Below the pieces are notes generated by a model, which was not told the origin of the DNA, did not search any database, and worked only from the letters and a program-made list of their open reading frames with translations. The translations under genes and the position numbers were made by a program. Below are positions 1 to 45,710 of a stretch of DNA of 45,710 nt, one piece after another (within the stretch, counting starts at the first letter, position 1; every line of letters starts with the position of its first letter). The stretch covers positions 1 to 45,710 of the forward strand of contig PEAB01000021.1 of the NCBI GenBank assembly GCA_002753395.1. Reading direction: 5' to 3'. Source of the stretch: Nitrospirae bacterium MYbinv3 (GTDB lineage Bacteria; Nitrospirota; Thermodesulfovibrionia; Thermodesulfovibrionales; Magnetobacteriaceae).

Positions 1-16
1 AAAGATGCAAAAAAAT

Positions 17-79
17 AGAGAGGGCTTTGCCCTCCCTAGACCCTCCCACAAGGGGACTCGTCCCCTTGACCCCGTAAAT
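17..79 (-). repeat. Two-hairpin dispersed repeat, copy 1
   Basis: Full copy of the family, read on the minus strand. Stem 1 is CAAGGGGAC/GTCCCCTTG with a GA loop (plus positions 49-68). Stem 2 is a GGGAGGGC-type stem around AAA (plus positions about 17-36). Stem 2 has one non-Watson-Crick pair, which is G.U in the minus-strand reading. The flank continues to about 106 with sequence also seen beside the copy at 9942. Confidence 0.85.
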
Positions 80-150
80 GTCAGGCGTGGCTGCTAAAGA
101 TGTTACTTGCTATACATCAATGATGCTTAAGTCAACAGCATTACCCCTAA

Positions 151-171
151 CCCCTCCCATCAAGGGAGGGG
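151..171. repeat. Short GC-rich hairpin between repeat and gene
   Basis: CCCCTCCC (151-158) pairs with GGGAGGGG (164-171) across a 5-nt loop. It sits just after an 18-bp sequence (126-143) that recurs at 41614-41631. It may be a terminator-like structure for the minus-strand gene ending at 231, but it has no T-run. The rest of 80-230 holds no gene that I can see. Confidence 0.5.
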
Positions 172-230
172 GATTGAATATCACTACCTCTGCAGGACTA
201 CCAAATTATATACGTGGTTAAGGGGGATGC

Positions 231-1877
231 TTACCTTTTAATCTCAATCTCTGTTGCCTTATCAATGTTATAAATAGGGTAGAGCCGGTAGCCCTTTATC
301 CAAGGCTGCCTAAGTATATAGTCGTTGCGGTGCCAGAAAAAAACGGCGGCAGCCTCCGTTGCTATGACGTCCTCTACATCTTGGTAGACGGCCTCTTTCT
401 CTGACTCGACGAGGGTGGTCTGCCCTTTTTCTATCAGTGCATCTACATACGGGTTACTGTATCTTACCCTGTTGCCGCCTGCACCAAAGTTGGAGGAGTG
501 AAACATGGGATAGAGGAAGTTCTCACCATCGGGGTAGTCAGCCCACCAACTGAGCCAAAACATGTCAGACTCCCCGTTGTTTACCGCCACCTTGTAGGCA
601 CTCCACTCCAGTATCCTTATCTCCACCCTTATGCCAACCTGATTCAGGTAATACGCTATTATCTCCGCTACGTCTATGGATTCCTGTATGGCCGATACAT
701 AAAACCTCAACGTGATGGGGTCTTTTACCCCGGAGGTCTTTAAAAAAGCCCGTGCCCTTTCCGGATCGTAGGGATAATAATCCTCTACGGTGTAGCTTTT
801 TAAGATGTCGGGGACAGGAGAATTGGCGTATCTGCCCTGCCTTTGAAGATAAGACTCCAGTATCTTTTTTCTGTCTATGGCGCATGCTATCGCCTTTCTG
901 AGAGAGGGGTTGTTCAGGGGGGCTTTTGACGTGTTTAGTCCGAGGTAGTAGGTGTTCAACCCCTCTGAGTGATCTAAGAGATCTGTATATCGGGCATCCT
1001 TCATAAGCATTGAGTAGGCCGAGGATGGCACTCCAAGCGTGTCAAGGTTGCCGATAATGAACTCGGTAACTGAGGTGATGTCCTCCGGTATGATTTTGTA
1101 GACTATCCCGCTTATCTTAGCCGGGGTGTTGAAGTAGGACTCATTTCTCTTAAGTACAACATCGTTGTCGGGGTTCCATCGAGCAACTGCAAAGGGACCG
1201 GTACCCACGGGGTGCAGGCCAAAATCGTTGCCCAATCTTTTAACCTCCACCTCTGATACGATGTAGGCCGCTGGCATGGTCAGGAGTTTCAAGAAGGGGG
1301 CAAAGGGTTTTTTGAGGGTGAGTTCTACTGTGGCGTTGTCGAGCATATTTATGTTATCTACGTTTTTAAGCATCCATGCGTTGGGGGAGTGGGTCTGAGG
1401 GGCTTGTATACGTTTAAGCGAATAAACCACGTCAGAGGCGGTCAGCGGTTGTCCGTTGTGAAACACGACATCACTGCGAAGGACAAACCTGTAAGTCAGT
1501 CCGTCATCGCTGATAGTCCATTTTCTGGCAATATCTGGGACGACCTGCAGGTTGCCGTCAAGCCTCACAAGGCCATTATACAACTTAGCCGCTATCATCC
1601 CGCCCATTACATCAACGACGTAAGCTGGGTCGAGTGTCGTAGGGTTGGCGCTTATCCTGCAATATAGGTAACCCTCAAGCCGCTCTACCCTGCTGCTACA
1701 GGTACATAAAAGCAAGATAAGCAATAATAGGAAGAAGGAGGGGCTTTGTCTACTAACGCAGGGGTTCGCACCCCCCTCCCTCAGACCCAACCCACAAGCG
1801 CTACGCTCATTGATCAGTCCGCTCCCTCCTGTCGCTAGGCTAGACCCCTTGACCCCGTTATGTCGCAGTCTATACAC
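231..1877 (-). CDS. ABC transporter substrate-binding protein, peptide/nickel (SBP_bac_5) family
   Basis: Extracytoplasmic solute-binding protein of the DppA/OppA family, expected to deliver peptides or a similar ligand to an ABC importer. No permease or ATPase gene is adjacent. The open frame has a Leu-rich membrane segment followed by CTCSS, which is lipoprotein-like but not a canonical lipobox. The mature domain then begins with an NPTTLDPAYV-like segment, and the family hallmark GTGPFAVARWNP follows in mid-protein. The 5' end is odd. The only upstream start, a GTG at 1877, has no Shine-Dalgarno, and about 45 N-terminal codons lie inside a dispersed repeat (1734-1866). The native start may have been replaced, or translation may begin at a TTG in the Leu stretch near 1730. 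The family call is firm; the start is not. Confidence 0.85.
   Translation of the reverse strand: MYRLRHNGVKGSSLATGGSGLINERSACGLGLREGGANPCVSRQSPSFFLLLLILLLCTCSSRVERLEGYLYCRISANPTTLDPAYVVDVMGGMIAAKLYNGLVRLDGNLQVVPDIARKWTISDDGLTYRFVLRSDVVFHNGQPLTASDVVYSLKRIQAPQTHSPNAWMLKNVDNINMLDNATVELTLKKPFAPFLKLLTMPAAYIVSEVEVKRLGNDFGLHPVGTGPFAVARWNPDNDVVLKRNESYFNTPAKISGIVYKIIPEDITSVTEFIIGNLDTLGVPSSAYSMLMKDARYTDLLDHSEGLNTYYLGLNTSKAPLNNPSLRKAIACAIDRKKILESYLQRQGRYANSPVPDILKSYTVEDYYPYDPERARAFLKTSGVKDPITLRFYVSAIQESIDVAEIIAYYLNQVGIRVEIRILEWSAYKVAVNNGESDMFWLSWWADYPDGENFLYPMFHSSNFGAGGNRVRYSNPYVDALIEKGQTTLVESEKEAVYQDVEDVIATEAAAVFFWHRNDYILRQPWIKGYRLYPIYNIDKATEIEIKR
1734..1866 (-). repeat. Two-hairpin dispersed repeat, expanded copy 2
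   Basis: Minus-strand copy with the GGGGTCAAGGGG start (plus 1848-1860) and the TGGGTCTGAGGGAGGG spacer. The first hairpin is enlarged by about 35 nt, and the second carries an extra GGGGT-GCGA-ACCCC hairpin. It overlaps the 5' end of the substrate-binding protein reading frame. It is the inverted partner of the copy at 2288-2398, which shares the extra inner hairpin. Confidence 0.75.
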
Positions 1878-1899
1878 AATGTTTCTATCGTATACTGAA

Positions 1900-2163
1900 C
1901 TACTTCCAACCTGCTACTCTGTCACACTCGGCCATTTCCTTCTTGTGAGTCTTCTCCCACTCGGTAATGGATCTAGTCTCGTCGCTGGACATCTTGTCGT
2001 TCATGCACTTACAATACTTCATCACTGTTTCGTTCGATTGACCCTCTCTCTTGTTGTCCTCAAGACATTTGCTTATCCATTGGAGATCGTATTCATCTGC
2101 AAAGACTTGACTGACTGCCACAACAAGTAAACTAAAAACCATCACCAACACTATCTTTCTCAC
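1900..2163 (-). CDS. Small secreted Cys-containing protein of unknown function
   Basis: I chose the GTG start at 2163 because AAGGAGGG lies 5 nt upstream on the minus strand. The longer open frame upstream has no ribosome site. The product is 87 aa. Residues 1-21 form a typical signal peptide (RKIVLVMVFSLLVVAVSQVFA), and the mature part is about 65 aa, charged, with four cysteines including a CKC motif that could form disulfides. I recognise no family. It is flanked on both sides by inverted copies of the dispersed repeat (1734-1866 and 2288-2398), so it forms an isolated single-gene unit. Its periplasmic location is inferred from the signal peptide alone. Confidence 0.65.
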   Translation of the reverse strand: MRKIVLVMVFSLLVVAVSQVFADEYDLQWISKCLEDNKREGQSNETVMKYCKCMNDKMSSDETRSITEWEKTHKKEMAECDRVAGWK

Positions 2164-2287
2164 GTTATCCCTCCTTAAGAGAATATTATACTTCTTTAAG
2201 ACTAACATAACAAAGAAAGAAATTACCATTTTGTGGAGCTTAGGAGCTTAGGTGTGCAGAAGAGAATCATGGGAACATAAAGGTATA

Positions 2288-2398
2288 TAACGAGGTCAAG
2301 GGGACTTCTTTGTGGCCGGGGTGCCTCACCCCTCCCCTTGTGGGTGGGTCTGAGGGAGGGGGTTGCGAACCCCTGCGGCAGAGGCAAAGCCCTCCCTT
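2288..2398 (+). repeat. Two-hairpin dispersed repeat, expanded copy 3
   Basis: Plus-strand copy. The first hairpin (AAGGGGA to TCCCCTT) contains an internal GGGGTG-CCT-CACCCC hairpin. The second region carries GGGGTT-GCG-AACCCC (2359-2373) before the usual GCAAAGCCCTCCC end. The expanded first hairpin is shared with the copy at 11622-11712, and the inner second hairpin with the copy at 1734-1866. Nothing else is visible in 2164-2413. Confidence 0.8.
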
Positions 2399-2413
2399 CT
2401 CTTTCCTATCCCC

Positions 2414-5389
2414 TCAGTACAGCATCATGTTAGCGCCGTCTGGTTTGATTTGCCAGTTAAGGTCAGGCAGTTTGGCCGGCGAGGAGGCGGAGACAATCTT
2501 TGTACCGTTTAGCAGCCAGATGGTTATCTCACCTGTTGTGGAGTTTCTAAAGAGGACGTCGCTGTTGCCGTCGCCGTTGAAGTCTCCAATAGCCTTTACT
2601 TGCCAGCTTTGATCGTTTACAGTAGCAGGAGAGCCCCCTCCGGCAATGCTATTTAGCAGCCATATGTAAAACATCCCTGTTGCGGTGTTCTGCCAGAGAA
2701 CGTCTGTGTTGCCATCACCGTTGAAGTCCCCAAAGCCCTTTATCTGCCAGTTCTTATCAGTGATAGGGGCAAGAGTAGTGGCTGACTTGATGACTGCCCC
2801 ATCCATATACCAGAAGGATGGCGTGCCTGTTGAGGTGTTTTGCCACATGATGTCGCTTTTACCGTCGCCGTCGAAATCCCCGATCCCTTTTATCTGCCAG
2901 CTCTTATCCTCTATCGTGGCCGGAGAACCGCCTGATGCTATGGAAGTGCCATCCATAAGCCATATGTACACCACACCGGTTGAGGTGTTTTGCCACAAGA
3001 TGTCGCTTTTACCGTCGCCGTTGAAATCCCCTATGCCCCTGACTTGCCAATCGGAGACGATAGAGGGCGCAGGCGAACCAGCCGATATGATTGAATTACC
3101 ATCCATAAGCCATATATATAACTGACCGGTTGCGGAATTGCGCCACAAGAGGTCGCTTATGCCATCGCCGTTGAAATCTCCCATGCCTGCTATCTGCCAG
3201 TTGCTATCGGCAACCGTCGCCGGAGAACCGCCTGACGAGATCGCCGTTCCGTCCATAAACCACAGATAGACCACGCCGGTAGCGGTGTTCTGTAACAGTA
3301 CGTCGCTTTTGCCATCCCCGTTAAAGTCCATCCTTGCCGGTTTCGCAACCTTCTTGATAAAACTCACGGTAACGATTTTATTGGTATTCATCGTTACAAC
3401 GCACTGGGGACCGGTGGTCGTATCACAACCTATCCAAGTCGCCACTGAACCGGCGGCTGGCGTTGCCGTCAAGGTCACCTGAGTGTTGGGGACGTACAAC
3501 GTCGTTGCGGCCTTGCCTACCCACACGAGCGCCCCAGATGAGGCCGTTACGCTGCCGCTACCTGAACCTGCCTGTACAACGGTAAGGGCAATGGTGCGCC
3601 CCCCTGTTGATCTTGCAAACTTCTGGATGCGACAGTTGTTAGAGTCGGCAACATAGACGTTGCCGGCCGCATCTACGGCAAGCCCATAAGGTATGTCGAA
3701 TTGACCATCGCCGCTGCCTCCAGCGCCCCACTTTGAGATGAGGAGCGTTCCGGTTGAGTTAAACTTCTGTATCCGGTTGTTGAGGGCGTCGGCGACAAAG
3801 ACGTTGTCTGAGGTATCTACGGCCAACCCCTTGGGCGTGTCGAATTGACCATCACCTGTGCCATAGTCCCCCCACCATCGAAGCAAAACGCCTGTTGAGC
3901 TGAAACCTTGAACACGGTTGTTGTTCCACTCGGAGACGTAGACATTGGAGGCGCTGTCAACCGCAACACCATATGGGGCGTCAAGCTGTCCAGGACCGTT
4001 GCCACTTGTACCCCATTTGGCTATAAAGACGCCGTTAGAGTCAAATTTCTGCACACGGTTGTTGCCGGAGTCGACGACGTAGACGTTGCCAGAGACGTCA
4101 ACCGCTGCCGTGTTAGGTGTGTTGAACTGGCCATCGCCGTTGCCGCTCCCCCCCCACTGTGTTATCAATGTACCATTGGTGTCAAACTTATCAACTATGT
4201 TGTTGTCGGCTTCTGCAACGTAGACTTGCCCAGACTTATCCACAGATACAGACGTGGGTGCAAACATCGGCTCCTGCGACGTTTTCTGCCATTTTGATAT
4301 ATAGGCGCCAGCAGATGTAAATCTCTGGATGCGGTTGTTGCCATAATCGGCCGCCAATATGTTGCCTGAGCCATCTACGGCAACAGCACGTGGGTCGGTC
4401 AACTGACCGTCGGCAGCGCCGCATACTCCCCAGCTGTTAACAAAGACATAGGTCTCCTGCGTTGCCAACACAAACTTCTGGATGCGGTGGTTGAAGGTGT
4501 CGGCAACGTAGACGCTACCAGATGCACCTGCGACAGCGCCATATGGGCTGTTAAACTGACCGTCACCGCTGCCCTTGCTCCCCCACACTGCCGTGAAAGA
4601 ACCGTTTGGATCGAATTTCTGTAGGCGGTTGTTACCGGTATCGACGACAAATACATTATTGGTGGTGTCAACCGTAACCCTGAAGGGCCAGTAAAACTGA
4701 CCGTTGCCGTTGCCGCGGCTGCCTCCGCTGTCGATAAAGTTGCCGTTGTTGTCAAATCTCTGGATACGATGGTTATCTGAATCAGCGACAAGGACGTTGC
4801 CTAAGTTGTCTATGGCAACACCGTAGGGGTTATTGAATTGAGCGTTGCCGTTGCCGCGGCTGCCCCACTTGGTTAGGAAATTACCGTTAGCGTCAAACTT
4901 CTGGATGCGTTGGTTGCCGGTGTCGGCGACGAAGACGTTGCCAGAGGCGTCCACGGCAACACCGTAGGCGTTGGTGAACTGCCCGTCACCGCTGCCAGGG
5001 CCTCCCCATTTGGTTATAAAGGCGCCGTTGTTGTCAAACTTCTGGATGCGGCTGTTGCCCCAGTCAACGACGTAGACGTTGTTGGCCGAGTCAATCGCTA
5101 TACCTACCGGGCCGCCGAATTGCCCGTCACCGCTTCCATAGACACCCCACTTGGTTATAAAGGCGCCGTTAGCGTCAAACTTCTGGATACGATCGTTGTA
5201 GGTATCGGCAACGTAGACATTGCCAGTGGCGTCAACCACTACCGCAAAGGGTGTATTGAATAGTCCATCGGCATTGCCCTTACTACCCCACTTGGCTACA
5301 AAGTCATACGTTTCAACAGCATATAGGTTGATGGGATTGATTGCTAGGAAAGAATAAATCAACAACAATACCTGTATTATCTTCTCCAT
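2414..5389 (-). CDS. Secreted NHL-repeat beta-propeller protein with InlB-like linker and calcium-binding FG-GAP/VCBS tail
   Basis: The start is the ATG at 5389, with AAGGAGG 8 nt upstream; the open frame continues further only into a dispersed repeat. The product is 991 aa. Residues about 1-24 form a signal peptide. I count twelve NHL repeats of 44-48 residues (pattern: DGQF..P.GVAVD..GNVYVADT.NNRIQKFD..G.F..KWG), enough for about two six-bladed propellers. A short segment resembling an InlB B-repeat follows. The tail has six repeats of about 49 residues, each opening with a DFNGDGKSD-type calcium loop and containing W.MDG and SPA. NHL propellers usually bind proteins or ligands and are often extracellular. 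The same tail ends the protein at 20028-23489. I see no enzyme domain. Confidence 0.9.
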   Translation of the reverse strand: MEKIIQVLLLIYSFLAINPINLYAVETYDFVAKWGSKGNADGLFNTPFAVVVDATGNVYVADTYNDRIQKFDANGAFITKWGVYGSGDGQFGGPVGIAIDSANNVYVVDWGNSRIQKFDNNGAFITKWGGPGSGDGQFTNAYGVAVDASGNVFVADTGNQRIQKFDANGNFLTKWGSRGNGNAQFNNPYGVAIDNLGNVLVADSDNHRIQRFDNNGNFIDSGGSRGNGNGQFYWPFRVTVDTTNNVFVVDTGNNRLQKFDPNGSFTAVWGSKGSGDGQFNSPYGAVAGASGSVYVADTFNHRIQKFVLATQETYVFVNSWGVCGAADGQLTDPRAVAVDGSGNILAADYGNNRIQRFTSAGAYISKWQKTSQEPMFAPTSVSVDKSGQVYVAEADNNIVDKFDTNGTLITQWGGSGNGDGQFNTPNTAAVDVSGNVYVVDSGNNRVQKFDSNGVFIAKWGTSGNGPGQLDAPYGVAVDSASNVYVSEWNNNRVQGFSSTGVLLRWWGDYGTGDGQFDTPKGLAVDTSDNVFVADALNNRIQKFNSTGTLLISKWGAGGSGDGQFDIPYGLAVDAAGNVYVADSNNCRIQKFARSTGGRTIALTVVQAGSGSGSVTASSGALVWVGKAATTLYVPNTQVTLTATPAAGSVATWIGCDTTTGPQCVVTMNTNKIVTVSFIKKVAKPARMDFNGDGKSDVLLQNTATGVVYLWFMDGTAISSGGSPATVADSNWQIAGMGDFNGDGISDLLWRNSATGQLYIWLMDGNSIISAGSPAPSIVSDWQVRGIGDFNGDGKSDILWQNTSTGVVYIWLMDGTSIASGGSPATIEDKSWQIKGIGDFDGDGKSDIMWQNTSTGTPSFWYMDGAVIKSATTLAPITDKNWQIKGFGDFNGDGNTDVLWQNTATGMFYIWLLNSIAGGGSPATVNDQSWQVKAIGDFNGDGNSDVLFRNSTTGEITIWLLNGTKIVSASSPAKLPDLNWQIKPDGANMMLY

Positions 5390-5493
5390 ATTATTAGCCT
5401 CCTTATTAGTTAAAGGATAAAATAAACGGTCGTAAAAGTCAAGAAACAGGTAATAAGGGGCGCATAAGAAAGTCGTGGTGATTTTGGAATAGA

Positions 5494-5530
5494 ATGGAGG
5501 GCTTTGCCCTCCCTCAGGCTGAGCCACAAC
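5494..5530 (-). repeat. Two-hairpin repeat, partial copy 4
   Basis: Only the second hairpin and its spacer remain: GGAGGGC (5496-5502), TTT, GCCCTCC (5506-5512), then CTCAGGCTGAGCC. The first hairpin is missing. It lies between the nuclease gene's 3' end and the NHL gene's promoter region. A 17-bp sequence just beside it (5462-5478) recurs at 45379-45395. Confidence 0.65.
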
Positions 5531-5535
5531 AAGAT

Positions 5536-6132
5536 CTATTTGGCTCTGTGCTTTAGGAGGTGTCTAAAGTCCCAGGGAGGTTCAGGATTGGGATCATGCC
5601 AAAGGCCGGCGTGTTCAACCCGTGCCTGCCGTTGTGCATCCATGTATGTCTCCATATACGGAGGCTTGAGATACTGTTTGTACGCCCAGGCATAGCCTAG
5701 TTCGATCATTTTAAGGTTAATATCCACGTCATTGAGCCTTAATATACAGACCTCACGGTTGTACGTCTTACCCCCTGTGAGTGTTACCTCTACCTCCTTG
5801 CCAAGGACAAGGTGTTGTAGAGCCTTGGTTGCATCATCGCCATAGGATTGCCCTGGGGTCTTCCCTTTGGCAGTCTCAGGGGAATCGATACCGTACAAAC
5901 GACACGTATAATCCTTCCCCCCAAGACCTGATGATATGACAACGGTATCGCCATCTTTTACACGTACAACCTTCTCCCTCACTCGCACAGATTTTTCCCC
6001 AGAGGGAACCCTGACAGGAAAAAACCTCTCACGCAGATTGAAAACATTGTACGAAAGCACTAACAATAGCAGCACAATTAAATAGGCAAGAAAACCCTTC
6101 TTTCTACGTCTTGTCTTTCTTCTTTTAGCCAA
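5536..6132 (-). CDS. Membrane-anchored thermonuclease (staphylococcal nuclease/TNase family)
   Basis: Predicted calcium-dependent phosphodiesterase cutting DNA or RNA. A very basic N-terminus (KRRKTRRRKK) precedes one transmembrane segment (residues about 14-30), so the enzyme should be tethered with the catalytic domain outside the cytoplasm. The SNase domain spans about 55-180. It has VVRVKDGDTV at the first strand, CRLYGIDSPE carrying the catalytic Arg and acidic metal ligands, and NREVCILRL supplying the second catalytic Arg. LIELGYAW and ARVEHAGLW-type motifs close the fold. The frame opens with TTG at 6132 and has no clear Shine-Dalgarno, so the exact start is uncertain. It is probably a single-gene unit. 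Confidence 0.85.
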   Translation of the reverse strand: MAKRRKTRRRKKGFLAYLIVLLLLVLSYNVFNLRERFFPVRVPSGEKSVRVREKVVRVKDGDTVVISSGLGGKDYTCRLYGIDSPETAKGKTPGQSYGDDATKALQHLVLGKEVEVTLTGGKTYNREVCILRLNDVDINLKMIELGYAWAYKQYLKPPYMETYMDAQRQARVEHAGLWHDPNPEPPWDFRHLLKHRAK

Positions 6133-6152
6133 ATGTAAGATGCTGTATTATA

Positions 6153-6213
6153 ATGGGGTCAAGGGGACTGGTCCCCTTGCAGAGGGGTCTGAGGGGAGAC
6201 AGAGTCTCCCCTT
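6153..6213 (+). repeat. Two-hairpin dispersed repeat, copy 5
   Basis: Stem 1 is CAAGGGGAC (6160-6168), TG, GTCCCCTTG (6171-6179). Stem 2 is GGGGAGAC (6193-6200), AGA, GTCTCCCC (6204-6211). Both are perfect. Relative to the GGGAGGGC/GCCCTCCC form of stem 2, bases on both sides have changed together. It lies between two divergently transcribed genes. Confidence 0.85.
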
Positions 6214-6375
6214 CTATACCAATACTGGTATGAACGCAACTTGGTATTATTATATCCTTCAATGCTATGTCAAACTTCTGGTACATGATTAATATAGTAC
6301 GCCCATCTAAGAGTCTCTGTCAACTACATAGCAGGTATGTTGAATTTACTTTAAGTTTTATCGTATTATTAAGAT

Positions 6376-7674
6376 ATGAAGAGGATATTCTTTATTGTAA
6401 TAGCCTTAGTACTAACAGTATCCGCTTTTGCTGAGGAATCTAAACCGGTCTTGGTCATCAAGGTAAATGGTGTGATCGACCCCGTTACCTCCGAGTTTAT
6501 CACCAAAGGCATAGATAAAGCCAACAAGGGTAATTTCGAGGCACTTGTCATCGAACTTGATACGCCGGGCGGTCTGGATACCTCGATGCGAGCAATTATC
6601 AAGGAGATCAATGCAAGCATGGTGCCGATCATCGTTTTTGTTGCGCCCTCAGGGGCACGGGCAGCCTCTGCCGGAGTCTTCATAACCATGGCTGCGCACA
6701 TAGCCGCCATGTCACCAGGGACAAACATCGGGGCTGCACACCCAGTAGGCATCGGCGGCAAGATGGATGACACGGCAGCCGAGAAGGCCACAAACGACGC
6801 CGTTGCTTACATAAAATCACTGGCTGACTCCCGCGGCAGAAACGCAAAGTGGGCTGAGAACGCCGTCCGAAAGAGCGTCCCCATCACCGAGACAGAGGCA
6901 CTCTCGCAAAACATCATAGACGTCATCGCCGGCAACCTCAACGACCTTCTAAAAAAAATCAGCGGTAAGACCGTAAAACTCAACAGCAAACCCCTGACCC
7001 TTAACACCGAAAAGGCAAGGGTAGTGCATGAGGAGATGAGTCTGCGCCTTTCTATCCTGAGCGTTATTACTAATCCCAACGTAGCCTATATCCTGATGCT
7101 TTTGGGGTTTTATGGATTATTCTTTGAACTTACAAGCCCCGGGGCAATATTTCCTGGGGTCATTGGCGGGATATGCCTCATACTTGCATTTTACGCCTTT
7201 CAGACCTTACCAGTCAACTACGCGGGGCTGCTCCTCATTATCATTGCCGTTATATTGTTCATCTTGGAGATTAAGATAGTATCTCATGGGGTGCTTACTA
7301 TAGGGGGGATCATAGCGATGACCATCGGGTCTCTCATGCTATTTGAGTCGTCGTCACCTTTCAAAAAACTCTCAATACATCTTATTATCCTGTGCGTTTT
7401 AACTACGGCAGTCTTTTTTGTTGTCTTAGTTGGACTTGTCTATAAGGCATGGAAGCGAAAGCCCTTAACCGGCAGTAACGCCCTCATCGGTACCAGCGGC
7501 AGAGCGCAAACTGATATCTTGGCCGATGAGACAGAGGGCATGGTTATGGTCCGCGGAGAGCTGTGGAAGGCATGGAGTGAGGAAAGTATCGGTAAAGGAA
7601 AGGAGGTTACTGTCGTTGACATAGCAGGGTTAAGGCTCAAGGTTAAGGAAAAGATTTCAGCACCTAATCCATAA
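6376..7674 (+). CDS. NfeD-family membrane-bound serine protease (ClpP class)
   Basis: The product is 432 aa. A signal peptide (1-19) precedes a ClpP-fold domain, with the probable catalytic Ser98 in GARAASAGVF and Lys147 in AVAYIKSLA. This is the Ser-Lys dyad arrangement known from the archaeal 1510-N/stomatin-operon protease. The LDTPGG motif is near residue 61. Four or five transmembrane helices follow (about 230-360), then a C-terminal NfeD OB-fold domain (about 370-432, GTSGRAQTDI to LRLKVKEK). Family members cleave the hydrophobic C-terminus of stomatin-like partners, and the slipin gene follows 21 nt downstream, so the two very probably act together in membrane quality control. The start fits the signal peptide, although the ribosome site is weak. 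Confidence 0.93.
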   Translation: MKRIFFIVIALVLTVSAFAEESKPVLVIKVNGVIDPVTSEFITKGIDKANKGNFEALVIELDTPGGLDTSMRAIIKEINASMVPIIVFVAPSGARAASAGVFITMAAHIAAMSPGTNIGAAHPVGIGGKMDDTAAEKATNDAVAYIKSLADSRGRNAKWAENAVRKSVPITETEALSQNIIDVIAGNLNDLLKKISGKTVKLNSKPLTLNTEKARVVHEEMSLRLSILSVITNPNVAYILMLLGFYGLFFELTSPGAIFPGVIGGICLILAFYAFQTLPVNYAGLLLIIIAVILFILEIKIVSHGVLTIGGIIAMTIGSLMLFESSSPFKKLSIHLIILCVLTTAVFFVVLVGLVYKAWKRKPLTGSNALIGTSGRAQTDILADETEGMVMVRGELWKAWSEESIGKGKEVTVVDIAGLRLKVKEKISAPNP

Positions 7675-7695
7675 ACAATTAAGGGAGGATAGTCA

Positions 7696-8514
7696 ATGTT
7701 TTCAGCGTCATACGGGATGTTTGTTTTATTTGCGGTAGTGTTTTTTCTGTGGAGTGCAATAAAGATATTGAATGAATACGAAAGAGGCGTTGTTTTCAGA
7801 TTAGGACGTGTGATTCCATTAAAGGGGCCTGGTTTGGTCATCATCCTGCCCATTGTTGACAGATTAGTCAGGGTGAGTCTCAGGACGGTAACTATGGACG
7901 TCCCCTCCCAAGATATTATAACAAAGGATAATGTTACGGTTAAGGTCAACGCCGTGGTCTATTTCAGGGTAATCGATCCAATCAGGGCAGTAACGGAGAT
8001 AGAAGACTATTACTTTGGTACAAGCCAGATAGCTCAAACCACACTGAGAAGCGTCTTAGGGCAGAGCCACCTTGATGACCTGTTGTCAAAACGCGAGGAT
8101 ATTAACGCTGAGCTGCAAAGGATTATTGACCTCCAAACCGAACCCTGGGGTATAAAGGTCACCGCCGTGGAGACAAAGAATGTTGATCTGCCTGTGGAGA
8201 TGCAAAGGGCTATCGCCAAACAGGCTGAGGCTGAGCGTGAGAGAAGGGCAAAGATTATCCACGCCGATGGTGAACAACAGGCTGCTCAAAAACTAGCTGA
8301 TGCCGCAAAGATTATGTCCACCGAGCCTGCTACGCTTCAACTGCGCTACCTTCAGACCTTGACCGAGATATCAGCCGAAAAGAACTCCACTATCATCTTT
8401 CCACTCCCAATAGAATTAATCACGCCATTTTTAGATTATTTTAAGAAAAAGAGCCCCCAGCCGACGTCAACAGCAACGTCAGGATGGGTACCATCACGCC
8501 AACCAGATAAATAG
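7696..8514 (+). CDS. Slipin / stomatin-like SPFH (band 7) membrane protein
   Basis: The product is 272 aa. An N-terminal hydrophobic hairpin (about 1-22) anchors it to the inner membrane. The SPFH/band 7 domain then runs from about 25 to 190 ([56 protein letters not shown]). A helical region rich in Ala and Glu (about 180-225) should drive oligomerisation. GGGAGG lies 8 nt before the ATG. Slipins scaffold membrane microdomains and are the substrate or partner of NfeD-type proteases, matching the gene immediately upstream. The activator gene starts only 14 nt downstream, suggesting one transcript. Confidence 0.93.
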
Positions 8515-8528
8515 CTCTAACCGTAGAC

Positions 8529-9926
8529 ATGTTCAACGATAGGCCAGACCTAAACGCCATAACCCTGCTTATCGTAGATGACGCACTTCCCACCCTGGAC
8601 GCCATAGAAAGACAGTTCAAGGATTCAGGGGGGAAGGTCTACAGAGCCCCTGGCATAGACGATGCCCTCCGGCTGATCTCCGAGACATCAGTAGACGTTG
8701 TCCTTGCCGTTGCCCACCGCCTTGGATCCAACTGGACAGACCTCCTGGAGGGGTTCTTGGCTGCTAATCCCAAGGGACTCTTCTATTTCATAGACGATCA
8801 ATACATCGAGGCGCCAATTGAGATGTTCAGCGCTGGCGTTGAGGACTATCTTAGCAGCAACATAACGCCCATCCGCTTTGCCCAGATGGTGGAGACAAGG
8901 CTTGGCAGGCATGATGGTAAAAGCACCGCCCTGACACTTGTAAACCCGCTGATAACAAGGCTCCGCCCCTACTTTCTATTCCGTTCTCCAGCCATGTACC
9001 AGGCATTGGCAAACCTGCCTGCTATGGCGGCCTCAAACCAGCCGATACTCATAACTGGGCAGACCGGCACCGGCAAGGAAATGGTTGCCCGCTCCATACA
9101 CGTCTTAAGTAAGAGGGCAGATGGCCCATTTGTAGCCGTCAACTGTGGCGCAATCCCTGAGGGACTCATTGAGGATGAACTCTTTGGGCACGAAAAGGGC
9201 GCCTTTACCGGTGCGCTTCGGATGCGTAAGGGAAAATTCGAGGAGGCAGACGGCGGCACCCTGCTGTTAGATGAGATAGGCGACATGCCTTTGCTCTTAC
9301 AGGTGCGCCTCTTGCGGGTGCTGGAGGACAGCAGGTTTTACAGGGTCGGAGGCGACACACCTGTAACCTTCAACGTGCGCATCATAGCGGCCACACGTAG
9401 GGAGCTTGGCAAGGCTGTTGAAGAAGGTCTCTTCCGTGATGACCTCTACTATCGCCTAAACGTCCTGCGCATACACCTACCAACTCTGAATCAACGCCCC
9501 GAGGATATTGCCTATCTGGCGCTCTACTTTCTTGCCAGAGCCTTTGCCGAGATGAACGTCCCCCCGCCATACCCCAGCCTCTCCGCCGCTACTATCGACC
9601 TTATTGAACATCTGCGCTGGAAGGGCAATGTCCGGGAACTCAGGAACGTTATGACGCGCGTTGCCATCCTATTGCCCGCAGGCGTCAAACTGATCCTCCC
9701 ACAGCACGTCCTGCCACACATCGAGGAGAGAGAACAGCCTGTATTCTTCTCAATTTCCGATAAAGGCAGCTCCAGCATCCTTATCCCTCTAGGTACTCCC
9801 CTGCAACAGGCCGAGGAAACCGTCATCATGGAAACCCTCAAACTTACCGGCGGCAACCGCTCAAAAACCGCAAAACTCCTAAACATCAGCCTGAGCACCC
9901 TACGCAGAAAACTGGGAAGAAGGTAA
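8529..9926 (+). CDS. Sigma-54-dependent transcriptional activator with degenerate receiver domain
   Basis: The product is 465 aa and NtrC-like in layout. Residues 10-125 form a receiver fold that keeps the acidic pair (VDD, 17-18) but has no Asp at the phosphorylation position (VDVVLAVAH near 55-63). The conserved C-terminal Lys is replaced by Ser in VEDYLSS. The AAA+ domain is complete: Walker A GQTGTGKE (177-184), the sigma-54-contacting GAFTGA (224-229), Walker B LLLDEIGD (245-252) and a GNVRELRN sensor motif. A Fis-type helix-turn-helix ends the protein (about 430-465). It should therefore activate sigma-54 promoters independently of receiver phosphorylation, perhaps through a partner protein. 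Spacing suggests co-transcription with nfeD and slipin, and the Hsp20 genes lie downstream. Confidence 0.93.
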   Translation: MFNDRPDLNAITLLIVDDALPTLDAIERQFKDSGGKVYRAPGIDDALRLISETSVDVVLAVAHRLGSNWTDLLEGFLAANPKGLFYFIDDQYIEAPIEMFSAGVEDYLSSNITPIRFAQMVETRLGRHDGKSTALTLVNPLITRLRPYFLFRSPAMYQALANLPAMAASNQPILITGQTGTGKEMVARSIHVLSKRADGPFVAVNCGAIPEGLIEDELFGHEKGAFTGALRMRKGKFEEADGGTLLLDEIGDMPLLLQVRLLRVLEDSRFYRVGGDTPVTFNVRIIAATRRELGKAVEEGLFRDDLYYRLNVLRIHLPTLNQRPEDIAYLALYFLARAFAEMNVPPPYPSLSAATIDLIEHLRWKGNVRELRNVMTRVAILLPAGVKLILPQHVLPHIEEREQPVFFSISDKGSSSILIPLGTPLQQAEETVIMETLKLTGGNRSKTAKLLNISLSTLRRKLGRR

Positions 9927-9941
9927 AGGGGAAAAGAAGAA

Positions 9942-10003
9942 GGAGAGACTCTGTCTCCCCTTAGACCCCTCCGCAAGGGGACTGGTCCCCTTGACCCCGT
10001 AAA
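9942..10003 (-). repeat. Two-hairpin dispersed repeat, copy 6
   Basis: Minus-strand copy. Stem 1 is CAAGGGGAC/GTCCCCTTG (9974-9993). Stem 2 reads GGGGAGAC, AGA, GTCTCTCC on the minus strand, with one G.U pair. A 33-nt flank after 9999 (to 10031) matches 74-106 with a few differences. The remaining stretch to 10228 holds two GGTCATTTTGA direct repeats near 10057 and 10082 and a possible sigma-54 site. Confidence 0.85.
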
Positions 10004-10161
10004 TGTCTGGCGTGGTTGCTTAAGATGTTACCTAGGTACTTATACGTAACGCTGGGGAGTCCCTGGTCATTTTGACCCATAGGTCATTTTGATACATATC
10101 ATATTGGTCTTTTAGAGCTGCATGGAGTAATCTAACGTTTGTTAAATAAGGAATTTCATTA

Positions 10162-10177
10162 TGGCATGATATTTGAT
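10162..10177 (+). promoter_or_regulatory. Possible sigma-54 promoter upstream of the Hsp20 genes
   Basis: TGGCATG, 4 nt, TTGAT resembles the -24/-12 consensus TGGCACG-N4-TTGCW. The -24 GG is present at the right spacing, but the -12 GC is GA here, which weakens the case. It lies 51 nt before the first Hsp20 ATG and downstream of a sigma-54 activator gene. Confidence 0.3.
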
Positions 10178-10227
10178 ACTACCTCTATAAAGTTGAAAAT
10201 AAACTAAATATAAGGAGGAATGACAAG

Positions 10228-10692
10228 ATGTTATGGACAGATTTTGGTAGATTAGGACAGAGGAGAAATCCTTTTAGAGAGGTTGTTGACGTACAGGAGC
10301 AGGTGAGGACTATGCAGAGAGAGCTAAACAGGATGTTGTCTGGGGTCACCTTGCCATCAACCTCAGAGTTTCCAACTGTAAACCTTTGGGTTGACGATGA
10401 AAATGCGGTGGCCACTGCCGAGCTTGCCGGTGTAAGTGCCGAGGGCATTGATATATCGGTAGTTGGAAAGACGCTAACCTTAAAGGTAGTCCGCCAGCCC
10501 TTAGAGGTCAAGGAAGGCGAGTCGTTCCATCGCAGAGAGCGCTGGCACGGTCAGTACACAAGGACTGTTGAACTGCCATTCAACATTGACAGCGAAAAGG
10601 TTGAGGCAAGATTCGCAAAGGGTGTACTTTATATTACGCTTCCAAGGACAGCGGCAGATAAGCCAAGAAAGATAGCTATAAAGTCAACATAA
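10228..10692 (+). CDS. Hsp20/alpha-crystallin small heat-shock protein (first of three)
   Basis: ATP-independent holdase that keeps unfolding proteins soluble for DnaK/DnaJ refolding. It is 154 aa. The N-terminal arm (1-45) is rich in Arg, Gln and aromatic residues. The alpha-crystallin domain spans about 46-145, with the hallmark AKGVLYITLPR near 131, and the tail carries the I-X-I motif KIAIKST used in oligomer assembly. The start follows AAGGAGGAAT with good spacing. It is the first gene of a tight trio, with 15 nt to the next. The family call is clear; which of the three forms mixed oligomers cannot be told. Confidence 0.93.
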   Translation: MLWTDFGRLGQRRNPFREVVDVQEQVRTMQRELNRMLSGVTLPSTSEFPTVNLWVDDENAVATAELAGVSAEGIDISVVGKTLTLKVVRQPLEVKEGESFHRRERWHGQYTRTVELPFNIDSEKVEARFAKGVLYITLPRTAADKPRKIAIKST

Positions 10693-10707
10693 AGGAGGTA
10701 TATTGAT

Positions 10708-11115
10708 ATGGTAGACGATGTAAAAGAATATCAAAAGAAAGAGGCAGAGGTAGTAGAGGGTGTTGAACGTACAAGGGCCAGAAAGGTATACGCCCCTCTA
10801 GTGGACATAGTTGAAAGGAGTGGCGACATACTGGTGATTGCAGATATCCCCGGAGTAGATGAGAAGACACTGGACATCACACTTGAGAAGAACGTGCTGA
10901 CCATATCGGGTTATGTCGAGCCGGAGGTGCCAGAGAAGCTCAAGTTGGCGTATGCGGAATACGGTATAGGCGATTACCAGCGCAGCTTTACCCTCTCGGA
11001 CGAGGTTGACAGAAACGGCATAGAGGCCACCGTCAAGGATGGCGTCTTGAGATTGGTATTACCCAAGGCGGAGGCCCTAAAGACCAGAAAGATTGAGGTC
11101 AAGGCAGCAGCCTAG
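10708..11115 (+). CDS. Hsp20/alpha-crystallin small heat-shock protein (second of three)
   Basis: 135 aa. It has a short charged N-terminal arm (VKEYQKKEAEVVEGVE), then an alpha-crystallin domain (about 30-130) with ADIPGVDEKTLDITLEKNVL and the signature VKDGVLRLVLPKAE. The tail has IEVKAAA in place of a full I-X-I motif. AAGGAGG precedes the ATG. It is clearly diverged from both neighbours, with a different arm and loop (EYGIGDYQRSF), so it is not a recent tandem duplicate. Confidence 0.92.
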   Translation: MVDDVKEYQKKEAEVVEGVERTRARKVYAPLVDIVERSGDILVIADIPGVDEKTLDITLEKNVLTISGYVEPEVPEKLKLAYAEYGIGDYQRSFTLSDEVDRNGIEATVKDGVLRLVLPKAEALKTRKIEVKAAA

Positions 11116-11141
11116 ACCAAGGATAAAAAGGAGGCAGAGCT

Positions 11142-11600
11142 ATGGATTTTAGAGACTTAGTACCGTGGGGCTTTGGAAAGAAACGGCAAGAGACTGAACA
11201 TCCACTGCTTGTGATGAACGATCTCTTTAGGAACTTCCTTAGCGACTTTGGCGTAGAACCATTTACAAGGTTTAACCCCAGTGTCAACATAACAGAGAGC
11301 GATAAAGAGATAAAGGTCTCCGCCGAACTACCCGGCATGGATGAGAAAGACATCGACGTGTCTATTACACAAGACTCTCTGACCATCAAGGGTGAGAAGA
11401 AAGAAGAGAAACAGGAAGAGGCAACAGGTTACTACCACGTAGAGCGGTCATATGGTGCCTTCTCTAGAACGATCCCTCTCCCCTGCGAGTTAGATCATAA
11501 CAAGATCGAGGCCAGCTTCAAAAAGGGCGTACTGGTGATCACACTGCCTAAAACCGCTGAGGCCTGTAAGGAGAAGCGGAAGATCACCATAAAGACCTAA
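11142..11600 (+). CDS. Hsp20/alpha-crystallin small heat-shock protein (third of three)
   Basis: 152 aa, closest of the three to the classical bacterial class A form. Motifs are NPSVNITESDKEIKVSAELPGMDEKDIDVSI, a Lys/Glu-rich loop (GEKKEEKQEEATGYYHVERSYGAFSRTIPLP), the signature FKKGVLVITLPKT, and the C-terminal I-X-I motif KITIKT. AAAGGAGG precedes the ATG 26 nt after the second gene. It is followed at once by a dispersed repeat (11622-11712), which may form the 3' end of the transcript. Confidence 0.94.
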   Translation: MDFRDLVPWGFGKKRQETEHPLLVMNDLFRNFLSDFGVEPFTRFNPSVNITESDKEIKVSAELPGMDEKDIDVSITQDSLTIKGEKKEEKQEEATGYYHVERSYGAFSRTIPLPCELDHNKIEASFKKGVLVITLPKTAEACKEKRKITIKT

Positions 11601-11621
11601 CAGTAGGCACACTACTTACTC

Positions 11622-11712
11622 ATTTACGGGGTGAAGGGGACATCTTTGTGGCCGGGGTTCCTCAGGCCACTCCCCTTGCGAAGGGGTCTGAGGGGGAGTT
11701 TTGCTCCCCCTT
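11622..11712 (+). repeat. Two-hairpin dispersed repeat, expanded copy 7
   Basis: Plus-strand copy after the Hsp20 trio. The first hairpin is expanded with the same CTTTGTGGCCGGGGT insert seen in the copy at 2288. Stem 2 is GGGGGAG (11692-11698), TTTTG, CTCCCCC (11704-11710). It directly abuts the 78-bp direct repeat that begins at 11730. Confidence 0.8.
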
Positions 11713-11729
11713 CTCTCTTCTCTTACGCT

Positions 11730-11807
11730 CCGAATTCCTTTAGCACCTCTTGGGTGACTTCATGGTAGGCGTTGATGTATTTGGGGGAGACGTGGATGAT
11801 TTCGATG
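11730..11807 (-). repeat. 78-bp direct repeat, outer copy: displaced 3' end of the MBL-fold gene
   Basis: Identical over 78 bp to 12729-12806, at an offset of exactly 999 bp. Read on the minus strand it encodes the last 26 or so codons of the metallo-beta-lactamase gene (HVSPKYINAYHEVTQEV to LKEFG). It then diverges slightly into GGA GCG TAA, where the intact gene has GGC GCG GCA TAG, so this copy keeps its own in-frame stop. It looks like a gene end displaced by, or brought in with, the nuclease cassette. Confidence 0.9.
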
Positions 11808-11859
11808 TATGGCACTATCGAAGATAGTTAATATGAATGATTACGAATGAGGATTTATA

Positions 11860-12681
11860 ATGCATAAAACATACGACGTGCTGCTTAAGGACATCATCAA
11901 GGATGTGCCACCGAAGTTTTTGAAAATACTTACTGGTTACGAGACTGGGAAGTTCCTGGACATACAGTTTCCAGATGTAAAATTAAGAGAGCCGGACTTA
12001 TTGGTAGAGGTTGAGGATGGAAACATCGTGCACATCGAAATACAGTCAACCGAAGACAAGTCTATCACGAAGCGAATGTACGAATACAGCGCCTTAATTA
12101 ATAGTCAGTTTGACAGATTACCTTTACAAACACTGTTGTACATTGGTGACAAGGAAATAAGCGCTATAGATAGTCTAACCAGCAGGGACGTGCATTACTC
12201 GTACCGATACCTTGATATGAAGAAAATCGATTGCTGCGAGCTTATGCAGAGCGATAAACCGGAGGACTTGGTTCTTGCAATCCTTTGTAAGACAGACAAT
12301 GTTGATGGTACGATAAAAACGATTGTGGGTAGGATTTCAGTTTTACCTCCAAAGGAAGCAAGAGACTACTGTCTAAAACTGTTGTACCTGTCTAATTTAA
12401 AAAAGTTGTATAATAAGGTTAAAAGGGAGGTAGATAATATGCCAATAACGTTTGACATAAGAGAGAGCGAGATGTTTCTGGATGGTAAACGTGAAGGATT
12501 ACTTGAGGGTGAGCGCAAAGGGATACTCGAAGGAATGCTTGATATTAAATATGGTTCAGAAGGTCTCGAACTTATGGATATGGCCAGAAATATAGATGAT
12601 TTTGAGATGCTAAGGATTTTGATAAAGGGGTCTAATACTGTAGAAGAATTGAGAGCGGCTATTATCGACAGGTTCAAATAA
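11860..12681 (+). CDS. Rpn/PD-(D/E)XK nuclease-family putative transposase
   Basis: 273 aa. The N-terminal half matches the Rpn (recombination-promoting nuclease) type of PD-(D/E)XK fold. The core is EPDLLVEVEDGNIVHIEIQS, with likely metal ligands Asp46 and Glu60 and the family's E-X-Q variant at 60-62, followed by a conserved KRMYEYSALI helix. The C-terminus has Gly/Glu-rich heptad-like repeats (REGLLEGERKGILEGM), common in this family. GAGG lies 7 nt before the ATG. Characterised Rpn proteins cut DNA and raise RecA-independent recombination. The gene is flanked by perfect 78-bp direct repeats of the neighbouring gene's 3' end and looks more AT-rich than its surroundings, both consistent with arrival as a cassette. 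Confidence 0.85.
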   Translation: MHKTYDVLLKDIIKDVPPKFLKILTGYETGKFLDIQFPDVKLREPDLLVEVEDGNIVHIEIQSTEDKSITKRMYEYSALINSQFDRLPLQTLLYIGDKEISAIDSLTSRDVHYSYRYLDMKKIDCCELMQSDKPEDLVLAILCKTDNVDGTIKTIVGRISVLPPKEARDYCLKLLYLSNLKKLYNKVKREVDNMPITFDIRESEMFLDGKREGLLEGERKGILEGMLDIKYGSEGLELMDMARNIDDFEMLRILIKGSNTVEELRAAIIDRFK

Positions 12682-12718
12682 AAAAACTGAGCTACTCCCC
12701 CGTATATCGCTGTTCCCT

Positions 12719-13687
12719 CTATGCCGCGCCGAATTCCTTTAGCACCTCTTGGGTGACTTCATGGTAGGCGTTGATGTATTTGGGGGAGACGTGGATGATT
12801 TCGATGGCTTTGGCGTTGGCTTTTCTGGCTATATAGCCGGCTAGTATTGTTGTGAGGTGGTTTCGGCTGAAGGCTCTTTCTTTGTCCCTTTCGAGGAAGA
12901 AGGCTTCTATGTAGAGGGTGTCTGAGCCTCTTGCGAGCGAGATTGCCTTTTCGATGTTTTGTGGAGTGGGGGAGATGTCGGTGATGTAACATATCCTCTG
13001 ACCTTTTGTTATTATGGCCAAGTTGCTGAGTTCATCGAGGGTATAGGACTTTCCATTGAGAACAAACTCCGTATCGTTTTTGTCGTTTCTGATAGCAGAT
13101 TTCAGTTCGTTGAGCCAGGGACCAACGGTAAAGCCTCGTTCGTCTAGGAGTGCTTTGTTTATGTTTATGTGTAAGTCTTCCTCCAGGTTATAACCTAGGA
13201 CTGGAATGCCGTGATAAAAGGTGTATGCGTGGACAGAGAGGCCATCGTGGGAGAGGATTTCCTCTGTGCGCGGCGTGATGGGTCTGTCTATGCGGTCAAA
13301 GCCCTCTTGTGCGTAAAAGCTCGCTCGAAGGGTCCCGGTCTCTGTCAGTTCGCAGACCTCTATCTTTAGCGGGTACTGCCTTATGAGGTTCCATGTGAAG
13401 CCGTTTAGCTTACTCTGTACGGCCTTGATTATGCCCTCAGGGCCGTAGATGTTGATAGGCGTCTCCCTGCTTAAGAGACACCGGATGAGGCTGTCAAAGC
13501 CGATAAAGTGATCAATGTGCATGTGGGTGACAAAGACGTGCTTTATCTTCTGCACCTCCCTCACAGAGAGCGTCGATAGATCGCCGAGGTCAAAGATAAC
13601 GGCATCCTGTTGTCTCCTAAACCTGACAAAGAGTACAGGGTCGTTAAATGGGTTATTAAGCATCTTGCAAAAAAAAGTTGTCTTCAT
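12719..13687 (-). CDS. Metallo-beta-lactamase-fold hydrolase, RNase Z-like
   Basis: I chose the ATG at 13687 (322 aa) because AAGGAGAGAG lies about 8 nt upstream; an in-frame ATG ten codons earlier has no ribosome site. The zinc-binding motif THMHIDH (about residue 56) follows VIFDLGDLSTLS, and a second metal region has TDISPTP and a late HLTT and HVSP. This is the ElaC/RNase Z-like branch of the fold, in which tRNA 3'-end processing is typical, but the substrate cannot be fixed from sequence. The last 26 codons are the inner copy of the 78-bp direct repeat, so this gene's 3' end has been exchanged or regenerated beside the nuclease cassette. Confidence 0.87.
   Translation of the reverse strand: MKTTFFCKMLNNPFNDPVLFVRFRRQQDAVIFDLGDLSTLSVREVQKIKHVFVTHMHIDHFIGFDSLIRCLLSRETPINIYGPEGIIKAVQSKLNGFTWNLIRQYPLKIEVCELTETGTLRASFYAQEGFDRIDRPITPRTEEILSHDGLSVHAYTFYHGIPVLGYNLEEDLHININKALLDERGFTVGPWLNELKSAIRNDKNDTEFVLNGKSYTLDELSNLAIITKGQRICYITDISPTPQNIEKAISLARGSDTLYIEAFFLERDKERAFSRNHLTTILAGYIARKANAKAIEIIHVSPKYINAYHEVTQEVLKEFGAA
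12729..12806 (-). repeat. 78-bp direct repeat, inner copy within the MBL-fold gene
   Basis: Perfect match to 11730-11807. It forms part of the final coding stretch of the intact metallo-beta-lactamase-fold gene. The unit between the two copies (11808-12728) is 921 bp and contains only the Rpn-type nuclease gene and short AT-rich flanks. Confidence 0.9.
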
Positions 13688-13762
13688 ATTTAAAACTCTC
13701 TCCTTTATATGATACAATAAAACATTGTTATGTTTTAATATAAAAAACTCTTAGGAGGCGAA

Positions 13763-14758
13763 ATGTCAGAGTTAAGAAAGGACCCCATCATTGGCAGGTG
13801 GGTTATTATTTCAACTGAGCGAGGAAAAAGGCCGTCTGACTTTATATCTCCATCGCAAAAAAGAAAAAAGGTAACAGGGTTTTGTCCCTTTTGTCCAGGC
13901 AACGAATCCACAACACCCAATGAGATAATATCGTTTAAGCGTCCTGATATGAGCGGTCCATCAGACTGGACATTCAGGGTGGTACCCAATAAGTTCCCTG
14001 CGCTGCAAATAGAAGGGAGCCTTGACAGGTTAAGCGAGGGTATTTTTGGTAAGATGAATGGCATAGGCGCACATGAGATAATCATAGAGACCCCGGATCA
14101 CAGCCTTTCTCTGTCTACGATGGACAGAAAATCTGCTGAGGACGTGCTGTGGGCATTCCACTCACGCCTAAATGACTTGAAAAAGGACCCGCGCTTTAAA
14201 TACGTCCTCATCTTTAAAAACGAGGGTGATGCAGCTGGGGCAACCCTTGAACACACCCATAGTCAGTTGATAGCCCTTCCAATTGTGCCTAAGCGGGTGC
14301 AGGAGGAGATCGAGTCAGCCAGGAAGTATTTTGGATTCATGGAAAAGTGCATATATTGCGAACTTATTGAGCAGGAGCTGGTTGCCAACAAGAGGATCAT
14401 CTATAAGAACGACTCCTACATAGCCTTCTCTGCGTATGCGCCACGCGTCCCTTTTGAGACGTGGATAATCCCTAAGCGGCATGAGTCTTCGTTTGGCCCT
14501 CAGGGTAACAGTTTCACCGCCCTTGCCGATATAATACAGACCGTGCTAGGACAGTATGACAAGATCCTAGGCGACCCTCCGTTTAACCTTATGCTTCATA
14601 CATCGCCGTTTGTTGACGAGATGAATCTCTACTACCACTGGCACATTGAGATGTTTCCAAAGCTCACCAGAACAGCGGGATTTGAGTGGGGATCTGGATT
14701 TTATATAAACCCGACATCACCGGAGGATGCGGCCAAGTACATGAGAGACGGCCTATAA
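13763..14758 (+). CDS. galT: Galactose-1-phosphate uridylyltransferase (HIT superfamily)
   Basis: Transfers UMP between UDP-glucose and galactose-1-phosphate in the Leloir pathway. The product is 331 aa, normal for GalT. AGGAGG lies just before the ATG. The N-terminus has RKDPIIGRWVIISTERGKRP and the zinc-site CPFCPGN. The catalytic histidine triad is EHTHSQLIALP, in HxHxQ form, with Thr where E. coli has Pro. The second half ends with YYHWHIEMFPKLTR. A UDP-galactopyranose mutase is encoded 18 kb away, so UDP-galactose made here could feed galactofuranose synthesis; that link is an inference. Confidence 0.93.
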   Translation: MSELRKDPIIGRWVIISTERGKRPSDFISPSQKRKKVTGFCPFCPGNESTTPNEIISFKRPDMSGPSDWTFRVVPNKFPALQIEGSLDRLSEGIFGKMNGIGAHEIIIETPDHSLSLSTMDRKSAEDVLWAFHSRLNDLKKDPRFKYVLIFKNEGDAAGATLEHTHSQLIALPIVPKRVQEEIESARKYFGFMEKCIYCELIEQELVANKRIIYKNDSYIAFSAYAPRVPFETWIIPKRHESSFGPQGNSFTALADIIQTVLGQYDKILGDPPFNLMLHTSPFVDEMNLYYHWHIEMFPKLTRTAGFEWGSGFYINPTSPEDAAKYMRDGL

Positions 14759-14779
14759 TCTCGTAGAGTAAAGTAGGCA

Positions 14780-17700
14780 ATGTTTAGCCTGGCTAACAAC
14801 ACAATGGTACACAACATTAAGAGTGCCATAGGTAGTAGTCTGCCTGAAGAGGTAGAAAGGCAGAACTCGTTTTTTGAGTTTGCCCAAGCAATAACGCCAT
14901 TATTAGACCTAAACGAGCTTCTGAACAAGATCCCAGAGATTGTTGTAAGACTTATAATGTCAAAGGGTTGTGCTTTAAGACTTTATAATGGTGTTTTTTT
15001 CAAAGTCGTCTCATCTTATGGATTGTCCCCGGAGCTAAAAATGGTTTTATTGCATGAGACAGACAGTTACATCCCGTTACAGGATGTCTTTGATGGTCAT
15101 TCTATAATTTTAGATGACTCAGCCCTCCCTATTGCGCAGTCATTACCCTTGTATGCGACACCCAAGTCTATCGCTTACGTACCGGTTAAGAGGGGCGAGC
15201 AGGTTATCGGCGTGATAGAGCTGTATGACAAACGGGGTACAGAGCAGTCCTTAACACCTTACTTCAACCAGGCAGACATTGTTAAGGTGGAGGGCTTTGC
15301 CTTATTGACATCATTAAGCATTGACAGGGCAACGATTTATAAAGAGAACAACGAGCACAAGAATGATGCCGCTGCTGCGAGAAAAAGGCTTGCAACCCTG
15401 TTTGAAGGCACTCAAAGCGCTATCCTGACTGTTAGACGTGATATGACCATCACCTCAGTAAACAATATGATAGCTTTCTGGACAAATAAGAAGACAGAGG
15501 AGATCATTGACCGTAACTGCATGGAAGTATTTAACGATCCGGAAGGCTTACAGCCGCAAGACATTGCCCTTGAGACCTTTATAAGCGGCCTCCCTTCTTC
15601 AAAGACCTACGACAGCGCCAGCCGCTATGCCGAACTATCAGCCTACCCGATAGAGGGAGATAACGAAATACAAGAATGCATCATAATGATCCGTGATATC
15701 TCCGATAGGATCATTCGTCAGAACGAGATCATCAATCTTTACAAAAGCGTTACTCAGACCAAGGACAAACTGGAAAGCCTTATAGAAAACTCCGCCGATG
15801 CAATTATCACCACAGGGCTTGACGGTATCATAACATCATGGAACAAGAGTGCAGAAAGGATATTTGGTTTTTCAGAAGCCGAGATACTAGGATGCTTCAT
15901 CCCGTTTTTACCTAATTTTAAATACGACACTGTAAAGGAGTATCTTGCTGGCATACAGAGAGGCGATATCCTTAAGGATCTAGAGATAAAGGGAAAGCAC
16001 AAGGATGAGACCCCTATAGACATAAGTCTCACCATCTCCCCTATAAAAGACGCCTATGACACTGTAATTGGCATCACGATAATAGCACGGGATATCTCGC
16101 GCAGAAAGATTGTAGAGAACGAATTACTAAGGAGTACGAGAAAGCTCCAACATCTGTTTTTCATAAGCTCTGCCATGCGCAGCATCCTGGAGTTAGAAAA
16201 ACTCCTGACAATGATCCTGACAGTGGTAACGGTAAAGGACGGCCTTGGCTTTAACAGGGCAATACTATTCCTCTACGATGAGCTGCATAAAACGCTAAAG
16301 GGGACAATGGGTGTAGGCCCTTCCAACCTTACGGAGGCTCATCGCATCTGGGATGATCTCTCCACGGATAGGAAATCCATTGTTGATCTAATAGAGGAAA
16401 TCGAAAAGGGGCCTACGTTAAAAAATGACGGTTTAAACGCTCTGTGCAAGGATCTAGAGATACCAATAGACAGCGTGGCTACGAACTATCTCTCGGCTGC
16501 GGTTATTGAAAAACAGGCATTTAACGTAAAAAACGTCTCCATAGATCAAAGGGCAGATTTAGTCCTCGTAAAAAAGCTTAATACCGAGGCATATGCAGTA
16601 ATCCCCCTCATAGCAATGGATAAGGTAATAGGGGCGCTGTGGGTTGATAACCTGTTTAATCAGCGGCAGATTACCGACGATGATCTAGAATATCTCACAA
16701 CCTTTGCAGACCATGCGGCCACTGCGATAGAGAGCGCCAGACTCTTTGAACAGGTAAGTCTGGCAAAGAGCGAGCTGCACAATATCTTTGAGTCAATATC
16801 AGACATAGTCTTTATAACCGACAGGGATATGGTCATAACAAAAGTAAACAAGGCAGTATGTAATCTGATGGGCAAAGAACTGCAACAGATTGTAGGACAA
16901 AAGTGCTATGAGGTATTTCATAAGCAATGCAGACCTATCTGTCGCTGTCCATATACCGAGATGTTAGAAAAACGAAGGTCAATTATATCTGAGGTAGAGA
17001 GCTTCTATGCCGATAGTAAAGACACTTTTAGTATCTCCATGTCGCCCATATATGACTCCAATGGCGTGTACAACGCAACAGTCCATATCGTTGGCAACGT
17101 AACGGAGGGCAAGCAGTTGAGAGAGCAGTTAGCAAGGATGGAAAAGGTTGCAGCCATAGGAGAGATGACGGCCAGGGTGGCTCATGAGATAAGAAATCCG
17201 CTGTCATCAATAGGCGGTTATGCAAGACGCCTACAGAAAAAACTCGACGGACCGCAGAAGGAATACGCTCAAGTAATAGTAGAGGAGGTTACGCGCCTAG
17301 AAAACATATTGCGGCAGACGTTGGGATTCGTTAGGGAGTCAAAGATATCTAACGAAATCATCGATATAAATGCCATATTACGTTCTGTCAAACAACTCCT
17401 CTACAGCTCCGTAAGGGACAGGATCGTCTTTGAAGAAAGCTACTGCGTTGAAAACATTGAGATCAGAGGCAACCCCAACAGATTAAAAGAGGTCTTTATA
17501 AACCTGGTAACAAACGCCGAGCAATCCATACAGGGTAAAGGCAGGATAGGCATACGCAGTATGAAGGATGTAAACACAGCCATCATAGAGATCGAGGACA
17601 CGGGAGTTGGTATAGACGAAGAGGATATCAAACACATCTTTGACCCCTTCTATACCACAAAGATCACGGGCACTGGCCTGGGGTTAGCCATAACCTCCAA

Positions 17701-17818
17701 GATCATTGAGGAACATAAAGGTACGATAGAGGTAACAAGTAAGGTAGGATTTGGAACTATATTCAAGATAAAATTTATACTAAAGGAGGCAAGCAATGAA
17801 TGTATTAATAGTAGATGA
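14780..17818 (+). CDS. Multi-sensor histidine kinase: GAF-PAS-PAS-GAF-PAS-HisKA-HATPase
   Basis: 1012 aa with no transmembrane segment, so probably cytoplasmic. Approximate layout: GAF-like 35-185; PAS 205-310 (GTQSAILTVRRDMTITSVN); PAS 330-440 (NSADAIITTGLDGIITSWNKSAERIFGFSEAEILG); GAF 455-655; PAS 668-775; HisKA 785-855 with phospho-acceptor His802 in ARVAHEIRNPLSS; HATPase 895-1000 with N-box Asn912 and DTGVGI and TGLGLA glycine boxes. The third PAS holds a cysteine cluster (Cys709, 717, 721, 723) that could bind a metal or act as a redox switch. The last 23 nt overlap the response-regulator gene, a clear partner. The input signals are unknown. Confidence 0.93.
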   Translation: MFSLANNTMVHNIKSAIGSSLPEEVERQNSFFEFAQAITPLLDLNELLNKIPEIVVRLIMSKGCALRLYNGVFFKVVSSYGLSPELKMVLLHETDSYIPLQDVFDGHSIILDDSALPIAQSLPLYATPKSIAYVPVKRGEQVIGVIELYDKRGTEQSLTPYFNQADIVKVEGFALLTSLSIDRATIYKENNEHKNDAAAARKRLATLFEGTQSAILTVRRDMTITSVNNMIAFWTNKKTEEIIDRNCMEVFNDPEGLQPQDIALETFISGLPSSKTYDSASRYAELSAYPIEGDNEIQECIIMIRDISDRIIRQNEIINLYKSVTQTKDKLESLIENSADAIITTGLDGIITSWNKSAERIFGFSEAEILGCFIPFLPNFKYDTVKEYLAGIQRGDILKDLEIKGKHKDETPIDISLTISPIKDAYDTVIGITIIARDISRRKIVENELLRSTRKLQHLFFISSAMRSILELEKLLTMILTVVTVKDGLGFNRAILFLYDELHKTLKGTMGVGPSNLTEAHRIWDDLSTDRKSIVDLIEEIEKGPTLKNDGLNALCKDLEIPIDSVATNYLSAAVIEKQAFNVKNVSIDQRADLVLVKKLNTEAYAVIPLIAMDKVIGALWVDNLFNQRQITDDDLEYLTTFADHAATAIESARLFEQVSLAKSELHNIFESISDIVFITDRDMVITKVNKAVCNLMGKELQQIVGQKCYEVFHKQCRPICRCPYTEMLEKRRSIISEVESFYADSKDTFSISMSPIYDSNGVYNATVHIVGNVTEGKQLREQLARMEKVAAIGEMTARVAHEIRNPLSSIGGYARRLQKKLDGPQKEYAQVIVEEVTRLENILRQTLGFVRESKISNEIIDINAILRSVKQLLYSSVRDRIVFEESYCVENIEIRGNPNRLKEVFINLVTNAEQSIQGKGRIGIRSMKDVNTAIIEIEDTGVGIDEEDIKHIFDPFYTTKITGTGLGLAITSKIIEEHKGTIEVTSKVGFGTIFKIKFILKEASNECINSR

Positions 17819-18140
17819 CGACCCTCATCTAAGAAAACTGTACCAGATGGAATTAGAGGATGAAAACTATAAGGTATTCGTAGCAGGTTCCGGGAAGGAG
17901 GCCCTTGAGATATTCGAGAAGGAGGATATCAATATTGTTACCCTGGATATCCTAATGCCGGGCATGGACGGCATAGAGGTGTTGCGGCGGATGAAGGAAA
18001 AGAAACCGGACCTGCCTGTGATTATGTCTACTGCATACGACTATAGAGATGATTTCTCTGTATGGGCGTCTGATGCCTACGTGGTAAAATCAGCCGATAT
18101 GACAGAGCTGAAAAACACAATAAAGAAGCTCCTATCCTGA
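17796..18140 (+). CDS. Single-domain response regulator (receiver only)
   Basis: 114 aa, only a CheY-like receiver. The acidic pair DDD (7-9), phospho-acceptor Asp51 in TLDILMPGMDG, the STA switch residue and Lys in VVKSAD are all present, so it should be phosphorylated normally. There is no output domain, so it must act by protein contact or phosphorelay. AAAGGAGG lies inside the kinase gene just before the ATG, and the coding regions overlap by 23 nt. It is most likely phosphorylated by the kinase encoded upstream. Confidence 0.93.
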   Translation: MNVLIVDDDPHLRKLYQMELEDENYKVFVAGSGKEALEIFEKEDINIVTLDILMPGMDGIEVLRRMKEKKPDLPVIMSTAYDYRDDFSVWASDAYVVKSADMTELKNTIKKLLS

Positions 18141-18142
18141 GC

Positions 18143-19348
18143 GTGGAGCAATTAGAATTACAGACGTTGGCCCCGCTTTATGGCGGGCTATGTCTTAGCC
18201 GGCATAACGGCGTCGTCTTTGTAAGGGGCGCCATACCCGGTGAAAGGGTTATAGCGGAGATTAAGGAGCAAAAAAGGGATTACTCTATTGCCGAGGCAAT
18301 TGAGATCCTCAACACCTCTGAGGATCGACTCCAGCCGCGATGTCCGGTCTTCAAAAATTGCGGCGGCTGCCACTATCAGCATATATCCTATGAAAGGCAG
18401 CTCGCTATCAAGGAGGAGATCGTTACAGACTGCCTAAAGAGGATCGGAAAAACCGATGTTGCCCTTACTGCGACCCTTGCAGGTCAACAGTGGCATTACA
18501 GAAGTAAGGCACAGTTTAAGTTGTCCGGCGATGGCGCCATAGGTTTTTATAAAGAAAACTCGAGGGACGTCGTGCCCATAGAAGAATGTTTTATCTGTAA
18601 AGAGACTATCAATGCGTTTTTAAAAAAGATTAACGGTGCCAGATTTCTTAGAGGCATAAAGGAGTTACATATCTTAGCTGGCAAAAACACTATTGTCTAC
18701 GTCAAAGACACCGAAATGGATGAAGGCCGCCTGGACTTCTTCCTAGACGTTGGCTTTGACGGAGCAATTTTAGAAAATGGCGTCTTTTCAGGTAACATAC
18801 TTTGCGAGTTTATGATCGGAGACCTGACTTACTTTGTTAGCCCGCAGACCTTTTTTCAAACAAACTGGGAGCTAAATCTGCGTTTAATACAAATGCTCTC
18901 CGAGGCCATTGGTGATGTACAGGACAAGGAAATACTAGACGTATATGGAGGGGCGGGGAACTTCTCCCTTCCCTTATCCCTGCGTTGTAAGAACATAACC
19001 ATAGTAGAGAACAACCCCTACGCCGTTACTGACGGGAAGAGAAACGTCGAATCCAATAAGCTAAAGAACGTTAAATATGTAGTGAAATCCTTTGAAAAAG
19101 CAAAAGAGTCCAATAAGTACAACGTGGTCATCATTGACCCTCCCAGGGTTGGTTTAAGCACAGCCTCAGTCACAAAGCTCCTAGCCATCAGCCCCCAGAC
19201 AATCGCCTATGTGTCATGTAACCCTGCCACCTTTGCTAGGGACGTTTTCAAGTTAAGCGACATGTACACGCTGTCCTCTATCCGATTGATAGACCTGTTT
19301 CCCAACACCTATCACTGTGAGGTGATGGGTATACTCACCAAAAAATAG
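18143..19348 (+). CDS. 23S rRNA (uracil-5)-methyltransferase, RlmD/RumA-type
   Basis: SAM-dependent uridine C5 methyltransferase acting on rRNA or tRNA. It is 401 aa and starts with GTG at 18143, 2 nt after the response regulator. A TRAM domain occupies about 1-55. The cluster CPVFKNCGGC plus a later Cys (EECFIC) matches the [4Fe-4S] site of RlmD-like enzymes. The methyltransferase core has FFQTNWELN, SAM motif EILDVYGGAGNFSLPLS, VVIIDPPRVGLS and the nucleophile/loop region AYVSCNPATFARD. Family-level assignment is strong; whether U1939 or another uridine is the target cannot be read from sequence. Confidence 0.9.
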   Translation: MEQLELQTLAPLYGGLCLSRHNGVVFVRGAIPGERVIAEIKEQKRDYSIAEAIEILNTSEDRLQPRCPVFKNCGGCHYQHISYERQLAIKEEIVTDCLKRIGKTDVALTATLAGQQWHYRSKAQFKLSGDGAIGFYKENSRDVVPIEECFICKETINAFLKKINGARFLRGIKELHILAGKNTIVYVKDTEMDEGRLDFFLDVGFDGAILENGVFSGNILCEFMIGDLTYFVSPQTFFQTNWELNLRLIQMLSEAIGDVQDKEILDVYGGAGNFSLPLSLRCKNITIVENNPYAVTDGKRNVESNKLKNVKYVVKSFEKAKESNKYNVVIIDPPRVGLSTASVTKLLAISPQTIAYVSCNPATFARDVFKLSDMYTLSSIRLIDLFPNTYHCEVMGILTKK

Positions 19349-19351
19349 ATT

Positions 19352-19798
19352 ATGAAAATGATTGTGCTCTACGACTATCCTGCCTCAAAGGAGATACATA
19401 GGGAGCTATTCTACCTCGATGATAGCGTTTATATCTCAGCCGGCCAGGATCTGGCTGGGTATTTACGGGATATGGAGGTACAAGGAAGCGCATCTATTGC
19501 CTTGGCCGTCCAGTGGCGCGGGTTAGTAAGTCTAGCCCTGTGGAAAAGCGACGCATCCAAAGAAGAGATCGCTGCGTTTCTGCTCTCGGTGATACCTGAG
19601 TGCAGAGAGATACTGTCGTCCTGCTCCGTGGAGGAGGTCTTTGAACGCCTGTATAGTGAAAAAAGATTTGATTGTCTGAGGCGGTTAAGCAATAGCACAA
19701 AGCGATTAATCGACAAGCACTTAAAAGACAAACGCCTTAAGATAGAAGTTCACCTCGTCTCAGAGGCAGCCGGCAATATAATAACAAGCAGCCTCTGA
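19352..19798 (+). CDS. Hypothetical protein, 148 aa
   Basis: I do not recognise a family. It follows the methyltransferase by 3 nt, so it is probably co-translated. The sequence is soluble and mixed alpha/beta in look: a first strand MKMIVLYDYP, a hydrophobic middle (ASIALAVQWRGLVSLALW), and a basic C-terminal helix (STKRLIDKHLKDKRLKIEVHLV). There is no signal peptide or membrane helix. Codon use matches its neighbours. The coding frame is supported by tight operon spacing and by filling the gap fully. Confidence 0.6.
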   Translation: MKMIVLYDYPASKEIHRELFYLDDSVYISAGQDLAGYLRDMEVQGSASIALAVQWRGLVSLALWKSDASKEEIAAFLLSVIPECREILSSCSVEEVFERLYSEKRFDCLRRLSNSTKRLIDKHLKDKRLKIEVHLVSEAAGNIITSSL

Positions 19799-19809
19799 AT
19801 GTGTTAATC

Positions 19810-19827
19810 TTTCCTCCGTGGAGGAAA
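19810..19827 (+). terminator. Perfect hairpin after the methyltransferase operon
   Basis: TTTCCTCC (19810-19817), GT, GGAGGAAA (19820-19827). The stem pairs a Shine-Dalgarno-like strand with its complement. TGTGTTAAT occurs on both sides (19800 and 19834). There is no T-run, so it could be a non-canonical terminator or an unrelated structure. Confidence 0.35.
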
Positions 19828-19885
19828 ATGAGGTTGTGTTAATTTGACAATGTTATATTCCATATAGTTGCAATAATAATTTCTG

Positions 19886-19975
19886 CACCACGATTTAACG
19901 GATTTAGGGATTAGCAGGATTAGATAAAATCTTTTTCCTGTAAATCCTTTAATCTGCGTAATCCTAGTTCAGACA
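19886..19975. repeat. AT-rich imperfect palindrome, likely dispersed element
   Basis: GGATTTAGGGATTAGCAGGATTA is roughly mirrored by the complement of CCTGTAAATCCTTTAATCTGCG, around an AGATAAAATCTTTTT centre. Elements of this look are common intergenic repeats in environmental genomes. This is the only copy I see in the window. Confidence 0.45.
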
Positions 19976-20027
19976 ATCCCTATAATAGATATGGGGCATC
20001 AAAATCTTTTATGGAGGAGCAAAGAGC

Positions 20028-23000
20028 ATGTATATCAGTCGATTTAAGCGTTTATGGTTAATTTGTGTCTTAGCCGTAGTGATGTTGACAGGGTGTTCGT
20101 CGGTACAGACTGCGGGAATTGGCGGTACGCTTGCCAAGATGGAATCAGATGAACGCAGGGGTACAGTTAAAGCAGCCCTGCCCGAACCCAACAAGAGGTG
20201 TGCGGGGGGCAAAGATTCCCTCGAAGATGAATCGGTTGCTAAGGACATAGGTCTATCAGTAGAGGAACTATCGAGACTTAAGGGCGCTCGAGGTCTCTCT
20301 AACAAGGAAATATGCGAGATGCCAACGGTCAAACTCGCCAGGGCCATATACAAGTCAACTCACCCATTACGCCCTGATCACCCACAGGAATGGGCAAGGT
20401 TTAGGGCGCTGCAACAGGCAGACGAAAATGGCCTCGTGAAACCGGATGGTCTTATCAATGCCACAAAACAGCGGCAGGCATTGCTTACCTCAAAAGCCAA
20501 TAAACCTAGAGGTGCGGGGATATCGCAGACAGCGTGGAGTTCAATCGGCCCTGGCAACGTAGGCGGCAGGGTGCGCAGCATCGTTATTCACCCCACGGAT
20601 ACGTCAAAGATGTGGGCAGGCAGCGTGGCTGGCGGCATATGGAAGAGCACAGACGGTGGAGGTTCATGGAGCGCCGTAAACGACTTCATGAGCAACCTGG
20701 CCATTAGCACTATGGCATTAGACCCATCCAACCCCAACGTCATGTATGCCGGCACTGGTGAGGGCTTCTTCAACGTAGATGCCCTGCGCGGCTATGGAGT
20801 GTTTAAGTCTACCGATGGCGGCAACACCTGGAGTCATTTGAGCGCCACCACGCCTAACAGCAATACCAGCAGTGTCGATTACAGCTGGTATTATGTTAAT
20901 CGTTTAGCGGTTGCCACAAACGGCGTGATATTGGCAGCCACAAGCGGCGCTTACTCCAACTATGGAACGATCTATCGCTCTACCGACGGCGGGACTACCT
21001 GGAGCAGTACATTTGCGTCACAGGCTCAGACGTGGGACGTCCGGTTTGATCCTAATAACCCAAATAATGCGGTTGCCGCTATGAGGGAATACAGTGCAAG
21101 TGTCTGGCAGACCAGTATTATCAGATCAACCGACGGGGGACAAACCTGGAACAAGGTGCTGAGTTTTAGCAACTCCTCCAGACGTATAGAGCTTGCATAT
21201 GCGCCTTCTAACTCACAGATACTCTACGCCTCCAGAGACAACGCCTCCTCTGGCAGTGGTCAGGTCTACAAGTCAACCGATGGCGGGGCAAACTGGAACC
21301 TTATGAGCACGCCAGGTCACCTAGCCACTCAAGGGTGGTACGATAACACCATATGGGTATCTCCAACCGACCCAGACCTGGTTGTCATTGGCGGTATAGA
21401 TCTCTATCGAAGCACTAACGGCGGGTCGAATTTCACAAAGATTAGTCAATGGTACTCTTCAGGCTCGGTACATGCCGACCATCATGCCATAGTGCATCAC
21501 CCTGACTACAACGGCTCAAGCAACAAAACGGTTTTCTTTGGCAACGACGGAGGTCTTTATAAGACCACTGACATCACAACCGTCTCCGCACTCAGCGGAT
21601 GGGTAAATATAAACAACTCCTTTGGGGCTACACAGTTTTATGGCGGCGCTGGCAGCGCTAAGGCCACACCAAGCTCTATAAAGATAATTGGCGGCACACA
21701 GGACAACGGTCATCTTATGACCACCGGCAGCGCCTCCTGGGAGGCAACCAACGGCGGTGATGGTGGTTTTGCCGCCGTAGACCCCACTGACAGCAATTAC
21801 ATGTACGGAGAGTACGTCTACCTGGATATATACCGTTCAACAACTGGCGGGACAGCAAACAGCTATAGCGACATCTGTAGCGGCATAAGCGATGCAAACT
21901 CAGATTATTGTGGCGGCACGGGTGAGACGCTTTTTATCTCACCCTTCATCCTTGACCCCAACAACCCCAACACCATGCTGGCCGGTGGGGCGTCCCTGTG
22001 GCGAAGCACAAACATCAAGGGTACCGTGCCAACCTGGAGTGCGATCAAATCCAGGATCACACCATACCAGGCAAGAAAAACCGAGATCTCGGCTATAGCA
22101 GTGGTCGAGGGCGATGCAGACCGTATATGGGTTGGACATGCAAACGGTGCATTGTATTACACCACAAACGGTACAGCCGCCTCCCCGACCTGGACTAAAA
22201 TAAGTGCGTCAAACCTCCCTGCCAGATACGTTGGCAGGATCCTCATTGACAAGGACAACCACAACAAGGTCTATGCCGCCTACGGTGGTTACTCCGCGGA
22301 CAATCTCTACGTATCCACAGACAATGGCTCTACGTGGACAAATATCACCGGCACCCTGCCTGCAGCCCCTATCCGCTCCATAGTACGACATCCATCCAAT
22401 GCCAACTGGCTGTACGCCGGTACTGAGGTTGGCATCTACACGAGCGAGGACGGAGGCGCTCACTGGAGCACAAGCAACGACGGCCCAGCTAACGTCTCTG
22501 TGGATGAGCTGTTTTGGTACAGCGACACACAGCTTGTAGCAGCCACGCATGGCCGCGGCATGTTTATGGCAACCATAGGCAACACGACTACTACAAAAAC
22601 ACCTAAGTACGACTTCAATAACGACGGTAAAAGCGACATCCTTCTGTACAATACAGCAAATGGTCAGGTGGCCGTCTGGCTTATGAACGGCACAGCCATA
22701 TCAAGTGGCGGCAGCCCCGGCTACGTTGGCGGAACATGGGCAGTAAAGGGCGTTGGAGACTTTGACGGAAATGGCTACAACGACATCCTGTGGTACAACA
22801 CTGCAACAGGGCAGCTTTACATGTGGTTTATGAACGGCTCTACTGTAGCAGGCGGAGGCAGTCCAGCCACAGTACCGCTTGAATGGCAGGTACAGGGTAT
22901 CGGCGACTTTAACGGCGACGGCAAGAGCGATATCCTGTGGTACAACACCACGACAGGGCAGCTCGCCATCTGGCTTATGAATGGTACAAGCGTTACAGGC

Positions 23001-23489
23001 GGGGGCAGCCCAGGTACGGTTCCTCTTGACTGGCAGGTCAAGGGCGTTGGAGATTTTGACGGCGATGGCAAGAGCGACATCCTGTGGTCTAACACCACAA
23101 CAGGGCAGGCCGCCTTTTGGCTTATGAATGGCACAAGCGTTACAGGCGGGGGCAGCCCAGGTGCGGTTCCTCTTGATTGGCAGGTCAAGGGCGTTGGAGA
23201 CTTCGACGGCGACAGCAAGACCGACGTCCTGTGGTACAACACCGCAACAGGCCAGCTCTACATTTGGTTTATGAACGGAACATCTATCTCGAGCGGAGGC
23301 AGCCCAGCCACAGTCCCGCTTGATTGGCAAATCCAAGGGATCGGGGACTTCAACGGCGACAGTAAGACCGACATAATCTGGGAAAACACCTCAACAGATC
23401 AAGTGGCCATATGGTTAATGAACGGCTCCACTGTATCAAACGGCGCCTACACCGCAACCATACCTACAACCTGGAAGGTTCAACAGTAA
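20028..23489 (+). CDS. Giant lipoprotein with sortilin/BNR Asp-box propeller and FG-GAP/VCBS tail
   Basis: 1153 aa. A lipoprotein signal ends at LTGC (Cys23), so it should be anchored to the membrane surface. GGAGG lies 9 nt before the ATG. A linker of about 150 residues precedes a long propeller region (about 170-850) studded with Asp-box motifs such as STDGGNTW, STDGGTTW, STDGGQTW and SEDGGAHW, as in VPS10/sortilin and BNR proteins. The C-terminus has six repeats of about 49 residues, each with a DFNGDGKSDILWYN-type calcium loop, W.MNG and SPATVPL. This is the same tail architecture as the NHL protein ending at 2414. No glycosidase catalytic residues can be assigned. A binding or surface-matrix role is inferred. 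Confidence 0.9.
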   Translation: MYISRFKRLWLICVLAVVMLTGCSSVQTAGIGGTLAKMESDERRGTVKAALPEPNKRCAGGKDSLEDESVAKDIGLSVEELSRLKGARGLSNKEICEMPTVKLARAIYKSTHPLRPDHPQEWARFRALQQADENGLVKPDGLINATKQRQALLTSKANKPRGAGISQTAWSSIGPGNVGGRVRSIVIHPTDTSKMWAGSVAGGIWKSTDGGGSWSAVNDFMSNLAISTMALDPSNPNVMYAGTGEGFFNVDALRGYGVFKSTDGGNTWSHLSATTPNSNTSSVDYSWYYVNRLAVATNGVILAATSGAYSNYGTIYRSTDGGTTWSSTFASQAQTWDVRFDPNNPNNAVAAMREYSASVWQTSIIRSTDGGQTWNKVLSFSNSSRRIELAYAPSNSQILYASRDNASSGSGQVYKSTDGGANWNLMSTPGHLATQGWYDNTIWVSPTDPDLVVIGGIDLYRSTNGGSNFTKISQWYSSGSVHADHHAIVHHPDYNGSSNKTVFFGNDGGLYKTTDITTVSALSGWVNINNSFGATQFYGGAGSAKATPSSIKIIGGTQDNGHLMTTGSASWEATNGGDGGFAAVDPTDSNYMYGEYVYLDIYRSTTGGTANSYSDICSGISDANSDYCGGTGETLFISPFILDPNNPNTMLAGGASLWRSTNIKGTVPTWSAIKSRITPYQARKTEISAIAVVEGDADRIWVGHANGALYYTTNGTAASPTWTKISASNLPARYVGRILIDKDNHNKVYAAYGGYSADNLYVSTDNGSTWTNITGTLPAAPIRSIVRHPSNANWLYAGTEVGIYTSEDGGAHWSTSNDGPANVSVDELFWYSDTQLVAATHGRGMFMATIGNTTTTKTPKYDFNNDGKSDILLYNTANGQVAVWLMNGTAISSGGSPGYVGGTWAVKGVGDFDGNGYNDILWYNTATGQLYMWFMNGSTVAGGGSPATVPLEWQVQGIGDFNGDGKSDILWYNTTTGQLAIWLMNGTSVTGGGSPGTVPLDWQVKGVGDFDGDGKSDILWSNTTTGQAAFWLMNGTSVTGGGSPGAVPLDWQVKGVGDFDGDSKTDVLWYNTATGQLYIWFMNGTSISSGGSPATVPLDWQIQGIGDFNGDSKTDIIWENTSTDQVAIWLMNGSTVSNGAYTATIPTTWKVQQ

Positions 23490-23497
23490 AGAGTAAG

Positions 23498-23557
23498 AAG
23501 GGAGGGCTTTGCCCTCCCTTGACCCACCCACAAGGGAACTCGCCCCCTTGACCCCAT
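23498..23557 (-). repeat. Two-hairpin dispersed repeat, copy 8
   Basis: Minus-strand copy. Stem 2 is a perfect 9-bp AGGGAGGGC/GCCCTCCCT (23499-23519). Stem 1 reads CAAGGGGGC, GA, GTTCCCTTG on the minus strand, which gives two G.U pairs; on the plus strand the same positions would be A-C mismatches. It follows the giant lipoprotein gene by 8 nt. Confidence 0.85.
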
Positions 23558-23639
23558 TAAATTTTTATGCACCCTACACCCCTATGAGATTGTCTTTTGT
23601 GTTATATTATAATTGGGGGAAATAATTAGGAGGGACACT

Positions 23640-23999
23640 ATGATTGAGACAAAAGAACTTGAAACAAGCGAAGCAAGAGATGTTCTAAAAAGGATTGTTA
23701 TAGACATTCTCAGGGAGCTGTCGGAGGAAATACAGCCCCCTGACAGCATAGCCCTCCTACTATACCAGTTAGTAGGGGACTTTCGAGACTTTAAACGAGA
23801 CAACATCGAGAGATTTGACAAAGTGGAAACCAAGCTAGATAAAGTGGAAACCAGACTTGATTCGTTTGAAGCAAGCGCTAACAAGAGATTTGACAAGATT
23901 GAGAGCGAAATAGCTGAAATCAAAGAGACTATGGTAACTCGTGAGATTTTAAAGGATGCCATTGGCAAAATAGGCATTACGGTTAGAGAGATTATTTAG
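23640..23999 (+). CDS. Small coiled-coil protein of unknown function
   Basis: 119 aa, starting at the ATG at 23640 with AGGAGGG upstream. The N-terminal third is helical (ARDVLKRIVIDILRELSEEI). The centre (about 60-100) is a classic coiled coil with repeated phrases FDKVETKLDKVETRLDSFE and FDKIESEIAEIKETM. No signal peptide or enzymatic motif is present. It stands alone between a repeat copy and a stretch that looks like a decayed gene. Function unknown. Confidence 0.65.
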   Translation: MIETKELETSEARDVLKRIVIDILRELSEEIQPPDSIALLLYQLVGDFRDFKRDNIERFDKVETKLDKVETRLDSFEASANKRFDKIESEIAEIKETMVTREILKDAIGKIGITVREII

Positions 24000-24004
24000 A
24001 GAAG

Positions 24005-24190
24005 AGCTTAAAGAGAGATAGGGGATCAAGCGGCTAGAGATAGACAGATAGCGCTTATTAAAGAGGGCTTGGATTCAGGAATTTGAGGAGCTATAGAATT
24101 TACAAGAGAAGAACTCCTTGAAATTGAGAACCCTTTTCTCAATAAGACGTGGAATAATGGAGGATTGACGGGTAAAATATACAAACAAGG
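24005..24190 (+). pseudogene. Possible decayed gene remnant
   Basis: One plus frame reads REIGDQAARDRQIALIKEG, then a stop, then GAIEFTREELLEIENPF and NKTWNNGGL. It is charged and helical like the coiled-coil gene before it, but it is interrupted by at least two stops and has no start of its own. It may be the broken 3' half of a longer gene or a chance reading. Confidence 0.25.
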
Positions 24191-24199
24191 ATTTAGTGG

Positions 24200-25147
24200 A
24201 TGATAAGAAGTATCAGGATTATGTTGATGCCTTTATTTGTTGTTTTTCTATCTGTAATCTCTGGCATGGCAGCCGATGAGTCAAACATCCAACTTAATGC
24301 CTACGTTGACAAGAACTCAGTCTACACCGGAGATACCATCAACTACACAATTGAGGTGCGGAAGTCAAAGGGGCTTGACTTGCAGCTTACCGATTACAAT
24401 ACGGGCAGCGACAACCTTACCATTGTCGATAGCAGCACATATCAGACCGGCTTTTTCAACAAATCAACGATCAGACGATACAAGCTCCGCTCCTATACCC
24501 CAGGGACTTACAAACTCCCGCCAGCAGTTGTTAAATACAAGAGACCACATCAAGCAGACTACAACGAGGTTAAGACAGCCGAGCTAACGGTGGAGGTCAA
24601 AAGTACCCTAAAGGAAACGGCCACAACTGACATCAAAGACATTAAAGACCTGGAGGAGACCAAAAAACCATGGCTCTACGTTATAATAGGGGCAACAGTG
24701 CTGGCCCTTATGGCGCTGATAACATACTTAATACGAAAGAGAAGGGCAGCAAAGGCTAAACCGCTTGTGCGCAAGGCCGCCCACGAAATTGCGTATGAAG
24801 ACCTCGATAGACTCAGGGCAAGCAACCTCCTGAGCGACGGCCTTATAAAGGAGTATTTCACCGAACTGTCGGCCATTGTGAGACACTACATTGAGGATAG
24901 GTTTTCGCTGAAGGCGCCAGAGATGACCACTGAGGAGTTCTTGGACAAGATGAAGACCTCGGCGCAGTTGCCGCCTGCTCAGAAGGAACTGTTAAAGGAC
25001 TTTCTCAAACGCTCAGACATGGTTAAGTTTGCACGTTATGGTCCTACTTCTGAGGAGATAGAGGCTAGCTTTGCCGCCGCCAAGCGATTTGTCGATGAGA
25101 CAAAGACACTTGAGAAAACAGGGACTAATCAATATACAAAGATATGA
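24200..25147 (+). CDS. BatD-like / DUF4381-like membrane protein
   Basis: 315 aa. It has a signal peptide (about 1-24), an Ig-like periplasmic domain (about 28-135, with VDKNSVYTGDTINYTIEVRK typical of BatD N-termini), one transmembrane helix (about 153-176, WLYVIIGATVLALMALITYLI) and a cytoplasmic helical domain (about 190-300, with YFTELSAIVRHYIEDRFSLKAPEMTTEEFL, as in proteins found beside Bat VWA genes). It overlaps batA by 4 nt, so translation is coupled. The Bat (Bacteroides aerotolerance) cluster is tied to envelope stress, but its mechanism is unknown. MoxR and DUF58 genes, usual partners, are not in the window. Confidence 0.78.
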   Translation: MIRSIRIMLMPLFVVFLSVISGMAADESNIQLNAYVDKNSVYTGDTINYTIEVRKSKGLDLQLTDYNTGSDNLTIVDSSTYQTGFFNKSTIRRYKLRSYTPGTYKLPPAVVKYKRPHQADYNEVKTAELTVEVKSTLKETATTDIKDIKDLEETKKPWLYVIIGATVLALMALITYLIRKRRAAKAKPLVRKAAHEIAYEDLDRLRASNLLSDGLIKEYFTELSAIVRHYIEDRFSLKAPEMTTEEFLDKMKTSAQLPPAQKELLKDFLKRSDMVKFARYGPTSEEIEASFAAAKRFVDETKTLEKTGTNQYTKI

Positions 25148-26139
25148 GCTTTAAAGACCCGTGGGTACTAATATTAATTCCTATCCTGTGTATAGCCATT
25201 CTGTATGGCAATAGGAAGAGGTCGTTACCTGCGGTGCGGTTTTCATCTGTGGCGCTTGTAAAAGACCTTGGCGGGACATTCAGGACATGGGCATCTAAAA
25301 ACCTCGTCTTGTTGAGGCTCGCAACGATTACCCTGCTGCTTATAGGTCTGGCAAGGCCGCTATCGGTATTGGAAGAGTCGAAGGAGCATACCGAGGGCAT
25401 AGACATCGCACTGGCAATAGACCTGTCTACGAGTATGCTTGCAGAGGACTTCGCAAAGAATGGCAGCCACGAAAACAGACTCGACGCCGTTAAGGAGGTC
25501 GTCAGGGAATTTATAAGCGCAAGGACTTCAGACCGCATAGCCCTGGTTGAGTTTGCCGGAGTACCCTACATGGCAAGCCCTCTAACAGCCGACTACAGCT
25601 ACCTCTTAAACGTCCTTGAGCGAGCCAGGATCGGCTCGATACAAGATGGCACCGCTATAGGCAGCGCCCTGGCAATGGCCACTACAAGGCTCAAGGATAC
25701 GAAGGCCAAGTCAAAGCTCGTCATCCTCTTGACCGATGGCAGGAACAACATGGGATCTGTCTCTCCCCTGACGGCAGCACAGGCTGCGGCCGCCCTCAAC
25801 ATCAAGGTCTATGCCATAGGGGCCGGGGCAAAAGGACCTGTCCCCTATCCTGTAAAAGACCCATTTGGCAGTATTGTCTACCGACCTGTTCAGATCGACC
25901 TCGATGATGAACTCCTTACTGAGATAGCAACTATGACGGGGGGGAAGTACTTCAGAGCCACCGACTTTAATTCCCTCAAGGACATATATAAAGAGATAGA
26001 CAAGCTTGAGAAGACACCCTTTGAGGAAAAGCGTTTTTATCAGTACAAGGAGCTGTTTAGGTACTTTTTGGTTGCAGCAATGGCGCTTATCCTATTGGAG
26101 GTGGTGTTGGCTAACACGTTCTTAAGAAGGATGCCATGA
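25144..26139 (+). CDS. BatA-type von Willebrand factor A membrane protein
   Basis: 331 aa. Two N-terminal transmembrane segments (about 8-22 and 55-74) are followed by a VWA domain (about 88-290) and a C-terminal transmembrane helix (about 306-327). The metal-ion-dependent adhesion site is intact: DLSTS (DxSxS), the Thr loop near DGTAIGSALA, and LLTDGRNN. The domain should bind a divalent cation and a protein partner in the periplasm. It overlaps its neighbours by 4 nt on each side, which makes the three Bat genes one translationally coupled unit. Confidence 0.9.
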   Translation: MSFKDPWVLILIPILCIAILYGNRKRSLPAVRFSSVALVKDLGGTFRTWASKNLVLLRLATITLLLIGLARPLSVLEESKEHTEGIDIALAIDLSTSMLAEDFAKNGSHENRLDAVKEVVREFISARTSDRIALVEFAGVPYMASPLTADYSYLLNVLERARIGSIQDGTAIGSALAMATTRLKDTKAKSKLVILLTDGRNNMGSVSPLTAAQAAAALNIKVYAIGAGAKGPVPYPVKDPFGSIVYRPVQIDLDDELLTEIATMTGGKYFRATDFNSLKDIYKEIDKLEKTPFEEKRFYQYKELFRYFLVAAMALILLEVVLANTFLRRMP

Positions 26140-28028
26140 GGTTTGAAAGCCCACAGATGGTACACGCACTATGGCTGGCAGCGGCCTTGGCCGTATTTTA
26201 CGTGGCTGCCTTCAGACTCAGAAATAGAGCGCTTGAAGGCCTTGCCAACAGAGAACTCTTAAAGGGCCTGACGCCCTCAGTAAGCCTTCAAAGGCGGTAC
26301 GTAAAGGCGATACTGGTGACTCTGACGTTTGTGTTTTGTACGTTGGCCCTGATGCGCCCCCAGTGGGGTTTTCACCTTGAGGAGGTCAGGCAGTTGTCCT
26401 CCGATATCCTAATAGCTCTTGATACATCAAAGAGTATGCTTGCAGCAGACATCAAACCCAACAGGCTTCAGATGGCAAAACTCGCCATTGGGGACTTCCT
26501 AAAGAAGCTCAGGGGTGATCGGATCGGCCTGATTGGCTTTGCGGGAGAGTCGTTTGTGTTCTCACCGCTGACGGTTGATTACGGCGGTTTTATGCTTGCA
26601 TTAAACGACCTGGGTGTAAACTCAATCCCCATAGGGGGTACATCCATAAGGAGCGCCATACAAGAGGCCATCAATGTCTACAAAGGTAGCCCCTCGAAAG
26701 ACAAGACCCTGATACTCATAACGGACGGTGAAGACCACGAAGGCCACGTCCTTGACGCTGCAAAGGCGGCAAAAGACGCAGGGATCAAGATATACGCAAT
26801 CGGTATCGGCACAAAGGAGGGCGAGCTTATTCAGGTAAATGATGATAGCGGCGGGAAGTCATTTGTTAAAGACCCAGGAGGCAACCTTGTTAAGACGCAT
26901 CTGGACGAGGAAACCCTACAGAGGCTATCCACCGAAACGGGCGGCGTCTATGTGCGGACAAGCGGGGCAGACCTCGGCCTTGACCTTATCTACAGGGACT
27001 GGCTGTCGAAGTCTGAAAAAAAAAGCATCCAAGAAAAGATGAAAAAACGCTATGACGAACGGTTTCAGATACCTCTGGCCATAGCCGTTTTTTTATTAGT
27101 TGTAGAGTCCATGCTTGGAGAGCGAAGGAGACGGGTACGATCCGTTACAACAAAGGAGGACAAGATAACACGGGACATACTGTTGATCATCGTTTTAGTC
27201 TTTGCTCTGCTTTCCTCTAACGACGCCTACGGTTCCCAAAAGAGCGCTGTCATAAGAGAAGGGGATCAATCTTATCGTCAGGGCAACTACACCGCTGCCC
27301 TAGAAAAGTACACACAGGCACTTAAAGACGACCCCGACTCGGACGTCCTAAATTACAGGACCGGGTTGGCATATTATAGGAAAGAAGACTTCCCAAAGGC
27401 CGCTGAACACTTCACAAAGTCTCTGGTAAGCAAGGCTCTCTCCGTGGAGATGCGCGCTAATTACAACATCGGCAACTCTAAATTCATGGCGGCCAAGAAG
27501 ATCGAACAGGCTGACCCGTCTGGCGCTCTTTCGCATTATAAAGAAGCGCTGCAATACTTTAAACGCGCCATAGAGCTTAATGAAAAGGACATGGATGCCA
27601 AGACAAACTACGAACTAACTGACAAAAAGATACAACAGATGCTCGAAAAATCAAAAAAACAGCCTCAACAAGATAAGAATAAAAAACAGGAAGATAAAAA
27701 ACAAGACGACAAATCTCAAAAAGACAAGGAACAAAAAGATTCTGGTCAAAAGGACAAGCAGCAGGAAGGTAAAGCTCAGGATGAGAAAGACAAGGGATCA
27801 GAAAATAAGCAGCAAGAACAGAATCAGCCCGGCAAAGGAGCAAAACAAATGCCCAAACAAGACACCTTAGCGCCTGACAAGACCAAGAAAGGAGCTCGTC
27901 CCCCACAGTCGATGACGAAGGAGGAGGCTGAGATGCTCCTTGAGGGCCTTAAGGACGAGCAATCCGGCAACGTCTTAAAGGCTAAGGAAAAGCAAAGAGG
28001 CGATACTCCCGTCCTTAAAGACTGGTAA
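26136..28028 (+). CDS. BatB-BatC fusion: VWA membrane domain joined to TPR protein
   Basis: 630 aa. Residues 1-330 are BatB-like: N-terminal transmembrane segments, a VWA domain with DTSKS and LITDGEDH metal-site motifs, and a closing helix (LAIAVFLLVVESML). A second hydrophobic stretch (about 349-370, DILLIIVLVFALLSSNDAYGSQ) reads like a signal peptide inside the protein. From about 375 the BatC part has TPR repeats (GDQSYRQGNYTAALEKYTQALKDDP, AGLAYYRKEDFPKAAEHFTKSL, SHYKEALQYFKRAIELNEKD). It ends in a long Lys/Gln/Asp low-complexity tail and a conserved TKEEAEMLLEGLKDEQ helix. Separate batB and batC genes are usual, so this looks like a stop-loss fusion that kept BatC's signal sequence. Confidence 0.87.
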   Translation: MRFESPQMVHALWLAAALAVFYVAAFRLRNRALEGLANRELLKGLTPSVSLQRRYVKAILVTLTFVFCTLALMRPQWGFHLEEVRQLSSDILIALDTSKSMLAADIKPNRLQMAKLAIGDFLKKLRGDRIGLIGFAGESFVFSPLTVDYGGFMLALNDLGVNSIPIGGTSIRSAIQEAINVYKGSPSKDKTLILITDGEDHEGHVLDAAKAAKDAGIKIYAIGIGTKEGELIQVNDDSGGKSFVKDPGGNLVKTHLDEETLQRLSTETGGVYVRTSGADLGLDLIYRDWLSKSEKKSIQEKMKKRYDERFQIPLAIAVFLLVVESMLGERRRRVRSVTTKEDKITRDILLIIVLVFALLSSNDAYGSQKSAVIREGDQSYRQGNYTAALEKYTQALKDDPDSDVLNYRTGLAYYRKEDFPKAAEHFTKSLVSKALSVEMRANYNIGNSKFMAAKKIEQADPSGALSHYKEALQYFKRAIELNEKDMDAKTNYELTDKKIQQMLEKSKKQPQQDKNKKQEDKKQDDKSQKDKEQKDSGQKDKQQEGKAQDEKDKGSENKQQEQNQPGKGAKQMPKQDTLAPDKTKKGARPPQSMTKEEAEMLLEGLKDEQSGNVLKAKEKQRGDTPVLKDW

Positions 28029-28048
28029 CAACAAAAGGAAAGAAAAAG

Positions 28049-28069
28049 TAAGGGTTCTACCCTCCCTTG
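28049..28069 (-). repeat. Remnant of two-hairpin repeat
   Basis: AGGGT (28051-28055), TCT, ACCCT (28059-28063), then CCCTTGA. It matches the end of the family but is very short. A similar scrap lies at about 30769-30792 after msrP. Followed by a TTTCTTATGCAC motif that recurs inverted near 45379. Confidence 0.35.
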
Positions 28070-28131
28070 AATTTCTTATGCACTTTTTTTGTATCTTTTT
28101 CATATTTCATGGTAACTATGCTTTTACGCTT

Positions 28132-28306
28132 TCTGGATTCCTGTTTACCCCTGTTCAAGCCAGGGGCAGGCTGTGGAATGACATATTTGGAAAACGCTCA
28201 TTACTGTCATTCCCACGAAAGTGGGAATCCATAGTCTTGAAACCATGAACATTTTTACCCTGCTTTTTAAAGAGGATACCTTTTTTTTGTTGACGGGAAT
28301 GACAGT
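28132..28306. repeat. Palindromic ATTCCC-type element abutting metY
   Basis: Contains CCCCTG/CAGGGG around TTCAAGC (about 28149-28167), then ATTCCCAC (28209-28216), GAAA, GTGGGAAT (28221-28228), and ends with GACGGGAATGACAG. The CCCCTGTTCAA.CCAGGGG part recurs at 45410-45430, and the ATTCCC hairpin recurs with base-pair-conserving changes at 43517-43536. The element runs to within 4 nt of the metY ATG. Confidence 0.7.
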
Positions 28307-28309
28307 AAA

Positions 28310-29674
28310 ATGCTAGACTTCTTCATGTACACAGAAGAGACCATATGTCTTCATGGGGGGCAGACGCCGGATAACGCAACGTTGTCGCGGGCCGTCCCGA
28401 TTTACCAGACAACATCGTTCGTCTTCAAGGACACGGAACACGCAGCAAACCTCTTTGCCCTCAAGGAGTTAGGAAACATCTACTCGCGTATAATGAACCC
28501 CACGGTGGACGTGTTTGAAAAGCGGGTGGCAATGCTTGAGGGAGGCAGCGCAGCCGTTGCTGTGGCCTCTGGTCAGGCGGCAACCACTTACGCCATTATA
28601 GCTTTAACAGATCGTACAGACATGTTAGAAGACCAAGATGGAGGTTACTTCTCCACGCTGGCACATACGTGTGTGAATTGCGAGGTTATAGCCTCAGCCT
28701 CTCTGTATGGAGGCACCTTTAACCTATTCCACTACACACTACCTAAGCTAGGCGTCAACGTCCGCTTTGTAGACCCATCAGATCCAGAGAACTTCAAACG
28801 TGCCATGACAGAGCGTACAAGGGCCGTATTTATCGAATCCGTGGGCAATCCCAAGCTCGACGTCCTGGACTACGAGGTCATTGCAGGCATTGCACACGAA
28901 AACGGTATCCCACTTATAGTTGACAACACAGTGACCACCCCTTATCTGTTAAGACCTTTCGATTATGGCGCCAACGTAGTTGTCCACTCTACAACCAAAT
29001 TCATTGGCGGACATGGCAACTCAATCGGCGGCATTGTCGTAGATGGAGGTAACTTCGCCTGGGACAATGGCAGATTCCCCGGCTTCACCAAGCCAGACCC
29101 CAGCTACCACGGCCTCATCTACTGGGAGGCATTTAGAGACTTCATGGGGATGGGAAACATAGCGTATGCGATGAAGGTCAGACTCCAACTGCTGCGCGAC
29201 ATAGGGGCCTGTCTAAGCCCATTTAACGCGTTCCTGTTTCTGCAGGGGCTTGAGACCCTCCACCTGCGCATGGAGAGACATTGCAAAAACGCTATGGGTG
29301 TAGCAGAGTTCCTCCTGAATCACCCCAAGGTAAGCTGGGTTAACTACCCAGGTCTACCCGCCCATCCCTCTTACACCCTGGCAAAGAGATATCTCAAGAA
29401 GGGCTTATTTGGGGCAATCGTGGGCTTTGGTGTAAAAGGTGGCATAGAGGCTGCTAAAAAACTCATTGACTCTATAAAACTATTCTCTCATCTTGCAAAC
29501 ATAGGCGACTCCAAAAGCCTGATCATACACCCGGCAAGCACTACTCATCAGCAGCTAAACACAGAGGAGAGACTCCTTACAGGCGTAACAGATGACTTCA
29601 TCAGACTCTCGATAGGCATCGAAGGTATAACAGATATAATAGCCGATCTCGCTCAGGCACTCGATAGTATTTAG
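28310..29674 (+). CDS. metY: O-acetylhomoserine (thiol)-lyase
   Basis: PLP enzyme joining O-acetylhomoserine with sulfide or methanethiol to make homocysteine or methionine. 454 aa, close to the family length. The sequence has LHGGQTPD at the N-terminus, YSRIMNPT, the cofactor-contacting [11 protein letters not shown], and the PLP lysine in [27 protein letters not shown] near the end is typical of MetY. Two ATGs are possible, 28310 and 28325. Neither has a Shine-Dalgarno, because the palindromic element reaches the start. It stands alone, with a dispersed repeat downstream at 29697. No homoserine acetyltransferase gene is in the window. Confidence 0.93.
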
Positions 29675-29696
29675 CACCTGCATATAAAGATGAAAG

Positions 29697-29760
29697 AAGG
29701 GGAGGCTCTGCCTCCCCTCAGACCCCTCCGCAAGGGAACTCGTCCCCTTGACCCCGTAAA
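29697..29760 (-). repeat. Two-hairpin dispersed repeat, copy 9
   Basis: Minus-strand copy. Stem 2 is GGGGAGGC, AGA, GCCTCCCC (29699-29717), perfect. Stem 1 reads CAAGGGGAC, GA, GTTCCCTTG on the minus strand with one G.U pair. Confidence 0.85.
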
Positions 29761-29829
29761 TATACTTACTCCCCATGTTTACTTTTACAACCAAAATACT
29801 CCCTTTTTATTTACACGTCATAGAACAAT

Positions 29830-30762
29830 ATGCTAAAATCCTTTATGCCTATAAGAAAAAATGAAGAACCTAAGAGTAACGAGATAACAGACAAGGAACT
29901 GTACCTCAACCGGCGGGAGTTTATAATCTCAGCCGCTGCGTTGGCGCTTCCTATCAAATCAGACGGTAAAAAGCTAAACTTTACCAAAAACCAGGAACTC
30001 TCAACAAACGAAGGCCAGACAAGCTCTGATGTCGTGTCAAACTACAACAACTTCTACGAGTTCTCTACCGGTAAGACAGACATCGTCGACCTGGCCAAGA
30101 ACCTTCACACACACCCCTGGAGTATTAGCGTGGAGGGGCTTATAAACAACCCAAAGGGCTACGACATAGACGAACTGTTGAAGCTCTTTCCGCTGGAGGA
30201 ACGCGTCTACAGGTTTCGATGTGTAGAGGGCTGGTCTATGGTAATACCGTGGGTAGGGTTTCCTCTGGCCGAGCTGGTTAAACGCTGCCAGCCTCAGACA
30301 AGCGCAAGGTACGTAGAGTTTGTTACGCTGCTTGACGCAAAGCAGATGCCGGGTCAAAAGTCGGCTGTGCTTCCCTGGCCATACGTGGAGGGCCTTAGAT
30401 TGGATGAGGCGCTGCATCCGCTAACGTTAATGGCCGCTGGGATCTACGGTGAGGTGCTGCCAAACCAGAACGGCGCGCCCTTGAGGCTTGTCGTTCCATG
30501 GAAATACGGCTTTAAGAGCGTCAAATCCATTGTCAAGATTAGGTTTGTGCAAAAACAGCCCCAGACGACCTGGAACGCAACCATACCTGGCGAGTACGGA
30601 TTTTACGCAAACGTAAATCCACAGGTCAGCCATCCCAGATGGAGTCAGGCTAAGGAGCGGCGCGTTGGAGAGTTTTTAAAACGAGACACCCTGATGTTCA
30701 ACGGTTATGCCGCCCAAGTTGCAGACCTCTACACGGCAATGGATCTGACAAAAAACTTTTAA
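29830..30762 (+). CDS. msrP: Protein-methionine-sulfoxide reductase catalytic subunit
   Basis: Periplasmic molybdopterin enzyme that repairs oxidised methionines. 310 aa. A twin-arginine signal ([17 protein letters not shown], Arg28-Arg29) sends the folded protein through Tat. The sulfite-oxidase-like fold shows FYEFSTGK, the molybdenum-ligand Cys131 in [45 protein letters not shown], and [27 protein letters not shown]. No msrQ haem membrane partner follows, so the electron donor is encoded elsewhere. There is no clear ribosome site; a second ATG lies at 29845. Confidence 0.94.
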
Positions 30763-30829
30763 TAGAAGAAAGGGCTCTGCTACCCCTTTAAAACGGCACA
30801 ACGTCATGGTATATTACTCAAAAGGCAAT

Positions 30830-31276
30830 ATGGAGCTATTGAACCTGCACAAGGTAGCGTTCTTGTGCTCGCGTAAGTGCCCTGAGCGCATTGTTATTCG
30901 ATCTTATGAATGGGCCATTGAGCAGCGACAGAAGGGGGTTTGTATAATCTCCGGGTTTCACTCGGATATAGAAAAGGACGTCCTGTACTTCTTACTCAAG
31001 GGCAATCAACCGATAATAATTGCCCTAGCTCGCGGCTTCATCAACGACATTGAACCTGAGTTGCGGCGGCAGATGAATAAAAACCGTCTCCTGATAATAA
31101 CCCCATTTGAAGAGGACATTAAGAAGGTTACGGTTGATACGGCCAACTTACGTAATCGCCTGATGTTGGAATTGGCTGATGAGATAGTTGTGGCATACGC
31201 TAAAAAAGACGGCAACGTGGACAGATTGGTTCAAGAAATGACCGCATCTGGAAAACCTGTGAAAACGTTAAGTTAA
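30830..31276 (+). CDS. Small DprA/Smf-like (SLOG superfamily) Rossmann protein
   Basis: I favour the ATG at 30830 (148 aa), which has AAAGG 5 nt upstream, over an ATG eight codons earlier. The fold is Rossmann-like: HKVAFLCSRKCPERIVIRSYEWA, then CIISGFHSDIEKDVLYFLLKGNQPIIIALARG, which parallels DprA's ISGxARGID nucleotide-loop region, and a late LMLELADEIVVAYAKKDGN strand-loop. It is far shorter than DprA and lacks its other domains, so a role in transformation should not be assumed. It sits just before pyrF. Confidence 0.6.
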   Translation: MELLNLHKVAFLCSRKCPERIVIRSYEWAIEQRQKGVCIISGFHSDIEKDVLYFLLKGNQPIIIALARGFINDIEPELRRQMNKNRLLIITPFEEDIKKVTVDTANLRNRLMLELADEIVVAYAKKDGNVDRLVQEMTASGKPVKTLS

Positions 31277-31304
31277 CCCGCACAACGGTAACGAGGATAT
31301 AAAA

Positions 31305-32042
31305 TTGCTAGACGAGAAGATAAAACAGAGATTGTGCCTTGCACTAGATGTAAATACGCTTTCAGAGGCCGTGAGGTTTGTAGAGACTCTGAAGGATTAC
31401 GTGGGGCTTTTTAAGATTGGCTTTCAGCTTTTTACCAATGAGGGGCCCAAGGCCGTTGAGGCCATCAAGAGGCTTGGAGGAAGGGTCTTTCTTGATCTAA
31501 AGTTTCACGACATCCCCAATACCGTAGCTGCGGCCGCACGGATGGTTACTGCCTTAGGGGTAGACATGTTTAACATCCACGCCTCAGGCGGCAGTGAGAT
31601 GATGCGTGCCGCCGTTGTTGCAGCACAAGAAGAGACCATAAGGCTCGGCATTGTCAACCCAAAGGTACTTGCAGTAACAGTGCTAACGAGCATTAATGAC
31701 GAGATACTTTCAAAAGAGCTGATTGTCAGCAATCCCGTAAGGGATCAAGTTGTTCATCTGGCCATGCTTTCCAAGGAGGCTGGCGTCTCCGGTGTAGTGG
31801 CCTCACCCAAGGAGATCAGGCTGATAAGGGAATCATGCGGTGCCGGCTTTGTTATCCTGACACCTGGCATCAGGCCGCTGTGGTCAGCTAATCTCGATGA
31901 CCAGAAAAGGATAACTACACCGCAAGATGCCATCGCCCTTGGAGCCGATTACATTGTCATAGGAAGGCCAATCTTAAGATCAGACAATCCCGTTGAGACC
32001 TCAAAACAAATATTAAGCGAGATTGACGCCGCGCAGACTTAA
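31305..32042 (+). CDS. pyrF: Orotidine-5'-phosphate decarboxylase
   Basis: Last step of UMP synthesis: OMP to UMP plus CO2. 245 aa, starting with TTG at 31305 behind CGAGGAT. The catalytic charge network DLKFHDIPNTV, the substrate loop VLTPGIRP and the closing GADYIVIGRPI phosphate-binding motif are all intact, and the length is typical. The next gene (glf) starts 1 nt after its stop, so the two are probably co-transcribed. Confidence 0.96.
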   Translation: MLDEKIKQRLCLALDVNTLSEAVRFVETLKDYVGLFKIGFQLFTNEGPKAVEAIKRLGGRVFLDLKFHDIPNTVAAAARMVTALGVDMFNIHASGGSEMMRAAVVAAQEETIRLGIVNPKVLAVTVLTSINDEILSKELIVSNPVRDQVVHLAMLSKEAGVSGVVASPKEIRLIRESCGAGFVILTPGIRPLWSANLDDQKRITTPQDAIALGADYIVIGRPILRSDNPVETSKQILSEIDAAQT

Positions 32043-32043
32043 C

Positions 32044-33162
32044 ATGGCGATAGACGTCTTAATCGTAGGTGCCGGTATATCAGGTTGTGTGTTGGCAGAA
32101 CGCTTTGCATCCGTTGCCCAAAAAAAGGTGTTGGTGATTGACAAGCGAGATCATATCGGCGGCAACTGTTATGATTTCATAGACGATGCAGGGATACTTA
32201 TACCCCTTTATGGACCTCATATGTTTCACACCAGTTATGAGAACGTCTGGCAGTACATCAGCCGTTTTACAAAGTGGCTCCCCTATCAGCACAGGGTCAA
32301 GTGTTATGTCGATGGTTTAATTGTGCCATTTCCTGTAAACATAACGACTGTCAACATGCTCTTTAATCTAAATATGACTTCAGAAGAGGAGATGATTCGC
32401 TGGCTGAAGGATAACACAGAAGATATAAAGGATCCACAGACCTCAGAGGACCTGGCCCTGATGAGGGTTGGCCGGGTACTTTATGAGAAGTTTTATAAGA
32501 ACTACACATTTAAGCAGTGGGACAAGTGGCCTTATGAATTAGACGCATCCCTGTTTAACAGGATACCCGTAAGGACGGATTTCAACGACAGGTACTTTGC
32601 CGATAAGTATGAGGGGACGCCGCAGGAGGGTTACACAAGTATTTTTCAGAAGATGCTGCATCATAAAAACATAAACGTTATGCTCAACGTTGATTATTTT
32701 AATGAGGTGGAAATCATTAAGCGGGATATAGGCAATTACAGGATTCTTATCTTCACCGGACCGATTGATGCCTTTTTTGATTATAAATTTGGGAGACTCC
32801 AGTACAGGTCTTTGGAGTTTGAGTATGAGACGCTTGATTTAGAGTATTTTCAGCCGCTGACCGTGATCAACTATCCAAACGACCATCGTTACACGCGTAT
32901 TACCGAACCTAAGCATCAGACAGGTCAGAGTCATCCACGCACAACAGTCATCAAGGAGTACCCCACGTGGCAGGGCGACCCATACTATCCCGTCCCGTCG
33001 CAAGACAATCTCAACCGGTATTCTAAATACGAGCTAGCTGCCAAAGATCTCGAAAAAGAGGGTATATACCTAATCGGCAGGCTGGCTAACTATAAGCACC
33101 TCAACATGGATCAGGCCTTCAAAAACGCCCTCGACCTCTTCCACAGGATAGAAGGAGGTTGA
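32044..33162 (+). CDS. glf: UDP-galactopyranose mutase
   Basis: FAD enzyme converting UDP-galactopyranose to UDP-galactofuranose for cell-surface glycans. I take the ATG at 32044 (372 aa), directly after the pyrF stop; the frame extends upstream only to a TTG inside pyrF. Dinucleotide-binding motif VLIVGAGISGCVLAE opens the protein, followed by DKRDHIGGNCYD and YGPHMFHTS. FKQWDKWPYELDAS and the late GRLANYKHLNMDQAFKNAL are family hallmarks. Predicted use of galactofuranose in the envelope is inferred from this gene alone. Confidence 0.95.
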   Translation: MAIDVLIVGAGISGCVLAERFASVAQKKVLVIDKRDHIGGNCYDFIDDAGILIPLYGPHMFHTSYENVWQYISRFTKWLPYQHRVKCYVDGLIVPFPVNITTVNMLFNLNMTSEEEMIRWLKDNTEDIKDPQTSEDLALMRVGRVLYEKFYKNYTFKQWDKWPYELDASLFNRIPVRTDFNDRYFADKYEGTPQEGYTSIFQKMLHHKNINVMLNVDYFNEVEIIKRDIGNYRILIFTGPIDAFFDYKFGRLQYRSLEFEYETLDLEYFQPLTVINYPNDHRYTRITEPKHQTGQSHPRTTVIKEYPTWQGDPYYPVPSQDNLNRYSKYELAAKDLEKEGIYLIGRLANYKHLNMDQAFKNALDLFHRIEGG

Positions 33163-33294
33163 TGAAGCAGAGCCTGTAAGATCTGTGAAGTTATAAGTTT
33201 ATTATTTAAAGAACGCGCTCAATATAGACATGCCTTTGTCATTAGTTGTCTGCACCTCAATACACCAGGAATATCATAAGTAACCACGCCTAAC

Positions 33295-33358
33295 ATTTAC
33301 GGGGTCAAGGGGACGAGTTCCCTTGTGGGTGGGTCTAGGGAGGGCAAAGCCCTCCCTA
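33295..33358 (+). repeat. Two-hairpin dispersed repeat, copy 10
   Basis: Plus-strand copy. Stem 1 is CAAGGGGAC, GA, GTTCCCTTG with one G.U pair. Stem 2 is a perfect 9-bp AGGGAGGGC/GCCCTCCCT around AAA (33337-33357). The upstream flank CCACGCCTAACATTTAC (33284-33300) matches flanks at copies 1 and 6. It lies between convergent glf and rsmE. Confidence 0.88.
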
Positions 33359-33368
33359 TTTTTTAATC

Positions 33369-34124
33369 TTAGCCCAAGTCGCCGAATAGAAACTGTACGA
33401 GGGTTATTGCTGCTATTGAGGCGGTCTCGGCTCGCAGGATGCGCCTTCCAAGGGAGGTTATAATGACGCCGGCTGATTCTGCCATACCAACCTCCTCTTT
33501 TGTGAAACCGCCCTCCGTACCAATCAAGACGTAAACCTTTGTTGGGCTCCACCCTACGCTGGGCAGCTTCAGCAACCCCTTGGCCTCACCCTCATAAAAC
33601 ATAAGCCCCAACATCCTGGAAGAGCTAGCCCAAGCATTTTGTGAAACATCAGAACCTATCAGACTTAATAACGAGGGAACGTCCGTGACTTGAGTGATTT
33701 CTGGGACAAAGACCCTGCCTGATTGCCTTGAGGCCTCTATAGCTATCTTTTTCCATCTGTCGAGCTTCCTCGTGTAATGAAGCTGCCCCCTCTGAGTTAA
33801 AAGCGGGATTATTTTCTTGACGCCAAGCTCTGTGGATTTCTCAACAACCATGTCCATCTTATCTCCCTTAAGGAGCCCCTGACACAACACCATCTCTAAG
33901 GCGGACTCACTCTGTGGAGCGGTTTCTTCAATCGCCCGAACCGTCACACCACCGCTTGCAACCGCAGTTATAACGGCCCTGTAGTACCTACCCTCTGTGT
34001 CAAATAACTGTAAGTCATCCCCTCTCCTGTGCCTCAACACAGAGATGACATAATGTGAGAGCTTCCTGTCTAGCTGTGCGTGCCCATCTTTAACAACAAA
34101 AGCGTCTACGAATATATAAGGCAT
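33369..34124 (-). CDS. rsmE: 16S rRNA (uracil-1498-N3)-methyltransferase
   Basis: Methylates U1498 of 16S rRNA using SAM. 251 aa, normal length. The N-terminal PUA-like part begins MPYIFVDAF with SHYVISVLRHRRGDDLQLFD. The C-terminal SPOUT (trefoil-knot) domain has the hallmark VLIGTEGGFTKEEV and SLGRRILRAETASIAAI, preceded by KSTELGVKKIIPLLTQR. It lies 29 nt after dnaJ on the same strand, a linkage seen in many bacteria, so it is probably the last gene of the hrcA-grpE-dnaK-dnaJ unit. Confidence 0.95.
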   Translation of the reverse strand: MPYIFVDAFVVKDGHAQLDRKLSHYVISVLRHRRGDDLQLFDTEGRYYRAVITAVASGGVTVRAIEETAPQSESALEMVLCQGLLKGDKMDMVVEKSTELGVKKIIPLLTQRGQLHYTRKLDRWKKIAIEASRQSGRVFVPEITQVTDVPSLLSLIGSDVSQNAWASSSRMLGLMFYEGEAKGLLKLPSVGWSPTKVYVLIGTEGGFTKEEVGMAESAGVIITSLGRRILRAETASIAAITLVQFLFGDLG

Positions 34125-34153
34125 CGTTTATCGACAAAGACATAGAAAACTCC

Positions 34154-35248
34154 CTACTCACCAGTAAATAGGCCTTTTAGCTTATCAGAAAAACTCCTCT
34201 GCACTTCCTCGCCGCTTAGAGTTGCAAGCTCTTCTAAGAGCTCCCGCTGCCTCGGAGTAATTTTCTTTGGTACATCAATATATACCCTAACGATCTGATC
34301 CCCCCTGTTGCCTCCGCCTATGCGGGAAAGCCCCTCGCCCCTTAGCCTGAAGAGATCGGCGGACTGTGTACCTGGGTGTATTTTTATCTTTTCGTTTCCT
34401 TTAAGCGTAGGTACCTCAACCTCTCCCCCAAGGACTGCTGTCGTATAACTGATTGGGATATCGCATATGATGTGCGTACCCTCTCTTTTGAAAAACGGAT
34501 CCTCTGCTACGGAGATAAAAATATACAGGTCACCGGGTGGCCCCCCCAGACTGCCAAGCTCTCCCTCACCGGACATCTTGAGCTTTGTATTGGTATCCAC
34601 GCCCTGAGGTATCTTAACAGTTACTGTGCGAGTCTTTTTTACCTTACCAACCCCTCTGCACTGATTACACGGGTCTTCAATGATGGCGCCTGCCCCGTTA
34701 CATCTGCCACATGTCCTGCTAATAGAGAAGAAGCCCTGCTGGAAGCGTGTTTGTCCCGCCCCATTGCACGCTGGACAAGTAACTGGTTTTTTACCGTCAG
34801 CGCTGCCAGTGCCAGAACACGTTGGACATATCTCGTGTCTTGGAAGGGTTATCGTCTTTTCTGCGCCAAATGCGGCGTCTTTTAGCGATAACTCCATGTC
34901 GTAGCGCAGGTCTGCACCCCTTGCAGGACGCTGCCTGCGTGCGCCGCCCGTTGCGCCCCTGAATATATCGCCAAAGAAGTCATCAAAAATATCACCAAAA
35001 TGGGACGAAAATGGACCATAATCCATACCCGCCGCATCCGCTGTCCCAAACCTGTCGTAGTTTGCGCGCTTATTAGGATCACTGAGACACGAATAGGCCT
35101 CGTTGATCTCCTTAAATTTTTCTTCTGATTCTTTCTCTCCTGCGTTTCTGTCGGGATGATACTTTAGAGCCAGTTGTCTGTAGGCCTTTTTTATCTCCTC
35201 GGGGGTAGCGTTTCTGCTCACCCCCAAGGTCTCGTAGTAATCTTTCAT
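34154..35248 (-). CDS. dnaJ: Molecular chaperone DnaJ (Hsp40)
   Basis: Co-chaperone that delivers unfolded clients to DnaK and stimulates its ATPase. 364 aa. The J domain (1-70) has the essential HPD in [13 protein letters not shown] Gly/Phe region (about 75-110) follows. Four zinc-binding CxxCxGxG motifs are complete: [24 protein letters not shown] and CNQCRGVG. The C-terminal substrate domains finish with the dimerisation region. It lies 30 nt after dnaK. Confidence 0.97.
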
Positions 35249-35278
35249 AGCTTAAAGTCTTCTACCTCTAAGACCTCA

Positions 35279-37189
35279 TTATTTATGTTTATCTTTATCA
35301 ACGTCTTCAAACTCGGCCTCCACAACGTCTTCTTCAGACTTGGTTTCCTGATGGGTGTCGCCGCCAGTTTTACCCTTTTCAGAGGCATCCTTGTATATAT
35401 GTTCGGCAAACTTGTGAGAAGCCGTTGTTAGCGCCTCTATAGCAGACCTTAGTTCCTGAGGGTCGGAGGTCTTGTCTTTTAGGTCTCTGCACCTTTTGAG
35501 TGCGCTTTCTACATCGTTCTTTTCGGAGTCAGACAGCTTGCTTCCATAATCTTTCAATGATTTTTCCACTGAATAGATCAACGTATCGGCCTCGTTTTTG
35601 GCCTCTGCCAGCTCCTTTTTCCTCTTATCTTCCTCAACGTGCGACTCGGCCTCACGGATCATCTTTTTGATCTCAGAATCTGTCAGACCGCTTGAGGCGG
35701 TTATCCTTATAGACTGCTCCTTACCAGTGCCAAGGTCCTTGGCCGAGACGTGCAGGATACCGTTTGCATCAATGTCAAACGTCACCTCTATCTGGGGTAT
35801 ACCCCTGGGGGCTGGCGGGATGCCAACCAACTCGAAGTTACCCAAGAGCTTGTTGTCAGAGGCCATCTCCCTTTCACCTTGAAATACCTTTATTGTAACC
35901 GCTGGCTGATTGTCGGTGGCCGTTGAAAACGTCTGGGACTTCTTCGTTGGTATCGTTGTGTTTCGCTCAATGAGCTTTGTAAAGATACCGCCTAAGGTCT
36001 CAATGCCTAAGGAAAGCGGTGTTACGTCTAGAAGCAGAACCTCCTTGACGTCCCCCTTTAAGACGGCAGCCTGTATGGCAGCGCCAACTGCTACAACCTC
36101 GTCCGGATTTACCGTCTTGTTAGGCTCCTTATTGAAAAAGCCCTGAACGGTCTGATATACCTTGGGCATCCTTGTAGAGCCGCCCACAAGAAGCACCTCA
36201 TGGATGTCGGAGGTTGCCAATCCGGCATCCTTTAAGGCGAGCTTGCAGGGATCGATGCTGTGCCTTATGAGATCGTCAACCAGTTGTTCAAACTTGGCTC
36301 TGGTGAGCTTTACGAGCAGGTGTTTAGGGCCAGTGGCATCTGCAGTGACAAAAGGCAGGTTTATTTCGGTCTCGGCTGCGCTGGAGAGTTCTATCTTCGC
36401 CCTCTCTGAGGCCTCCTTCAACCTTTGCAGGGCCATCTTGTCCTTCTTTAGGTCTATCCCCTGCTCCTTCTTGAACTCCTCTACCAGCCAGTCCATTATC
36501 CTGATGTCAAAGTCATCCCCGCCGAGGTAAGTGTCTCCATTGGTCGACTTGACCTCTATGACTCCCTCGCCTATTTCAAGGATGGAGATGTCAAACGTAC
36601 CGCCGCCCAGGTCATACACTGCTACCTTTTCTTCCTTCTTCTTATCAATGCCATAGGCCAGTGATGCAGCCGTAGGCTCGTTGATTATTCTCAGTACGTT
36701 TAGGCCAGCGATCTTTTGCCCGTCCTTTGTTGCCTGTCTCTGACTGTCGTCGAAGTATGCCGGCACTGTTATTACTGCCTCTGTGACAGGTTCTCCCAGG
36801 AAATCCTCAGCCGCCTGTTTTAACTTCTGTAATATCATGGCCGATATCTCAGGTGGTGAGTACCTCTTACCTCTGCATTCGACGTGGGCATCACCGTTAG
36901 CGGCCTCAGCTATCTTATAAGGTAATCTCTTTTTAGCATCTTGAACCTCTTTTGTGTCACCCTTCCTTCCCATCAGTCTCTTGACTGAAAAAACCGTGTT
37001 TTCAGGGTTCGTTATTGCCTGTCTTTTAGCTATCTGACCTACAAGTCTTTCACCCTTATCCGTAAAGGCAACAACTGATGGTGTGGTCCTGCTGCCTTCC
37101 TGATTAGGTATAACGACGGGTTCCCCTCCCTGTACGACGGCGACACAAGAGTTCGTTGTTCCGAGGTCAATGCCTATTGCCTTACCCAT
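35279..37189 (-). CDS. dnaK: Molecular chaperone DnaK (Hsp70)
   Basis: ATP-driven Hsp70. 636 aa, usual length. The ATPase domain starts [21 protein letters not shown] and contains the phosphate loops [17 protein letters not shown] and [12 protein letters not shown]. The inter-domain linker is [16 protein letters not shown]. The substrate-binding domain and helical lid follow, and the extreme C-terminus is acidic ([13 protein letters not shown]), matching the EEVD-like bacterial tail. AAGGAGG lies upstream of the ATG. Confidence 0.98.
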
Positions 37190-37269
37190 TTGCTTCCTCC
37201 TTCTTTATGGCTGGGGTACAGCTCTTTGTATCAAGCCTTTGACCCCTTGCTTTTTACCTTATTAACTTA

Positions 37270-37935
37270 TTAATCTTTTTCAGGCGCTTTTTCAATTTTT
37301 TTAGAGACCTTTACAAGCGAAGCCCTCAGTACCCTGTCCTTGAACAGATATCCTTTTCTGAACTCCTCAAGTACCGTTCGATCTTCTACCTCGGCAGACT
37401 CAGTCTCTGCCATGGCCTCGTGAAAGGCAGGGTCAAAGGCTTTGCCCTTGGCCTCGATCTCGACAAGACCATACCTGCCCATAGCCTTTTTAAACTCTTT
37501 GAGGGTCAACTCCACACCGGTGGATAAGGAGGTGGTTGTAGAGTTTGCAGCGTGGCTTAACGCAGCCTCAAGATTGTCTATAACCGGCAAAAGATCGCTG
37601 ATTAAAGGTTCCATACTAAACTTAAGTATCTCTTCCTTTTCTCTCTGCATCCTTTTCTTATAATTATCGAACTCGGCATAAAGTCTCATGTACTTGTCAT
37701 TTATTTCTGCCATACGTCCCTTTATCATGTCCAATTCAGTCGTCTCTGCTCCACACTGTAGCAGTACGCTATCATCCATTACCTTCTCCGTAGCCCCTTT
37801 AGTCACCTCTACTGACTTCACATCTATAACCTTAACGGTTGTGCCTTCGCTGACTTCTTTTACTTTATCTCCCACACTGTCTTCCTTTGGCTTAATATTA
37901 TCCTTCATATGCTGCTCATCAATATTATTATCCAC
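37270..37935 (-). CDS. grpE: Nucleotide exchange factor GrpE
   Basis: Releases ADP from DnaK. I chose the GTG at 37935 (221 aa) because AAGGAGG lies 5-7 nt upstream; the open frame continues into hrcA without a ribosome site. The N-terminal 80 residues are long and charged (KVKEVSEGTTVKVIDVKSVEV), probably disordered. A long coiled-coil follows (MRLYAEFDNYKKRMQREKEE). The beta-wing C-terminus has AFDPAFHEAMAETES and VLEEFRKGYLFKDRVLRASLVKVSK, typical of GrpE. The hrcA stop is 13 nt before the GTG. Confidence 0.95.
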   Translation of the reverse strand: MDNNIDEQHMKDNIKPKEDSVGDKVKEVSEGTTVKVIDVKSVEVTKGATEKVMDDSVLLQCGAETTELDMIKGRMAEINDKYMRLYAEFDNYKKRMQREKEEILKFSMEPLISDLLPVIDNLEAALSHAANSTTTSLSTGVELTLKEFKKAMGRYGLVEIEAKGKAFDPAFHEAMAETESAEVEDRTVLEEFRKGYLFKDRVLRASLVKVSKKIEKAPEKD

Positions 37936-37948
37936 ACATTCCTCCTTG

Positions 37949-38968
37949 CTATCTACTCTGAAGATGATTGGATAGAAACTTGGCAGAGGTATCAACTATT
38001 GATATAGCTGTGGCGTAGTCCATTCGCTGCGGGCCTATCAGACCAAGCACGCCAAAAGGCCCTCCCTTGTCAAAAAAAGTCGACGCCACAAGGCTTAACT
38101 CCTCAGTGTCAAGAAAGGTATCCGTTCCTATAAAGACCTGCACCCCTTCACTTTCCATCATCTTATCAAGCAGATCTATGATTTTTTGCTTATCGTCAAC
38201 CGTCTTTGTAAGATCCTTTATCTTCTGTATATCGTAGAAATCAGGCAAGTCCATAAGCGAACTAATGCCCGATACAAAGACGTCAAGATTAAACGGATAG
38301 ATCGCATCTTTGCACAGATTGAGCGCCTTTGCAATGAGATCATCTCTCATGGACATATCCTTATAGACGCTGTCCAAGAGCGCCTTGCGGATCTCACCCA
38401 ATGTACAACCCCTAAACTGAGAATTGAGGTAAGACGCCATTGCAGTAAGATCATCCTGTGTTAGCACGTCTTTACTGTCAACTACCTTATGCTTAACGAT
38501 CCCCTCCTCCGTCAAGAGCAAGACGACAATCATATTGTTTTTGAGATTAGAGAAGTCCATTTTTTTCAGAATGCTCTTCTCCATCGTCGTAGACAGCGCT
38601 ACACCAAGATAATGGGAATACTCAGCTAAAGACCTCGTCACGTAATCGATAAGTCCATTGAGGTCGCCCGTAAAGTAAGCATTCTTCTTATAAAGCAAGG
38701 CACGCAGATCTTCGTTAGAAGCAACATTACAGCCAAGCAGCTCTTCCACAAACACCCTGTAACCCTTGTCCGTTGGTCTCCTTCCAGCAGAGACGTGCGG
38801 CTGCCTCAAAAAACCCATCTCTTCCAGGTCTGACATAGCGTTTCTTATAGTTGCTGGGGATACCCCTAGTGCAAACTTCTTGCTTATGTACCTGGAACCC
38901 ACCGGCGCTGCCAGATTTATATAGCTCTCTATAACAGCTATAAGTATCTTTTTTGTTCTTTCATCCAT
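37949..38968 (-). CDS. hrcA: Heat-inducible transcription repressor HrcA
   Basis: Binds CIRCE operators and is kept folded by GroEL, so heat stress titrates it away. 339 aa. The N-terminal winged helix (1-80) has PVGSRYISKKFALGVSPATIRNAMSDLEEMGFL, with QPHVSAGRRPTDKGYRVFV next, both strongly conserved. The GAF-like effector region and C-terminal LIGPQRMDYATAISIVD complete it. It is the first gene of the hrcA-grpE-dnaK-dnaJ-rsmE unit. A perfect CIRCE lies upstream of groES, but I see none upstream of hrcA. Confidence 0.97.
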   Translation of the reverse strand: MDERTKKILIAVIESYINLAAPVGSRYISKKFALGVSPATIRNAMSDLEEMGFLRQPHVSAGRRPTDKGYRVFVEELLGCNVASNEDLRALLYKKNAYFTGDLNGLIDYVTRSLAEYSHYLGVALSTTMEKSILKKMDFSNLKNNMIVVLLLTEEGIVKHKVVDSKDVLTQDDLTAMASYLNSQFRGCTLGEIRKALLDSVYKDMSMRDDLIAKALNLCKDAIYPFNLDVFVSGISSLMDLPDFYDIQKIKDLTKTVDDKQKIIDLLDKMMESEGVQVFIGTDTFLDTEELSLVASTFFDKGGPFGVLGLIGPQRMDYATAISIVDTSAKFLSNHLQSR

Positions 38969-39190
38969 ATAATAGATATAGGTCGCAGATCATAATTTGC
39001 GATTTTCAGCCGTTCGTCCTCAGCTTTCATTTATGCAATTTACCGATGGCCTTATGATTACAGTCATTCTTATATGCTTTTAATCATCATCTTCATCTAA
39101 TCATTCTTATCAGAGTTCGAGCCAATCTATAACCTTTATTAGTGTATTTAAACACCCCTGGGGTAAACCCCGTTTTTATTATTGTATATA

Positions 39191-39219
39191 ATCTAACAAT
39201 AACCACACATTTGTTTCAA
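39191..39219 (-). promoter_or_regulatory. Candidate sigma-70 promoter for the hrcA-grpE-dnaK-dnaJ unit
   Basis: On the minus strand, TTGAAA (39219-39214), 17 nt, TTAGAT (39196-39191). It would give a leader of about 215 nt containing a GGGG-TTTA-CCCC hairpin near 39160-39175. CTTGAAAC also resembles a sigma-32 -35 box, but no CCCC-type -10 follows. The rest of 38969-39342 has no gene, only this region and a partial repeat. Confidence 0.35.
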
Positions 39220-39265
39220 GTCCCCAAAGCATATAATTGACCGTCTGAATTACTGTGCAAAATGA

Positions 39266-39296
39266 GCAGAGTCTGAGGGAGGCTGCGCCTCCCCCT
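39266..39296 (+). repeat. Two-hairpin repeat, partial copy 11
   Basis: Only GTCTGAGGGAGGC, TGC, GCCTCCCCC remains (stem 39277-39293). It lies 47 nt past the groEL stop and may act as its 3' hairpin. Confidence 0.65.
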
Positions 39297-39342
39297 TCTC
39301 TGTCCCTTTTTCTTTTCTGGATGTGTCAGCGTTTGAAAGCTT

Positions 39343-40986
39343 TTAGTACATACCTTCCATGCCGCCCATACCTGGATGTCCACCAGCATGTGGCATCTTA
39401 TCTTCTTTATCCGGCATCTCCGTTATCATCACGGCGGTGGTCAGCATAAGCGCTGAGACCGAGGCTGCATTCTGAAGGGCACACCTGGTGACCTTTGTGG
39501 GGTCAATGATACCGGCCTGCATCATGTCAACAAACACCTCGTTCTGTGCATCAAAACCGTAGTTGACATCGCTTGTGGCCTTTATCTTCTCAACGATTGT
39601 AGCGCTTTCCAGACCAGTGTTGAAGATGATCTGCCTTATAGGCTCTTCAAGGGCCTTTTTCACTATGCTTGCCCCGATCTTGAGGTCTCCCTCGAGCTTG
39701 AGGTCGTCTATGGCGGAGACACACCGTAAGAGGGTTACTCCACCACCAGGCACTATACCTTCCTCAACGGCTGCCCTTGTGGCATGAAGGGCGTCCTCCA
39801 CCCTGGCCTTCTTTTCCTTCATCTCTGTCTCTGTAGCAGAACCAACGTTTATGACTGCCACGCCGCCAACCAATTTGGCAAGCCTTTCCTGGAGCTTCTC
39901 TCTATCGTAATCAGACTTCGTTTCCTCAATCTGTGCCTTTATCTGCTTTACCCTGCCCTGAATCTTGCTGGTATCGCCTGCACCCTCGACAATGGTCGTA
40001 TTGTCCTTGTCAACGGTAACCTTCTTTGTCCTGCCAAGGTCAGTTAGCTTGACGTTTTCGAGCTTCATCCCTAAGTCATCAGAGATAACGGTACCGCCTG
40101 TCAACACTGCGATATCCTCAAGCATTGCCTTTCTTCTCTCGCCAAACCCAGGGGCCTTGACTCCACAAACCTGGAGCGTTCCACGCAGCTTGTTCACCAC
40201 TAGCGTAGCAAGGGCCTCGCCCTCAATGTCCTCAGAAATAATTAACAGCGGCCTGCCCATCTTTGCAATCTGCTCTAGCAGTGGCAGAAGATCCTTCATG
40301 CTTGAAATCTTCTTGTCATGTAACAGCATGTAGGCGTCATCCTGTACACACTCCATCCTCTCGGAATCCGTTACGAAATACGGAGAGATGTACCCTCTGT
40401 CAAACTGCATACCCTCCACAACCTCCAAAGAGGTAACCATGCTCTTGGCCTCTTCAACCGTGATAACACCATCCTTGCCAACCTTGTCCATTGCCTCTGC
40501 GATAAGATCACCAATAGAAGGATCGTTATTTGCCGATATCGTACCTACCTGTGCTATTTCCTTTTTATCGCCAACAGGCTTGCTCATGCTCTTTAACCTG
40601 GTAACAACAGCCTCAACAGCCTTTTCGATACCCCTCTTGAGGTCCATAGCGTTGGCCCCAGCTACAACGTTCTTTATGCCCTCTCTGTAGATGGCATGTC
40701 CTAAGACTGTGGCTGTAGTTGTACCGTCTCCAGCTGTGTCAGAGGTCTTAGACGCTACCTCTTTTAACAACTGAGCGCCCATGTTCTGATAAGGATCCTT
40801 TAGCTCTATCTCCTTGGCCACCGTAACACCATCCTTGGTGATGGTCGGGGAGCCAAACTTTTTGTCGATTATTACATTTCTACCCTTTGGACCAAGTGTA
40901 GCCTTGACAGCATTATTTAAAATAGTTATTCCTTCTAAGATTTCTTTCCTCGCCGTTTCATCAAAGGCTAGTTGCTTTGCAGCCAT
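39343..40986 (-). CDS. groL: Chaperonin GroEL (Hsp60)
   Basis: ATP-dependent folding chamber. 547 aa with intact landmarks: [34 protein letters not shown]-site [26 protein letters not shown], and [18 protein letters not shown]. It ends in [11 protein letters not shown], a short form of the Gly-Gly-Met tail. It overlaps groES by 1 nt at 40986, so translation may be coupled. It is regulated together with groES by the CIRCE at 41289-41315, and GroEL in turn is expected to stabilise HrcA. Confidence 0.98.
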
Positions 40987-41258
40987 TAATTACCTCCCTC
41001 GTTAATAATTCCTAATACATCTTCTTCTTTGATTATAAGGTAGTCAGTGCCATCGACGTTGACCTTTGAACCAGAGTACTTGTCAAACAACACCTCATCA
41101 CCAACCTTCAGCTCCTTTACCTCTGAACCAACCGCTTCAACCTTACCCCTCTGGGGCTTTTCCTTAGCTGTGTCGGGCACATACAACCCACCAGCAGTCT
41201 TTTCCATCTCATCTTTGTAGCTTACAAAAACTCGCTCTTTAAGAGGTTTAAACTTCAT
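40986..41258 (-). CDS. groES: Co-chaperonin GroES (Hsp10)
   Basis: Seven-membered lid for GroEL. 90 aa, slightly shorter than the usual 95-97. [42 protein letters not shown] is followed by [35 protein letters not shown]. The mobile loop that grips GroEL is [10 protein letters not shown], a mild variant of the usual KTAGGIVLPD. AAAGGAG lies upstream of the ATG. It is the first gene of the groES-groEL operon. Confidence 0.98.
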
Positions 41259-41288
41259 AGATATGCTCCTTTCAATTTTTCACAATTG

Positions 41289-41315
41289 TTAGCACTCGTT
41301 GATATTGAGTGCTAA
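41289..41315 (-). promoter_or_regulatory. CIRCE operator for HrcA
   Basis: TTAGCACTC (41289-41297), 9-nt spacer, GAGTGCTAA (41307-41315), an exact match to the CIRCE consensus. It lies 30 nt upstream of the groES ATG, in the 5' leader or over the promoter. It is the binding site for the HrcA repressor encoded at 37949-38968. Confidence 0.97.
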
Positions 41316-41535
41316 CAATAATTTGACACAATCCCACCTCATAGTTCAAGCGCTATTTTCAGCTGAATAGAGATGACAACAACGTATATCTCTGCTTTAA
41401 GTAGTATATCTATCTTTATCACAGTATTTCAAAAGCGTTGGAGAAAAAATAAATAACAAACGGAAAGATAATAAATTTAGGTTAAGAGTAATAGTTCAGC
41501 ATACGATTGAAACATTGTGTATAAACATGCGAAAT

Positions 41536-41597
41536 AATGGGGTCAAGGGAACAAGTTCCCTTGTGGGAGGGTCTAAGGGAGGGCAAAGCCCTCCCTT
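41536..41597 (+). repeat. Two-hairpin dispersed repeat, copy 12
   Basis: Stem 1 is CAAGGGAAC (41544-41552), AA, GTTCCCTTG (41555-41563), a perfect 9-bp stem in which a G-C pair of other copies has become A-T on both sides. Stem 2 is GGGAGGGC, AAA, GCCCTCCC. With copy 13 it fills most of the gap between groES and mlaF. Confidence 0.88.
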
Positions 41598-41624
41598 TTT
41601 TCATCTTCACAACCTTAAGTCAAC

Positions 41625-41660
41625 AGCATTAGGGCTGAGGGGAGGCAGAGCCTACCCTTT
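41625..41660 (+). repeat. Two-hairpin repeat, partial copy 13
   Basis: GGGCTGAGGGGAGGC, AGA, GCCTACCC, a stem with one mismatch. It lies 14 nt before the mlaF stop and after an 18-bp sequence (41614-41631) identical to 126-143. Confidence 0.55.
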
Positions 41661-41673
41661 TATTTCTAAATTC

Positions 41674-42426
41674 CTATATCTCGGTGGGTTGGGTACATTC
41701 CTTCATACCTGAGTGGACGAATTCTCTTACGGCGGGGTTATCCGAGTTTATGAAGTCTGATGGTTTGCCATCCTGCACTATGACACCAGCATGAAGCATC
41801 GCTACCCTGTCGGCTACGTAAAAGATCTCAGGTATCTCGTGACTTATGATTATGCCCGTAAAACCGATCTTACTGTGACACTGCTTTATAAGCATGTGAA
41901 TAGAGTTCTTAAGCACGGGGTCAAGACCGGTCGTCGGCTCGTCGAAGAAGACGATCTGCGGGCTGGTCACAAGGGCGCGCGCAAGGGCGGCCCGCTTCCT
42001 CATCCCGCCGCTTAACTCAGACGGATACTTGTTGTCCACTCCGTTGAGATCTACCTCGGCAAGGGCAGCAGACACTCGCTCCCGGATCTCGCCCTCCGGC
42101 AGTCCATAACGCTCCCGCAACGGAAAGGCGATGTTCTGATACACTGTCAAGGAATCAAACAACGCACCGCTCTGAAAAAGCACCCCAAAACGCTCCCGCA
42201 CCTTGTTCAACTGAGTGAGATTAACCTTAGTTATATCCGTACCATCATATGAGATGCTGCCTGAATCAGGCGTCTGCAGCCCTATGATGTTCTTAAGCAG
42301 CACGCTCTTACCCCCGCCGCTCTTGCCTATTATGGCAATCAGTTCACCGTCATGGATGGTCAGATTAACGCCCTTTAACACCTCCTGACCCTCAAAGACC
42401 TTGCAAACATCGCTTATTATTATCAT
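41674..42426 (-). CDS. mlaF: ABC transporter ATP-binding protein, MlaF type
   Basis: ATPase for a phospholipid (Mla) transporter at the inner membrane. 250 aa. Walker A is GKSGGGKSVLLKNIIG, the Q-loop region is RFGVLFQSGALFDSLTV, the signature is LSGGMRKRAALARAL, and Walker B is IVFFDEPTTGLDP, followed by the switch His in GIIISHEIPE. The GALFDSLTVYQNIAFPLRE stretch is characteristic of MlaF. It starts 3 nt after the mlaE stop. No mlaD, mlaC or mlaB gene is adjacent, so the rest of the transporter is elsewhere. Confidence 0.93.
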   Translation of the reverse strand: MIIISDVCKVFEGQEVLKGVNLTIHDGELIAIIGKSGGGKSVLLKNIIGLQTPDSGSISYDGTDITKVNLTQLNKVRERFGVLFQSGALFDSLTVYQNIAFPLRERYGLPEGEIRERVSAALAEVDLNGVDNKYPSELSGGMRKRAALARALVTSPQIVFFDEPTTGLDPVLKNSIHMLIKQCHSKIGFTGIIISHEIPEIFYVADRVAMLHAGVIVQDGKPSDFINSDNPAVREFVHSGMKECTQPTEI

Positions 42427-42429
42427 TGT

Positions 42430-43227
42430 CTATATAAAGAACGAACCCAAGAGATAGTCCCACAGAAGCACCAACACAGAGGACTGAACAACCGCATCGG
42501 TTGTGGCCTTGCTCACCGCCCTGGCCCCATGCCCCGAGTTGCCATGCCCCACATAAAACCCCTTGTAACAACACACCCACGTCACGATAACGGCAAACGC
42601 TAAAGATTTATAAAAGCCAATCATAATGTCGTCCATCCTCACGTGGTTCTTCATCTCATCAAAGTATACCCCAGAACTTAACCCCAACAGCTCAACCCCA
42701 ACAGCATAACCACCAAATATTCCAACAACATCGAAAATGGCCGTTAACAGAGGAAACGCTATCAGGGCCGCTATGAAATTGGGCACTATTACATACTTAA
42801 AGGGATTTAGGGCCATTACGTAGAGACAGTCGATCTGCTCTGATATCCGCATGATCCCGATCTCCGCAGTCAACGCCGACCCCGCCCTGCCAGTAACCAT
42901 TAAGGCGGCAAACACCGGCCCAAGCTCCCTTATCAGGCTTAGGGCAATCCCCGGACCAAGCAGCGACACCGCACCAAACTTCCTCAATGTGTGAAACAAC
43001 TGGAGCGCCAGCACCATCCCCGCAAACGCCCCCGTCATAAAGATGACAACCAGAGACTTGTAGCCCAAAAACCAAACCTGCTGGATCACAAGCCTCCACT
43101 TGTAGGGCGGTGCAATGGTGTAATATGCGGAGTCAAACAAGAACACACCCATCCTGCCAATATCCCGCAGGAAGGCTAAAAACGCCCCGCCTATTGCCTT
43201 AAATACCCAGATCTTGCCCCCTTTCAT
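42430..43227 (-). CDS. mlaE: MlaE-family ABC transporter permease
   Basis: Membrane subunit pairing with the MlaF ATPase. 265 aa, typical length. About five hydrophobic segments are visible, with YKSLVVIFMTGAFAGMVLALQLFHTLRKFG, LGPVFAALMVTGRAGSALTAEIGIMRISEQIDCLYVMALNP and CCYKGFYVGHGNSGHGARAVSKATTDAVV, all family hallmarks. The ATG at 43227 follows GAGGTG and overlaps the upstream ferredoxin gene by 29 nt, so the three genes ferredoxin-mlaE-mlaF look translationally coupled. Confidence 0.93.
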   Translation of the reverse strand: MKGGKIWVFKAIGGAFLAFLRDIGRMGVFLFDSAYYTIAPPYKWRLVIQQVWFLGYKSLVVIFMTGAFAGMVLALQLFHTLRKFGAVSLLGPGIALSLIRELGPVFAALMVTGRAGSALTAEIGIMRISEQIDCLYVMALNPFKYVIVPNFIAALIAFPLLTAIFDVVGIFGGYAVGVELLGLSSGVYFDEMKNHVRMDDIMIGFYKSLAFAVIVTWVCCYKGFYVGHGNSGHGARAVSKATTDAVVQSSVLVLLWDYLLGSFFI

Positions 43228-43432
43228 CTCGCCACACCTCTATGGCCACCTCTGGACACATCTCTGCACATATGGCACACCCCGTACACTTAGCCATCTC
43301 TGTCACAACAGCAGGGAAATAACCCGTGGCGTTAAACCTGTCGCTTAGCACGATTATCTTTTGAGGGCAGGTAATAACACAAAACTCACATCCCTTACAC
43401 AACTCAACACTAATCTCAATTTTTCCCTTCAT
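43199..43432 (-). CDS. Ferredoxin, 2x[4Fe-4S]
   Basis: 77 aa. Two complete cluster motifs, CKGCEFCVITCP and CTGCAICAEMCP, sit about 40 residues apart in the arrangement of the delta subunits of 2-oxoacid:ferredoxin oxidoreductases (KorD/VorD type). MKGKIEISVELCKGC and GYFPAVVTEMAKCTGCAICAEMCPEVAIEV also match that group. The alpha, beta and gamma subunit genes are not here; instead it overlaps mlaE. It could be a stand-alone electron carrier or a delta subunit separated from its complex. Confidence 0.9.
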   Translation of the reverse strand: MKGKIEISVELCKGCEFCVITCPQKIIVLSDRFNATGYFPAVVTEMAKCTGCAICAEMCPEVAIEVWRDERGQDLGI

Positions 43433-43469
43433 ATAAACTTATAATATGCTTAATCTTAATATCTATACA

Positions 43470-43605
43470 TTTGCACTTTTTTGTAAACCAGCATTTTATA
43501 CAGCTCTTGAAGATAGATTCCCGCTTTAGCGGGAATGACAGCAAATAGCGTTTTGGGCTGTTCTATGTCAATCCTGCATAAGCAGGAATCCAGAAAGTGC
43601 AAAAC
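43470..43605. repeat. Palindromic ATTCCC-type element with short terminal inverted repeats
   Basis: TTTGCACTTT near 43470-43479 is inverted as AAAGTGCAAA near 43596-43605. Inside are ATTCCCGC (43517-43524), TTTA, GCGGGAAT (43529-43536) and TCCTGC, ATAA, GCAGGA. It is the same family as the elements at 28132 and 45404, and has the size and layout of a non-autonomous miniature element. Confidence 0.6.
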
Positions 43606-43645
43606 TATAGTTAATATAAAAATCTTTAAGGGATATAGAATCATC

Positions 43646-45316
43646 CTACTTAGCCCTGTGTTTCTGCAGCAACTGCCGGGCGTGCTTGACTGATATGTCG
43701 GTAACGTCACCGCTTAACATTCGAGCTAACTCCTTCTGCCGCTCATCCTCTGAGAGCTTTTCAACCTTTATCTGAACGCCTTCGCCGACTACCTTTTTTG
43801 ATACCCTTATGTGGCGATCCGCCCTGCACGCTATCTGAGGCAGGTGGGTAATGCACAACACCTGGTGCCTGAGTGAGATGGTCTTTAACTTATCACCCAC
43901 GGCCTCTGCCGCCTCTCCGCCAATGCCTGCATCCACCTCGTCAAAGACCAGCACAGGTATATCGTCTACCTCGGCAAAACAGGCCTTTAGGGCAAGCATG
44001 ATCCTCGACAGCTCTCCGCCTGAGGCAACCTTATGAAGCGGCTTTAACGGCTCACCAGGGTTGGCACAAAACAGAAACTCGACTAGATCTACGCCGTTAC
44101 CCATAAACCTGAGCGACTCATCCGGCGCCCTATTGACCGTCTGGCGGATCTCAAAGCTGGCCTTGGCAAAAGACAACTCCCTCAATGCGGAATTTATGTC
44201 CTCCTGAAGCCTGCAAGCTGTCTCAGCACGCTTTTTAGATATCTCCAGCGCCTGGTGGGTGAGTTTGAGCTTGAGGCTGTCTATCTCAGCGTCAAGGGCG
44301 TCTAATCTTTCGTCGACCTTAAGCAGGGCGTCTAATTCAACCTGCGCCTCCTGCTTGTATCTATTGATGTTGTGAATCCCCTCGCCGTACTTCTTTTCGA
44401 GTTTCTTGATTAGGTCTATACGCTCCTCAACCTCCTCCAGCCGCTCTGGCGAGTAATCGACTTCGTCCTTGTAGCGGCGCAGCATCAATGACAACTCAGA
44501 TACGTAGGACTGCATCTCCGCCGCCATCTTTAGCATTTCGGAGGTGTTCTGGTCATATCCGGCCAACTGCGTTAGATACTCACACAGCCGCTGCACCTGG
44601 TCTACGATGGAATCCTCCTTGGTGTGTGTAAGCATGTAGCTGTCCTCGCTCAACTCCTTGATGATGTTGAGGTTTGACATTATCCTCTGCTCCTGGATCA
44701 GCTCTTCTTTTTCGCCTTCCCTTAAGGCAGCCGTCTCAATCTCCTTATACTGAAACCTGAGTAAATCAATCCTTTGGTTACGCTCTTTTATATTTGTGTT
44801 TAGGCTAGACCGTGTCTCCTTCAACTCGTTATAGGTCTTCAGGGTCTCTGCGTATATTTTTACGTCTTCCTCGATCTTGCCAAACGAGTCGACAATGGCA
44901 AGCTGTCTCTCCCGTAGGAGGAGGCTCTGGTGCTCGTGTTGGCTGTGTACGTCAACAAGGTATGAGCCAAGCTCGGCAAGCGTCTGAATGCTTACGGAGA
45001 CTTCATTGACGTAGACACGGTTCTTGCCGGCAGTTGACAGGTGTCTGCGAACGATAAGTCCATTGTCCATAGGGATTCCCAAACGCAGAGCAACAGGGTT
45101 TTCCTTAACATCAAACACTGCCTCAACGGAAGCCTCCTTAGCACCCGTCTTTATGAAATGAGTCTGCCCCCGCTGACCAAGGACAAGTCCCAACGCATCT
45201 ACGATGATAGACTTGCCAGCGCCTGTCTCACCGGTTAAGACACTTAATCCAGCGCCTAACTCAAACCTCGTACTTTTTATTATGGCAAAATTTTTAATGG
45301 ACAATTCCTTAAGCAT
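43646..45316 (-). CDS. recN: DNA repair protein RecN
   Basis: SMC-like ATPase in double-strand break repair. I take the ATG at 45316 (556 aa, the usual RecN length); the open frame upstream is not family sequence. MLKELSIKNFAIIKSTRFELGAG and Walker A GETGAGKS (about 30-37) form the head. A central coiled coil (about 160-370) follows. The second head half has the signature GGELSRIMLALK and Walker B VLVFDEVDAGIGG, then HLPQIACRADRHIRVSK. No LexA-type box is evident upstream. The window upstream to 45710 holds only the repeat element and an unassigned edge. Confidence 0.96.
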   Translation of the reverse strand: MLKELSIKNFAIIKSTRFELGAGLSVLTGETGAGKSIIVDALGLVLGQRGQTHFIKTGAKEASVEAVFDVKENPVALRLGIPMDNGLIVRRHLSTAGKNRVYVNEVSVSIQTLAELGSYLVDVHSQHEHQSLLLRERQLAIVDSFGKIEEDVKIYAETLKTYNELKETRSSLNTNIKERNQRIDLLRFQYKEIETAALREGEKEELIQEQRIMSNLNIIKELSEDSYMLTHTKEDSIVDQVQRLCEYLTQLAGYDQNTSEMLKMAAEMQSYVSELSLMLRRYKDEVDYSPERLEEVEERIDLIKKLEKKYGEGIHNINRYKQEAQVELDALLKVDERLDALDAEIDSLKLKLTHQALEISKKRAETACRLQEDINSALRELSFAKASFEIRQTVNRAPDESLRFMGNGVDLVEFLFCANPGEPLKPLHKVASGGELSRIMLALKACFAEVDDIPVLVFDEVDAGIGGEAAEAVGDKLKTISLRHQVLCITHLPQIACRADRHIRVSKKVVGEGVQIKVEKLSEDERQKELARMLSGDVTDISVKHARQLLQKHRAK

Positions 45317-45403
45317 AAAAATACTTATTATTATAGCATGTGATTCCAATAAAAATCTTGGCGCTTTCAGAATGGAGTGCATAAGAAAGTCGTGGGAAAT
45401 TAT

Positions 45404-45490
45404 GTCATTCCCCTGTTCAAACCAGGGGCAGGCTCTGTGAAAGCAGGAATCTATTAGCTTGTGGATTGCCCTGTCTTGCACGGCAATGAC
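45404..45490. repeat. Palindromic ATTCCC/CCCCTG-type element upstream of recN
   Basis: GTCATTCCCCTGTTCAA, ACCAGGGGCAGGCT, then a spacer and GGATTGCC to GGCAATGAC. The CCCCTG/CAGGGG hairpin and the GGCAGGCT tail match the element at 28132. It lies 88 nt upstream of the recN start. Confidence 0.6.
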
Positions 45491-45645
45491 AGGACGACCC
45501 ATAAGTTTTATATGAAAGTCTAAAAACATCCTACATAATCAAGGGCTTTCATTGTTTGTTGTGCCCGTCAGGGCATGAGGGTTCTTATACTAAGTTGCAT
45601 TCAAAGCAGCGATTCTCAGTGAAAACATTGTTCGGCTTTATATGA

Positions 45646-45710
45646 GGTTATTCAAAGAGCGTAAAAGAAATTTTTCGCGATGTTCCTCCTGAGTACAGCC
45701 AATGTTTGTT
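45646..45710 (+). other. Open coding-like fragment at the window edge
   Basis: After an in-frame stop at 45643-45645, one plus frame reads KSVKEIFRDVPPEYSQCL to the edge. It recalls the start of zinc-binding transposase proteins, but it has no start codon and is too short to assign. Confidence 0.15.

Follow-up and report, generated by a model that had tools for sequence, protein, structure and literature searches.

The DNA analysed here is a 45,710-nucleotide stretch of a contig of Nitrospirae bacterium MYbinv3, and we refer to this whole stretch as the window. Within it, the 3′ end of a housekeeping gene for an RNase Z-like protein of the MBL fold (rnz) is present twice, and an AT-rich fragment with a single gene lies between the two copies. 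The features of the locus are the following.

11621–11710, no strand assigned: REP-like dispersed repeat just outside the outer copy, with an inverted partner at 9957–10005; context, outside the insert
11730–11807, minus strand: outer copy of the target duplication, 78 bp of the rnz 3′ end, an exact match to 12729–12806
11808–12728, plus strand: inserted fragment of 921 bp, AT-rich, bounded by the two repeat copies
11860–12681, plus strand: Rpn-like PD-(D/E)XK gene, 273 aa (TIGR01784, E 2.8e-6; PF12784, E 0.007)
12439–12681, plus strand: possible internal start for a predicted 80-aa C-terminal RpnS-like antitoxin, an ATG with GGGAGG upstream
12719–12728, minus strand: putative new rnz tail (last base of GGC, then GCG GCA TAG), read from the insert as judged from the position of the junction
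12719–13717, minus strand: target gene rnz, RNase Z-like MBL-fold protein (NF002558, 329.5 bits vs. a cut-off of 315)
12729–12806, minus strand: inner copy of the target duplication, within the intact rnz gene

An earlier note on this DNA had reported perfect 78-bp direct repeats offset by 999 bp, and this is what we observe: 11730–11807 and 12729–12806 form a maximal exact direct repeat of that length and offset, and the pair grows to 82 bp at 98.8% identity when one mismatch is bridged. The same note had placed the inner copy at the end of an intact MBL-fold gene and had measured a unit of 921 bp between the copies; the NF002558 match and the boundaries of the insert agree with both statements. 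The likely true start of rnz is at 13687 (MKTTFF...). The insert has a G+C content of 39.6%, compared with 47.9% for the window, and its composition is foreign. There are no terminal inverted repeats at its ends in the repeat listing of the window, and no integrase, transposase or other recombinase is encoded among the ORFs of the 921 bp. A classical transposon or integrase-driven element would bring its own recombinase together with a fixed short target duplication or a common att core, and the window has neither. In 765 kb of the same genome, the 78-bp pair is the only direct repeat outside the dispersed families that is at least 50 bp long and at least 85% identical at a spacing of 0.3–6 kb, and this class of repeat has no inverted counterpart there, so chance is excluded as the source of the window repeat.

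The REP-like repeat next to the outer copy is G+C-rich, and the inverted pair formed by 9957–10005 and 11621–11710 encloses hsp20 genes, three in tandem. Up to about 148 matches to such dispersed repeats occur in the 765 kb, and these repeats also seem to lengthen the C-termini of rnz genes in sister genomes.

Read in the rnz frame, both copies encode the stretch IEIIHVSPKYINAYHEVTQEVLKEFG, of which a second rendering is IEIIHVSPKYINAYHEVTQEVLKEF, and the two readings then part. The outer copy ends in GA and a stop (GGA GCG TAA, with 11721–11729 supplying the next bases), while the inner copy ends in GAA and a stop (GGC GCG GCA TAG); the first G in each case is the shared glycine codon position. 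The earlier note had described these same codons followed by different ends, correctly, and had taken the ends as two alleles of one gene end. The alignment argues against that step, since the 78 bp are identical, identity stops exactly at the junction, and all of the differences fall within the last dozen bases. If the fragment entered inside the rnz end and 78 bp of target were duplicated, the native end would remain on the outer copy, and the inner copy would run on into inserted DNA. The last codons, where the copies differ, would then come from the insert, and a second rnz allele is not needed. By analogy with a pair of genomes described below, the outer copy presumably carries the native rnz end, GGA GCG TAA. 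Relatives of rnz were found in 37 of 40 genomes, and the 78-bp target shows no special conservation, being about as conserved as the rest of the gene. Downstream of rnz, the gene order is not kept in any relative in the locus comparison, so that the window's own insertion lacks a true empty site.

The sole gene inside the insert had been assigned to the Rpn family, and we call it Rpn-like; both family matches lie below their curated cut-offs (TIGR01784, 27.4 bits vs. 52.1; PF12784, 16.5 vs. 27.4). The protein resembles the Rpn (YhgA-like, transposase_31) nucleases in its PD...ExQ core, for which the predicted catalytic residues are P45-D46 ... E60-x-Q62, in its EGxxxG-rich C-terminal tail, in its internal RpnS-like start and in its many copies. 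Internal starts comparable to the ATG at 12439 are present in two paralogues (L010 and L013). It departs from these nucleases in scoring under the cut-offs and in being flanked by a 78-bp target duplication, whereas rpn genes have been reported without target duplications (PMC10327210). In E. coli, Rpn loci are gene-within-gene toxin–antitoxin systems with anti-phage activity (PMC10327210), and on this analogy the gene in the window is probably cargo of the addiction or defence type. A search of the genome collection, phages and solved structures gave no close relatives of the protein in other taxa; a plasmid relative annotated as Rpn is one weak match at 25% identity.

The expansion of Rpn genes in these bacteria is very large, with 46 matches in the window's genome and 61 in that of Candidatus Magnetobacterium casense MYR-1 (G001), and the part most widely shared among the matches is the C-terminal RpnS-like region, often within different full-length genes. 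At the other Rpn loci that we read, in the window's own genome and three sister genomes, there was no unique flanking repeat. Repeats at two Rpn loci (L146 and L150) were considered as further cases and rejected, as they belong to the dispersed REP-like family.

To place the window repeat among others of its kind, we used a scan for direct repeats of 40–400 bp outside dispersed repeat families in 765 kb of the window's genome, 975 kb of Ca. M. casense and 412 kb of a single-contig genome from another genus (G010). The scan detects duplications only, and insertions accompanied by deletions or by clean joins would escape it. With direct and inverted pairs counted at the threshold given above for the window, unique pairs are 10 direct to 1 inverted and dispersed pairs are 19 direct to 25 inverted (Fisher p 0.006). 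Coding paralogues, not insertions, account for some of these 10 direct pairs, and the remainder resemble the window.

Seven loci were set aside as coding paralogues or domain repeats (L096, L099, L122, L134, L138, L142 and L232). In one of these, in the window's genome (L096:14550–17300, contig C105), three adjoining genes share a C-terminal domain of 266–322 bp at 95–97% identity with unrelated N-terminal parts, as if one C-terminal module had spread by recombination. In another, in Ca. M. casense (L142:7511–11077, contig C3), a 145-bp repeat at 90% identity lies beside a reverse transcriptase-like ORF with an NNYWSST-type sequence, and this locus may represent a diversity-generating retroelement that has a template repeat and a variable repeat. 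Two further loci of Ca. M. casense were kept apart, since the short copies there come from inside a neighbouring gene and not from a gene end: one is a 77-bp copy whose differences are mostly synonymous (L137:3213–3289) and the other a 43-bp identical copy (L202:5119–5161). The copies lie 1–2 kb from their source, next to a DUF29 gene and an Rpn gene. The sample has a single unique inverted pair, a perfect 123-bp repeat about 1.15 kb apart, also in Ca. M. casense (L139:17204–18477, contig C18).

Six loci carry the same kind of scar as the window around other genes. In Ca. M. casense, a 3.56-kb insert of 33.6% G+C lies between a DUF512-type gene and aroE and holds a single gene with a TIR domain and an NTP transferase. 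The flanking repeat, 84/85 bp with one indel, spans the end of the first gene and the start of the second. In the window's genome, the DUF512-type gene and aroE are joined and the segment is present once, which makes this a true empty site for the Ca. M. casense insert. In a second sister genome (G002), galT is separated from rnz by an insert with caspase and WD40 domains, and the repeat on its two sides consists of 95/97 bp from the 5′ end of rnz (92% identity). In the window the two genes adjoin, and thus the window is itself the empty site for that insert. Different cargo has thus hit rnz at both of its ends in two species. Ca. M. casense has three more such repeats: a NACHT/FGE-domain gene is flanked by 78 bp (96%), a YafQ-type toxin–antitoxin pair by 63 bp (97%), and 8 kb of phage-like DNA by 99 bp (98%) taken from the 3′ end of creA, an end confirmed in the window's genome and one other (G003). 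The insertions at the last two sites are nested (L203:2807–11060, contig C4), the 63-bp-flanked YafQ pair lying inside the creA-flanked 8-kb fragment.

The sixth locus is in the single-contig genome G010, where 75 bp of a GMC-oxidoreductase gene end (92%; 51 identical) flank an HTH/Gp49 toxin–antitoxin pair. The outer copy continues GGAAATTTATGTTAA, resembling the native end in a sister genome (G012), GACAATTTACGATAA, and the intact GMC-oxidoreductase gene has a new tail, ITGNDK followed by a stop. The polarity, with a native outer copy and a new tail on the intact gene, is the same as the one that we infer for the window. Together, the seven repeats (the window and its six parallels) have a mean length of 82 bp and a range of 63–99 bp. 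Single genes or operons, with no recombinase among them, have been inserted with about 80 bp of duplicated target in four genomes, three from one genus and one from another.

Our preferred reading, which we consider probable, is that a foreign 921-bp fragment bearing the Rpn gene entered the chromosome within the final codons of rnz, that 78 bp of the target became duplicated in the process, and that Rpn is the cargo and not the integrase. The target ends would have overlapped by about 80 nt when the fragment, with its one Rpn-type nuclease or toxin gene, was joined to them. The overlap could have come from two offset nicks, or from repair synthesis that switched to the fragment and returned about 80 nt behind its point of departure. 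Filling in of both overlaps would then give the direct target duplication and would keep rnz working, with the new GAA tail on the gene and the GA end on the outer remnant. The narrow range of repeat lengths favours offset nicks with fill-in, while the template-switch model discussed for RpnA (PMC5350276) favours switching of repair synthesis. Ku was not found in any of the nine family members searched, which makes classical nonhomologous end joining unlikely, and ComEC is present in the window's genome and relatives, so uptake of linear DNA would be possible. An insert between direct repeats this long should be open to precise loss, and the genes that are retained may therefore be ones that punish their loss or protect against phages; inserts that persist may in this way be self-selecting, as toxin–antitoxin or defence genes. 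Several points count against this reading: the lack of an empty site at the window's own insertion, the restriction of the scan to duplications, the coding paralogues among the unique direct pairs and the fragmented assembly of the window's genome. In addition, the two copies in G010 differ over part of their length, mostly at synonymous sites, and such differences fit a partial allele exchange better than simple fill-in.

The differences in G010 also favour homology-facilitated illegitimate recombination, in which DNA imported from a relative with rnz next to rpn would have undergone homologous recombination within rnz at one end and an illegitimate join at the other. A piece of the recipient's own gene end would have been left behind, and the copies would be donor and recipient alleles. 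This is close to what the earlier note had in mind. The copies in G010, and those in the different case of L137, are allele-like, and ComEC is present. We nevertheless think this explanation unlikely for the window, where, unlike diverged alleles, the 78 bp are identical up to a junction at which the differences begin; in addition, the duplicated segment at the DUF512/aroE site spans two genes and its copies differ by one indel only. A further explanation would be misjoining of two rnz strain variants during metagenome assembly. The window's genome is a fragmented assembly of 175 contigs, and an exact repeat of 78 bp is near common assembly word lengths. However, Ca. M. casense and G002 have this structure with 1–9% divergence between the copies, the single-contig G010 has it too, and a misassembly would not by itself create the junction between the rnz end and Rpn. 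We therefore regard an artefact as extremely improbable.

Two explanations remain. In the one, an integrating element or circle, of the Campbell or integrase type, would target gene ends and restore them, and the 999-bp unit would excise as a circle. Direct repeats of a gene end, a single element between them and a restored target gene would all suit such an element, and the earlier note was right that the inserted unit duplicated and regenerated the rnz end. The idea of an element run by Rpn is not supported. There is no recombinase inside, the repeat differs from locus to locus with no common core and varies in length, the cargo is unrelated, and Rpn genes elsewhere in these genomes are without such repeats; we judge an integrating element very unlikely. 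In the other, Rpn itself would have made the insertion as a self-mobilising nuclease whose cuts prime template switching. E. coli RpnA raises RecA-independent recombination and leaves 3′-OH ends able to prime joining (PMC5350276), and with 46 Rpn matches in the window's genome an action in trans on other cargo would be possible. But the same scar surrounds non-Rpn genes, and Zhong et al. (2023) found rpn genes without target-site duplications or signs of autonomous transposition (PMC10327210), so that self-mobilisation has, in our view, equally slim prospects. The earlier note had proposed a search for other Rpn genes between duplicated gene ends, and among the Rpn loci that we read there were none, which speaks largely against an Rpn-specific element. 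From the scar around non-Rpn genes and the other Rpn copies without repeats, we conclude that the Rpn gene of the window is cargo and unlikely to be the integrase; Rpn may still act in trans on other cargo.

The closest known process is the ‘insertion with long target duplication’ that Nobusato, Uchiyama, Ohashi and Kobayashi reported for H. pylori restriction-modification genes (2000, Gene 259:99, as described in PMC1643837). Its duplications are called ‘long and variable’ (PMC3031569; the process also appears in PMC3154945). Shared with the window are a long direct target duplication, no transposase, and cargo of the addiction or defence type. The known insert is absent from a related genome; here there are empty sites at the parallel loci aroE and the rnz 5′ end, and at the window's own site no relative keeps the downstream gene order. 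The known cargo is mainly restriction-modification genes in H. pylori, whereas here the cargo is Rpn, TIR, NACHT, caspase and toxin–antitoxin genes in Nitrospirota (Magnetobacteriaceae), and against the ‘long and variable’ duplications of H. pylori the lengths here cluster at 63–99 bp so far. Structurally, the window belongs to this process, and we take restriction-modification cargo as a trait of the first examples and not of the process. As far as we found in the literature, the cargo, the phylum and the length range are new relative to the H. pylori cases.

Other systems resemble the window in part. Homology-facilitated illegitimate recombination, known from natural transformation and conjugation (PMC3240628), likewise adds foreign DNA without a dedicated recombinase, but it needs homology between donor and recipient on one side, and the window's repeat can be explained without it. 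The H47 genomic island of E. coli is a small element with imperfect direct repeats (about 145 bp) and no recombinase of its own, and it is lost independently of RecA; it differs in size and cargo, and its repeats share only four short blocks (PMC5426353). In Arabidopsis, non-transposon genes have moved and carry direct repeats at their flanks, but this is a eukaryote, and its repeats have not been established as target duplications of such a length (PMC2869330).

The window bears on how lone toxin, antitoxin and defence genes reach chromosomes when no transposase carries them, and it exemplifies a recurrent route by which bacteria acquire genes of this kind. The scar is readable: the insertions are fresh and their target duplications exact, sister species hold empty sites, the repeats vary little in length and the cargo is of one functional type. 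This makes the joining mechanism testable through the length distribution and through its dependence on Rpn, on competence and on repair polymerases. A bolder proposal, which we put forward as a speculation and think doubtful, is that the Magnetobacteriaceae have a dedicated or strongly biased, Ku-independent mode of single-gene insertion with target duplications of about 80 bp, which would mainly leave addiction and defence genes (Rpn, TIR, NACHT, caspase, toxin–antitoxin) and in which Rpn nucleases would perhaps make the breaks in trans. Our results suggest that insertion with long target duplication extends beyond the restriction-modification genes of H. pylori and serves addiction and defence genes more generally as a route of entry.
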